Positions 1 to 64,000 of a stretch of DNA of 64,000 bases are shown here, piece by piece. The stretch's first letter is position 1, and every line of letters begins with the position of its first letter. A model generated the notes under the pieces. That model was given only the letters and a program-made list of their open reading frames with translations. It was not told where the DNA came from and did no database searches. Source of the stretch: Margaritifera margaritifera (taxonomy: Eukaryota > Mollusca > Bivalvia > Unionida > Margaritiferidae); assembly GCA_029931535.1 (NCBI GenBank), contig JAQPZY010001596.1:1242001-1306000 (forward strand), given 5' to 3'. A program made the translations under genes and the position numbers.

Positions 1-190
1 ACGGTTAAACTGGCAGTTTATTCTTGTCGACACATACATTCATACATACAAACATACATGCATGCATGCATCCATCCATCCACCCATCCATCCATCCATA
101 CATCCATACATACAAACATACATACATACATACATACATGCATATATACATGCATGCATACATACATACATGCAGACATACACGGAAAGA
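1..190. repeat. Tetranucleotide microsatellite (CATA/CATC)
   Basis: Runs of CATA, CATC and CATG units fill this stretch. All reading frames through it give low-complexity Tyr/Met/Cys or His/Thr/Ile peptides, so none is called as coding. Confidence 0.95.
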
Positions 191-488
191 TAAAGAGTGT
201 GACAATGAGCTGACAGACATTGAACATACATCACCTCGGTAATAATATCATGTGCTATTAGTGTCTTCTTATAGGTTTGTAACACTCGTTTTAGTTTGCC
301 GCTCCAATACCGATATTGTCACTTTGTAGTATTCAAGATTAAAATGATATCGTTATTAATTTAGTAATATTTCTTTTGTGTATGTGTCAGTATCATTGTG
401 TGTAAGACAGACTTTCTGTTAAACTGGCATGCAGCTGAGCATGCATATGGTAGTGTTCAAGAATGAACGACTATAGACTTGGACATTT

Positions 489-573
<85 letters not shown>

Positions 574-2480
574 TATGGAGTCTTTACGACAAACTTAAAC
601 TAAACATATGTTGAGTATTGTCTTGACAATAATTGTCTATTCAACACGGAAGAAGAGCATTCATATTTTGACAGAAAATCCTTAGAATAGGTTGTAAAAC
701 TGATGTAAAATTAAATACATGTTAACTTCAATTGTTGTTACAGTTTTGTCACGATTGCTATCTTTTGCGCAACACAACACTTTAATCTGAAATCGAAAAA
801 GCGTGTTCCGTTCATGTCAGGGTAGTGAGAGGGTTGGGAGTTGGGGGTAATACGCAGAATATAGTTGGATTAAAGAATACAAATCTACAAGGCAATTAAA
901 AGAAAAAATGAAACGAGGGGTAAGACACTCTGTAAAAATCAATTACACCCTTGTATCGTAATAGGAAAACAACAAAAAAACATTGTCTAACAAAAAGTCT
1001 CTAATCAACAAATATATCATCATCTGTTGGCGCTTGCAAGAATTCTGGGCTCAATTCAAGCTAAAGAAAGACAGGACGAAGTTGGCGAAGGAATACACAG
1101 CTAAGTTTGACTAAGTCTTGGTAACGTATTATCTCTTAAAATTATATACCGCGAAAGTATTCTGTACAAAGAAGGCAGTATAAACAATGTTATGTTTTCA
1201 CTCGGACACAAAGGGTAATAAATGTGATTGGTATAAAGATCGTGAAGTAATGTCAGTAGTAGTAGTAGTAGTAATACTAATACTAATAATAAAGGATGCA
1301 TAACGTGCATGTCATGAAACAGTCTAACGCTAGTCAATAGAAGCAGAAGAAGAAGAAGAAGAAGAAGAAGAAGAAGAAGAAGAAAAGATGGAAAATAATG
1401 ATTTAGCTCTTTTTTGTGATTCTGTTAATATTATACTGGGTAGGCTCATTAAAACCGAATTCCCAGTGTGTTTTCATCTGTTAAATCCAATATTTGTTCT
1501 TCCATGCGCACTTTACGACGTTCACCCCGGCTGGACTCACTGCAAAGTATCTCAAGGGGCTAAGCAGACTGTACAGTTGAAATTGTTTGGCGAATGTGGC
1601 TCTTGTGCTGATCAATTCTTTTCCTGACGTTGACATTTTCACCACAGTTCTTGCATTTTAAAAAGTATATAACATTTTTTCAACAACATTATATAATTTA
1701 TTTAATGTCTAACCTTACTCCTTTGTCGAAATTCGTAACGTTTTGGGGCTTAGGCATATGTTTATAGATGAAGCAGAGCTGGTATTTGCATTTGTACGTA
1801 CCTGTTACGAAACACAGTTTGAATTAATCTGCGATTATACCACGTAGTCTTTAAGATGTTTTGGTCCACATAATTCGAACCATAGGTACCTTCTGGAATA
1901 TGTTCTTAAGATGTTTGGAAGAACCTGTCCTGCCAGGTTTTCCGGGTGAAGAATGTTGCACCGTTGGGGCATCGCAAGACACTTCCTTTGAAGTCACGCA
2001 ATTTTAATGTCGTCCGGCGTATTTGTGAACTGTGTGGAAAAGCGCTCAGTCTGTATCAGCAATATCTCATATGACTGATGTTGCTCTCATTTCATTATCT
2101 ATAATATGTTACTCTTTCTCGTTTTGCCCATGAAACTTCTGCATATCGGTTACTATTCATGCTCTACCGTTATTTGAATATAGTCTTCTTTCTTTCAAGT
2201 AAGAGATCTGTGTTTTCAAGTATGCAATAAATATTAAACGGAGCAATATACGTGTCCGTATCCTTTGTTATGTATATTGTTTATATACTTAATTTTTGTC
2301 CATAATTGTAAGTTGTATGGATATTTGAAAAACATACTTAACTTTTGTCCATGCTTGTAATTGTGACATGTGTCAGGTAGGCCAGTATTTTCATAAACAT
2401 TTCGCAATTAGACTTTTGTGACATATGTCAGTTAGTCCAGTATTTTTCCATTACAATTACTCGTATTCTGATGTGACATA
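191..2480. other. Intergenic DNA, no gene recognised
   Basis: AT-rich sequence with simple repeats: a pure GA run near 491-570, a short GTA run near 1258-1275 and an AGA run near 1342-1385. A 79-codon open frame at 1388-1627 follows the AGA run. It has Cys residues but no motif I recognise and no splice or family support, so I do not call it a gene. Short direct duplications occur near 2290-2450 around the phrase CTTTTGTCCAT. Confidence 0.7.
491..570. repeat. (GA)n microsatellite
   Basis: About 40 uninterrupted GA units. Confidence 0.95.
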
Positions 2481-2862
2481 GGTTATATAGGCATGTGTAT
2501 TTATATACAGAATTCGGTAGACAAATTCATTCATGTTCTAGAATTCCGGTTCTAAAGCTCTGTATATAAGGAATCCATTTTAAGTAATTACAGTCGTGTT
2601 GTTGAAGTAACATATAATGTGAGAGGAATTATTTGTTTACAATATTCATTGGAAATACTAAAGTGCTCATTGACTTTTGGATTAATGCATTATTTTGGGA
2701 TTTATGTGAACTCATTCAAATACATCGATTATATTTTTGTGGTGCATCAGAACATTCAAGTCAACGGGAATTCATTCGGAACATTCAATAATTTTGGACT
2801 TGTGATCGTGACATTTAGGATTATTTAGAATTTAACTCACAAACTGTAAATGTCTTTGAATT
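2480..2862 (+). mobile_element. LTR fragment related to the gypsy LTR at 14920
   Basis: The segment from about 2600 to 2862 aligns by eye, collinearly, with 15200-15470 inside the 5' LTR of the gypsy-type element. Shared landmarks are a 'GTGCTCATTGACTTTTG' phrase, 'TTCGGAACATTC' and 'GACATTTAGGATTATTT'. A TATA-like TGTATATAAG lies near 2561 upstream of the shared part, where an LTR promoter would be expected. The similarity stops at about 2862, where DIRS-like sequence begins. I see no gag or pol attached, so this is a partial or solo LTR. The left end is uncertain and may extend towards 2265. Confidence 0.6.
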
Positions 2863-2869
2863 TGTTATA

Positions 2870-3352
2870 AGGAGGTTCTGATAACGGCCAAAGAACACGA
2901 GAAGTTACACCTCGGTATTAAAGAGCGAGAGACCGGTCTCTCCAGCTCAAAGTTCCTGATCAGTTTGAAAAGTGTAGGTCCGACCCTATAGGGGAGTCCA
3001 TAGATAACTTAAGTTTATTGGAGAAGGCTGCTCTATAGCATAGCTCTTAATGGTTGATACTGCGCAAACGTTTTCTTCGAAGAGAAAAAGGAAAATTTAC
3101 GCAACTGCAGTTAAAGGGGGACAAATAGAATCAATGTATTTGCTCTTGCACCAATTACAGAAAATTCTACACTAAGCATCGTAAACCTTCCTTTTAGCCT
3201 GAGCGACGCATTTTGCAACCTTACTCGTAAAAACTGGGTCTGGCCAATAGATCGTTTCAGATAAGCCAGACATGAAGGTGGAGAATTCGAGGAGTGCTAT
3301 GCAAGAGGGATCCACTGTGATGCCACAGCCAATCCCTTCTTAGCGGTTAATC
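2870..3352 (-). pseudogene. DIRS-like tyrosine recombinase remnant, copy 1
   Basis: Read on the minus strand, this stretch gives broken frames with phrases such as KVYDA, RIFCNW, FLFLFEE and a following Ser-Thr-Ile. These are typical of the N-terminal core-binding domain of tyrosine recombinases in DIRS-like retrotransposons (a W..FCNW..., IAEFLxFLFEE, STIxxYRSALS pattern). Stops and frameshifts interrupt it, for example directly after the KVYDA phrase. It aligns in direct orientation with 5207-5632. No catalytic Arg-His-Arg-Tyr domain is visible. The family call rests on motif memory; a different YR element such as a Crypton or Ngaro is possible. Confidence 0.5.
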
Positions 3353-5206
3353 TCTGGGATCGTCGACCTACAGGTAGAGGAAATTGTTGAACCACAATTG
3401 CTGGAGCAACAGTGGAGCTATCAGGGTGAGCCGTGACTTTGAAGTCCTAACTCTGTAAAGAACCTGAGGAATTATTCTGAAAGTTGGGAAGACGTAGGCA
3501 TCTTAGACTTAAGGCGGCAACCGCCCATACCCTCTAATCTGGCACTGGAGAGACATAAAGAAGGAACTTGTTGTCCAGTCTCTTTGAGAACAAATATACG
3601 CTAGGCCTTCCTTAGAGAGGAAAAAGTGTCTCTGCTACAGGGTGGTGCAGAGAACATTCTATTGGGACTGTTCGCCTCTGTCCGGAGAAAATGTGGCTGA
3701 CTCTGAGAATGATCTCCTCTGAAGCTAGAGGGGCCGCATATGAATCCTTCATATGGGAACTAAGTCCGCTGCCGAATTCAGAGTCCCCAGGAAAGAGAGG
3801 TAGAGACCAGGAGACAACGAAGTCTCCTCGTCCAATCTTAATAAGATAGCAAGTATTTCTGAGATTCTGTTGAGAGAAAGACGATCTGTTTCTTGACGGT
3901 GACTTGATTGGAGAGAACATTAATCCCCATGAAAATATGGCCGTGGCGGTTGCTCCAGCTTCAAAAGCTCTTTCAGTAGGAATTTGTTCAAAACTGAAAG
4001 ATCTATAATGAGTCGAAACTTTTCCCCCTTTGTTAAAACTACTAAGATCCGGAATAAAGTCTCAGACTTTGTATGTTAGTCACCCTCTCTATCTATCGCT
4101 TCCATGGATTGGTGTACATCTCTTCCCGTTAAGATGCCAGTTGAGACTAATGGAACAGAATGGGGTGCCAGAGATCAGACCACGGCCAGTGACCGGTGTT
4201 TCTGATCCCTCAAACTTAGTGAGACCACTGTAAAAAATGTATCCACGTTAAGAAAGACGGCAAGTAAAAGGCTTTACTGTGTTCCAACAAAATTTTTGAT
4301 GTTTCCAAGGCAGCATCCATGCGGATATGAAAGAGGTCTGCAGATAGCGCCCTGGACATCGAGACCGCTTGTCTCGATGTCTTGGCAACGGCTCGATCTC
4401 TGCAACCCAGCTGGAGGTAATGATTCCTCCTTCAACAGATTGAAGGAGGCAGTCAAAAAAGATCGTCATGCGAGTCAATGGTAACTAGTGTCCGCTCCTT
4501 CAGTTGCAAAACCTCGAGAGCCCTGATGGGGAGATGGGCCAGCTTTATGCCGAAATCCCTATCTGGGAAGCACCTGAGTCCATTATCGCCGAGGCATTTT
4601 TGAACGCTGAAAGGAATATAAGAAATGAAACGATTAACCAGAAGAACAACAGGTTATGAATTACTTGCTCTAATACCAGTTACAATTAGAGGTATGAAAC
4701 ACAAGAAGCAACTCGTCGCTAGCGAGGTATTCAAAGTGCTCCATATCAACGAAAAGGGGCACACATGCACGAAAATAAAGAAAGGACTGGGAAGAAAATA
4801 ACAAAGATAACACAAAAAGGGATACGAGTAGCAATATAATTGCCAACATGTAAATTAACTGATGAAGTGTGGAGCGCCCAAGAGACACGTTTAGAAGCAC
4901 ATGGAGTCCAAGGAAAAGAAGGACAATATTCTGGCTGTCAGAAGTGGACTAAGGTATCAGACTGGGATAATGTTTGTTTTCTTCTATATCTCCAATTACT
5001 AATTGGAAGAGGGAATACTCTCCATGAACGGGGGACTATAGCCAGTAAACGATATAACAGCGAAGAAGTAGCAGTTATTGTATTACTGCTATTAAACAAC
5101 CCTTTTTCACCGATAAAATATGAATGTCACTACTTCTCCTCGCCGATGCTAGGAAGAGAATAAAGACTTATAGGTAAGGTTCTCTATGGAGACTTCACTC
5201 AAAAGT
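3353..5206 (-). pseudogene. Decayed DIRS-like internal region, possible gag remnant
   Basis: The sequence between the two recombinase remnants appears richer in G+C than its surroundings and has several 60-100-codon minus-strand open stretches (3612-3920, 4248-4478, 4670-4900). One minus-strand stretch near 4260-4450 is helical, alanine-rich and ends in a LLEHSKAF phrase, which is compatible with a DIRS ORF1 (gag-like) protein. This is weak evidence. I see no reverse transcriptase motif. If the reading is right, 5632-2870 on the minus strand holds the end of one element followed head-to-tail by parts of a second. Confidence 0.3.
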
Positions 5207-5632
5207 TCATAATGAGGTTTAGATAATGACCAAAGAATGCATCAAAGGTTCCACATAGGCGTTAAAGAGCAATAGACTGATCCCTGAAGCTCAAAATACC
5301 TGTTCAGTTCTCAGTGATGAGGGTCCAACCCAATGGTCTGGACCCCATCGAGAACTTAAGAGTATTGGAGAGGGCTGCCCTCAAATGATCGATACTGAGC
5401 ATTTCTGTTCCTCAAAAAGGAAAAGAAACAAATTCTGCAATTGCGTTTCAAGGGATATAGATAGGATCAATGCGTTTCCTACTGCCCCATTACAGAATAT
5501 TCTCCACTTGGCGTCAAAAACTTTGGAAGTCGATTGCTGTCTAGCCTGGCGCGAATGTACACACTGTGTGAATTGTTGTGTAGGAGGGACTCTCTGTGCT
5601 TTGACCACAGATCCCTTCTCAGCGGAAATATG
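5207..5632 (-). pseudogene. DIRS-like tyrosine recombinase remnant, copy 2
   Basis: The minus-strand frame starting near 5608 reads QSTSKVFDAKWRIFCN, then a stretch ending FLFLFEEQKCSVS. After a frameshift it continues as a phrase like LSNTLKF. This is the better preserved copy of the core-binding domain seen at 2870-3352: an AKWRIFCN helix, a hydrophobic LxFLFEE helix and an SALSNTLK segment. A diagnostic W is replaced (FCNGAV where the family usually has FCNW), and the following catalytic domain is absent. It runs into the ~115-bp tandem repeats at 5640. The open frame on the opposite strand (5385-5810) is a shadow. Confidence 0.55.
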
Positions 5633-5639
5633 TGCTGCA

Positions 5640-5990
5640 CATTGGAAAATTACATTCGATTTCTTTCCGGATGTGGTAAAAAAGCATCGATTGGATGATG
5701 TTGCCTTGCATGCAAAATATTGTCCGGATCAAATAAAAAAGTTGGTCCAGACGATGGAAGTTTACATTCGATTTATTTTCCGGATGTGGTTAAAAGCATC
5801 GCTTCGATGATGTATCCTTGCATGCAAAATGTTATGTGGATCAGATAACAAAATTGTCCGGACGATGGAAGTTTACATGCGAAATCTTTTCCAGATGTAT
5901 TTTAAAACAACGCTTGGGCAATGGAGGCTTGTATGTAAAATCATATCCGAATCTTTTCAGAAATATGGTTCAGAAAATGGAAGATTACAA
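5640..5990. repeat. ~115-bp tandem repeat, array 1
   Basis: Units begin with GATGGAAGTTTACATTCG-like text and contain CCTTGCATGCAAAATATTGT. Starts at about 5641, 5751, 5862 and 5965 give a spacing near 110 bp. The last unit is partial. Confidence 0.85.
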
Positions 5991-6445
5991 ATAGGTCAGC
6001 TACTTTAAGTGTCATGTATCAAAATCAAATACAACTACCCCCCTCCCCTCCCCCTCCCCCACTGGCGAAAAATGTAGCAGGAACATTTTCGGTGCGTTAG
6101 AATTGCTTTTCCTCCGCTACTTATGATGGTGCTTTTCCCCCAAGGCATTATTGCCAACTTTAGCCTGAAATGGGGGTAGAAAAAACTTTCGTTTCAGAGA
6201 GATTCTCGCTCTATCCGCTGCTGAGAGGTGTGAAAGACGATGTACTTCACTTGGTTATGACAAAGGGTCAGGCCAAAAAGAGTGGAAATTGGACTCATTT
6301 TTTTTTTCTTTCAAAAACACAGGATGATTTGTGTGCGCTGGCCCCTTGTTACCTTAAGTCACAATCTGTTATTAATTTTGGCTAGAATGGGAAAAGTGTT
6401 CCAGGCTGAGCTCAGTATTACAGATTGATCTGCGTCTATCACATA

Positions 6446-6703
6446 TTGGGCTGAAACGATTCATCGATATATCTATGCATCAATACTTTTGCCATATTGA
6501 TACACGTATCAATACAAGAGGTGAAGAATCGATACAAAACGATATCTACCCTATATAGGTTACTTTAATCTTCAGCAGTCATGAATAATTATTTGTCGTT
6601 TGCCTTCTTATTCTTTAAACCGAGAATCGATAATGTATCGTATCATAGGCTGTGTATCGTGATTCGTATTGATATGCTGCACAGGTGTATCGTTTCACCC
6701 CTA
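6446..6703. mobile_element. hAT-like MITE, copy 1, with 8-bp TSD
   Basis: A 258-bp element with related ends: the left end reads TTGGGCTGAAACGATTCATC, and the right end inverted reads TTAGGGGTGAAACGATACAC. It is flanked by an exact direct repeat ATCACATA at 6438-6445 and 6704-6711. An 8-bp target duplication plus a GGTGAAACG-type terminal inverted repeat is characteristic of hAT transposons. The interior is rich in ATCGATA-type palindromes and has no transposase frame. Confidence 0.75.
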
Positions 6704-6716
6704 ATCACATATGCTC

Positions 6717-7300
6717 CAGATGATGGAAGTTTATGTGTGATTTCTTTTCCGGATGTAGTTAAAAGCATCACCAGGGTGACATAGCCTTGCATGCAAAATA
6801 TTGTCCAAATCAGACAAAAAAATTGGTTCGCACATTGGAAGTTTACGTTCGATTTCTCTACTGGATGTGATAAAAAAAAAAAAAACATCGCCCGGATGAT
6901 GTAGCCTTGCATACAAAATATTGTCGGGATCAGATAAAACAATTGGTCCGCACATTGGAAGTTTAAATTCGACATCTTTCCGGATGTGGTAAAAAAGCAT
7001 CGCCTGGATGATGTAGCCTTGCATGCAAAATATTGTCCGGATCAAATAAAAAAGTTGGTCCAGACGATGGAAGTTTACATTCGATTTCTTTTCTGGGTGT
7101 GGTTAAAAGCATCGCTTTGATGGTGTATCCTTGCGTGCAAACTTTTGTGTGGATCAGATAACAAAATTGTCCGGACAATGGAAGTTTACATGCGAAATTT
7201 TTTCCAGATGTAGTTAAAAATATCGCATGGGCAATGGAGGCTTGTATGTAAAATCATGTCCAAATCTTTTCAGAAATATGGTTCAGAAAATGGAAGATTA
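6717..7300. repeat. ~115-bp tandem repeat, array 2
   Basis: Same unit as the array at 5640, with starts near 6717, 6834, 6953, 7060 and 7173 and a partial unit near 7283. The minus-strand peptides that repeat 'DNILHARLHHPGDAF' are artefacts of the tandem structure. Confidence 0.85.
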
Positions 7301-7690
7301 CAAATAGGTCAGCTACTTTAAGTGTCATGTATCGAAATCAAATACAACTACTCCCCACCCCCCGGCGATAAATGGAGCATGAACATTTTCAGTGCGTTAG
7401 AATTGCTTTTCCTCCGCTACTTACGATGGTGCTTTTCTCGAAGGCATTATTGCCAACTTTAGCCTGAAATGGGGGTAGAAAAAGCTTCCGTTTCAGAGAG
7501 ATTGGCTATGACAAAGGGTCAGTCCAATAAGAGTGGAAATTGGACTTTTTTTTTTTGAGAAACACAAGATGATTTTTAAGAGCCGGCTTCTTGTTACCTT
7601 AAGTCACAACCTATTATCGCTTTTGGCTAGAATGGGAAATGTGTTACAGGCTGAGTTCAGTATTACAGAAAGATCCGCGTCTATCACATA

Positions 7691-7951
7691 TTGGGCTGAA
7701 ACGATTCATCGATATATCAATGCATCGATACTTTTGCCATATCGATACACGTATCGATACAAGAGGTGAAGAATCGATACAAAACGATATCTACCCTATA
7801 TAAGTTACTTTAATCTTCAGCAGTCATGAATAGTTAATTATTTGCGTTTGCCTTCTTATTGTTTAAACTGAGAATCGATAATGTATCATATCGTAGGCTG
7901 TGTATCGTGAATCGAATTGATACGCGGCACAGGTGTATCGTTTCACCCCTA
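7691..7951. mobile_element. hAT-like MITE, copy 2 (duplicated with its locus)
   Basis: Nearly the same element as at 6446-6703. It is flanked by ATCACATA on the left (7683-7690) and a one-base-changed ATCACTTA on the right (7952-7959). The flanks match those of copy 1, so this copy arose by duplication of the locus and not by an independent insertion. Confidence 0.75.
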
Positions 7952-10894
7952 ATCACTTATGCTCCAGATGATGGAAGTTTATGTGTGATTTCTTTTCCGA
8001 AAAATGGAGCAGGAACATTTTCGGTACGTTAGAATTGCTTTTCCTACGCTACTTACGATAGTGCTTTTCTCTAAGGCATTATTGACAACTTTAGCCTGAA
8101 ATGGGGGTAGAAAAAACTTCCGTTTCAGACAGATTCATATAGATTATTGACTACTGGTTGTGACCTTGCCAAACAATAATATATCTGTGTTCATCATATT
8201 ATCAGTGTAAACAGTAGTTGTACATTTTTTCATTTGTGTTACCACCATCTATCTTTTGTACCTACTTTCTTTATTCTTTTGCTACCCCAATTTTGTAAAT
8301 TTTTAGGATTTTTTTAAAATATGTTACTTTTTACATCTGTTTTTATTGAGCAGTATCTATAAATATTAATACTTAACTCAATACACTTTTGTTTAGTATA
8401 TACATGTACATGCATATTCGGCCTTATTTATTTATATGTGACCTAAATGCAGGCCAAGATGTGTAACCTCAATTTTCATTTTTGCACATGTACAGGATCT
8501 ATCATGTAGGCATTAGATATGTTCATAAACACTCCGAGATCAATTACAAAACAAGTTTTACAATGAAATCTGAATTCTTGAGTGTAACTTTCTATGACAT
8601 ATTAATTCAGTTGCTGTGTACATAGTATTAATTTTCTTTACTCTTCATGCTTCAGAAAACTCAAATGTTACCTTTCTATAAAGGTATAAACTATTAAATG
8701 AGTCATACCCTATGTAAATAAATTTATTATTATTATTATTATTATTATCAACACAAGATACTTTGGTTGTTGAGTATACATGTTCAGGTTTATATTTTTA
8801 TGTAACATGAATGTAGATGTAGAACTGAAATGTTTATATTAATGTTTTACAGATGAAGATATATTTTTGATGCAGGAAATTCCATAAAGCCACTTTAATT
8901 GTTGTGTACATAGCAACTATTTTATTCCTATAGAATGTATACACCTATACATAGATTAACAATAGTATTTGTGTGTTTGAATCAGAAATCTTCAATTTTA
9001 CCTTGCTAGGAAAGTATAAAGTTCAAAATGAGTTAATGGAAATTCATTCACATTATTATCAGTGGTGTGGGTTGTCATAATAGCAGTAATAAGTTTGCTG
9101 GGAATTTCCTGCATCTTGAATGGAGACACTTGTATCAACAAGAAATATGTACACATCTTTTCAATATCTTGTGCATAATTTTGTTGTTTAGGTCACATAC
9201 ACATTTCTGTTGAAGGACTAATGCAAAACCTGTCATAATATTGTCATGATTTTGTTATCAATTTCTTTATTTTTTCTTCAGCCCTTTATATACATCAATT
9301 TTTTAGGTGGGAGGAGAGTTGAAAATTAAACATGTGAATATATAGCTTGCAATAGAATGATATGAACTTATTTACTTGTATGGTAATTTTAATTTTGTAT
9401 TTGAAAATGTATACAAATATACAAATGTATACAGCATAACCACTGAATATAACACAGTTGTCTCTCTTTATAATATTGTTCAATGGAAAAGTGACCCACA
9501 CTATTAGTGAGGTCACTTTATACTGAGGTATATTCCAACAAGGTTGTTCCATCATTTTCAATTAATAAATTAACACATTAACATTTGTCTCATTAATCAG
9601 AACCTATATATGGTTTCAAACTTTTTTAAGGGGTTCAGTTTTTAGAACAAAAAAAATCATCCTCAGACAGGCAGAAAAATGGAAGTTTGATGGAAACATA
9701 CAGTATGATGGAAGAACAATAAAATATGATGATGACAAGTTGAAAAAAGAAAAGGTTATGCATAAATGTTAGCAAAGTAATGGTGAGAATATTTACTTAG
9801 GAATGTTTAATTCAATATTTTATTCTTGTAATTATAGATTATGTGTCAAACACAATGTATGCACAGGACACTGTCTTGATTCACCGATACAATACAATTT
9901 TCCTTATTTAAGCATTATTCTGTTTAGTAGTTTACTATTCAGAATCAGTCTTGGATTAGGAAAATTTCAAGTTTTTATATTTAAAGTTCACGCTAACCAT
10001 AAATGAAGCAAAACTAGACATAAAGAAATCCTAATATATAAGACCTACTTCAAGTATACATTAAAACTATAGAACTAGATCTTCGGTACTTGATACTGGG
10101 AGTAGTGTTATAATAGCAATTTTGTATTTTTTGTAGATTATTTGTACCAATCTAGGCTACAGCCTTCTATACCCCTCTATGATTTTTTCCCCACTGAGGA
10201 TTTTGCATAAACATGTGCATGATAGTTTAAATGATTTAACGCTATCCTCTTGCATGGGTGTTTTGTGGATTCGCACATGGGGTGGAAGGCTTTGACCCAG
10301 ATCAGTAACTAACACAGACACAGTCTATATTAGACGATGTAATTGATACAAGATTTTGCATTTTAGATAATACACAATATAATATCACATAACAGCATTC
10401 CACACAATGTAATATCACAACAGTATTTCACAAGAAATAAACATAATTGTCAAGGCATTCATGAAATACAACTCAGAAAATATTAGCAGTTTGGGAACAA
10501 CAAGAAAAAGGTCGGGGATATGCAATCATCCATTAAATGTCTAATTAATCACAAGATATAGGTATTTATAACATTTAATAACCTTATATATTTTGTCATA
10601 TGATAAATATAATCTGATAATCATTTTCAGTTGATAGGAATTGTTATAAAGAAAAGAGAACTTAAATTTATTCTTACCAAGACTTGCAAAACTGAAATTT
10701 GACCCATTTTGTAGTTTTATTTATCACATGTTTACCTTTATTAGCATCATATCATAAAAATTGTTTGCCACATTGTGACATAAAACTTAATAATGTCACA
10801 TTACAACATCATTGAGTAATGAAGAGTCCTGAATGTTTTGTGATAAGTAGAGGAAAATCTTATGCTTGTGTTCTTGAAGAACATGTACAATTTG

Positions 10895-11020
10895 CATTAA
10901 ATTCATGTACAGTGGCTTAGGTGGCATTTAACAAGATTCAATAATACAATATGCATTAACGGCATGTACAGTGGCTTAGGTGGCATTTAACATGATTCAA
11001 TAATACAATATGCATTAACA
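10895..11020. repeat. ~59-bp minisatellite
   Basis: Two to three units containing CATGTACAGTGGCTTAGGTG and AATACAATATGCATTAA. The same unit recurs at 12345-12610. Confidence 0.8.
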
Positions 11021-12344
11021 TATCTGCCATATTCCCATATAAGCCTATATAAAATTACTGGAAATTTAACACTAATTTTTAAAAAATGTTTCGGTTTTCT
11101 TTGAAGCATTTAATATACTTAAAAACCAAAAATAGTTGGTAGACTTAGAATTCTCCAATATCATCACCACACACATGTGCCCACTCTCACATAAACACAA
11201 CCACATGGACATTAAATTTTAAAAAATATATACCAAGTTTCTGTCTTTAAAATCCATTGTACAGTGGAATATTTTCTCAATTAGCTGCAGTCGTTGCTGC
11301 TGTCAATAGTTTAGTGGTCAGGGGTGGGGTAGGGTTGAAGGTAATACAAATGGCATTCATGTTCATCTTGGCACTCATTTGAGACTGGATGATACTGTTG
11401 TTCAAACTTCCCTGAAGATCTTGTTGAACTTTTCTCAGCATAGAAGATGGTCATTCTGCATCTGCATTGCTGTGAGGGAGTGGCAAACATGCTGTGTGGT
11501 ATTGCTATGTCAATGGATGATGTACTCTCCAGAATGACAATTGTCATTATGGTGTTTGCAGTGTGCGCAAAAAATCAAATACTCCCCCTTGCTGCTGCAC
11601 TTCACAAAGTCATAGTCTGTCCAAGAGTTCTGAAATTTAGTTTTGCTGCTCATTTTGCAGATGACTCATCTTTTCCTAAATCACATCTGCAATTTGACAT
11701 TTTGCTGTAAAAAATGAACCACACTTGTACACTATTCCAACTACCAAAATAATAATGTTTTGCATTTTATATATGGAGTAAAATCCTACTTCAAAGAAAT
11801 GTTGCTGCTGATCACAAACTTGCCAATATTTTTTGTTAATGATGGCTTAAACATTCTCATTCAAGGCAGTGATGTGTAATAACTTTTGTTCTTTGACATG
11901 CATTTCTAATGATTGTACCTAACTCAAACGAATTGGGTTGTTCTATTTAGAGTACTTATCTATGCAAATTAGCCTAATGGGTGTTCCCACAGCAGTGTTC
12001 AAAGGACTTGACATGGCATCATCCCAGCTATTCTCAGTCAATTAAGTAATCTATCAAATGGTGGTTGTTTACCTCGGACAACCTTACCTTTTAATTGACT
12101 CCATGATAATCAGCTGTATAAACTGACCCGAGGATTGTTTTACATAGGCTCTAAGCAGGACTCTTTACTGTTTATACAGACTAAATGCTTCAGTCATGTA
12201 TAGTGGTGATAAAAAATCTGGTTTTATTTTTTCCTTTTTTTTCAAAAATTATTGAAAATTGTGCTTTTTGAAATACAACTGTTGGGGGTTTGCGAGTAAA
12301 AAATCATGTTTTTCACGTGACACATCGTGTTATGGTAAGTGTGC

Positions 12345-12610
12345 AATAATTGGCTGCATGTACAGTGGCTAGTGGCATTCAGTATAATTCAGTAATACAA
12401 TATGCACTGACTGCATGTACAGTAGCCAGTGACATTCAATATAATTGAGTAATACAATATGCATTCAATGCATGTACAGTAGCCAGTGACATTTAATATA
12501 ATTGAGTAATACAATATACACTGACTGCATATACATGAGATTTAATATAATTGAGTAATACAATATGCACTCACTGCATGTACAGTAGCTAGTAGCATTT
12601 AATATAATTC
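12345..12610. repeat. ~59-bp minisatellite, second array
   Basis: Five diverged units starting near 12353, 12412, 12469, 12528 and 12575, each with a GCATGTACAGTAGC-type phrase and TAATACAATATGCA. Confidence 0.85.
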
Positions 12611-13048
12611 ATTCTGTCTCATTAATTTCATATAAAATAAACACAAGTGTAAGATCCTCTAATATACAATATACAATCAAATTAGACTCTTTTTTTATAG
12701 CCTCTAAAGGTATGAATACAACGAAGTCTTACTGTTTCCTTTTTGTTGAACATTTGCTGTTCATATGCATTTTGAAAACATTACTATGATCAAACAAACT
12801 TACAAAGTGCATGTATTGTGTGCCTTGTATTTCCATGGTTAACTTTATGTAAAATTTAAACATGTCTTTGTATAAAAATTTAATTTTGATAAATTTAATC
12901 TTTTTAATAGTATATGCTGTGGATAATTCACTATAGATTGTAAAATACATTTTGATTATTAAATTATTTCAGAGCTTTAAGACTATCTTTTTTATTAAAT
13001 ATCATTCATAACAATTTCGGTTAAACTGAACTGTTTGGGGTTTCTTGT

Positions 13049-13282
13049 ATGTATGTTTACTTGCATGTATGTAAACTTCATATTCACTTGTCTATAATCT
13101 GTCAATCCATCTATCTGGCTGGCTACCTATCAATTTGTTTATCTATCTCTATGTCTATCTATCAGTCTCTCTATCTATCTGTATGTCTATCTATCAATCT
13201 GTCTATCTATCTATCTATCTGTATGTCTATCTATCAATCTGTCAATCTATCTATCTTTCTATCAATTTGTCTATCTTGGTAA
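13049..13282. repeat. TATC/TGTC tetranucleotide repeat
   Basis: Interrupted TCTA units. The A2 partner has a longer and purer array at 61481-61577. Confidence 0.9.
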
Positions 13283-13760
13283 TCTTCCTTTTGAAAATGG
13301 TGCAAGCAATTATAGAAAATATTCAATAACTATGTATGTTAACTTCCTATCCACTTGTCCATAATCAATCTATCTGTCTCTCAGTCTTTGAAATCTTGTC
13401 ATTGACAATAGTGCAAGCAATTATGGAAAACATTCAATGACTATACATATGTTAACTTCCTATCCATTTGTCCATAATCTCTCTGTCTCTCAATCTTGAA
13501 ATCTTGTCATTGACAATAGTGCAAGTAATTATAGAAAACATTCCATAACTACTTATATTAACTTCCTATTCATTTGTCCATAATCTCTCTGTCTCTCAGT
13601 CTTTGAAATCTTGTCATTGACAATACTGCAAGCATTTATAGAAAACATTCAATAACTATATGTATGTATGTTAACTTCCTATCCACTTGTCCATAATCTA
13701 TCTATCTCTCAATCTCTGAAATCTTGTCATTGACAATACTGCAAGTAATTATAGAAAACA
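13283..13760. repeat. ~110-bp tandem repeat
   Basis: Five units marked by GTCATTGACAATA at about 13397, 13505, 13612 and 13726, plus a diverged first unit at 13287. Each also contains AACTTCCTATCCA and TTGTCCATAATC. Confidence 0.85.
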
Positions 13761-14315
13761 ATACAAAAGAATATATGTATACTGTGGATTATGACATGTA
13801 TGATAGACAGAAGTCATTAAATTGTCTGTTTTTCCTTCCACCCAATGCACTTGGTCAAATTTTGAATGGAGGCTTTTGGTTCATCAGCTTTGTTGGATAC
13901 AAGAAACTGATATTGTGAAGATCCAAAACATACAAAAGGGCTGTGACTCTGTCAAAAATGAATTTGGTAAAGCAAAACATGATATGTGTTTATGTGTAAA
14001 GGCTGAATCATCTAAAAACCAGCATTGAATAATGTCAAAGGGTTGATGATGTATACTGGGTAGAAACAAGTGTGAATCTACAGACAGACAGATGGTAAAG
14101 GTGAATGTAGTGGAGCTCCTGTATCACAATGCTGCATCCAAATTTGTTATAATTTATATATCATAGTATGTAAAATTATTCCATTTAAGGTAGAATGTTA
14201 CAAGAAATGTAAGATAAACCATAATCATTAAGATTGTACTTTTAAAGAAAGCATTGCCCCCATAAACAGTAGAAGAAATATCATTCTCCAGTAAGCACTG
14301 TTGCTTTGTAGTATA

Positions 14316-14790
14316 TGTAGTCCTAACTTGGTGCTTGAGTGTTTTCTATACTTATACAGGGTCTGTTGCACTCTTCTGTAGTCCTGACTTGGTGCTTGAG
14401 TGTTTTATATACTCATTTTGGGTCTTTTGCTCTCTCCTATAGTCATAACTTGGTCCTTGAGTGTTTTCTATACTCTCACTGGGTCTGTTGCTCTCTTTTG
14501 TAATCCTAACTTGGTGCTTGAGTGTGTTCTGTACTCTTACTGGGACTGTCTTCTGTAGACCTGACTTGGTGCTTGAGTGTTTTCTGTACTATTACTAGGT
14601 CATTTGCCCTCTTATGTAGTCCTAGCCTGGCATTTGAGTGTTTTATATTCTCTTACTTGGTCTATTGCTCTCTTCTCTAGTCCTCACGTGGTGCTTGAGT
14701 GTTTTTGTATACTATTACTAGGTCTTTTGCTCTTTTCTGTAGTCCTCGCTTGGTGCTTGAGTGTTTTCTATACTTTTACTGGGTCTAATC
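14316..14790. repeat. ~61-bp tandem repeat, eight units
   Basis: The phrase GGTGCTTGAGTG or a variant recurs at about 14330, 14391, 14451, 14512, 14569, 14628, 14690 and 14751. Open frames through the array are low-value consequences of the repeat. Confidence 0.9.
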
Positions 14791-14919
14791 AAATCTTACA
14801 CTTCTGAAGAGGAATCCTTGCTGTAGTTTCTTTCTCAATGAAATTGTTGCACTTCGTCTGCTGCCATAGCTGCCATTCCTCTGCAATGAAATGTCAAAGA
14901 TAAACAAAGCAGTGTCCTG

Positions 14920-15541
14920 TGTTAGGACTTTAATCAATAATGCGTGTTTAAATCTTGTCCATGAAGGTAAGTAGTACTTTAGATTCAGGTCACTAGTAAG
15001 AGACTGTTTACTAGCATTTGAGTTCAAGGCCAGTCTTATTGGCAGTTAGACCAGTGTTTTTTCCCATTTTATTGCTTCACATCCTTTTGATATAGGTCAA
15101 GTGAAAATGTGTATAAATAGCAATTTTGTAAACAAACAATTCATTCCTGTCTTAGATCAGTCTGTGGGAATCCATTCGAAATCAGAGTTTATAGTTTGTG
15201 TCATTGAAATCAGATATAATTCAAGAAGAATTATTTACTTAAGATATTAATTGGAATTAATAAGGTGCTCATTGACTTTTGAATTAATACATTACTTTGG
15301 ACTTTTGTGAACTCATTCAAAGACATTCTGGATTGTATCGTTGTGTTATATCAGGACATTCAAGACTATTGGAACTAATTCGGAACATTCTATATTTTTG
15401 GACTTGCGATTAGGACATTTAGGATTATTTGGAATTTGATTCACAATATTGTAAGTATCTCTTGAATTTCACTTTGATATTACTTACACTGTTGGTTTCA
15501 CTTTCTTTCTGTTATATATTTTGAAGACCTGAGTCGTAAAA
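14920..15541 (+). mobile_element. 5' LTR of Gmr1-like Ty3/gypsy element
   Basis: The left end TGTTAGGAC and the right end GTCGTAAAA (15533-15541) form an imperfect terminal inverted repeat. The first ~113 bp match the start of the 3' LTR at 22707, including TAAATCTTGTCCATGAA and GACTGTTTACTAGCATTTGA. A TATA box lies at 15111. The R/U5-like part also matches 2600-2862. A GTAAGTAT at about 15450 looks like a splice donor. The right boundary could instead lie nearer 15645, and no primer-binding site was identified. No target-site duplication can be tested because the 3' LTR is truncated. Confidence 0.7.
15111..15120 (+). promoter_or_regulatory. Putative LTR TATA box
   Basis: GTATAAATAG within the 5' LTR, about 190 bp from its left end and upstream of the R-like region shared with the other LTR fragments. 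Confidence 0.5.
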
Positions 15542-15698
15542 TAAATTGAAGGATCTGAATTTCTTTAAAATATTTTAGAGATATTAAAGATTGCATTTAA
15601 AATTTAAATTGACTTTGTTTTGGAATTCTCATTGTCCCTGGTAAAAAAATTATTTCACACATTTGAGGAATCTTTAGTGAAACCAGCAAGCACTCACA

Positions 15699-16069
15699 AT
15701 GTCATCTAATGTTGAGAATTTTGTTTCAAATCCTACCCATGTAGGGTTAAAGCCTATAAAAAAGTTACTCAAGCTAACTGTCAGATATTATGATCTTTCT
15801 GAAGCAAAAGCATCTTTAAGAAAGCAAGACATAAGGAATATTTGGATTCAGTATTTGGTGGTAACGGAAATTTTGGATAATAGTGCTTTGGGTTTGATTG
15901 GGAAGTCTGTATCTGGTTTTGATAGGAAATTAAGGGAATTACAAATAAAACAAACCCAGATGGAAATGGAATTAAGAAAGCTGCAGCTTCAGAAGGAAAT
16001 GATCGAAACGCAAATTCAGAAAGAGAAACACCAGAAGGAAATGCAGATGCAGAGAGAAAGATTAGATGG

Positions 16070-16140
<71 letters not shown>

Positions 16141-16830
16141 AAGGGGAATATAATATAGATGAAAAGAATTAGAACTGGCAAGTGAAGAACTCTCCCCCTC
16201 CCCCTTAGACTCAAGTTCAAGTTTCGATGTTACAAGATATATTAGGTCAGTACCCCCTTTTCAGGAAAAAGAAGTAGTTAAATACTTTCTTCACTTTTGA
16301 GAAAATTGCTGAAAACTTGAAATGGCCTAGAGAGCATTGGACTTTATTACTACAAAGTGTACTTATTGGCAAAGCTCATGAAGTCTACATTTCACTGTTG
16401 GTACAACAAATTGGTGAATATGATAAGGTTAAGGAATATATCTTGAGGCACATCAACAGGAGTTTAGGAATTGTAGAAAAGAAACTGGACAAACCCATGT
16501 CAAATTTGCAAGGGAAAAAAAAACAACTATGATAGGTGGTGTTCAGCCAAGAAGGTTGGTAAAAAATATGATAACCTCAGACAGCTTGTATTAATTGAAG
16601 AGTTCAAGTAGTGCATCCATAGGGATGTCACGACCTATCTTGATGAGCTAAAGGTGGAAACATTGGAAAATGCTGCTCGCATGACTGATGATTATTCTTG
16701 AACTCACAAAGTTTCATTTGTAAGTAAGACTGATCAGAAGTCCTTATCTCTTCCTACGTGCATTTTTTGTAAAAAGAAAGGGAATGTCATTTCTGATTGC
16801 TACAAGGTGAAAAGTAAGCAACAGAATAAA
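15699..16830 (+). pseudogene. gag: Ty3/gypsy gag remnant with SCAN-like region and zinc knuckle
   Basis: Retroelement capsid/nucleocapsid protein. The first frame starts at an ATG at 15699 and runs to 16172. It has a short N-terminal helical, DNA/RNA-binding-like segment, then a Gln/Glu/Lys-rich coiled coil that runs into a poly-(Glu-Arg) tract encoded by a GA microsatellite (16075-16136). A stop at 16172 and an extra T near 16298 break the frame. The next frame (16317-16532) reads MKWPREHWTLLLQSVLIGKA, a SCAN-like capsid region usual in this gypsy clade. Further on, 16759-16800 encodes CIFC-KKKGN-VISDC, a CCHC zinc knuckle in which the His position is Asn. Stops and shifts throughout make it non-functional. 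Confidence 0.8.
16075..16136. repeat. (GA)n microsatellite inside gag
   Basis: About 30 GA units, translated as alternating Glu-Arg in the gag frame. The paralogous source would not be expected to need this tract. Confidence 0.95.
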
Positions 16831-16959
16831 GACAGAGCTATTCCAAATGCTCTTATTTCAAAGAGGTCAAGGTCATGGTCTTATATTGAAAGCAGTACAT
16901 TTGTTGTGTCAAACAAACCCCAGTCTGATTCTGTTTTGGAGACTTATGAACCAGTCATG

Positions 16960-17661
16960 TGAAAAGGTTCTATATCACTTATTGGTGATTCTACCAAACC
17001 TATCCCTGTTGAAATATTAAGGGCTGCTCATAATCTTTTTATATCAGATACTTTGCCTTTGTCTAAGAAGTCTTCTTCTAGTGAAAGTGTTCTTATTCAG
17101 GTAGTAGAGTCCAGCTTTGTAAATGTTCCTCTCCATTGTCTCAATTTGGCATCAGACTTAGTTTCCGGACCCGTGACTGTTGCGGCAGTGACTTCTTTAC
17201 CTATAGAAGGTATTCATTTGTTATCAGGCAATGACCTAGCTCGAGATAAGGTCGTGGGTAATCCACTTGTAACTGACAAGCCTTGTTTGGATCAAAGAGT
17301 TGATCCTTTTGAGATTGAAATCCCTGATTTGTATTCTGCTTGTGCAGTTACCAAAGCTATGGCAAAAAGAGCTCTTGAGAATGATGTTGATTTGGAAATT
17401 ATTCCTTTAGCCCTTACATTTATTGGTCAGTCTTTTCATGAGGTCACATTGTCTCCTGGTATTGATCAATCAATAGGTATTGATCACAGCGATCCTCTTT
17501 TTACTACTCATTCTCTCTATTCTAATCAGGGTGACAAAAGACAATCACTCGTTGTCGAACACAAACAAGATCCTGAGATCTGTTCGTTTCAGAGGACTAT
17601 TAGTGAAACTGAAGGAACACAAGTCCCAGATTGTTACTTTGTGAAAATGTGGTCTTTCTGA
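16960..17661 (+). pseudogene. Retropepsin-like protease region, catalytic motif missing
   Basis: The aspartic protease normally processes the Gag-Pol polyprotein. The frame reads VEILRAAHNLF, TLPLSKKSSSSESVLIQ, SGPVTVAAVTSLPIEG and LLSGNDLARDKV, and ends in an ACAVTKAMAKRA linker. That is the usual retropepsin layout of this clade, with ILR-DTG-A at the start and LGNDLA near the end. Here the three residues DTG appear to be exactly absent between ILR and AAHN (17014-17031), and LGND has become SGND. Upstream codons contain a TGA at about 16960. The last open frame ends at 17661 in a frameshift before integrase. Confidence 0.75.
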
Positions 17662-17729
17662 GAAAATGGACACCACCTGAGGTACCCGCTGGTGACGAGT
17701 GGTGAGTAAGCTATCAAACTGTCGTTTCG

Positions 17730-18780
17730 AGGTCATATCGACAGGAAATTCTTAGTCGAACCCATGAAACTCCCTTGGCTGGTCATTTAGGAGTCAATAA
17801 GACTTATAACAAGATCTTGAATTATTTTTATTGTCCGAAATTTAAAAGTGATGTTTTTAAAAAATGTGGATCTTGTCACACTTGTCAAATGGTAGGAAAA
17901 CCCAATCAGAAGATACCTGAGGCTGATCTGCAACCTATTCTGCATTTGACGAACCATTTAGTAGAATAATGGAGTACTGTCTCGGTCCCTTACCTAAGAC
18001 CAAGTCGGGCAACCAATGCTTGTTGACCATCATGTGTGCGTCCACAAGATTTCCAGAGGCAATTCCTTTGAGAAATATTAAAACAAAAACCATTGTAATA
18101 GCTTTGGTAGTTTTTTTTTCTACACTTGTTGGCCTTCAAAAATCTGTCCAATCTGATCAAGGGTCAAATTTGATGTCTGGAATTTTCCAACAAGTTATGC
18201 ATGAGTTAGCCATCCAGCAGTTTAAATCTTCTGCCTATCACCCTGAAAGTCAAGGTGCTTTGGAAAGATTTCATCAAACTTTGAAGAATTATGGTTTGAT
18301 ACAGGAAAACATTGGGATGAGGGTGTTCATTTGTTGTTGTTTGCTGTCAGAGAATCATTTCAAGAATCAATGGATTTTAGTTCTTTTGAACTGGTTTTTG
18401 GACATACTGTCCGTGGACCATTGAAGTTATTGATTCAGAGATTAATCTTCTTGACTATGTATCTGATTTAAAATATATGTTGTCAAAGGCTTGTGAAGTA
18501 GCAAGAACTAATCTTCACTCCCCTCAGTTAAAAATTAAATTAAGGTATGACAGAAACACGCAGGAAAGGAGTTTTAAGCCTGGTGATAAAGTTCTGGCTC
18601 TCTTTCCCATACCTAAAAATCCTCTTCGGGCTAAATTTGATGTTCCTTATACAATTGAAAAGAAAGTAAATGACTTAAATTATATCATTAACACTCTTGG
18701 TAGGCGGAAACAGAAAAAAACTTTGTCAAATAATTGTGTTAAAGGAGTATTTTGACAGAGATAACACAGTTAATTATTCA
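17730..18780 (+). pseudogene. Ty3/gypsy integrase remnant (HHCC, core, C-terminal)
   Basis: Integrase inserts the cDNA copy. The zinc-binding domain spans two frames: THETPLAGHLG with two His, then CGSCHTC with two Cys near 17865-17885. The core reads CLGPLPKTKSGNQ, ASTRFPEAIPLRN, VQSDQGSN (second Asp) and HPESQGALERFHQ (catalytic Glu). Where family members have Asp directly before CVGPLP, this copy has Tyr (TAC at about 17975). After a frameshift near 18320 an AVRESFQ and FELVFGHTVRGPLKLL segment follows in another frame, then a C-terminal domain (18477-18755) with FKPGDKVLALFPIP. This gene lies before reverse transcriptase, unlike most Ty3/gypsy elements. Confidence 0.85.
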
Positions 18781-19584
18781 ATCAGTTTAGTTGTACCTGT
18801 CCCACACAGTGTTGATGTAAACGATGGAATGCAATCTGTCCGTAGTGACTGGTTTAACCAAACTTCAGAATTCAGAAATATTAAACAATCTGGACCAGAA
18901 ACTTTCACATCTACAACAACAGGATAGGAATGAACTAAAACAGCTATTACTTGAGTATCAGCACTTGTTTCCTGATGTTCCAACACGAACAAATAACATC
19001 TATAATGACGTTGACATTGTAGATTCTACACCTGTGAAACGACATCCTTACAGGATTAATCCTCTTAAACGGGAATATTTAAAAAAGAAATTCAGTATTT
19101 ACTTGAGAATGACTTTATAGAACCAAGTAAAAGTAACTGGAGTTCACCACGTATTCTTGCGCCTAAACCAGATAATGCATTCCGCATGTGTACTGACTAT
19201 AGAAAAATCAACAGTGTCACCAAAATGGATTCATTTCCAATGCCAAGAATAGATGATTGCATTGATAAAATTGGAAATGCAAAATATGTCACCAAGTTTG
19301 ACCTTTTAAAAGGATTCTGGCACATTCCACTAACGGAAAGAGCAAAAGATAGACTTTATCAGTATAAAGTGATATCTTTTGGAATGAAAAATTCTCCGGC
19401 AACATTCCAACGTCTTATGAATTTGTTAACATCTGCTCTAGATAATCGTGACGCGTACATCGATGACGTCACTATCTACAACGACACCAGGGAAGATCAC
19501 TTTGAAACCATTCGGAAATTCTTCGATCGACTCAGTGATGCAAATCTGACGGTTAATTTATGCAAAAAGTGAGTTTTGCCATCT
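18781..19584 (+). pseudogene. Ty3/gypsy reverse transcriptase remnant, truncated at its 3' end
   Basis: A linker (18824-19120, with HLFPDVPTRTN and HPYRINPLKREYLKK) leads into RT. One lost base at the A run near 19085 shifts the frame; RT then continues as ENDFIEPSKSNWSSPRIL, RMCTDYRKINSVTK, KFDLLKGFWHIPLTERAK, QYKVISFGMKNSPATFQRL and AYIDDVTIYND. The catalytic YIDD box is intact at 19456-19467. About eight residues (an ISAFVTPDG-like segment) are missing between TERAKD and LYQYK. The frame breaks at 19570, and similarity ends after SEFCH at about 19584, where foreign DNA begins. Normal members continue with a LTFLGH motif, which is absent here. Confidence 0.85.
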
Positions 19585-20503
19585 GACACGTCTGAAACGG
19601 CATGAGCATCTAGCGATTCTCCGCATTTATGTATGGTTACTGGTTCCATAATATAACTGTTGTCTTCAGACTCATCGGTATGTAAAATGTCAGTCACTTC
19701 ATCAAAACTCATACTGCAATTCAGTGAATCAGAATTATTAAATTATCTACCTCACTTTTGACAGATTCTTCACATCCATGGTCAATAGACCCCAAATATT
19801 CGTCATCCAATGACCGAGACTCGTACTTATTTTTGGTAATCGATTCGCCAGATACCAAATAACATGTCTGTTCCATATCATCATTATTATACGTCAAAGG
19901 GCTCTTCGACTTAAATTTCACATTGACTACAGGGACAAAGTGGTTTACAGCATACCAAGATCGTTGCTTTGGGAGTTGCCCTTGTGCATACCAGAGAATG
20001 CTGTTTGTTGAATGTCTTACTGGCACGTCTACAGAAAGTTCGAAAGTCGTGTTCAAAGATGCGTGTGCCAAGTCGTTCACGCCATTGACCGAAGGGTACA
20101 ATATCCGCACCGAACGCTGGATAATGTCAATTTTAGCACAGTCAATACAGGTAGCTTCAAAAGATGGTGATAAACATTGTATGCTCTTCCGATGGGGATG
20201 ATTCATGTACAGTGTTGCAGTGCGTACCATACGAAGGCAGATAGCGTAACTGTACTGATTTGCTTTAGTCTCCATAGAGTAGAAGGGACACTGCATTGAA
20301 TAAGCAGTCGCCTTTACCTGTTGTGATTATAGGGTCACCACTCACTTCATCAAAATATTTAATCATCAGTTCCTTTGCAACAGCATCCACTCTGATGGGC
20401 GGTGAAACAACCTCTCTGTCACATACTGGTTTGAACTGAATTTTAAAAGAGTCTCACGTTGGACTGCTGTTGTTAACTTCGCCGGGACCTTCGTATCGAC
20501 TGC
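19585..20503 (-). pseudogene. Vertnin/OTU-like gene fragment inserted in the retrotransposon
   Basis: Minus-strand coding remnant lying inside the gypsy pol. A putative 3' splice site (CTTACAG before GCA, exon start at 20503) opens it. The first frame gives KVPAKLTTAVQRETLL; after a shift it reads VDAVAKELMIKYFDE, then GKGDCLFNAVSLLLYGD with the OTU-style Asp-Cys (about 20318-20286). A stop replaces the next codon, and after another shift the 191-codon frame 20296-19721 reads LRMVRTATLYMNHP, SILWYAQGQLPKQRSWYAVNHFVPVV, with a His where OTU proteases and vertnin-like proteins have one, and an acidic tail. A further frame (19712 to about 19585) continues as DEVTDILHTDESEDNS. The stop and frameshifts indicate a pseudogene. 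Vertnin versus another OTU-like family is not resolved. Confidence 0.65.
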
Positions 20504-21984
20504 CTGTAAGCAAACGATTAATTTTTCAGGGAGCAGACACAAGTGAAAAACAAAGGACAAACCAACTTATAAGTCAATGAAAAGAAACATAATTTTTTCT
20601 CACGTCAGTATCACCATGAGGAGTCACTGCCGGACTCTTATGATATCAAATCTGCTCTTGAAAAATATTGTCTGGCGCAGAAAAGAAGCGCGCAAAACAA
20701 ACTGAATAATTTATTCCATCAATAGGAGACTTTTGAAAGTTATGAAACGTAAAATTCAACAAGCATAAAAATCATGCATGTTCTCTATAAAAGAGTAAAC
20801 AACCTGCACGTTCCAATAGATTTACATATCACGCAGTTCCACCTACTTAGTCTATATGGATGTGAAGTTTGGGGGTTTGAAAATGTTCACACCGAATTAC
20901 TAAGACCTATTAAGATTATGTTCTGATTAAATAACTATTGTACTGTGATCTATTTTTATGTACAATGTGCGGGATATGGTATTATTGATATTTTTAATGA
21001 TCTACCAGTAATTCGTGCTGTTCCACGATCGCGCGTGACCATAATCCGATTATAATTAAGTGACAGCTTTGAGGTTTAGATATGCCCTTAAATTGATTCG
21101 TAATATGTAAGGCAAAGTTTTATTTCATCACGATAATATATTGCCATTTTTTTAGCTTCAATTGTGCGGTAGCTTTTGTTTCCTCCTCTCATTTATTTTC
21201 AGGGATCGGGTTAGGGTTAGATGCACGCTTTCTAGACATCTCAAATGAGGATTCGATGAACGATTTTGTAAACAAGTAGCACAATGACTAGGGAATTGTG
21301 AGGAATGACTTAAACAAATTTGCCTGTTATATACTTCACGACATGGTCAGTTAATTATCATCTTAAATGGACACAATTGTTGCAAATAAAATAAAAAAGG
21401 TGTAAGTTTCACATCATCAAACAATTCATTATTTGTCCTTGTTTTAGCGGTATCTTTTTAGGCGGCATGATTACTGAAAGACCATCAAAGCAATATTTGT
21501 CAGTACATAATAATTATAGGATTAAGATAATTAACATTTACCAGTTTGTCACGATCATTGCAATATGGTGAATTTCCGGGTTATTGTCGGCCTTTAATTT
21601 AAAATTTCTTTATCAGTCCTTTATCAGTCCTGTTTACTAGGTGTTTGTTATGCATTTTCATGCTGTAATTAATCATTTAAAATAAGTGAAACGTTTATTA
21701 ATCTTTGTCTGTTTATTTATTAATAACAGAAGATTAAAGTCTAAAGATATACGACTCGTAAATTACGTTTGTATTTATATATCAACCAAACACAGGAACG
21801 TCGACTTTTAATGAAGAAAAAATTCGTGGGACTGGGGAGTGCGTTGCAATTTAGAGACGAGACGGTAGACTCCATAAGATTTCGTATATTTGGTTTGGAT
21901 ATGGGTGGATTTGATGTGGCTTTGGGTGGATTTGGGTGTTTCGTAACATCGCTTTGAATTCCCCGTACTTGGTAGCAAATACCA
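20504..21984. other. Remainder of the DNA interrupting the gypsy element
   Basis: No gene recognised. It starts with the putative intron upstream (on the minus strand) of the vertnin/OTU-like exon. The rest is AT-rich non-coding sequence. A short run with repeated GGTGGATTTG phrases lies at 21904-21940. I found no terminal inverted repeat or target-site duplication defining a transposon that could have carried the insert. Confidence 0.5.
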
Positions 21985-22540
21985 GCTGATGAGATTCTTA
22001 GGTATGGATGGATGTTATCGGATATTTTGCTCAAATTTTTCAATAATTGCTGAGCCTCTGACAAATTTGTTGAGTAAGAAATCCAAGTTTCATTGGTTTG
22101 ACAAATGTCAGGAATATTTTGACAAATTAAAGGCTATACTTGAGAGTGCACTAGTTCTTTCAGCACCAAATTTCAGCCAATTTTTTAAAATGTATGTTGA
22201 TGCAAGTGATGTAGGGGTTGGTGGAGTATTGATTCAAGAAGATACAAATGGTGTGGATCATCCAGCGTGCTATTTTGCTAAACAATTAAACAAACACCAG
22301 CAAAATTATTCCACAATTGATAAAGAATGTTTGGCTTTGATATTGGCTTTGCAACATTTTGAAGTGTATATCAGTTCAGTTCTTTCTCCGATTGTTGTAT
22401 CCCCTTATTTTCGTTAAACAAATAAAAAATAAAAATTAAGGATTGTTGAGGTGGAGTTTAATGCTGCAATAATACAACATTGAAATTCGATCAGGGGGAA
22501 AGATAATATGATTGCAGATGCACTCTCACGTGTATCGAAG
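21985..22540 (+). pseudogene. Ty3/gypsy RNase H remnant
   Basis: Similarity to pol resumes at LMRFLGMDGCYRIFC, followed by FSIIAEPLTNLLSKKSKF, then RNase H with YVDASDVGVGGVLIQED (first Asp) and STIDKECLALILALQHFEVY (Glu). After SPIVV the SDHNP motif that carries the third acidic residue is deleted. A second frame gives GLLRWSLML after a stop, and a third gives MIADALSRV, the usual end of this domain. The frame closes near 22575. RNase H normally removes the RNA strand during reverse transcription. About 36 codons of the RT-connection region are missing relative to the expected protein. Confidence 0.85.
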
Positions 22541-22690
22541 TACCATATTGCTTTATTTTGTGTATATTTTGTGTAATTCAGCTGAGTGTCATTGATAAGA
22601 CATCTTCCTATGTAATTTTGATTATTGTAGTATCGTATGCATATTTGACAAATATGTAATAGAAAGTTTTATTGCATAAATCTTTCTTTT

Positions 22691-22706
22691 TCTTTATGAG
22701 GGGATG
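22691..22706 (+). other. Polypurine tract before 3' LTR
   Basis: Purine-rich ATGAGGGGATG lies directly before the TGTTATG start of the 3' LTR, the expected place for the plus-strand primer. Confidence 0.55.
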
Positions 22707-22822
22707 TGTTATGTCTATGTCATCTATAATGTGTGTTTAAATCTTGTCCATGAATGTAATTAGTACTTTAGATTCTGGTCACTATTAAAGAGACTGTTTA
22801 CTAGCATTTGAGTTCAAGGCAC
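22707..22822 (+). mobile_element. Truncated 3' LTR of the gypsy element
   Basis: Starts TGTTATGTC and matches the first ~113 bp of the 5' LTR up to GAGTTCAAGGC. After 22822 it diverges completely, so about 500 bp of the LTR is missing. Confidence 0.8.
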
Positions 22823-23683
22823 AATGTACATAGTACCAACTGGTACCAACATGAACTATACATGTTCATGTAAATATAATTACTTAAAATGATGCAATTG
22901 CCTTTTCTTTGCTGTGTATGTTGAGAACTGATAAACGTATAAGCATTTCTAATAGCATGATATAGATATATATAATTTAAAACTGTTTTAAATATTTGTT
23001 TAAGTCTCAAATGACAAAACATCTTACTTTATTTAAATTTTGTCTCTCCAAAAAATAAAATTGTGAAATTTTGTTGATTTAAATTTTGATGCAGAACATG
23101 AAACTTCAGTCTTTTCAAGAAGCTTTTGGAAAATTTAAAAGAAAATATAGTTTGAATATTTAACTACTATGTTCATAAAAATTTTCTCATTTATTTCTCA
23201 TGTACAGAAAAATTCAAATTTTAAAGTGATTGTTTGACAATAGAATAAAGCAATGTGGGTAATTACCGGGACAAAAAGGATTTTCCAGCAGATAACAAAA
23301 ACTGAAATTCAAACATTACATGATTGTATCAATTATGAGTTTGATTTCATTTTTGTGAAACGTGACATTCTGTAATAATTAATTATTGCTGACTCTGTTA
23401 CAATTAGTGGCTGGTTGTAGGACCCCCCCCCCCCCCCACCCAATGCATAATTTGGAATAGTTAGCATTACTGAGGTTTAGCATAGTAGTAAAAGAGGTAC
23501 CGTTACTATATATAGGATTTTTGGAGGTCATTTCATTCAGAAGAGATGAAGTTAAAAGTTTATGACCTTATTTGGATGTCCTGACCATATTATGTTAAGT
23601 AAATATTGAAAGATATTAATAGGGAATTTGTCTTTAAAATATTTAAGACTCTAAAGTATTTAAGTACTTTGTCTTGAATTTTA
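22823..23683. other. Intergenic DNA, nothing recognised
   Basis: AT-rich sequence without a supported frame. A homopolymer of C lies near 23421-23437. Confidence 0.6.
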
Positions 23684-23697
23684 TTTCAAAATTGCTG
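23684..23697. repeat. LINE target-site duplication, left
   Basis: TTTCAAAATTGCTG, identical to 25000-25013. Confidence 0.9.
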
Positions 23698-24999
23698 GCC
23701 GATACAACAATTGAAATGCAACGTTTATTAGATAGAATTATCCAATACTGTGACTACTGGGAACTTAAGGTAAGTCTTGATAAAACTGAGGTAGTGGTTT
23801 TCCAAAAGGGCTGTTATTTAAGAGGTTATGAAAAATGGTATTTTGGGGACAAGAAACTTATGGTTAGTTCTTATTAAAAATACTTAGGGGTTGTTTTCTC
23901 GTCAAGGGGAGTTTGGAACAAATGTCAAAAAACATTACCCCAACAAGCATCTAAGGCAGTGCATGCTATGAAAATTAAATTGATTAAATTTGGAAAATTG
24001 TCTGTAAATATTTTATTTAAAATTTTTGACACTACAATTTTGTCCATTTTGACTTTTGCTTCTGAAGTATGGGTCTTTAATGAAGCCCATGATGTCGAAA
24101 GGGCGCATGATAATTTTTGTAAATAGGTCTTACAGTTAGGTAAATCGAGTCCTAAACGTTTTGTGCTGAGAGAATTAGGCCGTAACTCTCTTAAATCTGT
24201 ATATATTGCCAGACCAATTAAATATTGGTTGAAACTAATTGAAATGTCAGATAATCGATTGCCAATATTGTGTTATAAAATGCAACTCTCTGGGCTTGAG
24301 AGTATAAGTAGTAGCTCTACAATCTGGGCTCATAATGTTAAGAAATTTTTATTGAGCTTTGGTTTTGGTGAGAATTGGTATAACCAAGGAGTGGGGAACA
24401 AGGAGACATTTATGAATTTATTAAAGATTAGATGTACAAAGATAGACACACAAAATTGGCACGCAGAGGTAAATAGCATGAACAGACTGAGAGTATACAG
24501 GATATTAAAGACAGACTTATGTGTTGAAGATTATATTTGCTCTGCTTAGACAAGCCTGTTTTTAGGAATATATACTGTAAATTGAGAGGCGGGTTACTTG
24601 ATGTTAAGGTTAATTCAGGACACATTGAGAAACTGAAATATGAAGATAGACTCTGTCCATACTACGATCTTAATATTGTGGAAACAGAATATCATTTTAT
24701 TTGCTGTTGTCCAAGATTTACAGACATACGTGTGAAGTCTTTACCTCTGTTTCTGTATTGAACCCACGTGAAGAGAAAATTTTTGATGCTTCGAGAAGTA
24801 ATCACAGAGAAACTATTGTATCGTTATTAAAGCTTGTACTCTTTAGCAGGGAGAAAAGAAAATTATTATGAAAATGTAAGTACTTACACTTACTGTACTT
24901 GGACTTGTTATACTTACCTGATGTGTTTGTTTGTTAAATATGTATGTATGTAATTTGGGCCGGTGGCCTGTATTACTGAATAAGGTATTCCTATTCCTG
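23698..24999 (+). mobile_element. 5'-truncated LINE with 14-bp target-site duplication
   Basis: The non-LTR retrotransposon reverse transcriptase begins abruptly inside its YADD box (ADTTIEMQRLLDRI), then WELKVSLDKTEVVVFQKG, a KYLGVVFSSRG phrase after a stop at 23876, a WVLQLGKSSPKRF-type segment after another stop at 24126, and RELGRNSLKSVYIARPIKYW. After a shift near 24545 a C-terminal zinc-binding-like region follows: CPYYDL, ETEYHFICCCPRFTDIR. The 3' UTR ends with GGCCGGTGGCCTG, ACTGAATAA and a short TATTC repeat. The 14-bp repeat TTTCAAAATTGCTG flanks it exactly at 23684-23697 and 25000-25013. The LINE clade is not assigned. Confidence 0.88.
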
Positions 25000-25013
25000 T
25001 TTCAAAATTGCTG
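25000..25013. repeat. LINE target-site duplication, right
   Basis: TTTCAAAATTGCTG, identical to 23684-23697. Confidence 0.9.
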
Positions 25014-26807
25014 TGTGCCATTCAAAAAGACTGAGTCAAATACCGAATCAATTAAAATGAGGCAGTGTTTGTAAGGGAAACAATGGCTGATTATGTCACC
25101 TATACTCCACGTGAGTAAAAATAAATAAATAAAAAAAAAATAAAAAAGGAGAGGGAAACAGAAAGAAAAGAACAGAAATTTACAAATTGCGATAGAAAAG
25201 TATATCTGGCACCTTTGAAAATTATATTGACTATAAATAAAGAAGAATCAGAAAGAAACACAAGAAAATTAGGGAAAGAAACATGAATAAATAAATGAAT
25301 AAGTGATAGATTTTTTGTTAGAAAATGAATATGTCATGCACCTACAACAAAAAAAGGAAGAAAGAAGGAAAGAGACTGACAGAAAGAAAGAAAATCAGAA
25401 TTTAATAAGGTGTAAACAAAAGGATAAATGGCTCTTTGAAATATAATAAATAGCGAAAGAAAGAAAGAAGGAATTTCACGCAATATAAGATTGTGTTTGA
25501 AGTTATGAGGTACAGTAATCAACTTAAAGGTAAGTTGATATATTCTATTATTGAAATGTTTGTAAATCTCATCAAAATTTTCCTTTGTTACAATATAACT
25601 CTTTGTAATGTCCTTTAGTCAACTCGGTCGTAATATTATCAACGCATATTTATAAGCCATCTTTTGCTGGCGGATTCTTTAAGGAATAAAAATTGCTTGT
25701 TAAATCCTGTGGAAAAAATGTTTAATTATTTTACTAAAATCTACCCCCCAAAAAATACTGTGGGTTGAAGACTCATTTTTAATGTTCATAATCATCGAGT
25801 TGAAAATCAAAACCTATACAGATGGTAGGATTCTCCTAGTGCACTTAATACCCTAAGGCATGCCTTTATTTATTTTTGCTGTTAGTACTGTTTCAATATG
25901 ACAGACTACACGGACACTTTGTTGACAAGGTTTGAAACGTCTTTTAAGTGATAAATCCAGAACAGGGGCAATGGACATGACTGTTCCAGCTCACCATAGT
26001 CGCCACGAAGAATGTTTGACTCATGCTCCTTATCGCCAGGGACGAAAAGCAACGGCTATCAAGGTATAACCGGGAAAACGTGTCTGTTTGGGGGAAGTCC
26101 GTTTAGACCTTGGTCACAGGGGCTCGTTACAAACAAAATTAGGAGTATCGGTCAATGGATAGTGGGCTGGGGGGATCCAGCCTATAACAACGAGCCCCTG
26201 TACCTTGGTACTGTTTTCACAAATGCATGAAGCAGCCATGTAGAGCAACCCGGGTTGTTTTCGACACGTGTCTATTATTGACACACCTTCAGTGAAAAAA
26301 TTTATCGTTTGTCAGTTATAAATGTTATGAAAAGGCGTAATTTTCATGAGAACATATTGATCTATATCATCACACAGGCACTTATTTATATCGGTACAAC
26401 GGGGGGAAACTAATGGTAACACTCTCCTCTAGTCCCATTTAACGCATTGGGAGTAGGGGAAGTTGTTATTAGTTTCCGTCTTTTGATTGATATAAATCAG
26501 AGCATGTGATGCATCATCTCGAATCTTTTTTGCTGTCTTGAAGATTCCAGCAGATCCCAGTGTATATATCATCACATCCTTAATTATTATTTACCGTGTC
26601 ATGCATAATATTGCGGCTTTTTAGCATTTCCGAGCACCATTGAAGTTATGCAAACAAACTGGTACAGATTGCGGCAATCTTTCTCTGCATGAAGAACACA
26701 TTCAGTTTCATGCAGTTATGAAATTTTCCATTGTTGAAGTGAGATTTTGGATAATGTTGGTGAAGACTTCCACTTGGGTATGTTTTCTAAGTAGTAACAC
26801 TGTAATA
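25014..26807. other. Intergenic DNA with one spaced inverted repeat
   Basis: A-rich stretch at 25110-25290, then AT-rich DNA without a supported gene. The open frame at 26012-26230 spans the inverted repeat at 26116-26201 and has no family signature. Confidence 0.6.
26116..26201. repeat. 13-bp perfect inverted repeat with 60-bp spacer
   Basis: ACAGGGGCTCGTT at 26116-26128 and its exact inverse AACGAGCCCCTGT at 26189-26201. The similarity extends imperfectly into flanking CCTTGG. Confidence 0.8.
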
Positions 26808-27329
26808 CAGTCCTACCTATTTATGTCGACATCCTCAGGCCTGAGGCAATATTGTCAACATAAGCAGATGTTGAGATAAGTAGGGAGTGGGGAGGGGGGC
26901 AGAAAAAAGCAAATTTCTCTTTGACCCGCATACAAGTGAAATTCGTCTGTAAGGGGTGATCTTTGTCATAGAGAAAGATTTACACTTTGAGAAAATAAAC
27001 AATGAAAATTTTGAGTAAATGAAGACAAAACCAATATGAAATACACTTGTAAAGTTGTATATTGACAACTTACATTTTCTGAATTTGTGGGTAGATATGG
27101 CAACATTAAAACCTGGCGGTAACATAGGTTGTCGACATAAATGATTAGAAAACAAAGGATTTGTTCAAGGTAGGGCTTCTGTTGACATATACATTTATTT
27201 TTTATCTTGATCTTGACATAAGCATGACAAATTTGGTAGTAACAATAGACCAGGAACTGTGACTTTGCTTTTTTGTCAATATAGATGGTATGTCGACATA
27301 AGTGATGTCGATATAAGTGGGTAGGACTG
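26808..27329. mobile_element. pogo/Tigger-like MITE with TA target duplication
   Basis: A 522-bp element. The left end reads CAGTCCTACCTATTTATGTC; the right end inverted reads CAGTCCTACCCACTTATATC. The inverted repeat continues through a GACAT phrase. TA flanks both sides (26806-26807 and 27330-27331), and CAGT ends with a TA duplication fit the pogo/Tigger branch of Tc1/mariner. The interior has further GTCGACATAA phrases and no transposase frame. Confidence 0.78.
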
Positions 27330-27331
27330 TA

Positions 27332-28476
27332 GTATCTACCGGCCTACCATGAGAGACTGCAGTAAACTGTGCCATCGGGAATTGTGATGGGTAAATCCCA
27401 ACCTCTTACGACTTCCAGAATGACCTATTGCCTTCAAGAAATTTCTTTACATGAGTTATCATGAATAAACACATAAAATCAGCTTTTGTCCAGTAGAATA
27501 AGCATATCATAGTACAATCTGCTTGTACTTTGGGAATTTCCGTAACTACTGAACAAGTCAGCTTGGGGTGTCAATAATATATAGTCAACAGTCCCATGCA
27601 TGGATATTATTGACACCACAGCCAGGAAAATGCAAAATCATGAAATCCTATATTTTACTGCTTGATTTAATAACTATTTTTTAACATATTCTGCATCAAC
27701 AAAAATAAATTATTGGATAATATTTCATGTTGTCAAGTAAACTGTAGGCCCTGATTTAAAAAGCATATATATTGATGTATGAATAATAAAACGGAGCATC
27801 TTGAATAAAGAACAAAAAGGTTCCAGGTTGAAAAATATATGAACTGTTTAAGTATAAATAAAAGAACATATTTGTCAGGTAAGTAAATGAATAAAATAAA
27901 GGCAAGGTGTCAACAGTAGCTCATGTGTGTCGATAATAGGTACATTACACTGGCAGCAGAATAAATATCTCCCTTGAGACAGGGTAAGCAGCTCTGGTAA
28001 TACAAGAGAAAGAACCAATTACAATAGGTATTACATATTACTTGTTGAGTGCTTGTCACATTCAAAAAGAGGTGGTGTGTGCATTCAGTTCATACTATGC
28101 TCTCAATAATACCTCATGTTGCTCTACATGTCATTTACGACTAAATAAATATATGCATTTAAGTATTAAATGAGCTATAAATTATGCGTAGCACTCCTAG
28201 ATAATATTGATTTAACATTCATTTTGAGATCCAGCTGTTTGGAAAATATGGACAGCTATTAATGCACATTACAATGACATTTATAGGTATATCTAAGTTG
28301 GTGAAATCCCAATTTCTTACAACTTCCATCAAGACCTTGGATGTATTCCATCCTATATAGAATAAAAACAACTAACTGTATTCATGAATGCCTCTGGGCA
28401 TCATTAAATATACTACCCATCTATTTGGCACTAATTGCATATTGCATATATATTGACTACGTGGTTTCTTATGTAT
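27332..28476. other. Intergenic DNA, nothing recognised
   Basis: AT-rich sequence without a supported gene or clear repeat. Confidence 0.6.
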
Positions 28477-28781
28477 GAATGCAGTGCTCAAAGAATCTTT
28501 TTTACAGACACAGGCGCAGGGCTGGTAACTTAAAAAAAATCACAAGCCCTGACTCAGATTCCACAAGCTCTGACTCCAATTCCATGTGCCCAAAAGGATC
28601 CTATATTTCTACTATTATTTGCCACACAACATTGCAATTGCTGTACTTTAAATATGAAAAGAAATAAACAAAATCATATTAAATTGACTTGTGTGTTTAT
28701 TCAGATCTCTAAATATTTCATGTAAAGCAATGTTTTCATCCAGGTCCTGATGTCAACCATTGTCCAATTGCTCTATCAATG

Positions 28782-28928
28782 TCCTCCTTACTCATTAGAT
28801 CAGCAGTGTTCATGTTCATTAGCATCTGAAGCGTGTCTTGCTTTATACAGTTTCTCCTTACTCATTGAATCAGCAGTGTTGATATTCATTAGCATCTGAA
28901 GCGTGTCTTGCTTTACACAGTTTCTCTT
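28782..28928. repeat. 73-bp tandem duplication
   Basis: Two near-identical units starting with CTCCTTACTCATT and containing GAAGCGTGTCTTGCTTTA. Confidence 0.9.
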
Positions 28929-29105
28929 TACACTTTTGATGTTGTTCATAGGTGTCGCTTTATATGCTTAACCAGTGTTGCATTACTTGCTCAAGTGTTT
29001 CTGCCCCAGTAATTGTTTGGTCAGTCTTTCATTTTATCTCACCTCCGCCAAATGACGGCCGATTTTTAACCAAAGACTCAAAAGTCATCATGGACCACCT
29101 TTGAT

Positions 29106-29278
29106 CCCTTTATTACTTATAACACCTCAGAAAACATCCCGCATTTGGCATAAACTCTCCAGATTACAACAATAAGGTAATCAATTAACAGCTTTTATCC
29201 CTTTATTACTTATAACACCTCAAAAAACATCCCGCATTTGGCCTAAACTCTCCATATTACAACAGTAAGGTACACATG
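29106..29278. repeat. 92-bp tandem duplication
   Basis: Two units that contain TCCCTTTATTACTTATAACA and ATCCCGCATTTGGC. Confidence 0.9.
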
Positions 29279-29895
29279 TTAGCCTTAATCCCATTAATCA
29301 GCCATGCATCACTGCACCAGTCTCAACAACTGCTGGAGCAGTTCTGGTTCCCAGTAGACTGGTTCTGGCTGGTTTCTGTAATGCCTAGATAGAATGCGTA
29401 AAAATAGTTAGCTTTTTTTTTTCAATGTAAAAAAAAAAAAATGTTAATTTTAAGGCAGTAGATTTCAGCTATAAAATGGTATGTGCAGTAGACGGCCTTA
29501 AAAACGGTATTTTTGTCCTACTGCCAGTAGAATCACATGTATGTTTAAGCCAAGTGAGCACTAATTATAGGTAACCCAGGCAATCTGTTCCCCATTCATA
29601 GGTCACACGCTTCACTTTTTACATGAAGTGAACAGCTTTCAATAGAAGTACGGAAAGTAGACATCTTCATAAGGGTAAGGGCATACATGGGGATAAATAT
29701 TAAAATTTGGCTAGTCATGACTCTTTCAACAACTTGAAAAATTCCGCATTTTGTCAGTGTGATCGAAGTTTTCTCAGACAAATTTTTTTTTTCAACAAGC
29801 CTGATGGGCACTTATTTTAGAATACCTGATGGACCCGATCTGAAATTAGAGGGGCTCCGGGTGTCGGGCTATCAGATTTTTTGAGCACTGGAATG

Positions 29896-31160
29896 AGTGT
29901 CTGTGTGAGGGAGAGAAAGGAAAGAATGTGAATATGTTGTTGTATATGCATGCTGCTATATATATGTATGCATATGTGTGTGTGTGTATATGTTTGTGTC
30001 TGTTTGCATATAAACATATTCCTTTGTATGAGGGTCTCAAGGTACATTAGTTCTTCAGCTAATTGTGGTACTCTCTTTAAATAGTCATTATTATTATTAT
30101 TGTTAGTATTATTTTTATTATAAACCAATTGTACATATATCGCTACCAAGATATTAGGTGCAAAAATGTAAAAGGGAATGCACTTACTAAAAAAAACAAA
30201 GCACTAAAATATATTATAGTACCATTAAGGCGGATTACAAGAAATGGTTTAGTAGGATGAGGACCTATGCTCAAATCAGGCTGTTCACAAACAGAGGCCT
30301 TAAAATGGCAATGCATTTGCAATAAAATGATTTAGGCATTAAATTCTTTTGTATAAAGAAGTATTGAAAGTATACAGAAAGTTGATCTTGAAAGTGAAAT
30401 AAAGTTTGTATTATTGACAAGAATCAGTAGGATGCCATTACAGATAATAGGTAACACATGAAGAGCAAGCACAGCTACAGGTAATGTGTTTACTAATATG
30501 AAATAGGTACAAAGAGAAATAGGTACAAAGAAAAATAGGTCCAGTCCAAGTGAAATAGGTATAACCAAAGGGAAATAGGTACTACCTAAGAGCAAGAGAA
30601 GCTTAATGGATATGTGTGTTGCATGACATAATGGAGATGTGATACACTATGTCAAGTGTATGTTCTTGTCATATGTAAAGTAAAATTCCTGAGTTGTGTG
30701 GAATATTTAGTCATAATGTCAAAGAATTCAAAATAAGATATAAAATAAAAATAGCTTTGTTTCCAGTTTCCCAATCAAACCTATTTTTGGCCTTCCAGCC
30801 ATAGCAATTGTTTCCAACCATCAAAAAAATAAAATAAAAAATTACATATAGAGTGCATATCAAACTATCAAATAAGTTCAACTTATTGAGTAATACTAAG
30901 GGGTCTTTTCTCACAGGAATAAAATTATCTTATGCAGCATTGATTCACTTTTGGTAAATGGAGGTGGAAAAATGAGTAACAAATCTAATTCTGACCAAAT
31001 GATCCAATTTTTTTTGCACAAAACCCAAAGTAGACGTATTGTTAGCTCTACTGGTCATAGACCAGAAGAGCTTATGGGATGGTCTGTTGTCCATCTGTCC
31101 ACCTGATAGCACAAGTTTGTTATTGCTACTCCTCCTAAACTAATTGGAGGATTGCCTTGA
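29896..31160. other. Intergenic DNA, nothing recognised
   Basis: Contains a short TATG/TGTG run near 29945-30005 and several short GAAATAGGTAC-type repeats at 30498-30590. No gene supported. Confidence 0.6.
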
Positions 31161-31164
31161 AACT

Positions 31165-32400
31165 TTACACACACATTCATCCCATGGTCTAGTTGGTCCT
31201 AAATGAAAATGATGCAGATCTGACATCCAATATGGCCATCACTGCATCCATCATAAAAATATTGTAATCTATACACCTCCTGAATGGATGGTCATATCAA
31301 CACGGGGGTTTTCACTAAAAGATTTATTATGATCTCTGGTTGGTGCTAAATGAAAATGGTGCTGATCTGATGCCCAATATGGCTGCCAATCTGACATCCG
31401 ATATGGCCACCACAGCAGTCATCTTAAAAATCTCGTTATCACTACTCCTCCTGAATGGATGGTCATATCAACATGAGGTTCTCACCAAAATAAATGGAAA
31501 TGGTGCCATTATGGCCATCACAGTAGCCATTTTGAAAATCTTGTTATTGCTACTTCTCCTACAAGGATGGTCATATCAGCATGGGGTTTTCACTAAAAAA
31601 CTTTTTATGATGTCTAGATGGTCGTAAATAAAAATGATGATGATTTGATGTCCAATATGGCCACCATGGCAGCCATCTTGAAAATCTTGTTATTGCTACT
31701 CCTCCTGTATGGATGGTCATATCAAGACGGGGTTTTTATTAAAAGATTTCTTATGATGTCTAGCTGATCCTAAATAAAAATGGTGCTGATCTGACATCCA
31801 ATATAGCTGCCATGGCAGCCATCTTGAAAATCTTGTTATCACAACTCTACATGAACAAAAAGTCATATTGACGTGGGGTTTTCACCTGAAGATTTCTTAC
31901 GATGTCCAGTTGGTCTGAAATGAAAATGGTTCTGATCTGACGTCAAATATGGCCACCACAGCAGCCATTTTGAAAATCTTGTTATTGCTACTCCTCCCAA
32001 ATGGAAAGTCATCACTTGAAAATATTGTTTTCCCGAATGGACTTCTTATGATATCTAGTTGGTTCTAAATGAAAATGGTGCCAGTCATACATCCAATATG
32101 GCTGCCATGACGACTCTTAAAAATCTTGTTGTCACTACTTCTCCTGAATGGATGATCATTATGATGGGTTTTTCACCAAGTCCTAAATTAAAATGGTGCC
32201 AGCCGTACATCAAATATGGTTACTGTGATGACTGTCTTATAAATCTTGTCAGTACTCCCTTCAAATGGATGATCATTATGACATGGGGTTTTCACCCAAA
32301 GACTTCTACTGATGTCTACTTTGTCCTAAATGAAAATGGTGCCAAGCTGACATCCAATATGTAGACCTCAGCAGCTAATTTTTGAAAATCTTGTTATCAC
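31165..32400. repeat. ~145-bp tandem array, nine units
   Basis: The phrase AAATGAAAATGGTG or a variant recurs at about 31202, 31349, 31495, 31628, 31773, 31919, 32068, 32187 and 32330. Each unit also contains CCAATATGGCC, ATCTTGAAAATCTTGTTAT and CTCCTGAATGGATGGTCAT. Open frames at 31340-31627 and 32059-32364 are translations of the repeat. Confidence 0.93.
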
Positions 32401-33415
32401 TGAAGAATATCAGAGACGGTTTCAACACTCGACAGTTAAAAGGAAGAAATGGTCTTATCTTGAATTACTGGAAATTGTTTTCACCCAGTAGAGCATCAGT
32501 CCCTTTGAGGGACTCATGTTTTTTATGCAAAAGAGTACTAAATCTTGGAGATTTGTAACAGTAAGTATCATGATCAAAAGAATATCGATGAAGGTTATGA
32601 GCACTTACTCATCTTTTTTCATTCTTTTTCATTACAGAGCATTGTGCAAAATGCTGGAAAGACTAGGTGGTGTCTATATGCACTTACAGTGCCACTGTTC
32701 TCAAACTCCTAATTAAGCAAATAAGTAATTAAGTATAGCTTTTACATACCTGGTTTTACATAATACATGTTATCACTGTGTGACCAGGGCCAAAACTTGA
32801 AAAGCTTTGCTCATGAAAATAGCGTGTTAACTGACTTTGTGACTGTTATCCATACAGTGGAGGAATTCACAAAGACAACAGCAACAACATCATCATTGTG
32901 TGACATCATGGAAATGTTTTGCATGCTGGCATATATGCATTCTTAACCAAAGCAAAGGAAGTATTATTTGTGCATTAATTTCCTTAATGAATGTCAAAAT
33001 TATAACTTAAGTCAAGAAATTTGTGAAGAAAAATTTGTCTTCCCAGTTTTCTTTGATATTATTGTTCTGAAATTCTCACTAGTGTTTCTCCTATGCCATT
33101 TTATGATGGCGTCACACCACACCATTTTGTCTCTGCACCAGACTGTTTGTTTTACATGCCCAGCCACTTTGACTACATGCCAGGCCTTTTCTTCCAACAT
33201 TTTGCTCCTTTGTGAATTGAAAAAGCCCCTTTTCATTTTTAGTGATCATAAACAGTAGTTTATAGGTGCAACTTAATTTCTACAGTTTTATATACTTAAG
33301 CGGCAATACTGTATACCTGTGCCCAAAGATTAGTCTGTTCATTGTGTAGCAAGTCACCACTGATTAACATCATGATTTGATGCATCAAGGAGGTCTTTGT
33401 TTATTCAAACTGACT
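32401..33415. other. Intergenic DNA, nothing recognised
   Basis: No supported gene. A short motif at 32486-32515 recurs at 44857-44885 (see findings). Confidence 0.6.
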
Positions 33416-33423
33416 GATTTACA

Positions 33424-33603
33424 CAGGGCTGGATTAAAAACCCTTAGAGGCTCTAAGCACTGAAAAGATTATTGTGCCCCCCCCCCCATGTAAATATGTA
33501 ATTAAAAAAACAAACAAACATAATTTGTGATTTTTTGTGGTGCCCCTGCTTTGCTGGTGCCCTAAGCATGTGCTTAGCCTGCCTATTGGGTAATCCAGCA
33601 CTG
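33424..33603. mobile_element. Short hAT-like MITE
   Basis: A 180-bp element whose left end reads CAGGGCTGGATTA and whose right end inverted reads CAGTGCTGGATTA. Flanking 8-mers GATTTACA and TTTTGACA are only 5 of 8 identical, so the target duplication is degraded or misplaced. The interior has GTGCCCC and GGTGCCC blocks. Confidence 0.6.
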
Positions 33604-33611
33604 TTTTGACA

Positions 33612-34164
33612 TCCAGGTGAGTCGATAGTATTAAAAGGATTATCTTTTCCAATATAAAATTTTTTTGCAGCCTATCGCTTTGTTTGGTTAATTTTGTTTA
33701 TTCTAAATGATCTGCTGATTATTGTCCAATCATACGAGAAACAACCACTAATGTGAGACAGTAATATATTGAACCTGAGCCAGTCAGAATAACTTTATTT
33801 TTAGCAAATAGTTTCTGTTAGGTTTTGAGAGTTGCCTCTTAATAATTTAATGACATTCATCCAAAGTGAAGCTGAAAATCTAATAGGAAATCTGTACTGA
33901 CATTTTAGCAGTATTACTTCATTCCAAAAGGGATAAAATCCAAGGATATGCCAAATGCTATTGACTCATTATAGCATTCTTCTTTGTTAAAGTTGCATCT
34001 AATGAAGTATTCAGCACACAGATCTTGCCTTTCAGTAAATTAAATAATAATTCATCCAAGGAATCTCAAGGACACCTAAAAGAAGAAGAAGAGGCGATAC
34101 AAGGTCTAATAAAAATAGGAATTTTGTTATATGTCACCTATATTCAGAGTTATTTATTGTTTTA

Positions 34165-34197
<33 letters not shown>

Positions 34198-34930
34198 GGT
34201 AAGATTTTTACTTTGTGCATGTAACTAGCCATGCATTACTCTTCCTTTCAAAGCATCACTTACATGTGTGTCTTTTGCTAAGGAAAGATAAGGCAACAAT
34301 AAAATAGTGAGAAAGACAATATCAAGGATTTTACTCATATTTTTTGGGATGGACTGCATAAGAAACATTTGATTTTTAGAACTGTAGAAGTCAACTACTC
34401 CCCTCACAGATTTCTTAATTGCATAATAATAAACAACAACAGCAATTTGTGATAAAATACAATGCCCTTTTTAAAGAATAAAATTACCATACCCATCTTT
34501 ACATCATGGGGGAAATGCTATTCACTCTCAGGCTGAAATAATCATCAGCTGGAATATAAAACTAGAAACAAAGGTTTTTCAGCTTCTTCTCTATGCAGTA
34601 GTCAGCTTCTCAACTGGTCCACTTATAACTTATAAGAAAAAAGAAAGAAAGAAAGAAAAAAGGGGAATAAATAACTTTAAGAAAAAAGAATATATCAGTA
34701 TGTTCATAGCTAACAAATAAAAAATAAATAAATAAATGTAAATAAATAAATAATATTACCATATTATGACAGAAGCAAAAGTAAGAAAAAATTGAAATTT
34801 ATGCTAGAATCCTGAATTGAAAATAGCAAATTGATGTGTTCAAAGTGGACCATATATTTATAGGCAGAATGTTGTGTATCTATGTTATCCTAACCCTGCC
34901 ACAGCAGAGACACCACAATCTTTGAAGCAC
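33612..34930. other. Intergenic DNA with microsatellites
   Basis: ATT repeat at 34165-34198, GAAA run near 34640-34660 and AAAT run near 34715-34755. No gene supported. Confidence 0.6.
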
Positions 34931-34931
34931 T

Positions 34932-35180
34932 TATTTATTCAAAGTTTGTACATTGTATTGCAAAGTATTATTGTATTATCTATTTAATACATTTATGGGA
35001 ATATGTAAATATGTGGTACACTATATCAGCAAGACTTTATTCAAAGTTTGTACATTGTATTACAAAGTAGCACTGCATTAGCAATTTAATACTTTCATGA
35101 AAATATTGAAAGTAGCACTGCATTAGCAATTTAATACTTTCATGAAAATATGTAAATCTGTGTTACACTGTATATCAGCA
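34932..35180. repeat. ~106-bp duplication with nested 48-bp duplication
   Basis: CAAAGTTTGTACATTGTATT occurs at about 34938 and 35041. A 48-bp unit with GTAGCACTGCATTAGCAATT is repeated at about 35066 and 35114. Confidence 0.85.
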
Positions 35181-35230
35181 AGACTTTATTCATTATATAC
35201 CAGCTATACTTGCATATAGGCGATACCAAC

Positions 35231-35381
35231 TGCAAACTGCATAGACCAGATCTACCAACGCATAATGCGCCGGCAGATCTGGGTCTATGCAGTTTGTAAG
35301 GACTAATCAGTAGAACAAACAGAATAGACCCTGATCTGCTGGCACATTATGCGATGGCAGATCAGGGTCTGTGTTGTTTGC
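35231..35381. repeat. Hairpin repeats, pair 1
   Basis: Two imperfect palindromes. The second is clearest: AGACCCTGATCTGC and its inverse GCAGATCAGGGTCT separated by a 17-base loop with CATTATG. The arms are extended by CAAAC/GTTTG text. Confidence 0.9.
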
Positions 35382-35748
35382 ATTTGGACCTGGTTTATAC
35401 GTGAGTATATACACTACCCATTTTTCTGATAAAATAAATTATATTGACATTTTTCTCCGAAAAGGAAAAATAATGAAACTATTCTCAAGAAGAAAAAAGA
35501 GATGTTCAGTATAATCACACAAAGCATACATGATTTAACATGATACATTTTGTAATGTACTGTTGCATCATGGTATATATAGTGTTTTGTCATGCTACAT
35601 AGCAACAAACTTATTGGGTCCTGTATATGCAACACAAGCTTGACAATGTCCAAGATGATAAAAATATATTGGATCATGTCACTCAATGCATTTAGATAGG
35701 AAGCACAAAATTGGTACCATATATACTTGCTTTTAAGTTGAGTCCAAC

Positions 35749-35899
35749 TGCAAACAACATAGACACTGATCTGCAGTTGCATAATGTGCCAGCAGATCAG
35801 GGTCTATGTTTGTTTTACTGATTACTCCTAACAAACTGCATAGACCCAGATCTGCCAGTGCATTATGTGATGGTAGATCAGGGTCTGTGCGGTTTATAG
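35749..35899. repeat. Hairpin repeats, pair 2
   Basis: Two more palindromes of the same family: CTGATCTGCAG...CAGATCAGG and CCAGATCTGCC...GGTAGATCAGG, each with a central CATAATG or CATTATG. Confidence 0.9.
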
Positions 35900-36399
35900 T
35901 TGGACTCGACTTATAAGTGAGTATATACAGTATATAATAATGTCTTTTCATCAACACAGGTGTACACAGTAGCTCAGGAGTCACAGTGGTTGTTGATACA
36001 GGGTGTCCCAAATGTTGGTGCGCATCAAGAGTTAGCCAAAACTTTTTGTCCAATATGGAGTTATCGACCAGTGCAGACTTTTGGCTGATTATCCAACTGA
36101 CAACTTCTGTGAAACTTATCTTATGAAGTTCAAGAAGGTCCAGTCTGCAAGGTTGGCAACAATATTAGACCCTCTCATGAGCACTGCTTCTTCCTTATTC
36201 AGAATGATTTTTGTCAAAGTTTGTCATTTCAGTTTGTTTCATATATTCATATTTGTCACATTGAATGTACTTAAGTCAAATAATCACAGGTCATGATTAA
36301 GTAAAATTAATTTTGTTTTTTTATATTCCTACAATTAGGCAGAGTATATAAAGATGTTGTCCATCTGTCTGTTTCCAATTTCGTTTATGCACAATAACA
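35900..36399. other. Unassigned DNA, no supported gene
   Basis: A 71-codon open frame at 36081-36296 has no family signature and no splice support. Confidence 0.5.
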
Positions 36400-36850
36400 A
36401 TTACCAAACTTTGTGGATGACTTGCACTAAAGGTAAGGAAAAAGTCTATTGATTTTGGGGTCAAAAAGTGAAAGGTTAAGGTCACTGTAACTGAAAGAAG
36501 AAATATTGTTTATGCAAACTATCTTGAGTTCTAAACCAAAGTCTGTGTAGGGTTTGCAATTAAGGTGTGGAAGAGGTCTATTGATTTTGGGGTCTAAAGT
36601 CAAGGTCATTGTGGCTCAAGAAAAAATGGGTTTTGTAAAATAACTTTTGTTCTTGAGTAAGTTCCTTGATCAAACTTTGTGAATGGCTTGTTGTTAGGGT
36701 AATAAAGAAACCTATAGATGCTGTAGTCTAAATGACAGAGGTCACTGTCATAGTAAATGTAAAATGAAATGATTGGTTTCTGTACAATAAGTTTAGTTCA
36801 AGATTGCATACCTTGATCAGAGATCCGGGTAATTGAGACCCATTGGTCAA
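36400..36850. repeat. ~125-140-bp diverged tandem repeat, three units
   Basis: GATTTTGGGGTC at about 36453 and 36579 and a diverged match near 36718, each followed by AGGTCACTG-type text. Confidence 0.75.
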
Positions 36851-37289
36851 TAATCTCCAGAGTAAAACCATGCCCTACTAGTGCCTACATAGAAGACTAC
36901 TTTATCACTGCTTCATAATTATAAAAGTATTATTATGACAACACACCTGTCAATATGAACTTCTTGTTCTGTAGGAGTTGTTAAATCTAAATTCATGCAA
37001 TGTTATGGATGTCATTATGCCTTTTGTTGTTGTTGTTGTTGTTCAGTGCCTGCAAAAACATAAACTTGTTACTCCATGATCACCTGGGCTTTTTAATCAT
37101 CATTTTGTGTTATGTTTATTCTTTCTTTTCTTCTGTCTTTTGTAAATAAGTAAACTAGAGCAACTGCAATGGGTCACCTTAATAAATCCCCATGTTTTTT
37201 TTGTATATTCAGATCCCCCTCCATACCACCCCCCTCTCCACATACTTACCCTCCCCACCAGCACAGTTTGTCCCACTTACAACAACAAG
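36851..37289. other. Intergenic DNA
   Basis: TTG repeat at 37023-37041; pyrimidine-rich stretch at 37200-37260. No gene supported. Confidence 0.6.
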
Positions 37290-37740
37290 GAAACATCATA
37301 AACCCTGATCTGTAAGTGCATTACCCAAGGACAGAACAAAATCTACACGGCTCAACTTACAATTCCAAGGAAACTTTGTAAACCCTGATCTGTAAGTGCA
37401 TTATCCAAGGACAGATCAAAATCTACACTGCTCTACTTACAATTCCAAGGAAGCTTTGTAACCCTGATCTGTAAGTGCATTATCCAAGGACAAATCAAAA
37501 TCTACACTGCTCTATTTACAATTCCAAGTAAAAAATATAAACTTTGAGCTGTCAGTGTATTATGCAAAGACAGATCCAAGTCTACACTGTTTGCCCTACT
37601 TACAGTTCCAAGCAAACTTTGTAAACCCTGATGTTTAAGTGCATTATCCAAAGACAGATCAAAGTCTACACTACTCAACTTACAATTCCAAGGAAACATT
37701 GTAAACCCTGATCTGTAAGTGTATTTTGCAAGGACAAAAA
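37290..37740. repeat. ~80-bp tandem hairpin array, six units
   Basis: CTGATCTGTAAGTGCATTAT-type units start at about 37303, 37385, 37464, 37545, 37630 and 37709. Each pairs TGATCTGT with a downstream ACAGATCA around a GCATTAT core, so it shares its architecture with the hairpins at 35231 and 39624. Confidence 0.88.
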
Positions 37741-39063
37741 ATTACCTTGCCCAATGAGTCTGCTCAATTGGATCTTATGATATATAAAGTCTGAGATAAT
37801 CAATTGGACAATTCTGCCAGAATATTTTGCAGTCAGCGCATGTCTGATGAACAAAATAGAGTACACACAATAGTAAAAACATCAAGCAAAAAATTTATAG
37901 AAATTTATTCTGTACTGTGTATGTGTCGATCTTTAATTATAAAATGTATTGAAGCCCGGGATTAAATTATGCATTTACATTTGAAATGATTCCCCTTTCT
38001 CTTTCTCTCTCTTTCTTGATCATTTGAATTTGTTGTCCTGCATAGCTCACTTTGCATTGCAGTTTTATTTTATGTATTTATCTATCTTTTAATTGATAAG
38101 GTACTTTCTCTATTTATAGTAAAAGTGGTTTAATAATCTACAAGCATAAGATACAGCAAACATTTGAATATTCACTAGGTTAAAGCTATGTTTGATGTAT
38201 AAAGAAATATCAAGTTAAAGACACTTTATGGTCTGCCCAGGTGTGTCCCAGGGCAAGGCAACAGACTCTTATTGCCTTGGCACTAAACTTTTGTACATAC
38301 TGAGTTGTCATTATATTGTTAAACTCCAAACAACTTAACAAATAAACTAGCATTAATCGATTAAGTAAGAATGCATGTTTAATGATTCATTTAAGTACAT
38401 ATCTGACTACAGCTTTGAATGGACTTTTTGTACATATAAACAGATGGTAATTTCCATTGACTATTTTGATGTTAAGCTTATGATGAGGATGACTGCAAGC
38501 TTCGATCCACCTCAGGCATTTCTGCAAACTTCAATGAGGTTTGAGTAATGGAATCAATTTTTCACCACTAACAAATCAGTCTGACTCTGGGTCTCTCCTG
38601 TCCAAGTTACAAAAGCCTCAGTCTCAATCGGTCTGACTCAGGGTTTCTGTTGTACAAGTTGCAAAAGCCTCGGGCACACCTTTACACCATTGTTACAAGT
38701 AAAATGTGGTTTATTACATGAATCAACAAAATAAATCCACCATTGCCAACATACTGTTTCTGAACGATTGTGAGATGAAAATGTTGGATGACTAAGCAGC
38801 TGGAGGCATGCCACTTAAACATGTGCTGATTGCTCAAGTATATTATGACTGGCAGTTTGCATCTGGTCAATACTGTAATGTACTATTTGTTCATATTGAA
38901 CTCATGTTTGAATTTTTCGGTAGCTACAAACTTTTAGATTTAATGACCCACAAACTATAACCCTTCTATTGAATAAATATAATCCCTTTTCCAATCCTTG
39001 AATTTAAGAACCAATGAAAATGTCATTTTTTGCAAGACTATGAAAATGTATAGCCATCAAATT
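37741..39063. other. Intergenic DNA with a small duplication
   Basis: A ~54-bp direct duplication at 38576-38676 (GTCTGACTC...AAAAGCCTC). No gene supported. Confidence 0.6.
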
Positions 39064-39075
39064 CAACAAAATCAA

Positions 39076-39319
39076 GGGGTCTTGAGTGGCCGAGTGGTCT
39101 AAGGCACTTGCCTTTACAGATCACTGACATCTCACCTCTCTCCATGTGGGTTAAAGTCTCAGGCTCGGCCAGTGTGGGTATGTGAGATAGCTTGCCAGTA
39201 GCTTCACGTGGGTCAGTGGTTCTTCCCTGGGTTTTCCTGGGTTCTTTGTCCACCAGATATACTGGTCACCATGTATAGTCTATCATGTGCTAAAAAATGA
39301 TGTTAAACCCCACAAAACC
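39076..39319 (+). mobile_element. tRNA-derived SINE with target-site duplication
   Basis: The head contains GTGGCCGAGTGGTCTAAGGC, a tRNA-Leu/Ser-like box A, and a degenerate box B (GGGTTAAAGTCTC) near 39148. A central domain and an A/C-rich tail follow. A 12-bp repeat CAACAAAATCAA (39064-39075) and CAACAAAATAAA (39320-39331) flanks it with one mismatch. This is a SINE and not a functional tRNA gene, because no complete cloverleaf with intact arms can be drawn. The minus-strand frame 39038-39253 is a shadow. Confidence 0.8.
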
Positions 39320-39331
39320 CAACAAAATAAA

Positions 39332-39623
39332 CATCCAAGAATTCACAGTAGTTTATCACTAGAAGTGGTACTGGAAAGATCTTGCAATAATCCATTGGTC
39401 CATGTTGGAAGTCGTTAAGAAAAGATGCAATTTTTTTTCCTTCTTACATGCCTTTAGAAAATGTTAATAATTCCCCCAACAAAAAAAATTAACTGGTGCT
39501 GGGTTGCCAGATGAAATTTGTACATCCTAGTAGAACCATATTGGCAATTTTCCATTTTTTTAAAACACCTTTTTGAACTTTTTGGACATTTTCGGATGAA
39601 AACCTTCTTAGCACAGTTAAGAA
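39332..39623. other. Intergenic DNA
   Basis: No gene or repeat recognised. Confidence 0.5.
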
Positions 39624-39954
39624 CTGCAAACAGCAGAGACCATGATCTGCCATCTTATAATGTGCCAGCAAATCGGGGTCTATGCTATTCCTTCTCTTTG
39701 TCGTTTTAAGCAAACGACAGAGACCCTGATATGCCATCTTATAATGTGCCAGTAAATCGGGGTCTATGGTGTTCATTGCTATCATTTTTGGTAAACAGCA
39801 GAGACCCTGATCTGCGATCTTATAATGCGCCAGTAAATCTGAGTCTGACTCAGTGCTATTCATTCTATTTATCAATTCAAGCAAACAGCAGAGACCCTGA
39901 TATACCAGTGCTTTATGTGATGGTACATCCAGGTCTATGCTCTTTGCTATTGGT
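39624..39954. repeat. Hairpin repeats, four units at ~87 bp
   Basis: Units near 39633, 39720, 39798 and 39892 with CAGAGACC...GATCTGCC arms against AATCGGGGTCTATG and a TTATAATG core. The arms have diverged more than in the 35-kb group. Confidence 0.85.
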
Positions 39955-40664
39955 GTGTCTTACACATGGATACAAAAATGTACATTGCATCCACTAGGGG
40001 GACTTGTCAACTGGATGTAAAGCTGTCATCCACACAAGTTATGCGCGTGTTACATATGGATAAATATAGGATTGCTGGATATCCACTAGTATTTTTCAGA
40101 TTTGCCAAGAAAAAGCTTGATGACTGGTCATTTTTTTGTGGAGTGCTGCATGTGTGCTATGCACCAGAATATGAGAGTGTTTAGGAGACCAGAGAGAAGC
40201 TTCAGGAATGAAGGAAAGTCATTGCTGCAAAAACCAGGCAGTATGGTAATGACTAGACTTTTTATGAATATCTATTTTTGGCTAATCAGTGTTAACAGAT
40301 AACACTGGTCTACAATTTTTTAGAAGTCGTCTGCTTCAGAGATAAAATGTGCTATTTATTAGGGATTTTGATGTGCGGAATTCAAATATGACAATTAAAA
40401 CAACTGATTGGATACTGTTTCCAAGATATTTAAGTTTTTTACATTTTACGTCTATGTATATTGTGTACATAGTAGACTTTTAATCATAAATTGTAAACCT
40501 AGGTCTTTTCATGTGTTTATGGTTGCTTTACATGATAATATTTCACCTGTCCTATTTATGTAACACTTTCAAAAACAGCAAAAGGGTTATATAAATAAAA
40601 AATATATTGAAACAAAAGTCAAAAAACTATTATGTATATATAAGTACATAGTTTAGTCCTTATT
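39955..40664. other. Intergenic DNA
   Basis: No gene recognised; short open frames at 39966-40302 lack support. Confidence 0.5.
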
Positions 40665-42311
40665 CAGTATCTACTCGGCGCTTCTTGGCTTGTCTCTTGT
40701 ATTCATTAAATGGAGCATCTCTTGTCACTGTCCAGGAAATAGTCTGCAAGCATTGATGGGCTCCATTTGCCCTGATAGTGTTTCTCCATTGTTGCAATGT
40801 CCTGGTGAAATCACTCGCCGTGCTCGTCGCTCACTGCTCCGCAGCTCGGTGAAAAAAAATCTAGATGAGAGTGCAAAAAATGTATCTTTAGTGACATGTT
40901 GCAATTAAGTTTTTTATATGACTTGAGGAGGTTTTCCACCAACTCCCTGTAGTTGTCTGCCTTGTTGTTTCTGAGAAAATGTGTTGCCAATAACTAGAAG
41001 GCTTTCCATGCCGTCTTTTCCTTGCCACGCAGTGCACGGTGAAATGCATCATCTTGAAGAAGTTCACGAATCCGAGGACCAACAAAGACACCTTCCTTTA
41101 TCTTAGCTTCACTTTACCTTGGAAATTTTCCATGGAGGTACTTGAAAGCTGCTTGTGTTTTGTCCATGGCCTTGACAAAGTTCTTCATCAGACCCAGCTT
41201 GATGTGCAAGAGTGGTAACAAAATCTTCCTTGATTCAACAAGTGGTGGATGCTTAACACTTTTCATCTTAGGCTCCAATGACTGTCAGAGTGGCCAATCT
41301 CTCTTGATGTAGTGGGAATCTCTAGCACGACTATCCCAAGCAAGAGAGCAAGAGCCTTGAAATCGCCACAAAGCTGCCACTGATGTTGGTCATAGTTTAT
41401 GCACCTCAAAAGTTGTTTCATGTTTTCATAGGTTTCCTTCATATGGACTGCATGACCAACTGGAATTGATGGCAAAACACTGCCATTATGCAGCAAAACA
41501 GCTTTAAGACTCGTCTTCGATGAATCAATGAACAGTCTCCACTCATCTGGATCATGAACGATGTTGAGGGCTGCCATCACACCATCGATGATGTTGCAGG
41601 CTACAAGATCACCTTCCATGAAGAAGAATGGGACAAGATCCTTTTGACGGTCACGGAACATGGAAACCCTAACATCACCTGCCAGGAGATTCCACTACTG
41701 TAGTCTGGAGCCCAACAGCTCTGCCTTACTCTTGGGTATTTCCAAATCCCTGACAAGGTCATTCAGTTCACCTTGTGTTTTATAAGGTGTGGTTCAGAGG
41801 AGGAGGATGGGAGAAAATATGGGTCATGTGACATTGATGGTACAGGACTAGAAGTTTCATCCTCTTCCTCTTCCTTGTCTGACTCAAGTGAGAATGATTC
41901 TGGTGCATCAGGAACTGGCAGTCCTTTTCCGTGGGGTACTGGGCATATAGCTGAAGGAATGTTTGGATAATGCACAGTCCACTTTTTCTTCTTTGACACA
42001 CCTTTCCCAACTGGAGGCACCACGCAGAAGTAACAATTGCTGATATGATCTGTTGGCTGTCTCCAAATCATTGGCACTGCAAAAGGCATAGATTTCCTTT
42101 TCCTGTTCAACCACTGGCGAAGATTTGTTGCACAAGTATTGCAGCATATGTGTGGGGCAGACCTCTTGTCCTGATCTCCAATTTTGCAGCCAAAATAAAG
42201 GCGATATGCTTTTTTAACCATAGTGGTTATACTGCACTTTTGTGATGCAAAAGTCACTTCACCGCAAACATAGCAGAAGTTATCTGCATTGTTCACACAA
42301 GTACGAGGCAT
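40665..42311 (-). pseudogene. Cys-rich N-terminus protein of unknown function, pseudogene
   Basis: Minus-strand, apparently intronless. The N-terminal frame (42311-41763, 182 codons) starts MPRTCVNNADNFCYVCGE, with further Cys pairs CCNTC and CYFC that suggest a ZAD-like zinc-binding fold, then HYPNIPSAICPVPHG and an acidic Ser/Glu tail. The next frame (41661-41263) reads DPDEWRLFIDSSKTSLKAVLLHNGS, GHAVHMKETYENMKQLL and QLCGDFKALALLLG. After a deletion the reading continues as SRARDSHYIKRDWPL, HPPLVESRKILLPLLHIKLG, KAMDKTQAAFKYL, HFLHSHLDFF and CGAVSDEHGE, ending RRVDTE near 40665. At least four stops and two frame changes are present. I recall similar unnamed proteins in hydrozoans, arthropods and echinoderms, often multicopy; the function is unknown and a mobile origin is possible. 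Confidence 0.7.
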
Positions 42312-45300
42312 GTCTGCTCACTTTGGATAAACAGAAATATGTCCCTTTGAAAAATCAAACACAGACAAATAAGAGAGCGTGACAGTGTATGATTTGTAGA
42401 GCTGATATAGGGCAATTTCTTCAGCAGAGTGGTGTAAGCTTAGTTATGATTGCATCATCCATGACTTATAGGAATAACATCATGCAATTCATATCATGTA
42501 TGATGCAATACCAGCTTCAGATTGCATCATTCCTTGCAAGTACTGTCCAAACCCAGTCATAGAGTTATTCATAGATCCAGTCAAAGATGTATTTTAGTCA
42601 TTTCTGGTTTAAATTGAGATCCCTTCCCTTTATAACTCACTTATCATCTGCCATTCCCGAGTCAAGGGTCGTATATACTGACCCAATATCATATCTTTAA
42701 AACTAGAGATAATCGACAATTTTAAGCATCATATTCGTTCTCAGTGACCCAAAATTAGTAAAGTTTGACAGCATTTATTACGGAAGCATTTTGGCTGTAG
42801 ACCAGTGTTATTGTTTCATTTTGGTGCAGGCATTACGGATCCCACTTTCCAAGACTTCAAGTGACTCAAAAGAACCTATTTTGATTCTGAAAAGGACTGT
42901 GCCCAATTGTACGTTAATCCAACAGCACACCATGCTCCTCAAAACGTGTGTACATTAACAGCATACTGAAAAGGGATAGTCAGGGATAAGGATATTGCTT
43001 AGAAAAAAGTGGTTTTGTTTGCATCGTGCATTCGTGCATCAAAACCACGCTTTTCACTATAGTCTGCATCTAGACCGTGGTCCACTAAATAATGATAATA
43101 AACACCTTTAAAAAATATTTTAAGTTGCCAACCGAAACGACATTACCTCTCATTGTAAATGCATAACTGTGCACCCCCCCACACACACACACACACAGGC
43201 ACATGCACACACATATATATGAGAAAATTAGTAATTCTCATTAATTAATCGCAATTTAATACTATCAATATAGCTTTATCGCAAGAAATTTAATGGGTGG
43301 CCATGGAATATATGGATTATGCAATGGATACGCCTAGCTTTAAAAAGTAGTCAAGCATTTTGGATGTACAAAAAAACTTGTTTCATCAATTAGTACCTAA
43401 ATAGTTCAGTGCAAGCTAGAAAAGGCATTGGCACATGCAGTCAGAAGTAATAATGCACTAGAAATAAGCAGTTGTTGTTCATATTATTACATTTACCGGC
43501 AATGCTTATAATGTTGTTAATAGAAGTATTACATTTATGGTTGATGTGTATTACTGTTACACTTGATGTGGTTTATCAAATTTATGGTTTATGTGGCTAA
43601 TTACATTTACGGTTGATGTGGTTCATTACATTTAAGGTTAAGGTTATAATATTAACAGGAGTGTATTACTTTTATGGATACAAATTACAGCTATTACATT
43701 AACCATAGTTTATTCAAGTTACTGGTTTCACAAACGTCTCTTCAAAACCAGGTAGCCCAGTGTCACCTTTGATCTGTACTGCCAGGTGAGGTTGGGATAT
43801 AGACAACACTGTCAAAACTCAGGTTTGTGAAGATATGCACAGGAGATTATAGGTCCTGTACACATGTTGGCAAATGTTCATTTGAGTACCTGTGGCACTT
43901 GCTAGCTGGCTGATTATACCTGTAATATTTTTGGGAAAAGTACTGATATTTACTAAACTAATTTAGTCTTGAAACCAACTGATTTATCTGAGAGAGATTA
44001 ATTTACATGATAGCTGTGAATCCATGAGAAATATGCACTTTTTTACATTGATAGAATCTTTCTTGTCCCAGGCAAGTCCTTAAGCTAAATCTTCATTGGC
44101 TTGATCGAGAATTTCATTTATCCTAGACATCTGCCATGGGATTTGCTCAGCCCTGAATTCATTCCTGTGTTAAATGCATGAATTATTGTTATATTCTTGA
44201 TTTGTGAAAGTTAGTTTCAAAATTCAACATGTCTAGCGTGGGTCTAAAGATGGAGAAGAAAAAAAAAAAATTCAGACTCCTGCAAAATTCTCAAAAACTT
44301 TCAATGAAAATGGACCGTGGAATGTATGGTGTACTCAGGCATGCAGTTTTGTTAGTACTGTTTCAGATGAAACAAGTATAAACATTAAAACAGACCTGGA
44401 AATTTGCTTTATTGAAAAAGTATTAAATATAAAGGACTGGATGGTGGGAAGTGGTAAAAATGTTTGGCAGAGGTTCATATATATATATATATACAATTGG
44501 CCTTTTGAAATGTAATAGCTTGTAAAGGCAACAATTGAACAAATAGCAATAATTGATTTTAACCAAACTTAGCATGTGGGTAATATTTTCACAGCATGCA
44601 AGTGCAATTATCTTTCTATCGATGACATCAGGGTTGAAGGACAAAGGCCATTACATATTTTTTAACTGCAGTTTATTCATGAACATGTTAGCTTAAATAT
44701 GTAAGAAAATATTATATATTTTTGTTCTGTTTGAGTTTTTTTTAAGAATATCTAATTAAGTTTTAATATATATGAGTTAAAATTAAAATATGAAGCAAAA
44801 ACGAACTTATCGTAGATATCGGATCAATTTCATTTTTTGGAGGGGAGAGGGTTGGGCAGTAGAGCATCAGTTCTTTTGAGGACTCTGTATGCAAATAATA
44901 CTTTTTCCATACGAACATATTTATCAGAAAATCAACATATTTCTAAATTTACTCCTAGAGAGTATTTTATAAAACTCTTGCATATTTGTCATGTATAAAT
45001 ATTTTTAGGTAAGTTAATGGGGTGCTTACAAATTTGTATTATTTAGATGTTATCACATATCTTTTGCGTTATTTAATATTATACTCACTTTCAATGATAT
45101 CCATGTGTTTTTATCTCGAAGAATCAGGAAAAAATCATTTAAAAAAAGTAGCAAGATGGAGTTAAATTAAATTGTTAGCATGAACAAGGAATGTAGGAGT
45201 TATTGTTCTGGTTAAACAGTGTCTCAAAATTCACTAAAGAACTGAAGTATTTTTGATCATATAATGTACAGGCAAAATGTCAGGGTCATACACAATGTGT

Positions 45301-45660
45301 TTTTATGCATGCAGTACATAGTCATTCATTTAAATGGCAACTCACAAACATTTTACCAGATAACAAAATTATAAATTCTAATTCATGCAGTATATAATTC
45401 CAGTTATTGGATGATCTTGATTCATTTTTTGTAAAAGAAAAATTTGATTTTTTCAGAAAATTTAATCTGTGTAATCAATGAGGGAAAACTCATAAAGCCC
45501 TGAGGAATTTAGGAGCTTAACTTCTCGATTATTGTGACGAAGAAGAGGATTGAGCTGAGGGTGTTTGTATTGCACAAAACCAGATACATTAGACATTAGT
45601 GCCAAGTTTTGTAGATAGTTTGAATTTCTAGAACCAATCTTCGCTTTACTTCTTTTTCAG
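42312..45660. other. Intergenic DNA, no gene recognised
   Basis: CA repeat at 43165-43200, a loose ~40-bp repeat around TTTATGGTTGATGTG at 43528-43640, and a short TA run at 44478-44494. One ~120-bp unit near 44520-44640 resembles units of the ~145-bp arrays (AACCAAACTTAGC). No open frame has family support. The last part should contain an intron ending at the 3' splice site at 45660. Confidence 0.6.
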
Positions 45661-45865
45661 GAATGTTCAAAAGATCATCTTATCTTGCACAGATAGACTA
45701 AAAGAACCTACATGAATATGAAAGACGCAATCCATGCCACAGAGCAAGTTTTTTAATTTATCACAAAGAAACATTCCAGCTGGAAAAGTTGAGCACTGTG
45801 ATCACAACCATTTTCCGTAATATGAAGTTATCTTACCAACGTACATCATCTACTAGTCCTTCAAA
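45661..45865 (+). other. Putative 5' untranslated exon of the NLR-like pseudogene
   Basis: A polypyrimidine tract and CAG end at 45660 (CTTTACTTCTTTTTCAG). The next 205 bases have no open frame and lead to an ATG at 45866 that opens the HEPN-like domain. The transcription start and earlier exons are not visible. Confidence 0.4.
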
Positions 45866-47790
45866 ATGGATGAAGAATCGTGTAATTGGTTTCGTTTTGC
45901 AAAACTTTTAGTGGATGTCGGAGGTGAAATTCTTCAGGAACCCTTTTCTGTTTATTTTCAAACCTCCAGTTTCATGCAATACCTGGCCTTCTGGCATGAG
46001 AGGATTTGGAATCCTGGGCAAATTAACTATTTGTCAAACATGCACAGTTCATTCCATCTGCAGCTAAGTGGTATTGATGCATCAAGTCAGAGATTTTTGG
46101 AACAATGATCAAGAGCTGGAAACCAGATCGCTTTGTGAAAACAATTTCTCAGCAGATAAATGAACTTGAAAAATGGGATTTGGAAATCAAAGACAAACTT
46201 TCATCAAGTCCTTCAAATTTACACAGTAATCTATCAGCCTGGTCTAAAGATGTACAACATGAAGTTTGTCGACTCCGATCCTTGTTCCAAACTCTCCATA
46301 AGTGGAACGATGATTTCCAAGACATACAAATGACACTCAATTAATTTTGTTGGATCTAATCAGGAAATATCAAGATCTGCTGACATCTTTTAAACATAGT
46401 CTTGTGGATCTGAAGAATCCTACTTTTCAGGATCTTCAATCCCTCGTCAATATTCTTCCGATTAATATACAACAGGTGTCACAGACTTGGCAACAAGAAT
46501 GGGCTGACTTCCTGTTATCATGGGAACAAAAACTTAACTCTCTTTTGAATTCATGGCAGCAGGCACAAGTTCAGAATACTACCAGCCAACAGGTGTTACA
46601 GAGCCTACTAAATGAGTTCTTTTCATGAACTCCCAAGACTTCGTGGAACCTGTCAGTATCAACTACAGAACTTCTTTGCATCTTGGCAGCAGGATTTGCA
46701 TGGATTGATCACCAGATGGTTACAGAAATTAGGGAGATCACCTGGGACTTCTGATAATGAGTTTCAAAACTTTGTAGACATCTGGGTGCAAGATTGCAAT
46801 AATCATCCAAACTATAAAATACAGAGATTTAAAGACTTTCTGTGTTCATTGCAATGTACACTCCGAGCTTTAAAGAGCAAGAAAATTTTGACAGAACCGC
46901 AGTTCTCCATCTTATACTCAACTCAGGGTTCCCCAAATCTAGAAGAATTTGATATCACACTTCTTACAGTATTGTTAAGGAATGTATGTTCTGTCTGTCC
47001 ACCTGAAATGGGTTGGCATGTAAATGACCATTCTGATGACGATATATGTACTGGTACAGATATTCATAGACTGAAAAGCTGCAGGAACAAATTTGTTGCT
47101 CATATTCCTACCTGGAGCTGTATTAGATGATTTCTGGGAAAAAGCTGAGGGATTCCTCCTTTGACTGGCATCCAGATGTGGAAGTAGCTTTGGAACAGAG
47201 ATCAGAAAGTAAACACTTTGAAGGTTGGACCAATTAATCAACAGCAAGAGGAACGCTACAAACTACAATTGAGCATGTGGCGTAAAAGTTACCTTGTAGA
47301 TGAAATTTCAGAGATGTCTTCCAAAAATCAGGCAACATTGTATCAGCATGGTAGAAACTTTACAGGATGCTGTACAGAACCTACAGTGTGTATTTACACA
47401 ATTTATCGACATGCAGAAGTCAGCGCTTGACACAGTTCACTATGATAATTCATGCGCCATGAATAAATATGCGCATCTGAAATAGTTATGCCGCCACCAT
47501 ACCTACAGCTAAGGCATATAGTGTTACCTATGTCCATCCATTTGGTTTATGAGTCCAATGCTCAACAAACTGGGATATTGCGGCTCCCTCAAAGTGAAAG
47601 ACAGATGCTACATTCGTTCAGTTGGAAAAGTGAAAATTTAATAAAGATTTTCATAGAATATAGGTGTTCACACAATTTATTTTATGAAGTTGTTCAAAAC
47701 TTACATTGTGAGAAGAGAAGAATCTTTGTGACAGACAATATAGATGGACTTAAATGTTCCCTTCATGATGACCCTCGATCTTTGAAATAG
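45866..47790 (+). pseudogene. NLR-like gene, part 1: DZIP3-like HEPN domain split by a helical region
   Basis: Starts MDEESCNWFRFAKLLVDVGGEIL, the usual opening of DZIP3-like HEPN domains. After HLQLSGIDASSQ the frame breaks, and ~800 bp of helical, Trp/Gln-rich sequence follows (WQQEWADFLLSWEQKL, LLNSWQQ, FFASWQQDLHGLI). HEPN then resumes as EPQFSILYSTQGSP, EFDITLLTVLLRNVC, ...GTDIHRLKSCRNKFVAHIP, with the RxxxxxH motif at 47083-47103. In other families this motif is typical of HEPN RNases. Frame changes occur near 46100, 46340, 46615 (T run), 47125 and 47300, with a TGA near 47155. A downstream helical segment (VETLQDAVQNLQ) and an unassigned frame 47488-47790 follow. N-terminal HEPN domains in bivalve NLR-like proteins probably act as effector or adaptor modules; that role is inferred. 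Confidence 0.72.
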
Positions 47791-49183
47791 AGTATACAGG
47801 TGTGTGACTATTGGTGTCATGATATTTTTACTCCAATATACATCATGGCTATAGGATGTGTCACATACCGTCCTCACGCATCCCAACTCAAAGGTAAAAG
47901 ACACATCCAGAGAAAGTGTAACTGTGACCTGCTACATAGTGCTTCCTGAAACTTATGAACTACATGATATATTTTAATGCACCTTTACCTAGATATACAT
48001 CTTGAATGGGCACTATAGTTCCACAGTCAAACCAAAGCTCCTCATACAAGTCATGGCTGATTAGTATTGTAGTTACCACGATAATGCCCCTCAATACAAG
48101 CCAAATATTATATGTACAGATGAACCAGTTTGCACAACTCGCCAATATCAAAAGACAGCCAGCTTATGTGACAGGCCTGTGATGAATAGGGAATGAAAAT
48201 GGGCTTTGTTTGCTTATTGCTAGGTACAGATGAACTGAAACTTCGCCTACATTTACCGACAAGTTTGAAGTTATTGAATACCCCTGACCCTAATGAAAAG
48301 GGATGTAATGAGTATCTCTCAAAGATGAACTTTTTTTATCAAAGAAAGCTTTAATTCACAGGCAAATAGATGAAGATATCGAACTATACCTGTCACACTA
48401 ACACAAATGGTGACTTTCATTTCTGCTGCAACAACACGACTGATTTTCCCACCATCCAGCAAACGAATTGCTTCGACACTTTCCACAAAGGATAAAAACC
48501 GCCTAGCTTTTGAATTTGACATATTGGCACCTTTGAGTTACATTGCGAGTGTGACTGGAGCATGATGATTACCAGCGAAAAAAGAAATATTATCACATGA
48601 TATATGCCATTCGCTCCAGTGGCCGCTTAAAAGAGTGAGAAACCATTAATTGGTTAGGAAAACACCTGACTGCTGACCGTGGAAAGGAGCCGACCGTTAT
48701 ATAAATGGCTTTTATATAGGAAATTTGCCTGGATAGAGGAGGGGGGATTAAAATGGCTGTTGTGACCATGTGACCACTATATAAAGGTGACCGCTTGTAC
48801 AAGTTTCAATGTAATTTAATTTTGCATCAGATAGGTATAGATTTAGTGCTATTGTATTCAAAGTGGTACCCAGAGTGTTGTCACCTTGTTGCCAGTAGAT
48901 TGCAGGATAGACCTTCTTTCCATTATGTTGCCAGAACAGATTGACAATTAAAGTACCAAGCCCAATCTATTGTCAGTGTCTTGTGTATATGTATATAAAA
49001 AGATTATGTAAGTAATTGACACATGGATCATAAAAGGGCCCTTATGAACTAGTTTATGGTATTTTCTGTATAAAGAGATATAAAGCACTGAACTCATATA
49101 TTTTGCTAAAACAAAAATTAAACAGAATTCAATAAATAAATAAGCGATATTTAATTATTCGTTTTATTGGTTATATTTTTCAG
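47791..49183. other. Putative intron of the NLR-like pseudogene
   Basis: No collinear coding sequence. It ends in TTATATTTTTCAG at 49183. A donor such as ACAG/GTGTGT near 47808 is possible but unproven. It holds a Tigger fragment (48330-48811). Confidence 0.45.
48330..48811 (-). mobile_element. Tigger/pogo-like transposon 5' fragment
   Basis: On the minus strand the element starts CATTGAAACTTGTACAAG, next to TA at 48812-48813, with a 5' UTR rich in GGTCACC and AGTGGTCACATGG text typical of pogo/Tigger ends. An ATG at 48522 opens MSNSKARRFLSF, VEAIRLLDGGK, SRVVAAEMKV, an N-terminal helix-turn-helix of the CENP-B/pogo type. The transposase stops after ~50 residues. No DDE catalytic domain or second end is present, so the copy is truncated. 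Confidence 0.6.
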
Positions 49184-50740
49184 ATCTGACCAATATACAA
49201 AAATTATTGATGAAGTCTTATCAGGATCTACAAACAGTTCAGATCAACCCAGTATTTGCAGATACGGTTGGAAGTATTGAGGAGGAAGATAACGAAGAAA
49301 TACAAGATATAAGACGTGAGGTACTTACAAAGAAGTTACCGATACATAGTTTTAGGCAGTTATTTCATAAAGGTAATATGAGAGTAAATCGCATTGTATT
49401 AAAAGCTGCAGCAGGTCTGGGTAAATCCACCTTTTGTAGAAAACTTTTACAAATCTGGTGCCTATTTCAAAATAGTAGGTTGAACAATTGCACAGAAATG
49501 ATTAAGCCATCATCACAAACATCATTAAATGAAATGGAAGATGGTGATGTGATGCTGATGTTTGACATCCTATTATACATCAATCTTGGAGCAATCACAA
49601 ATGAGAAAGATTTCGTAGATTTAATCTACACACAAATCCCAATCCTGAAATCAACACCAAAACCATAAAAAAATAACCTCCTAAATATGATGGAGGTTGG
49701 GGACAACAAAATCCTGCTTATCCTAGATGGGCTAGATGAGATGGACGTGTCTGCATCTTACATTGAACAAATACTGAAACGAACATTGTACCCTACCATG
49801 GCAGTCCTTGTATCTTCCTAAACCTGGAAAATTGGACAATTGCAGCTCACCCAGACTGTTCACATTGACTTACTGGTAGATGTACAAGGATTTAGCTATG
49901 AGAAGAGTATGCTTTTTGCTATGAAAATTTAGAACATTATGGAGAAAAATCCGCTATAGAACAATTTAGAAATGACGTGAATAATAGCAGTGTGATTGAA
50001 AATCTTGTCCATGTACCTCCTCTCGTGTTGTTTTTGGTTCATGTTTGGTATAAGAAGAAGTCCTTCCCGGATAGTGTTTTTCTTTTGTATCTGGATATGC
50101 TGGACGTAATGGTAGATAGGTACAAAGAACAAAAGAGATAATATAGGTACAGCTGATGTACCATTCAATTTGCAGGTAGAAGAGTCTCATTTACTGTTGA
50201 AAGAGTTTCCAAATCTAGAGGAACTATCAATCACTAACAGTTTGGGTGAAGAGTTCTTGTTAGTTCTATTTGATATTGCAAATCATTTCTTGTTTGGAGA
50301 AAAACAAGAAAACTCTCTTGTTTTTGAGGAAAAAGTTCTTCTCAAATTGCTTGGAAAAGATGGCAAATCCAAGTTGCAGGTAGCTTTAGATATTGATCTT
50401 CTATCCAAACAAAATTATACAGCTGCTGGAGAATTTACAAGAAAAGTTTGTCTCAGTTTTCCTCATAAGACTATTCAAGAATTGCTAGCTGCCATTTATT
50501 TATGTTGCTCAGAGAGTAAATTTTCTCAATTTCTCAACCAGTTGAAGACATATGATGACGTGCTGCAAAGTGAGATAACTATTGTGTTTATAGCGGGCGT
50601 TTCTTCACAAAAATGTGAGGCAATATTTGAAAACATAATTGAAGCCTGTGATGATCAGAATGTCTATGAAAACCTACACAAGACCCCCTTACTTTGGTGT
50701 TCTCTACCTACCTCTTATGCAAGTTGTACAGGAACTGTGT
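49184..50740 (+). pseudogene. NLR-like gene, part 2: NACHT ATPase module
   Basis: The exon opens after the 3' splice site at 49183 with SDLTNIQKLLMKSYQDL. The NACHT P-loop reads VLKAAAGLGKSTF (49405-49431), with the first Gly of GxxGxGKST replaced by Ala. Walker B reads ILLILDGLDEMD (49711-49743). In-frame stops interrupt at 49666 and 49818; the second falls where NACHT proteins usually have Arg before a Pro/Thr-Trp. After a frame change near 49925, ENLVHVPPLVLFLVHVWY and DMLDVMVDRYKEQK form the helical and winged-helix part. A stop at 50140 and then 50170-50742 give FLFGEKQENSLVFEE and FPHKTIQELLAAIYL, the usual pre-LRR segment. In family members NACHT binds nucleotide and drives oligomerisation in cytosolic sensing; this copy cannot be translated through. 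Confidence 0.82.
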
Positions 50741-52672
50741 AAGGGAGACTGGTGGAGACTGCACACACTTCAGACTAAAGCATATGCATGTTGGCAGTTT
50801 ACAGGAATTCAATACTATTTTTTCCAGTATTAAGAGCGTTACAGATCTTAGGTCTCTTATTCTGGAGAACATTAATTTTACATCATTCCGATGTAAAGCA
50901 CAGTTGGGCATTTCAAAATGTGATAATCTGAAATATTTGGCACTGAGAAATATTCAACTGGATCATGTTAATCTAAATCTGCCAGTATGTCCTGGACTGT
51001 TAGGAATTCGGCTTGTGGATATAGCTATGTCTAGTGAAAGTGCTGTGCAGCTGTCTAATAGTCTGTCACAGTGTACACAGCTACAGCAGCTGACACTGAA
51101 GAATGTAAACTGTGTTGATGGTAAACTAGATATATAAGGGGCTTCCGGTTTGCCTACATGCACTCTGTACAAAGGGAGTATGCCAAGTATCAGTCTGCCA
51201 CAGTATACACAGCTACAGCACCTGAGACTGGAGAAGGTTAACCTAGGTGAAGGTAACCTGGATATATCGAGAGCTTACCGTTTTTCTATACTCTCTCTGA
51301 CTAATGTCACCATGTCCAGTATCAGTTTATTACAGTGTGCACAGTTACATATGTTAGTACTGCTGAATGTTAACCTAGCTGATGGTATCCTGGACATATC
51401 AGGGGCTTCCTGCCTGTCTGAACTCAGTTTGCATAATGTTAATATGTCCAGTATCAGATTGTCACAGTGTACAAAGCTACAGACACTGCAACTAGAGAAT
51501 GTTATTACTCTGGGTGATAATAAACTGCATTTATCAGGAGCTTTCCCTCTGTCTAAACTCTGGCTTGATAATGTGACTCTAACCAGTATGAGTCTGTCAC
51601 AGTGTCCACAGGTACAGGAGCTAACAATGAAGAGTGTTAACCTTGGACCTATCAGGAGCTTCCTCTCTGTCTAAACTAAGGCTTCACAATGTGACCATGT
51701 GCATTATTGGTCTATCACAGTGTACACAGCTACATAAACTGCAACTAGAAAATGTTTATCTAGATAATGGTATCAGGGGCTTCCTGTCTGTCTAAACTCA
51801 GACTGAACAATGTGATGATATCTAGTATTAGTCTATCACTCTGTAAACAAGTACAAACACTGCAGCTAGACAATGTAAATCTAGTTGATGTTAAACTGGA
51901 CCTGTCAGGAACTTCCTGTCTGTCTAAGATCTGGCTTGATAATATGCCTATTTCCAGTATCAGTCTGTCAGAGTGTACGCAGCTACATAAGCTGAAAATT
52001 ATGAATGTTAATATTAGTAATGGTGAGCTGGACCTATCAGGGGCATTCTGTCTATATAAACTCAGGGTGAATAATGTAATTCTGTCCAACGAGGGTGCTG
52101 TGCTTCTATGTAACAGTCTTTCACAGTGTACCCAGCTGCAGAAGCTTAGACTGGAGAAAGTGAATCCAGGTAATTGTACACTGAGTCTATCAAAAGTGCC
52201 ATGTCTGTCTGAACTCTGCCTGGAAAATGTGGCTATTTCCAGTTTAAGACTGTTACAGTGTACACAGCTGCATCGGTTGATACTGGAGAATGTTAACCTA
52301 GGTGATGGTAAACTGGACATATCAAGAGCTTCATGTCTATCTGAACTCACTCTTTACAAGGTGACTCTGTCTAATGAGAGTTCTGCACAGTTGTGTAACA
52401 GTCTGTCACTTGATGACAGACAGTTGAAGTGGTTTAGCCTTGAGGATGTGGATCTAGGAGATGCCTTACTCGACATAAACAATCTACCGACAAAAATTGA
52501 CCTTGACATGCACAATGTTACAGTTTCTTACGAGTGTGCTGATCTGCTTCAGGCCTCACTATGTGTCAGAGGTATAGAAATAGTGTTCATAGACCTTACT
52601 TCACCTGAAAGAGGGAGATTTACATGTTTCTGTCATGCAAAAGCAGACTCGGATTTAAATTATGAATTGTGA
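50741..52672 (+). pseudogene. NLR-like gene, part 3: divergent leucine-rich repeats
   Basis: About eleven repeats of 44-47 residues, each two LRR halves: LSQCTQLQ.LxLENVNLGDGKLDIS followed by GASCLSELxLxNVTMSSIS. They occupy frames at 50694-51137, 51150-51674 and 51767-52672. Breaks are a TCA-to-TAA change at 51135 (DI-stop-GAS), and short deletions near 51642 and 51770 that remove the same part of the unit. The protein ends ERGRFTCFCHAKADSDLNYEL at 52672. An LRR array normally senses ligand or restrains NACHT. A polyadenylation signal is not obvious just downstream (AATAAA near 52705 is a candidate). Minus-strand frames here are shadows. Confidence 0.82.
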
Positions 52673-52976
52673 AATTAAAGTTTTATAGTCCTTTGGTAGT
52701 CTAAATAAACTAGAGTTTTCCTACCTTATTTGGCTTGTGCTTGTCACTTCCAATGATAAATTGGCTGGTATGTTCAAGATAAGGTCCTTTACAATGGTTT
52801 CATAACCTTGACTGTTTAAATGTTTTTAAATTATTCAAAATAGAAATGTTGGTCTACAGCTCAAAGTATTCAAACACGTTAGTGATCCAAATAAGGATGA
52901 TGATGATGATAAATTCCTGATGCATGGTGATAGTTATGGTGATGTTGAAGATGACAATTGTTACTACTACTAATAC

Positions 52977-53009
<33 letters not shown>

Positions 53010-53499
53010 GTGCTACAAGGTCTGTTTGCTTAAGTGGTGTTTATAAAGCATATTTATTTTATAGTGACACAGGTCTGGATCTCGCAATGCATATTTAAGT
53101 TAAAAACCAGAGTCTTTCCAATATGTAATAAATCATTAGTGTTGGTAAATAGCATATCAAACATCACCTCAACTGTTTTGACTGCATGTAATTACTTCAG
53201 AGTCCGTACATAATGTTGTACACATTCTTATGATTTATTTATTCAGGTAGATTTTAGATGGATAGATATGACCAGTGTACAAGACCTAGGAGTGGTATTA
53301 CATTATATATTTCCGACTTTACATATGTAAGTTAGATGTTGGCTATACCTTCATAGTTATTGCAATTTTCAATACAATACCATGATTTATGTTTTACAAA
53401 AAAGTTTGAATTTGTATATGTACATGCCTATGTAGAATTCACTGTTATATATGCAGCAGTCCTATCATGACATCCAGACATCCATGCAAAAGTTTCTTA
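52673..53499. other. Downstream DNA with microsatellites
   Basis: GAT repeat at 52896-52912, TTA repeat at 52978-53008. AATAAA at about 52705 could be the pseudogene's polyadenylation signal. No other gene recognised. Confidence 0.5.
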
Positions 53500-54360
53500 T
53501 CATATGCTCACCTAGCCATATGTCATCCGTCAACAATTGCTATTTGCAAGGTCTTCAATAGTACTGGACCAATTTCAACCAAACTTGGCAAAGAGTATCA
53601 TGGTATAAAGGTCTTTTGTGTATAAATGATGCTGATTTGTCATCGCATATGCCCGCTGTTCCCCAAAATAGCAAAACCTATAAACAGCGTCTTCTCAAAA
53701 ACTCTTTACATAATTTGACCAAATTTAGAACAAAATATTTTAACATGCAGGCTTTTTAAGTTTGTACAAATGATACTAATATGCCCTCAAACATGGACAC
53801 CATTAATAAAAACAGAAAACCCCTTAAACGACTTCTCAAAAGCTCCTGAACAGAATTTGACCAATATTTGACTGACACCATTCTGCCATATAAAGGTCTT
53901 TTAGTCTGGTCACTGGTACTAACAAGAGAAATACAACGCTAAATGACTTCTGTCCAAAACCGCTGAACATAATTTGACCAAATAAATCAAAGGCATCTTG
54001 GCAACCCTTCAAGTTTATAGAAATGATGCTCATCTGCCATCAAATTTGGCCACATGACTTAAAACAACTTATGAAACACTGCTGAACAAAATTGGATCAA
54101 ATTTTACAGGAAAAAAAACGGCATAAATGCATTATACGTTTATACATATGATGCTGATCTGTCTTCAAATATGCTGAAAGTAAATAAAGGAGAAAACCAA
54201 ACTTTAAACGACTTCTCCTAAACCGGTCAGCAGAAGTTGACCACATTTCACAGAAAGCATCCTTGCATAATACCTTTCAAAGACTATACAAATTATGTTG
54301 ATCCATCATACAATATAGCTGCCATTAATAAAAGGTCTCAATTCCTTTAAATGTCAGAAA
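53500..54360. repeat. Diverged ~105-150-bp tandem repeat, six units
   Basis: AATTTGACCAA or a variant at about 53577, 53712, 53857, 53962, 54085 and 54238. Units also share AACGACTTCTC, GCTGAACA and ATGATGCTGATCTG. Confidence 0.82.
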
Positions 54361-54969
54361 GTATCATTCCTACCCAGATATCTTACTCAGCTGCCATTTC
54401 ATTTGGCTCTTAGATAAATGTCAGCAAAGCGAATGATTTCAGGCAGACTTGAGCATCTTGTTTTTTTAAAGAAATCTCACACTTGTGGTTTCGAGCTACT
54501 TATTATTGTCTTAAACAATGTTTCTGTAATTAGTATTTTTATTCCTTCTCCCATAGCTATTATTATTATCATTATAATAATTATTATTATTATTATTATT
54601 ATTATTATCATTATTTCCTGTTGACATATGTGCCTTGAGTTTGAAACAGTGCTTTGTATTAAAGACATAGCTATATAAAATTTTACTAGCACAGAGCAAT
54701 GTCTCACATTGTAGGTGAAATCATGCCGAAATCAGGGTCCATGCCACTGATGTAACTATTCAATTGCACTATTTATCAGAACAAAGTGAAGTATCTGTAT
54801 TCTGTTCCAGACTGTAGGTGTAATATTTAAGACTGTAAAATGCAGATCAAACATTATTTACAGCACTATAAGAGAAAGTCTTATAACTTTGTTCATTTAT
54901 ATTTACTGTTGTTGTTCTTGTTGTTTTGTTTTCAATTTAGGTTATTGAACTGAATATCACATCACCCAA
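54361..54969. other. Intergenic DNA with ATT microsatellite
   Basis: ATT/ATC trinucleotide run at 54558-54613. No gene supported. Confidence 0.6.
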
Positions 54970-57900
54970 CAATGACAGTATGTCATCAGTGTGTAATAGT
55001 TTTTGTACATTTATGTTTCATTTGAATCTATTAGCTACAAGCAAATACTTTTGTAAATACTTAATAGTTTTAGCACCCCAATTTTACAGAATTTTGCATT
55101 TAATTTTTCTACAACATTTGTCATTTTATAAGTCAATGTTTGAGCAGTATCCATAATATTAGTCATAAACCTAAGACACTTTGGTTGTAGAGTATACATG
55201 TACATGAAGATCGGGGTTTATGACTTATATGTGACCTAAATGTAGACCTAGATGTGTAACCTCAATTTTCTTGTTTTGCACATGTACAGATCTTTGATGT
55301 AGGCAATTGCATATATTCATTAACATTCTGAGATCAATTACCAAACTTGTTTTACAATGAATTTGGAATTCATAGATGCAACTTTCTGTGAAATATTAAT
55401 TTAACTGTTGTGTATACTGTTTTTCTTCTAGCAATAACATTTGTCTTTATGCTTCAGAAAACTCCAGTTTGACATTTCTATGAAGGCATAAAGCTTTAAA
55501 TGAATTGTACCCTCTATAAATATTTTTTAAAATTATTATTATTATTATTATTATTATTACAAACACACGAATCTTTTGTTGTGGAGTATACAGGTTGGGG
55601 CTTATACTTTGTATGTAACCTGAATGCAAACCTTGAACTGAGTTATTTATTTTAATGTTTTACAGGTAAAGTCGTTAATATCCTGAGTTTAATTATAAAA
55701 CAAAACTCGTTTTACATGGATATTGGAATGTTGAACATCATTTGTATGATATATTTTTTGTTGTTTACATAATAATCATTTTCTTGCCTATGGAAAACAT
55801 AAACTAGTACACAGCATAGCAATTGTATTAGTGTGTTTGAATCAGAAAACATCAATTTTACTTTTCTAGGAAGGTATATAGTTTTAAACCAAGTTGTAGC
55901 AAACTGTGTTGTATCATATTTAGTGGCAGTGATTGTAGTAATAATAGTAAAATGTTTACTAGAAACCGTATTCACCTTGAAGACAAACACTTGTATCAAG
56001 AAATACTTAAGCATCTTTTCAATAACTTGAGCATACTTTTGTTTAGCTCATATACACTTTTCTGCTGAAGAGCAAACGTATGTCAAAACACTGCCATGAT
56101 TTATTCATTTTTGTAATTTTGACTTTGACAGATATTACGTCTTTTTAATTTTGGTTTATTAGTTTTAACGGTTCCAAAAAAAACAAGTATATTGATTGTA
56201 TTTCGTATATTTTTCATAACATTTTTCAGCATACATCAGAATCTTATGCATTTAATTTCTTGAATGGTTATTTTAATTTTGTATTTGAAAATGTATACAA
56301 ATGTATTTATAGCACCAATATTAAGTACAGTCAGTGTTATTTTTTTCAGCTTTGGTTGTCACATTTTGAAATATGTTTTTGTAATATTTTTTATTCACTT
56401 AGGTAATTTCCGATAGATGGTATACAGTGAAACCTTTGAATATAGTACAGTGCTCCCTTCTTTACAACATTCTTCATGGCAGCAATAAAGTGACCCATCT
56501 ATAAGTATGCAGCCATTGTATACTGAAGTGTTCCAATAAGGTTTTGCTATAACTGTGCATAAAACACATTATAATTTGTTCCGGTTAGCCAAAACTAAAT
56601 TCAGTGAGCAATGATAAAGCAAAATTTAACTAATTCAATGGCATCCAGGACCATACCCCGCGCTGTCAGATTGACAATGATATAATGAGAATCTTTACAG
56701 TCGGGGACAACTTTTGCACCTATACATGGGTTTAAAACTTTTTTTTTTTTTTTTGTACAGATGTTCAGTGTAAAAAAGTCACCTTAAGCCGGGAAAATAA
56801 ATTAATGTTTGGGTAGAAAATTACAGATTGGTGAAGGGCAATAAAATGGGAAGACAAGGACATGAAAATAGAATAAATGCATATTGATGAAAAAGTAGAA
56901 TAAATATATTTTAGTGGAAATGACACATTGATAAAAGGACAATAAATGGGAGGAGGATGAGTTGACAACTAAAGAAAAGGAAACTTTTACAAAGGAATTT
57001 TGTGAGAATAGTTAGTTTTTTGTGAAAAATAAGAGAAAAACAAACTGTACGTTGAAAAAGTATTAAAGGAATATTTCATTTTTTATGTTATCCTTCAGAT
57101 TATAAAATTATGTGTCAAAAATACACTATTTGGTCCGCCAGTACACTAACATTTTTATTTGATTACTCCTGGCTAAAACTTTTCCACTTGTGATCATACT
57201 GCAGCTACTGAATAGAATCTAAATAGAGTCTTCCCAAATATACATTTTATTATATACCCATCATTATACAACTCATGATAAAGGCTACTTTTCCCAAAGA
57301 CTGATCAGAAACCTTGCATCAGATGTGTTAAATGATACAGATTTAGATTCCCTCATATTAAGGATAATGTTGCCTAACAACGGTCCTGTGACAGTTACAC
57401 CATTGTTAGACACAATGTACATTGTGAGTAGATGGATGGAATTAAAGTAAAAGAACAACAATAATATAAATCTTATCTTTTTATTATGAAATAATTGTTT
57501 AAGGTATATAAGAAAGATCTGGATACTTGTGTCTTGTCTTGTTTGATAGCGGAAGGACATTGAATTACACTCGACCCTTTGGGTCAAGCAAGATTTGATC
57601 TCTTTCAGCCATCAAATGGGACACAATACAAGCTCCCAGATCAAGTTATTTTATTGATAACCTAAATGTGTCTAATGACGTTACTGATACAATATTTTGG
57701 TTTTTAGATATTTCGTATGTAATATCACATAGCAGCATTTCACAATAAATGAGCGTTATTGTTGAGAATTCCATGAAATACTTCTCAGAAATGTTAGCAG
57801 CTTGGGAACCAAAAAATCTGTATATTTTGTTATGTGCTAATACAATATGATTGTTTTCAGTTCACTGGACATTTTTAAAAGAAGGAATTTAAACTTTGGA

Positions 57901-58044
57901 TTGCCAAGACTTGCAATACAGAAATTTGACCCATTTCATAGTTTGATTTATCACATAATGTTCACCTTTATTGGCTTGATAATATCATATCATAAAAATC
58001 ATTTACGACACTGTGGTATAAAATTTAATACCTTCACATTGCAA

Positions 58045-58273
58045 CGGTGGTGGCGTGAGGGTGGGTGGGTCAGGGAGGGGTCAATTGCCCCCGTGCACCG
58101 GGTGAGGAGGGGGGCGCTGTCGGTAGCTTTTTCTTTGCAGCTGAAACCGGGGCTTAGATGGAGGAGGTGGGTTGGAAGTTTGCAACTGACATACAAACTG
58201 TTCTCTGTGGCAAAGTAGGGACGCCACTAATGAACATTGCCCCCAGGCGCCTCGAACCTTCACGCCGCCACTG
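58045..58273. mobile_element. hAT-like MITE with perfect 8-bp TSD
   Basis: A 229-bp, G+C-rich element. The left end CGGTGGTGGCGTGAGGG and the right end inverted CAGTGGCGGCGTGAAGG form a terminal inverted repeat. CATTGCAA flanks both sides exactly (58037-58044 and 58274-58281). Removing the element and one CATTGCAA restores the sequence seen at the matching place in A1 (about 10797-10825), an empty site. Open frames across it are artefacts of composition. Confidence 0.88.
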
Positions 58274-58344
58274 CATTGCAATGTCATTAAGTTATGCAAA
58301 GTTATGAATATTATATGATGAGTAAAACATAATCTTAAACATGT

Positions 58345-59235
58345 TGTTACGGAATTATGTATTATTTCGTTTTTAAATAATTGTATAGGTTTATGATCTC
58401 TGCATAATAGTCTAACAGCTGTCATCTTGCAGAAAGTACATATATGGTATTTCAATGTGACTCAGTACATTAGGTCATGGGAAGAATTGTTGCTTGTAAC
58501 ATTAGTATATCACGTGATTTAGCGTGAGGAATGAACTTCTGACCTAGATTCTATGATTCTTCAGAGTCAATACGTTATTGACTGTTAATAATGTTAGTGT
58601 AAAAGCACTTTGGCGATGTCACGCATAACCTAGTTTCTGATTGGTTCAAAGAGGGTTGTAATATTTCGAAATACCCCATTGTTTATCAAAGACGTAATGG
58701 GTTTTATTTTGATTCTGCGTAGTAAGAGACTATATTATAGGATTAATAGCAGCATTTTAGCATTCTTCATAGCTACACTGGATTGAGAGGTCATAAACGA
58801 ATTTGGTTAATTTTGTATGTGGGATATTCTACTTGTGTGATATATCAGTATACAGTACATTCTGGATTAGTACTGTTTCTTAAACTTTAATAATCATACA
58901 GCTCCGTGGAATTATCGGAAACATTTCTAGAACTTGTGTTATTCCATATTCACAAAGACTATATGGAATTTATAAAACTCGGATATACTTGATTCTTATT
59001 AACACATTAGTACAGCAAAGGTTTCATTCAGAACATTTGGATTAACTTCCAGATCAGTGAACTTTTGAACAATTTAGGACTTTTAAGGATATTCTATACT
59101 GTAAGTTATTTTAATTCTTTCACTTTAATTGTTTGTTGAAATATTTTAATATTTTAGGAAATTAAATATTTGTACTTTAAATCTTGAAAGCTTGTTTGAG
59201 TCTTTTCTTTTGTTACATTACCCCAAGTCGTAACA
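58345..59235 (+). mobile_element. Probable solo LTR
   Basis: Starts TGTTACGGA and ends GTCGTAACA, an imperfect 9-bp terminal inverted repeat like that of the gypsy LTR at 14920-15541. An internal 'CATTCAGAACATTTGGATTA' phrase and an ACTGTAAGTTA near 59097 resemble the R/U5 part of the other LTR copies. A1 lacks this 0.9 kb at the matching position. The flanking 5-mers do not match, so the insertion history or exact ends are unsure. Confidence 0.6.
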
Positions 59236-59249
59236 ATTTATAACATCCT

Positions 59250-59560
59250 CTTTATACAGTTTGCAATCAGATTAGACACTGTCTCTACACACTCTAAAAT
59301 CCGCTACATACAATATGCAATCAAATTCTACAATGCCTATACACATTGTAAGATCCTTATATACAATTTACAATCAGTTTAGACTCCGCCTACACATATT
59401 GTAAATTGTATATAAATGATTTTATAATCAAATTAGACTCTATCTATAAACATTGTAAATTGTGTATAGAGAATCATATAATAAAATTCCACTCTACCTA
59501 TCTATACACAATTTAAGACCCATTATATACAATTTCCAATCAAATTGGACTCTATCTATG
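59250..59560. repeat. ~62-bp minisatellite in A2
   Basis: About five units with TACACATTGTAA, ATATACAATTT and CAATCAAATT. It sits where A1 has its 59-bp minisatellites. Confidence 0.75.
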
Positions 59561-59924
59561 CATGTTTTATTAAAGCTTCTAAATGTATGAATACAATAAA
59601 TTCTTGTTCTTTGCTGACATTTCGGCAGTCACTATCAAGGCATAGATCAAGGGTTGTGACTTGCCATGTTCAAATTATATTATTATTTTTTGGCAGAATA
59701 TTTCTTCTTCATGTTCATTTTGAAAAACGTAACTGATAATATTACGAAGGACATAGCCTTACACTTCCATGGTGAATTTTATGTAAAGTGCAAACATGTC
59801 TGATTATAATGTTTCATTTGAGTAATTTCCTCTTTTTGTTCTACGCCTTTTATCGAAAAGTGGGGAAAAAATTAGAATCTGCATTTCCGTTCGTCACACT
59901 TTCATTTCCACTCTTTAACTTTAA

Positions 59925-61150
59925 AGCCATTAACACTTCGATTATGGGATGAAACTTGGTGTGTTCATACATTATCATTAAAAGGTGTGTAGCATATAAC
60001 ATCGGGGGTCCTATATTCAAGGTTAAGGTCAAGGCTAAATATATTTATGTTTATCCTCACACTTTCCATTCCAAGCATTTGAGATTAGGTGAATGAAACT
60101 TGGTATACTTATACATCATCAATAGAATGTTGGTTGCATACCAAATTAAAGAGTCCTATCATCAAGGTCAAGGTCATCGCTCAATATTTTAAAAGTTTTC
60201 CTCACACTTCTTTTTTTACTCTATAACATTCAAGTCATTTGAGATTAGGGATGAAACCTGGTATACTTGTACAGCATGATTAGTACATATGTAACGAATC
60301 ATAAAATGGGCGTTACCTTGAAGGTCAAGGGGTAAAATTTTATGTATTCCATTGCATTTTACTATCTGCTCTAAAATTTTACAGCCGTTGCTGCTTTAGG
60401 GATGACTCTTGAAATGCTTGTACATTATCATTAGCAAGTGTTCACCTCTGTCACATTGTGGGTCCTATCTTCTAGGTCATGGTTATGGATCAATATCTTA
60501 AGTTTTCCATCATACTTTTGTGTCCTCACTGCAACTTGAGAGCAGTTTGAAATTCAGAGATGAAACTTGGTATATGTATACATTATCATTAGCAGGTGTG
60601 TCACATACCACATTGGTAGTCCTGTCTTTAAGATCAGAGTCATGAGTCAGTATTTTACTTTTTCCTTTGTGCTATCTCTAAATTTACATCCTTTTGAAAT
60701 TAAGGGGTGAAACTTGTATATTTGTCATATACCACATTGAAGATCCTATCTTCATAGATATAAGGTCAATTTCAATAATTTTGTTCTCAGTAATAGTTTC
60801 CCTTCCACTCCATAAGTTATGAGGTGTTAAGAGAAATTAATTAAATTTGGTGTACTTGTATTTTGTTACTAGAAACTGTGTTGTGTTCCACATTTTGAGT
60901 CCTACCTTTAAAGTCAAGGTCAAAAGTGTATATTTCATGGTTGCTTTTCTTTCTGCTTTATATCTTAAAAGCTGTTTGAGTTTCGGGGATATACTTTGGG
61001 ACACTTGTGTTTCTCTTTTTGTTGGCATCTCCTGTATTACAATCAAGATCAAAGTCACTGATCAATTTCCTTCCCCTTTATGCATTTTACTCAAATGCCC
61101 TTTAAGATAGAGACATGAACTTTTGTTATTTTCCATGTCTGCTTAGAAAC
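59925..61150. repeat. ~150-bp tandem array, about nine units
   Basis: GATGAAACTTGGTATA-type phrases at about 59948, 60096, 60248, 60401, 60560, 60706, 60840, 60986 and 61110, each with AAGGTCAAGGTCA and CACACTTTC text. It is absent from the matching place in A1. Confidence 0.88.
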
Positions 61151-61421
61151 TCTACGGCTGTGTAACAAAGGTCACAGATTTCATCACTCAATACCTTATT
61201 ATGACTTTACCTAAATAAGCGGGAACAAAAATTATGTGAATTTGCTTGTTTAGTTGTATACGACTTGGATTGCTCACTATAGATTGTAAAATGCATATTT
61301 TGATTATTTAATTATCTCTAAGTTCCAAGTTTGGCTGTTTTGTTGCACATGACCAGTATAGTAAATTATACTGTTCCAGTTTATATTTTTGTCCTTCCGT
61401 GCTTACTAGAACATATATACA

Positions 61422-61478
61422 TACATACATGCATGCACGCATTGTAAACTTTGTATCTTTATGAATCTATCTACATGC

Positions 61479-61577
<99 letters not shown>
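61422..61577. repeat. ATAC and TATC microsatellites
   Basis: ATAC units near 61418-61440, then TATC/TGTC at 61481-61577. Confidence 0.93.
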
Positions 61578-61671
61578 CCTGTTGTCAATGGAGCAAGCAA
61601 GTGTAGAGAAAAGTAATATAATTATTTTTTCCCTCCATCCTCTGCCTGTTATATGAGGCATCTAATGTACG

Positions 61672-61867
61672 CATGAGCCAAAGTGGCGCAGTAGTTAGAG
61701 TGTCGGACACCGGACACGAGACCGAAAGGGTGTGGGTTCAAATCCTAACATCGGATTAGCCCTGGTCAGCTACTCTTGTGTGATCATGTGCAAGGCACTT
61801 ACATTGTATTTCCTTGTGTTGCAGTTTGGTAAAACACCAAACCAAACCAAGCTGTCCCATGCCTGTG
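61672..61867 (+). mobile_element. tRNA-derived SINE
   Basis: Box A-like GTGGCGCAGTAGTTAGAGTG near 61683 and a good box B GGTTCAAATCC at 61735-61745, followed by a non-tRNA body and a CCAAACCAAACC tail. The matching place in A1 (about 13840-13857) has no such sequence, so it inserted after the duplication or was lost from A1. No clear target-site duplication was found. Confidence 0.72.
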
Positions 61868-61967
61868 ACCACCTTTTGAATGGATGCTTTTCAAACTGGT
61901 TCCTAAGCTAAGCTGAATACAAGAAACTGCTATTATGAACATCCAAAATGGATCCCCCCAAAATTGT

Positions 61968-62430
61968 CCTCCTCATCATCATTCAAATAGTTATCCTTGA
62001 AAACGTTTTCAAAATATTCTCGAATATAATAAACTCATTCGTAATGCATGCAAAAAACAGAAGTTGTTAATGAAAGAATCACCACAACAGAAGAATAATT
62101 TTCCTTCCTTTAAAGATAATATAGAAATCGGTTATGAAAATTTCCTTGATATGCAATAAAGTTTTTTTTTTTTTGTTTTTTTGTTTTCTCTCAAAATAAT
62201 CCACGCACTCATGCAACGTACATACGAATGTGAACTAAATTTTCCTAAACCATTGTACAGCAACAAGAGTTAGTATAGATCTGATAAATTTTGACTATGA
62301 TGTAAAATTTTAATATCATGCCTGTGTTCGTGATCATCATCATTCAAACCATTTTCCACAGAAAAGTCTTCAAAGTATTCTCACAGACTACAAACTCATT
62401 CGTAACTCATGCAAAAGCATAAACCGTTAT
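61968..62430. repeat. Direct duplication at ~360-bp spacing
   Basis: The phrases ATCATCATTCAAA, CTTCAAAGTATTCTC or a variant and CAAACTCATTCGTAA recur at 61975 and 62335. Confidence 0.75.
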
Positions 62431-63057
62431 TGATTAACTGCCTAATAATTATTATAATTCATTTTTTTAAAAATGTAAACGTCAGTTATGAATAGTTTCT
62501 TGACATGCATGATATAGTTTCTCTAAAATTATAAAAATGTTCCATGCGAAACAAATGATAAAATCTCAGTGTCATTGTATGCAGTAACAACTCTTTAAAG
62601 CTTTTTGACATGCGCTTGTCAAATCAGGCAAACTAAGGTATTAAAATACCTGCAACATTATAATAGCATCAGGACCAGAAATAAATATGTAAAAATAATC
62701 ACATTGAGAGAGAGAGAGAGAGAGGGGGGGGGGGAGAGAAGCTGGAGAGAGATACCTAAATATTTAAGCTTCAGTATGGTTAGGGTTGCACCAAAGGAGA
62801 TGCTAGTGAAAAGCTTAATCATAAGTCTCTGAGAAGGTGGTGTGCAGTATAAATTAAGGCTCATGAAAAGATAAAAGAAAAACAAACAAACAAAAAAAGG
62901 GGATGGGGGAATTTTATTACAACCTAAAGTATGTATAATCTGAAACTTTAATCAGCCATAAAACTGTGTCATTAGATAGAAGAGCACAGCATAAAAGACG
63001 AATCATTCAAGATTGGAAACTTCATCACTGAGGACACTTTGAACAGTATTTTCTAAT
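62431..63057. other. Intergenic DNA
   Basis: GA then G run at 62704-62735. No gene supported before the paralogue fragment at 63058. Confidence 0.55.
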
Positions 63058-63325
63058 ATGTTTTATCTGAAGCAGAGTCTTGTTGATCTGAAGAATCCTA
63101 CTTTTAACGATCTTCAGTCTCTTGTTAGCACTCTTCCAAATAATATCCAGAAGGCATCACAGACTTGGTTACAGGAGTGTAAAGACTTCCTCACAACATG
63201 GGAACAGAAACTTCAGTGTCTTTTGAATTCCTGGCAGCAGACACAATGTCAGAATACTACCAATCAACAGGTCTTACATGATCTTGTAAAGGATTTTATG
63301 AAAGAACTCCCAAATCTGCATGTCA
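63058..63325 (+). pseudogene. Partial second copy of the NLR-like helical region
   Basis: Reads QSLVDLKNPTFNDLQSLV, SQTWLQECKDFLTTWEQKL, LLNSWQQTQCQNTTNQQVL and KDFMKELPNL. This matches the helical insert of the first copy (46389-46640) residue for residue over ~85 positions. Here the frame is open across the site where the first copy has an extra T (46615). Similarity starts near 63060 and stops after KELPNLH, so this is one exon or a truncated duplicate; the following TA repeat and unrelated DNA carry no more of the gene. It could belong to a gene continuing past the window. Confidence 0.75.
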
Positions 63326-63420
63326 TACTGTGGTTCATTAGAATTCAGCACATAACACAGCTGGCAGTTAAGGATCCCAATTGCGGTGTCATAATAAGGG
63401 ATAGATGCATATATGCATGT

Positions 63421-63447
63421 ATATATGTATGTGTGTGTGTGTGTGGG

Positions 63448-63507
<60 letters not shown>
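63421..63507. repeat. GT/TA microsatellite
   Basis: GT units followed by ~30 TA units. Confidence 0.95.
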
Positions 63508-63511
<4 letters not shown>

Positions 63512-64000
63512 ACTAGGTTTATGACTCTTGGAACAGCACAGTGGTGAAGATGAGAGAATGATATACGTACATGTTCACATCATATTAAAAATGTACACCT
63601 ACAAATTACTTGCAGTATAACCTGCCAACACATGGTTAAATACCCAACAAATACGTTTTGCATGTTTTCTACTTTAAGCTTTATACTTTGTAGATCAGCT
63701 GTAGCCCATGGAACACTACAGTCACTGTGGTTTTCGTAAGCCAATTACTTGTGATAAGTATGTCGAGTTTTTACAATACAGTGTATCTGGGGTATGCACC
63801 AATTTCATTTTTTTTTACCATATTACCGGCAAAACTGATGAAAGATATTAGCCAGTATAATTTTTAAAGTTTTACAATAGTGTTCATGAATGGCAACAAA
63901 ACTTCCAAGTATAAAACCATTCTTTACAAGTTGGATCTACCTTTCAGCAGTTGGGACGGTCAGTTATGGATGTGTATTTTGGGAGGAACTAGATTAAATA
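63508..64000. other. Right edge, nothing recognised
   Basis: AT-rich DNA without a supported frame. Confidence 0.55.

Follow-up and report, generated by a model that had tools for sequence, protein, structure and literature searches.

Within a 64-kb window of the Margaritifera margaritifera genome (C623:1242001-1306000; the window is the whole stretch that was analysed, and positions are counted from its first letter unless a contig is named), the forward-strand locus at 45661-52672 carries a DZIP3-like HEPN exon followed by a single further exon, which combines NACHT motifs with a helical region and paired LRRs. The copy is broken throughout, and two questions arise at once: what was this gene, and was it ever a single gene?

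Results

The HEPN exon (45661-47444, +) follows an acceptor AG at 45659-45660 and is read as a short 5′ untranslated stretch, an ATG at 45866, a helical spacer, and the DZIP3-like HEPN domain. The reading frame 46612-47130 matches PF18738 (HEPN_DZIP3) with E 3.8e-21 and 75.8 bits, above the curated cut-off of 27; the match, which was also recovered in the genome search, spans 46831-47109 (+) and profile positions 5-96. Its translation includes CRNKFVAHI, and hence, at 47083-47103 (+), the R-x5-H motif RNKFVAH, which satisfies the Rx4-6H motif as defined in a passage of PMC9646362. Queried with the window HEPN, a protein database yielded seven candidates, none at E <= 0.001.

The end of this exon, 47444, was set by eye at a GT that stands in phase 1 in both relatives (two of two) and is absent from the window. 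This donor assignment is weak: when 47401-49100 was scanned for donors of the GTAAG/GTGAG type, the three that turned up all lay elsewhere, and the same scan near the end of the HEPN exon of C1469, its nearest HEPN relative, found none, the C1469 frame being open beyond the proposed site. The putative intron (47445-49183, +) ends in TTTTTCAG at 49183 and contains, at about 48123-48806, a dispersed repeat with copies near C623:1323165-1323846 and in C969. The stretch 47542-47592 has short matches of 84-88% identity on five other contigs and is likewise part of a dispersed repeat. The acceptor of the NACHT exon at 49184 is in phase 1, and the two exons of the window fit each other, phase 1 to phase 1, both by eye. 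We reject a processed (intronless) copy, because HEPN and NACHT are separated by a gap that looks like an intron and ends in an acceptor.

Between C623:1335330 and 1339630 there are stretches that three pieces of the window, at 40278-42812, match with 89-93% identity; these stretches are missing from the corresponding intron of C969, and they are probably a mobile element. Open frames at 17927-22414, LLTIMCASTRFPEAIPLRN and FRMCTDYRKINSVT for example, look retroelement-like by eye. An Rfam scan of the window at gathering thresholds gave no matches.

The second exon (49184-52672, +) holds NACHT, helical, and LRR regions in that order. The P-loop KAAAGLGKST (49402-49431, +) and the Walker B ILLILDGLDEMD (49711-49746, +) were read by eye from the translation. 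Against PF05729 (NACHT), the broken pieces of the window stay below the cut-off of 26.7: the piece that includes Walker B, 49669-49821, scores 18.8 bits (E 0.0015), and 49144-49668 scores 13 bits (E 0.093). The same cut-off is passed, with 49.1 bits (E 7.3e-13), by P0001, which represents NACHT in an open relative and shares 49% identity with the NACHT stretch of the window. There is a weak NLRC4_HD2 match (E 0.0016), and a PDB sequence search with P0001 returned one sequence, NLRP6 (E 0.0039).

The LRR array (51026-52672, +) consists of a 132-bp unit, which encodes a 44-residue double LRR, and a C-terminal part, as judged from Tandem Repeats Finder (period 132 bp, 7.2 copies), alignment, and a structure model. 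None of the Pfam LRR models scored above its cut-off with the LRR piece of the window; the array of a relative was scored by LRR_4 and LRR_EndoS. A single-sequence AlphaFold2 model of 51764-52672 has a pLDDT of 76.7 and a pTM of 0.77, and a Foldseek search with it gave SDS22, internalins, TLR2, and NLRC4 among the matches (best E 5.9e-5), with modest query-normalised TM-scores of about 0.2-0.5 in the best 50 of 469 rows. The 132-bp unit and the model both indicate a C-terminal LRR solenoid.

How badly is the copy damaged? The window copy lacks an open reading frame: frameshift-aware alignment against relatives from the same genome counts about 15 frameshifts and in-frame stops, seven in HEPN, five in NACHT, and three in the LRRs. 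In the HEPN part there are six frameshifts and one stop against C1469, and four and one against C623:1306500-1307592, a shorter reference that spans only 46392-47443 of the window. The NACHT part has three frameshifts and two stops with three of four references and three and three with the fourth; the LRR count depends on the reference, being two frameshifts and one stop or one and one. Controls, in which relative was aligned with relative, cover the NACHT and HEPN parts, not the LRRs: all three NACHT controls gave no frameshifts and no stops over 627-653 aligned codons each, and the single HEPN control gave no frameshifts. Multi-codon gaps were left out of the damage count, because the controls show them as well. 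The domain order, motifs, and LRR unit that the preliminary description had read here all hold up, as does its dozen or so frame breaks; HEPN and NACHT are both detected in the one locus, HEPN by a profile match above cut-off and NACHT through its motifs and weak profile pieces, so that the first of the refutations offered by that description did not come about.

The copy has many relatives. A search of the 2,453,371,941-base assembly (1,696 contigs) found at least 150 matches to PF18738 (150 scored of 201 candidates) and at least 72 to the NACHT query P0001 (68 scored of 221 candidates), the latter merged into 62 loci. Both lists are lower bounds; a HEPN piece found by DNA similarity, C1647:904923, is missing from the first. 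The nearest NACHT-LRR relatives at the DNA level are C329 (80%), C1647, C623:1340153 and C969 (70%), and in all four the NACHT frame is open. By eye, the frames of C623:1339939-1347333 and C1647 are open through the LRRs, C329 has one in-frame stop within them, and the C969 frame ends early in the LRR part, beyond which DNA similarity continues, so that C969 looks like a gene with a break near its end. The nearest HEPN relative, C1469, is 77% identical and has a 537-residue frame; C623:1306500-1307592 (74%) lies on the opposite strand directly beyond the end of the window, and C1647:904923 (71%) lies on the same strand as the C1647 NACHT, some 170 kb upstream of it. The expectation that intact relatives would lie nearby was therefore sound: an open NACHT-LRR exon, C623:1339939-1347333, begins 34 kb beyond the end of the window, and a HEPN reading frame, C623:1306500-1307592, lies closer still. 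Within the window, at 63058-63318 (+), DNA similarity identifies a separate fragment of a related HEPN gene (the helical spacer part); since it aligns with the beginning of the longer copy C623:1306500-1307592 (−), we read the two as a partial inverted duplication. Elsewhere, C1696:1853403-1866514 is a tandem array of six HEPN_DZIP3 matches about 2.55 kb apart, with one in-frame TGA in five of the six.

The open exon C623:1339939-1347333, which lies outside the window, has a 2,465-residue frame and an LRR array of 39.7 copies with 90% matches according to Tandem Repeats Finder, which counts 8.7 copies in C969, 19.4 in C329, and 7.2 in the window. As assembled, this array, with 39 alike LRR units that vary mainly at exposed strand positions, as against about nine units in the sister C969, is the most unusual feature that we have met. 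Despite the difference in array length, dS between the NACHT parts of C969 and C623:1339939-1347333 is only 0.12. The array has 39 unit starts, and 35 of its units have 44 residues, 18 of these being distinct. Seven positions vary by at least 1 bit, and six of the seven are exposed positions of LxxLxLxx, the LRR consensus (hypergeometric 1.9e-4, post hoc); the corresponding figures, also post hoc, are four of seven for C969 (0.037) and three of six for C329 (0.12). When 300-bp segments of the array are compared at lags of 645, 1569, and 2214 bp, some prove 100% identical, and those at least 99% identical number 8 of 85, 6 of 67, and 17 of 54 at the three lags, respectively. Because identity is complete at several lags, the array suggests either recent internal duplication or an assembly fault in the repeat.

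Discussion

Domains, order, strand, and breaks of the locus can be read directly. Whether the two exons ever served one transcript is another matter, and here the rest of the genome is informative. The window HEPN and NACHT matches lie on the same strand, 2.06 kb apart. Three of the 62 merged NACHT loci (the window itself, C14, and C105) have HEPN at most 10 kb upstream on their own strand, as against a random expectation of 0.019, and each of the other three arrangements within 10 kb is found at none of the 62. Wider limits add one downstream, opposite-strand pair within 20 kb and one upstream, opposite-strand pair within 50 kb. Both of these are on C623. Upstream pairs on the same strand come to four within 100 kb and five within 300 kb. 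At C14:1487800-1494600, a HEPN exon (E 3e-28) is followed by a small exon and by NACHT (E 5.8e-14); read by eye, the donor of the HEPN exon and the two acceptors stand in phase 1. The C14 locus is by our reading a HEPN-NACHT-LRR gene of another subfamily, its LRRs being interrupted by one in-frame stop. The breaks in the window copy are distributed across both halves, and dS to the nearest relative is alike in the two (HEPN 0.514 to C1469, NACHT 0.495 to C329). Because of the genome-wide pairing and the by-eye fit of the intron phases, we consider it likely, if by no means certain, that the locus is a pseudogene of one NLR-like gene composed of a HEPN exon and a NACHT-LRR exon.

One might instead imagine a pair of neighbouring pseudogenes, one from a gene with HEPN only and one from a NACHT-LRR gene, that were juxtaposed by tandem duplication or rearrangement, in a cluster with members of both families, and never shared a transcript. 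The closest relatives of each half do stand without the other half nearby: no relative of the window HEPN was found within 28.4 kb upstream of NACHT in C1647, 28.7 kb in C329 and C969, or 39.9 kb in C623:1339939, with the one exception of the copy that lies some 33 kb upstream of C623:1339939 on the opposite strand, and nearly 8 kb downstream of C1469 holds no NACHT match. (By eye, the frames downstream of C1469 resemble a mobile element.) The cluster also contains HEPN pieces that are broken and inverted, 63058-63318 (+) and C623:1306500-1307592 (−), and these, with the want of a consensus donor at the end of the HEPN exon, point the same way. The shared strand, the spacing of about 2 kb, the intron phases, and the restriction of pairs within 10 kb to the upstream, same-strand arrangement speak against two genes, and we hold that account to be unlikely. 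The proposal in the preliminary description of a single HEPN-NACHT-LRR gene is, then, favoured by spacing, phases, and pairing, and finds no echo in the closest relatives of either half. Since no close relative that we examined carries both halves, exon shuffling may have put the gene together as a local chimera, in the cluster where both families occur. A first exon common to the NACHT-LRR relatives did not emerge: the upstream DNA that C623:1339939-1347333, C969, and C329 have in common is without a convincing reading frame by eye.

The breaks themselves could be blamed on the assembly, or on a null allele in one animal, with the gene whole elsewhere. PacBio CLR reads are indel-prone. Should this be the Margaritifera margaritifera V2 assembly, the genome was built from such reads and polished afterwards, according to a passage of PMC10189783. 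The same assembly, however, yields relatives free of breaks in all three NACHT controls (627-653 codons each), and the window carries four in-frame stops besides its frameshifts. The in-frame stop of C329 and the early end of the C969 frame limit this counterargument, other members not all being perfect, and even so we find it very improbable that the gene is whole elsewhere. The single decayed gene remains our reading, and the locus is probably what is left of an animal immune-sensor gene in which an RNA-cutting-type domain, a switch, and a leucine-rich sensor were once joined.

How might the intact gene have worked? Its first coding exon would have encoded the DZIP3-like HEPN domain at the N-terminus, together with a long helical spacer. 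Across an intron in phase 1, this exon would have been spliced, in a single transcript, to one large exon for NACHT, the helical region, and a solenoid of 44-residue double LRRs. By analogy with other NLRs, the LRRs would sense, NACHT would oligomerise upon nucleotide exchange, and the resulting clustering would activate the HEPN domain, probably as an RNase.

Vertebrate NLRs such as NLRC4 and NLRP6 have the same NACHT-LRR order and are very distant in sequence; we know of no N-terminal HEPN among them. In the pearl oyster P. fucata, a passage of PMC9646362 describes more than 50 NACHT proteins with N-terminal DZIP3-like HEPN, including tripartite NLR-like proteins with C-terminal LRR. These share with the window copy the N-terminal HEPN, the central NACHT, the Rx4-6H motif, and, in the tripartite ones, the C-terminal LRR; the window copy differs in being broken, and perhaps in the long helical spacer of its HEPN exon, and in this genome HEPN lies within 10 kb upstream at only the three of 62 NACHT loci, both lists being incomplete and their counts lower bounds. 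For the DZIP3/hRUL138 HEPN family, to which the window domain belongs, a passage of PMC3710099 names the NACHT ATPase and LRR among fusion partners, rather than their exact order in one protein, and reports an oyster expansion, all from other genomes; HEPN also occurs in other bivalve immune architectures, according to part of PMC8195603. The preliminary description drew attention to an RNase-type fold joined to an immune ATPase. HEPN does lie beside NACHT here, but the pairing was already on record in the passages of PMC3710099 and PMC9646362, and the RNase role would be by analogy. The HEPN-NACHT-LRR architecture is already known, and the window copy, a decayed member, is ordinary in itself, because the same design is known from the pearl oyster. 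Its worth is as a relic of the turnover of immune receptors in a bivalve and as a further case of HEPN beside NACHT-LRR.

The neighbouring array invites a larger thought. Fungal NLRs with high internal repeat conservation have WD, ANK, or TPR repeats, no LRR being found among them in the part of PMC4986451 on which we draw. They resemble C623:1339939-1347333 in their highly alike units, in length differences between relatives, and in variation at few positions; they differ in that the repeats here are animal LRRs, known from one assembly. In a non-exhaustive literature search, no title dealt with the turnover of LRR units among bivalve NLRs. We suggest, tentatively and as a possibility that we would not yet press, that recognition in this NACHT-LRR family is diversified as complete LRR units of 132 bp turn over in frame, while its effector changes with phase-1 first exons that can be swapped, HEPN included. 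If that is true, the family would be the animal equivalent, built on LRRs, of those fungal NLRs whose repeats are highly conserved. Should the array prove genuine and differ from animal to animal, one could ask directly whether an animal that has no antibodies builds sensor diversity through the turnover of LRR units.
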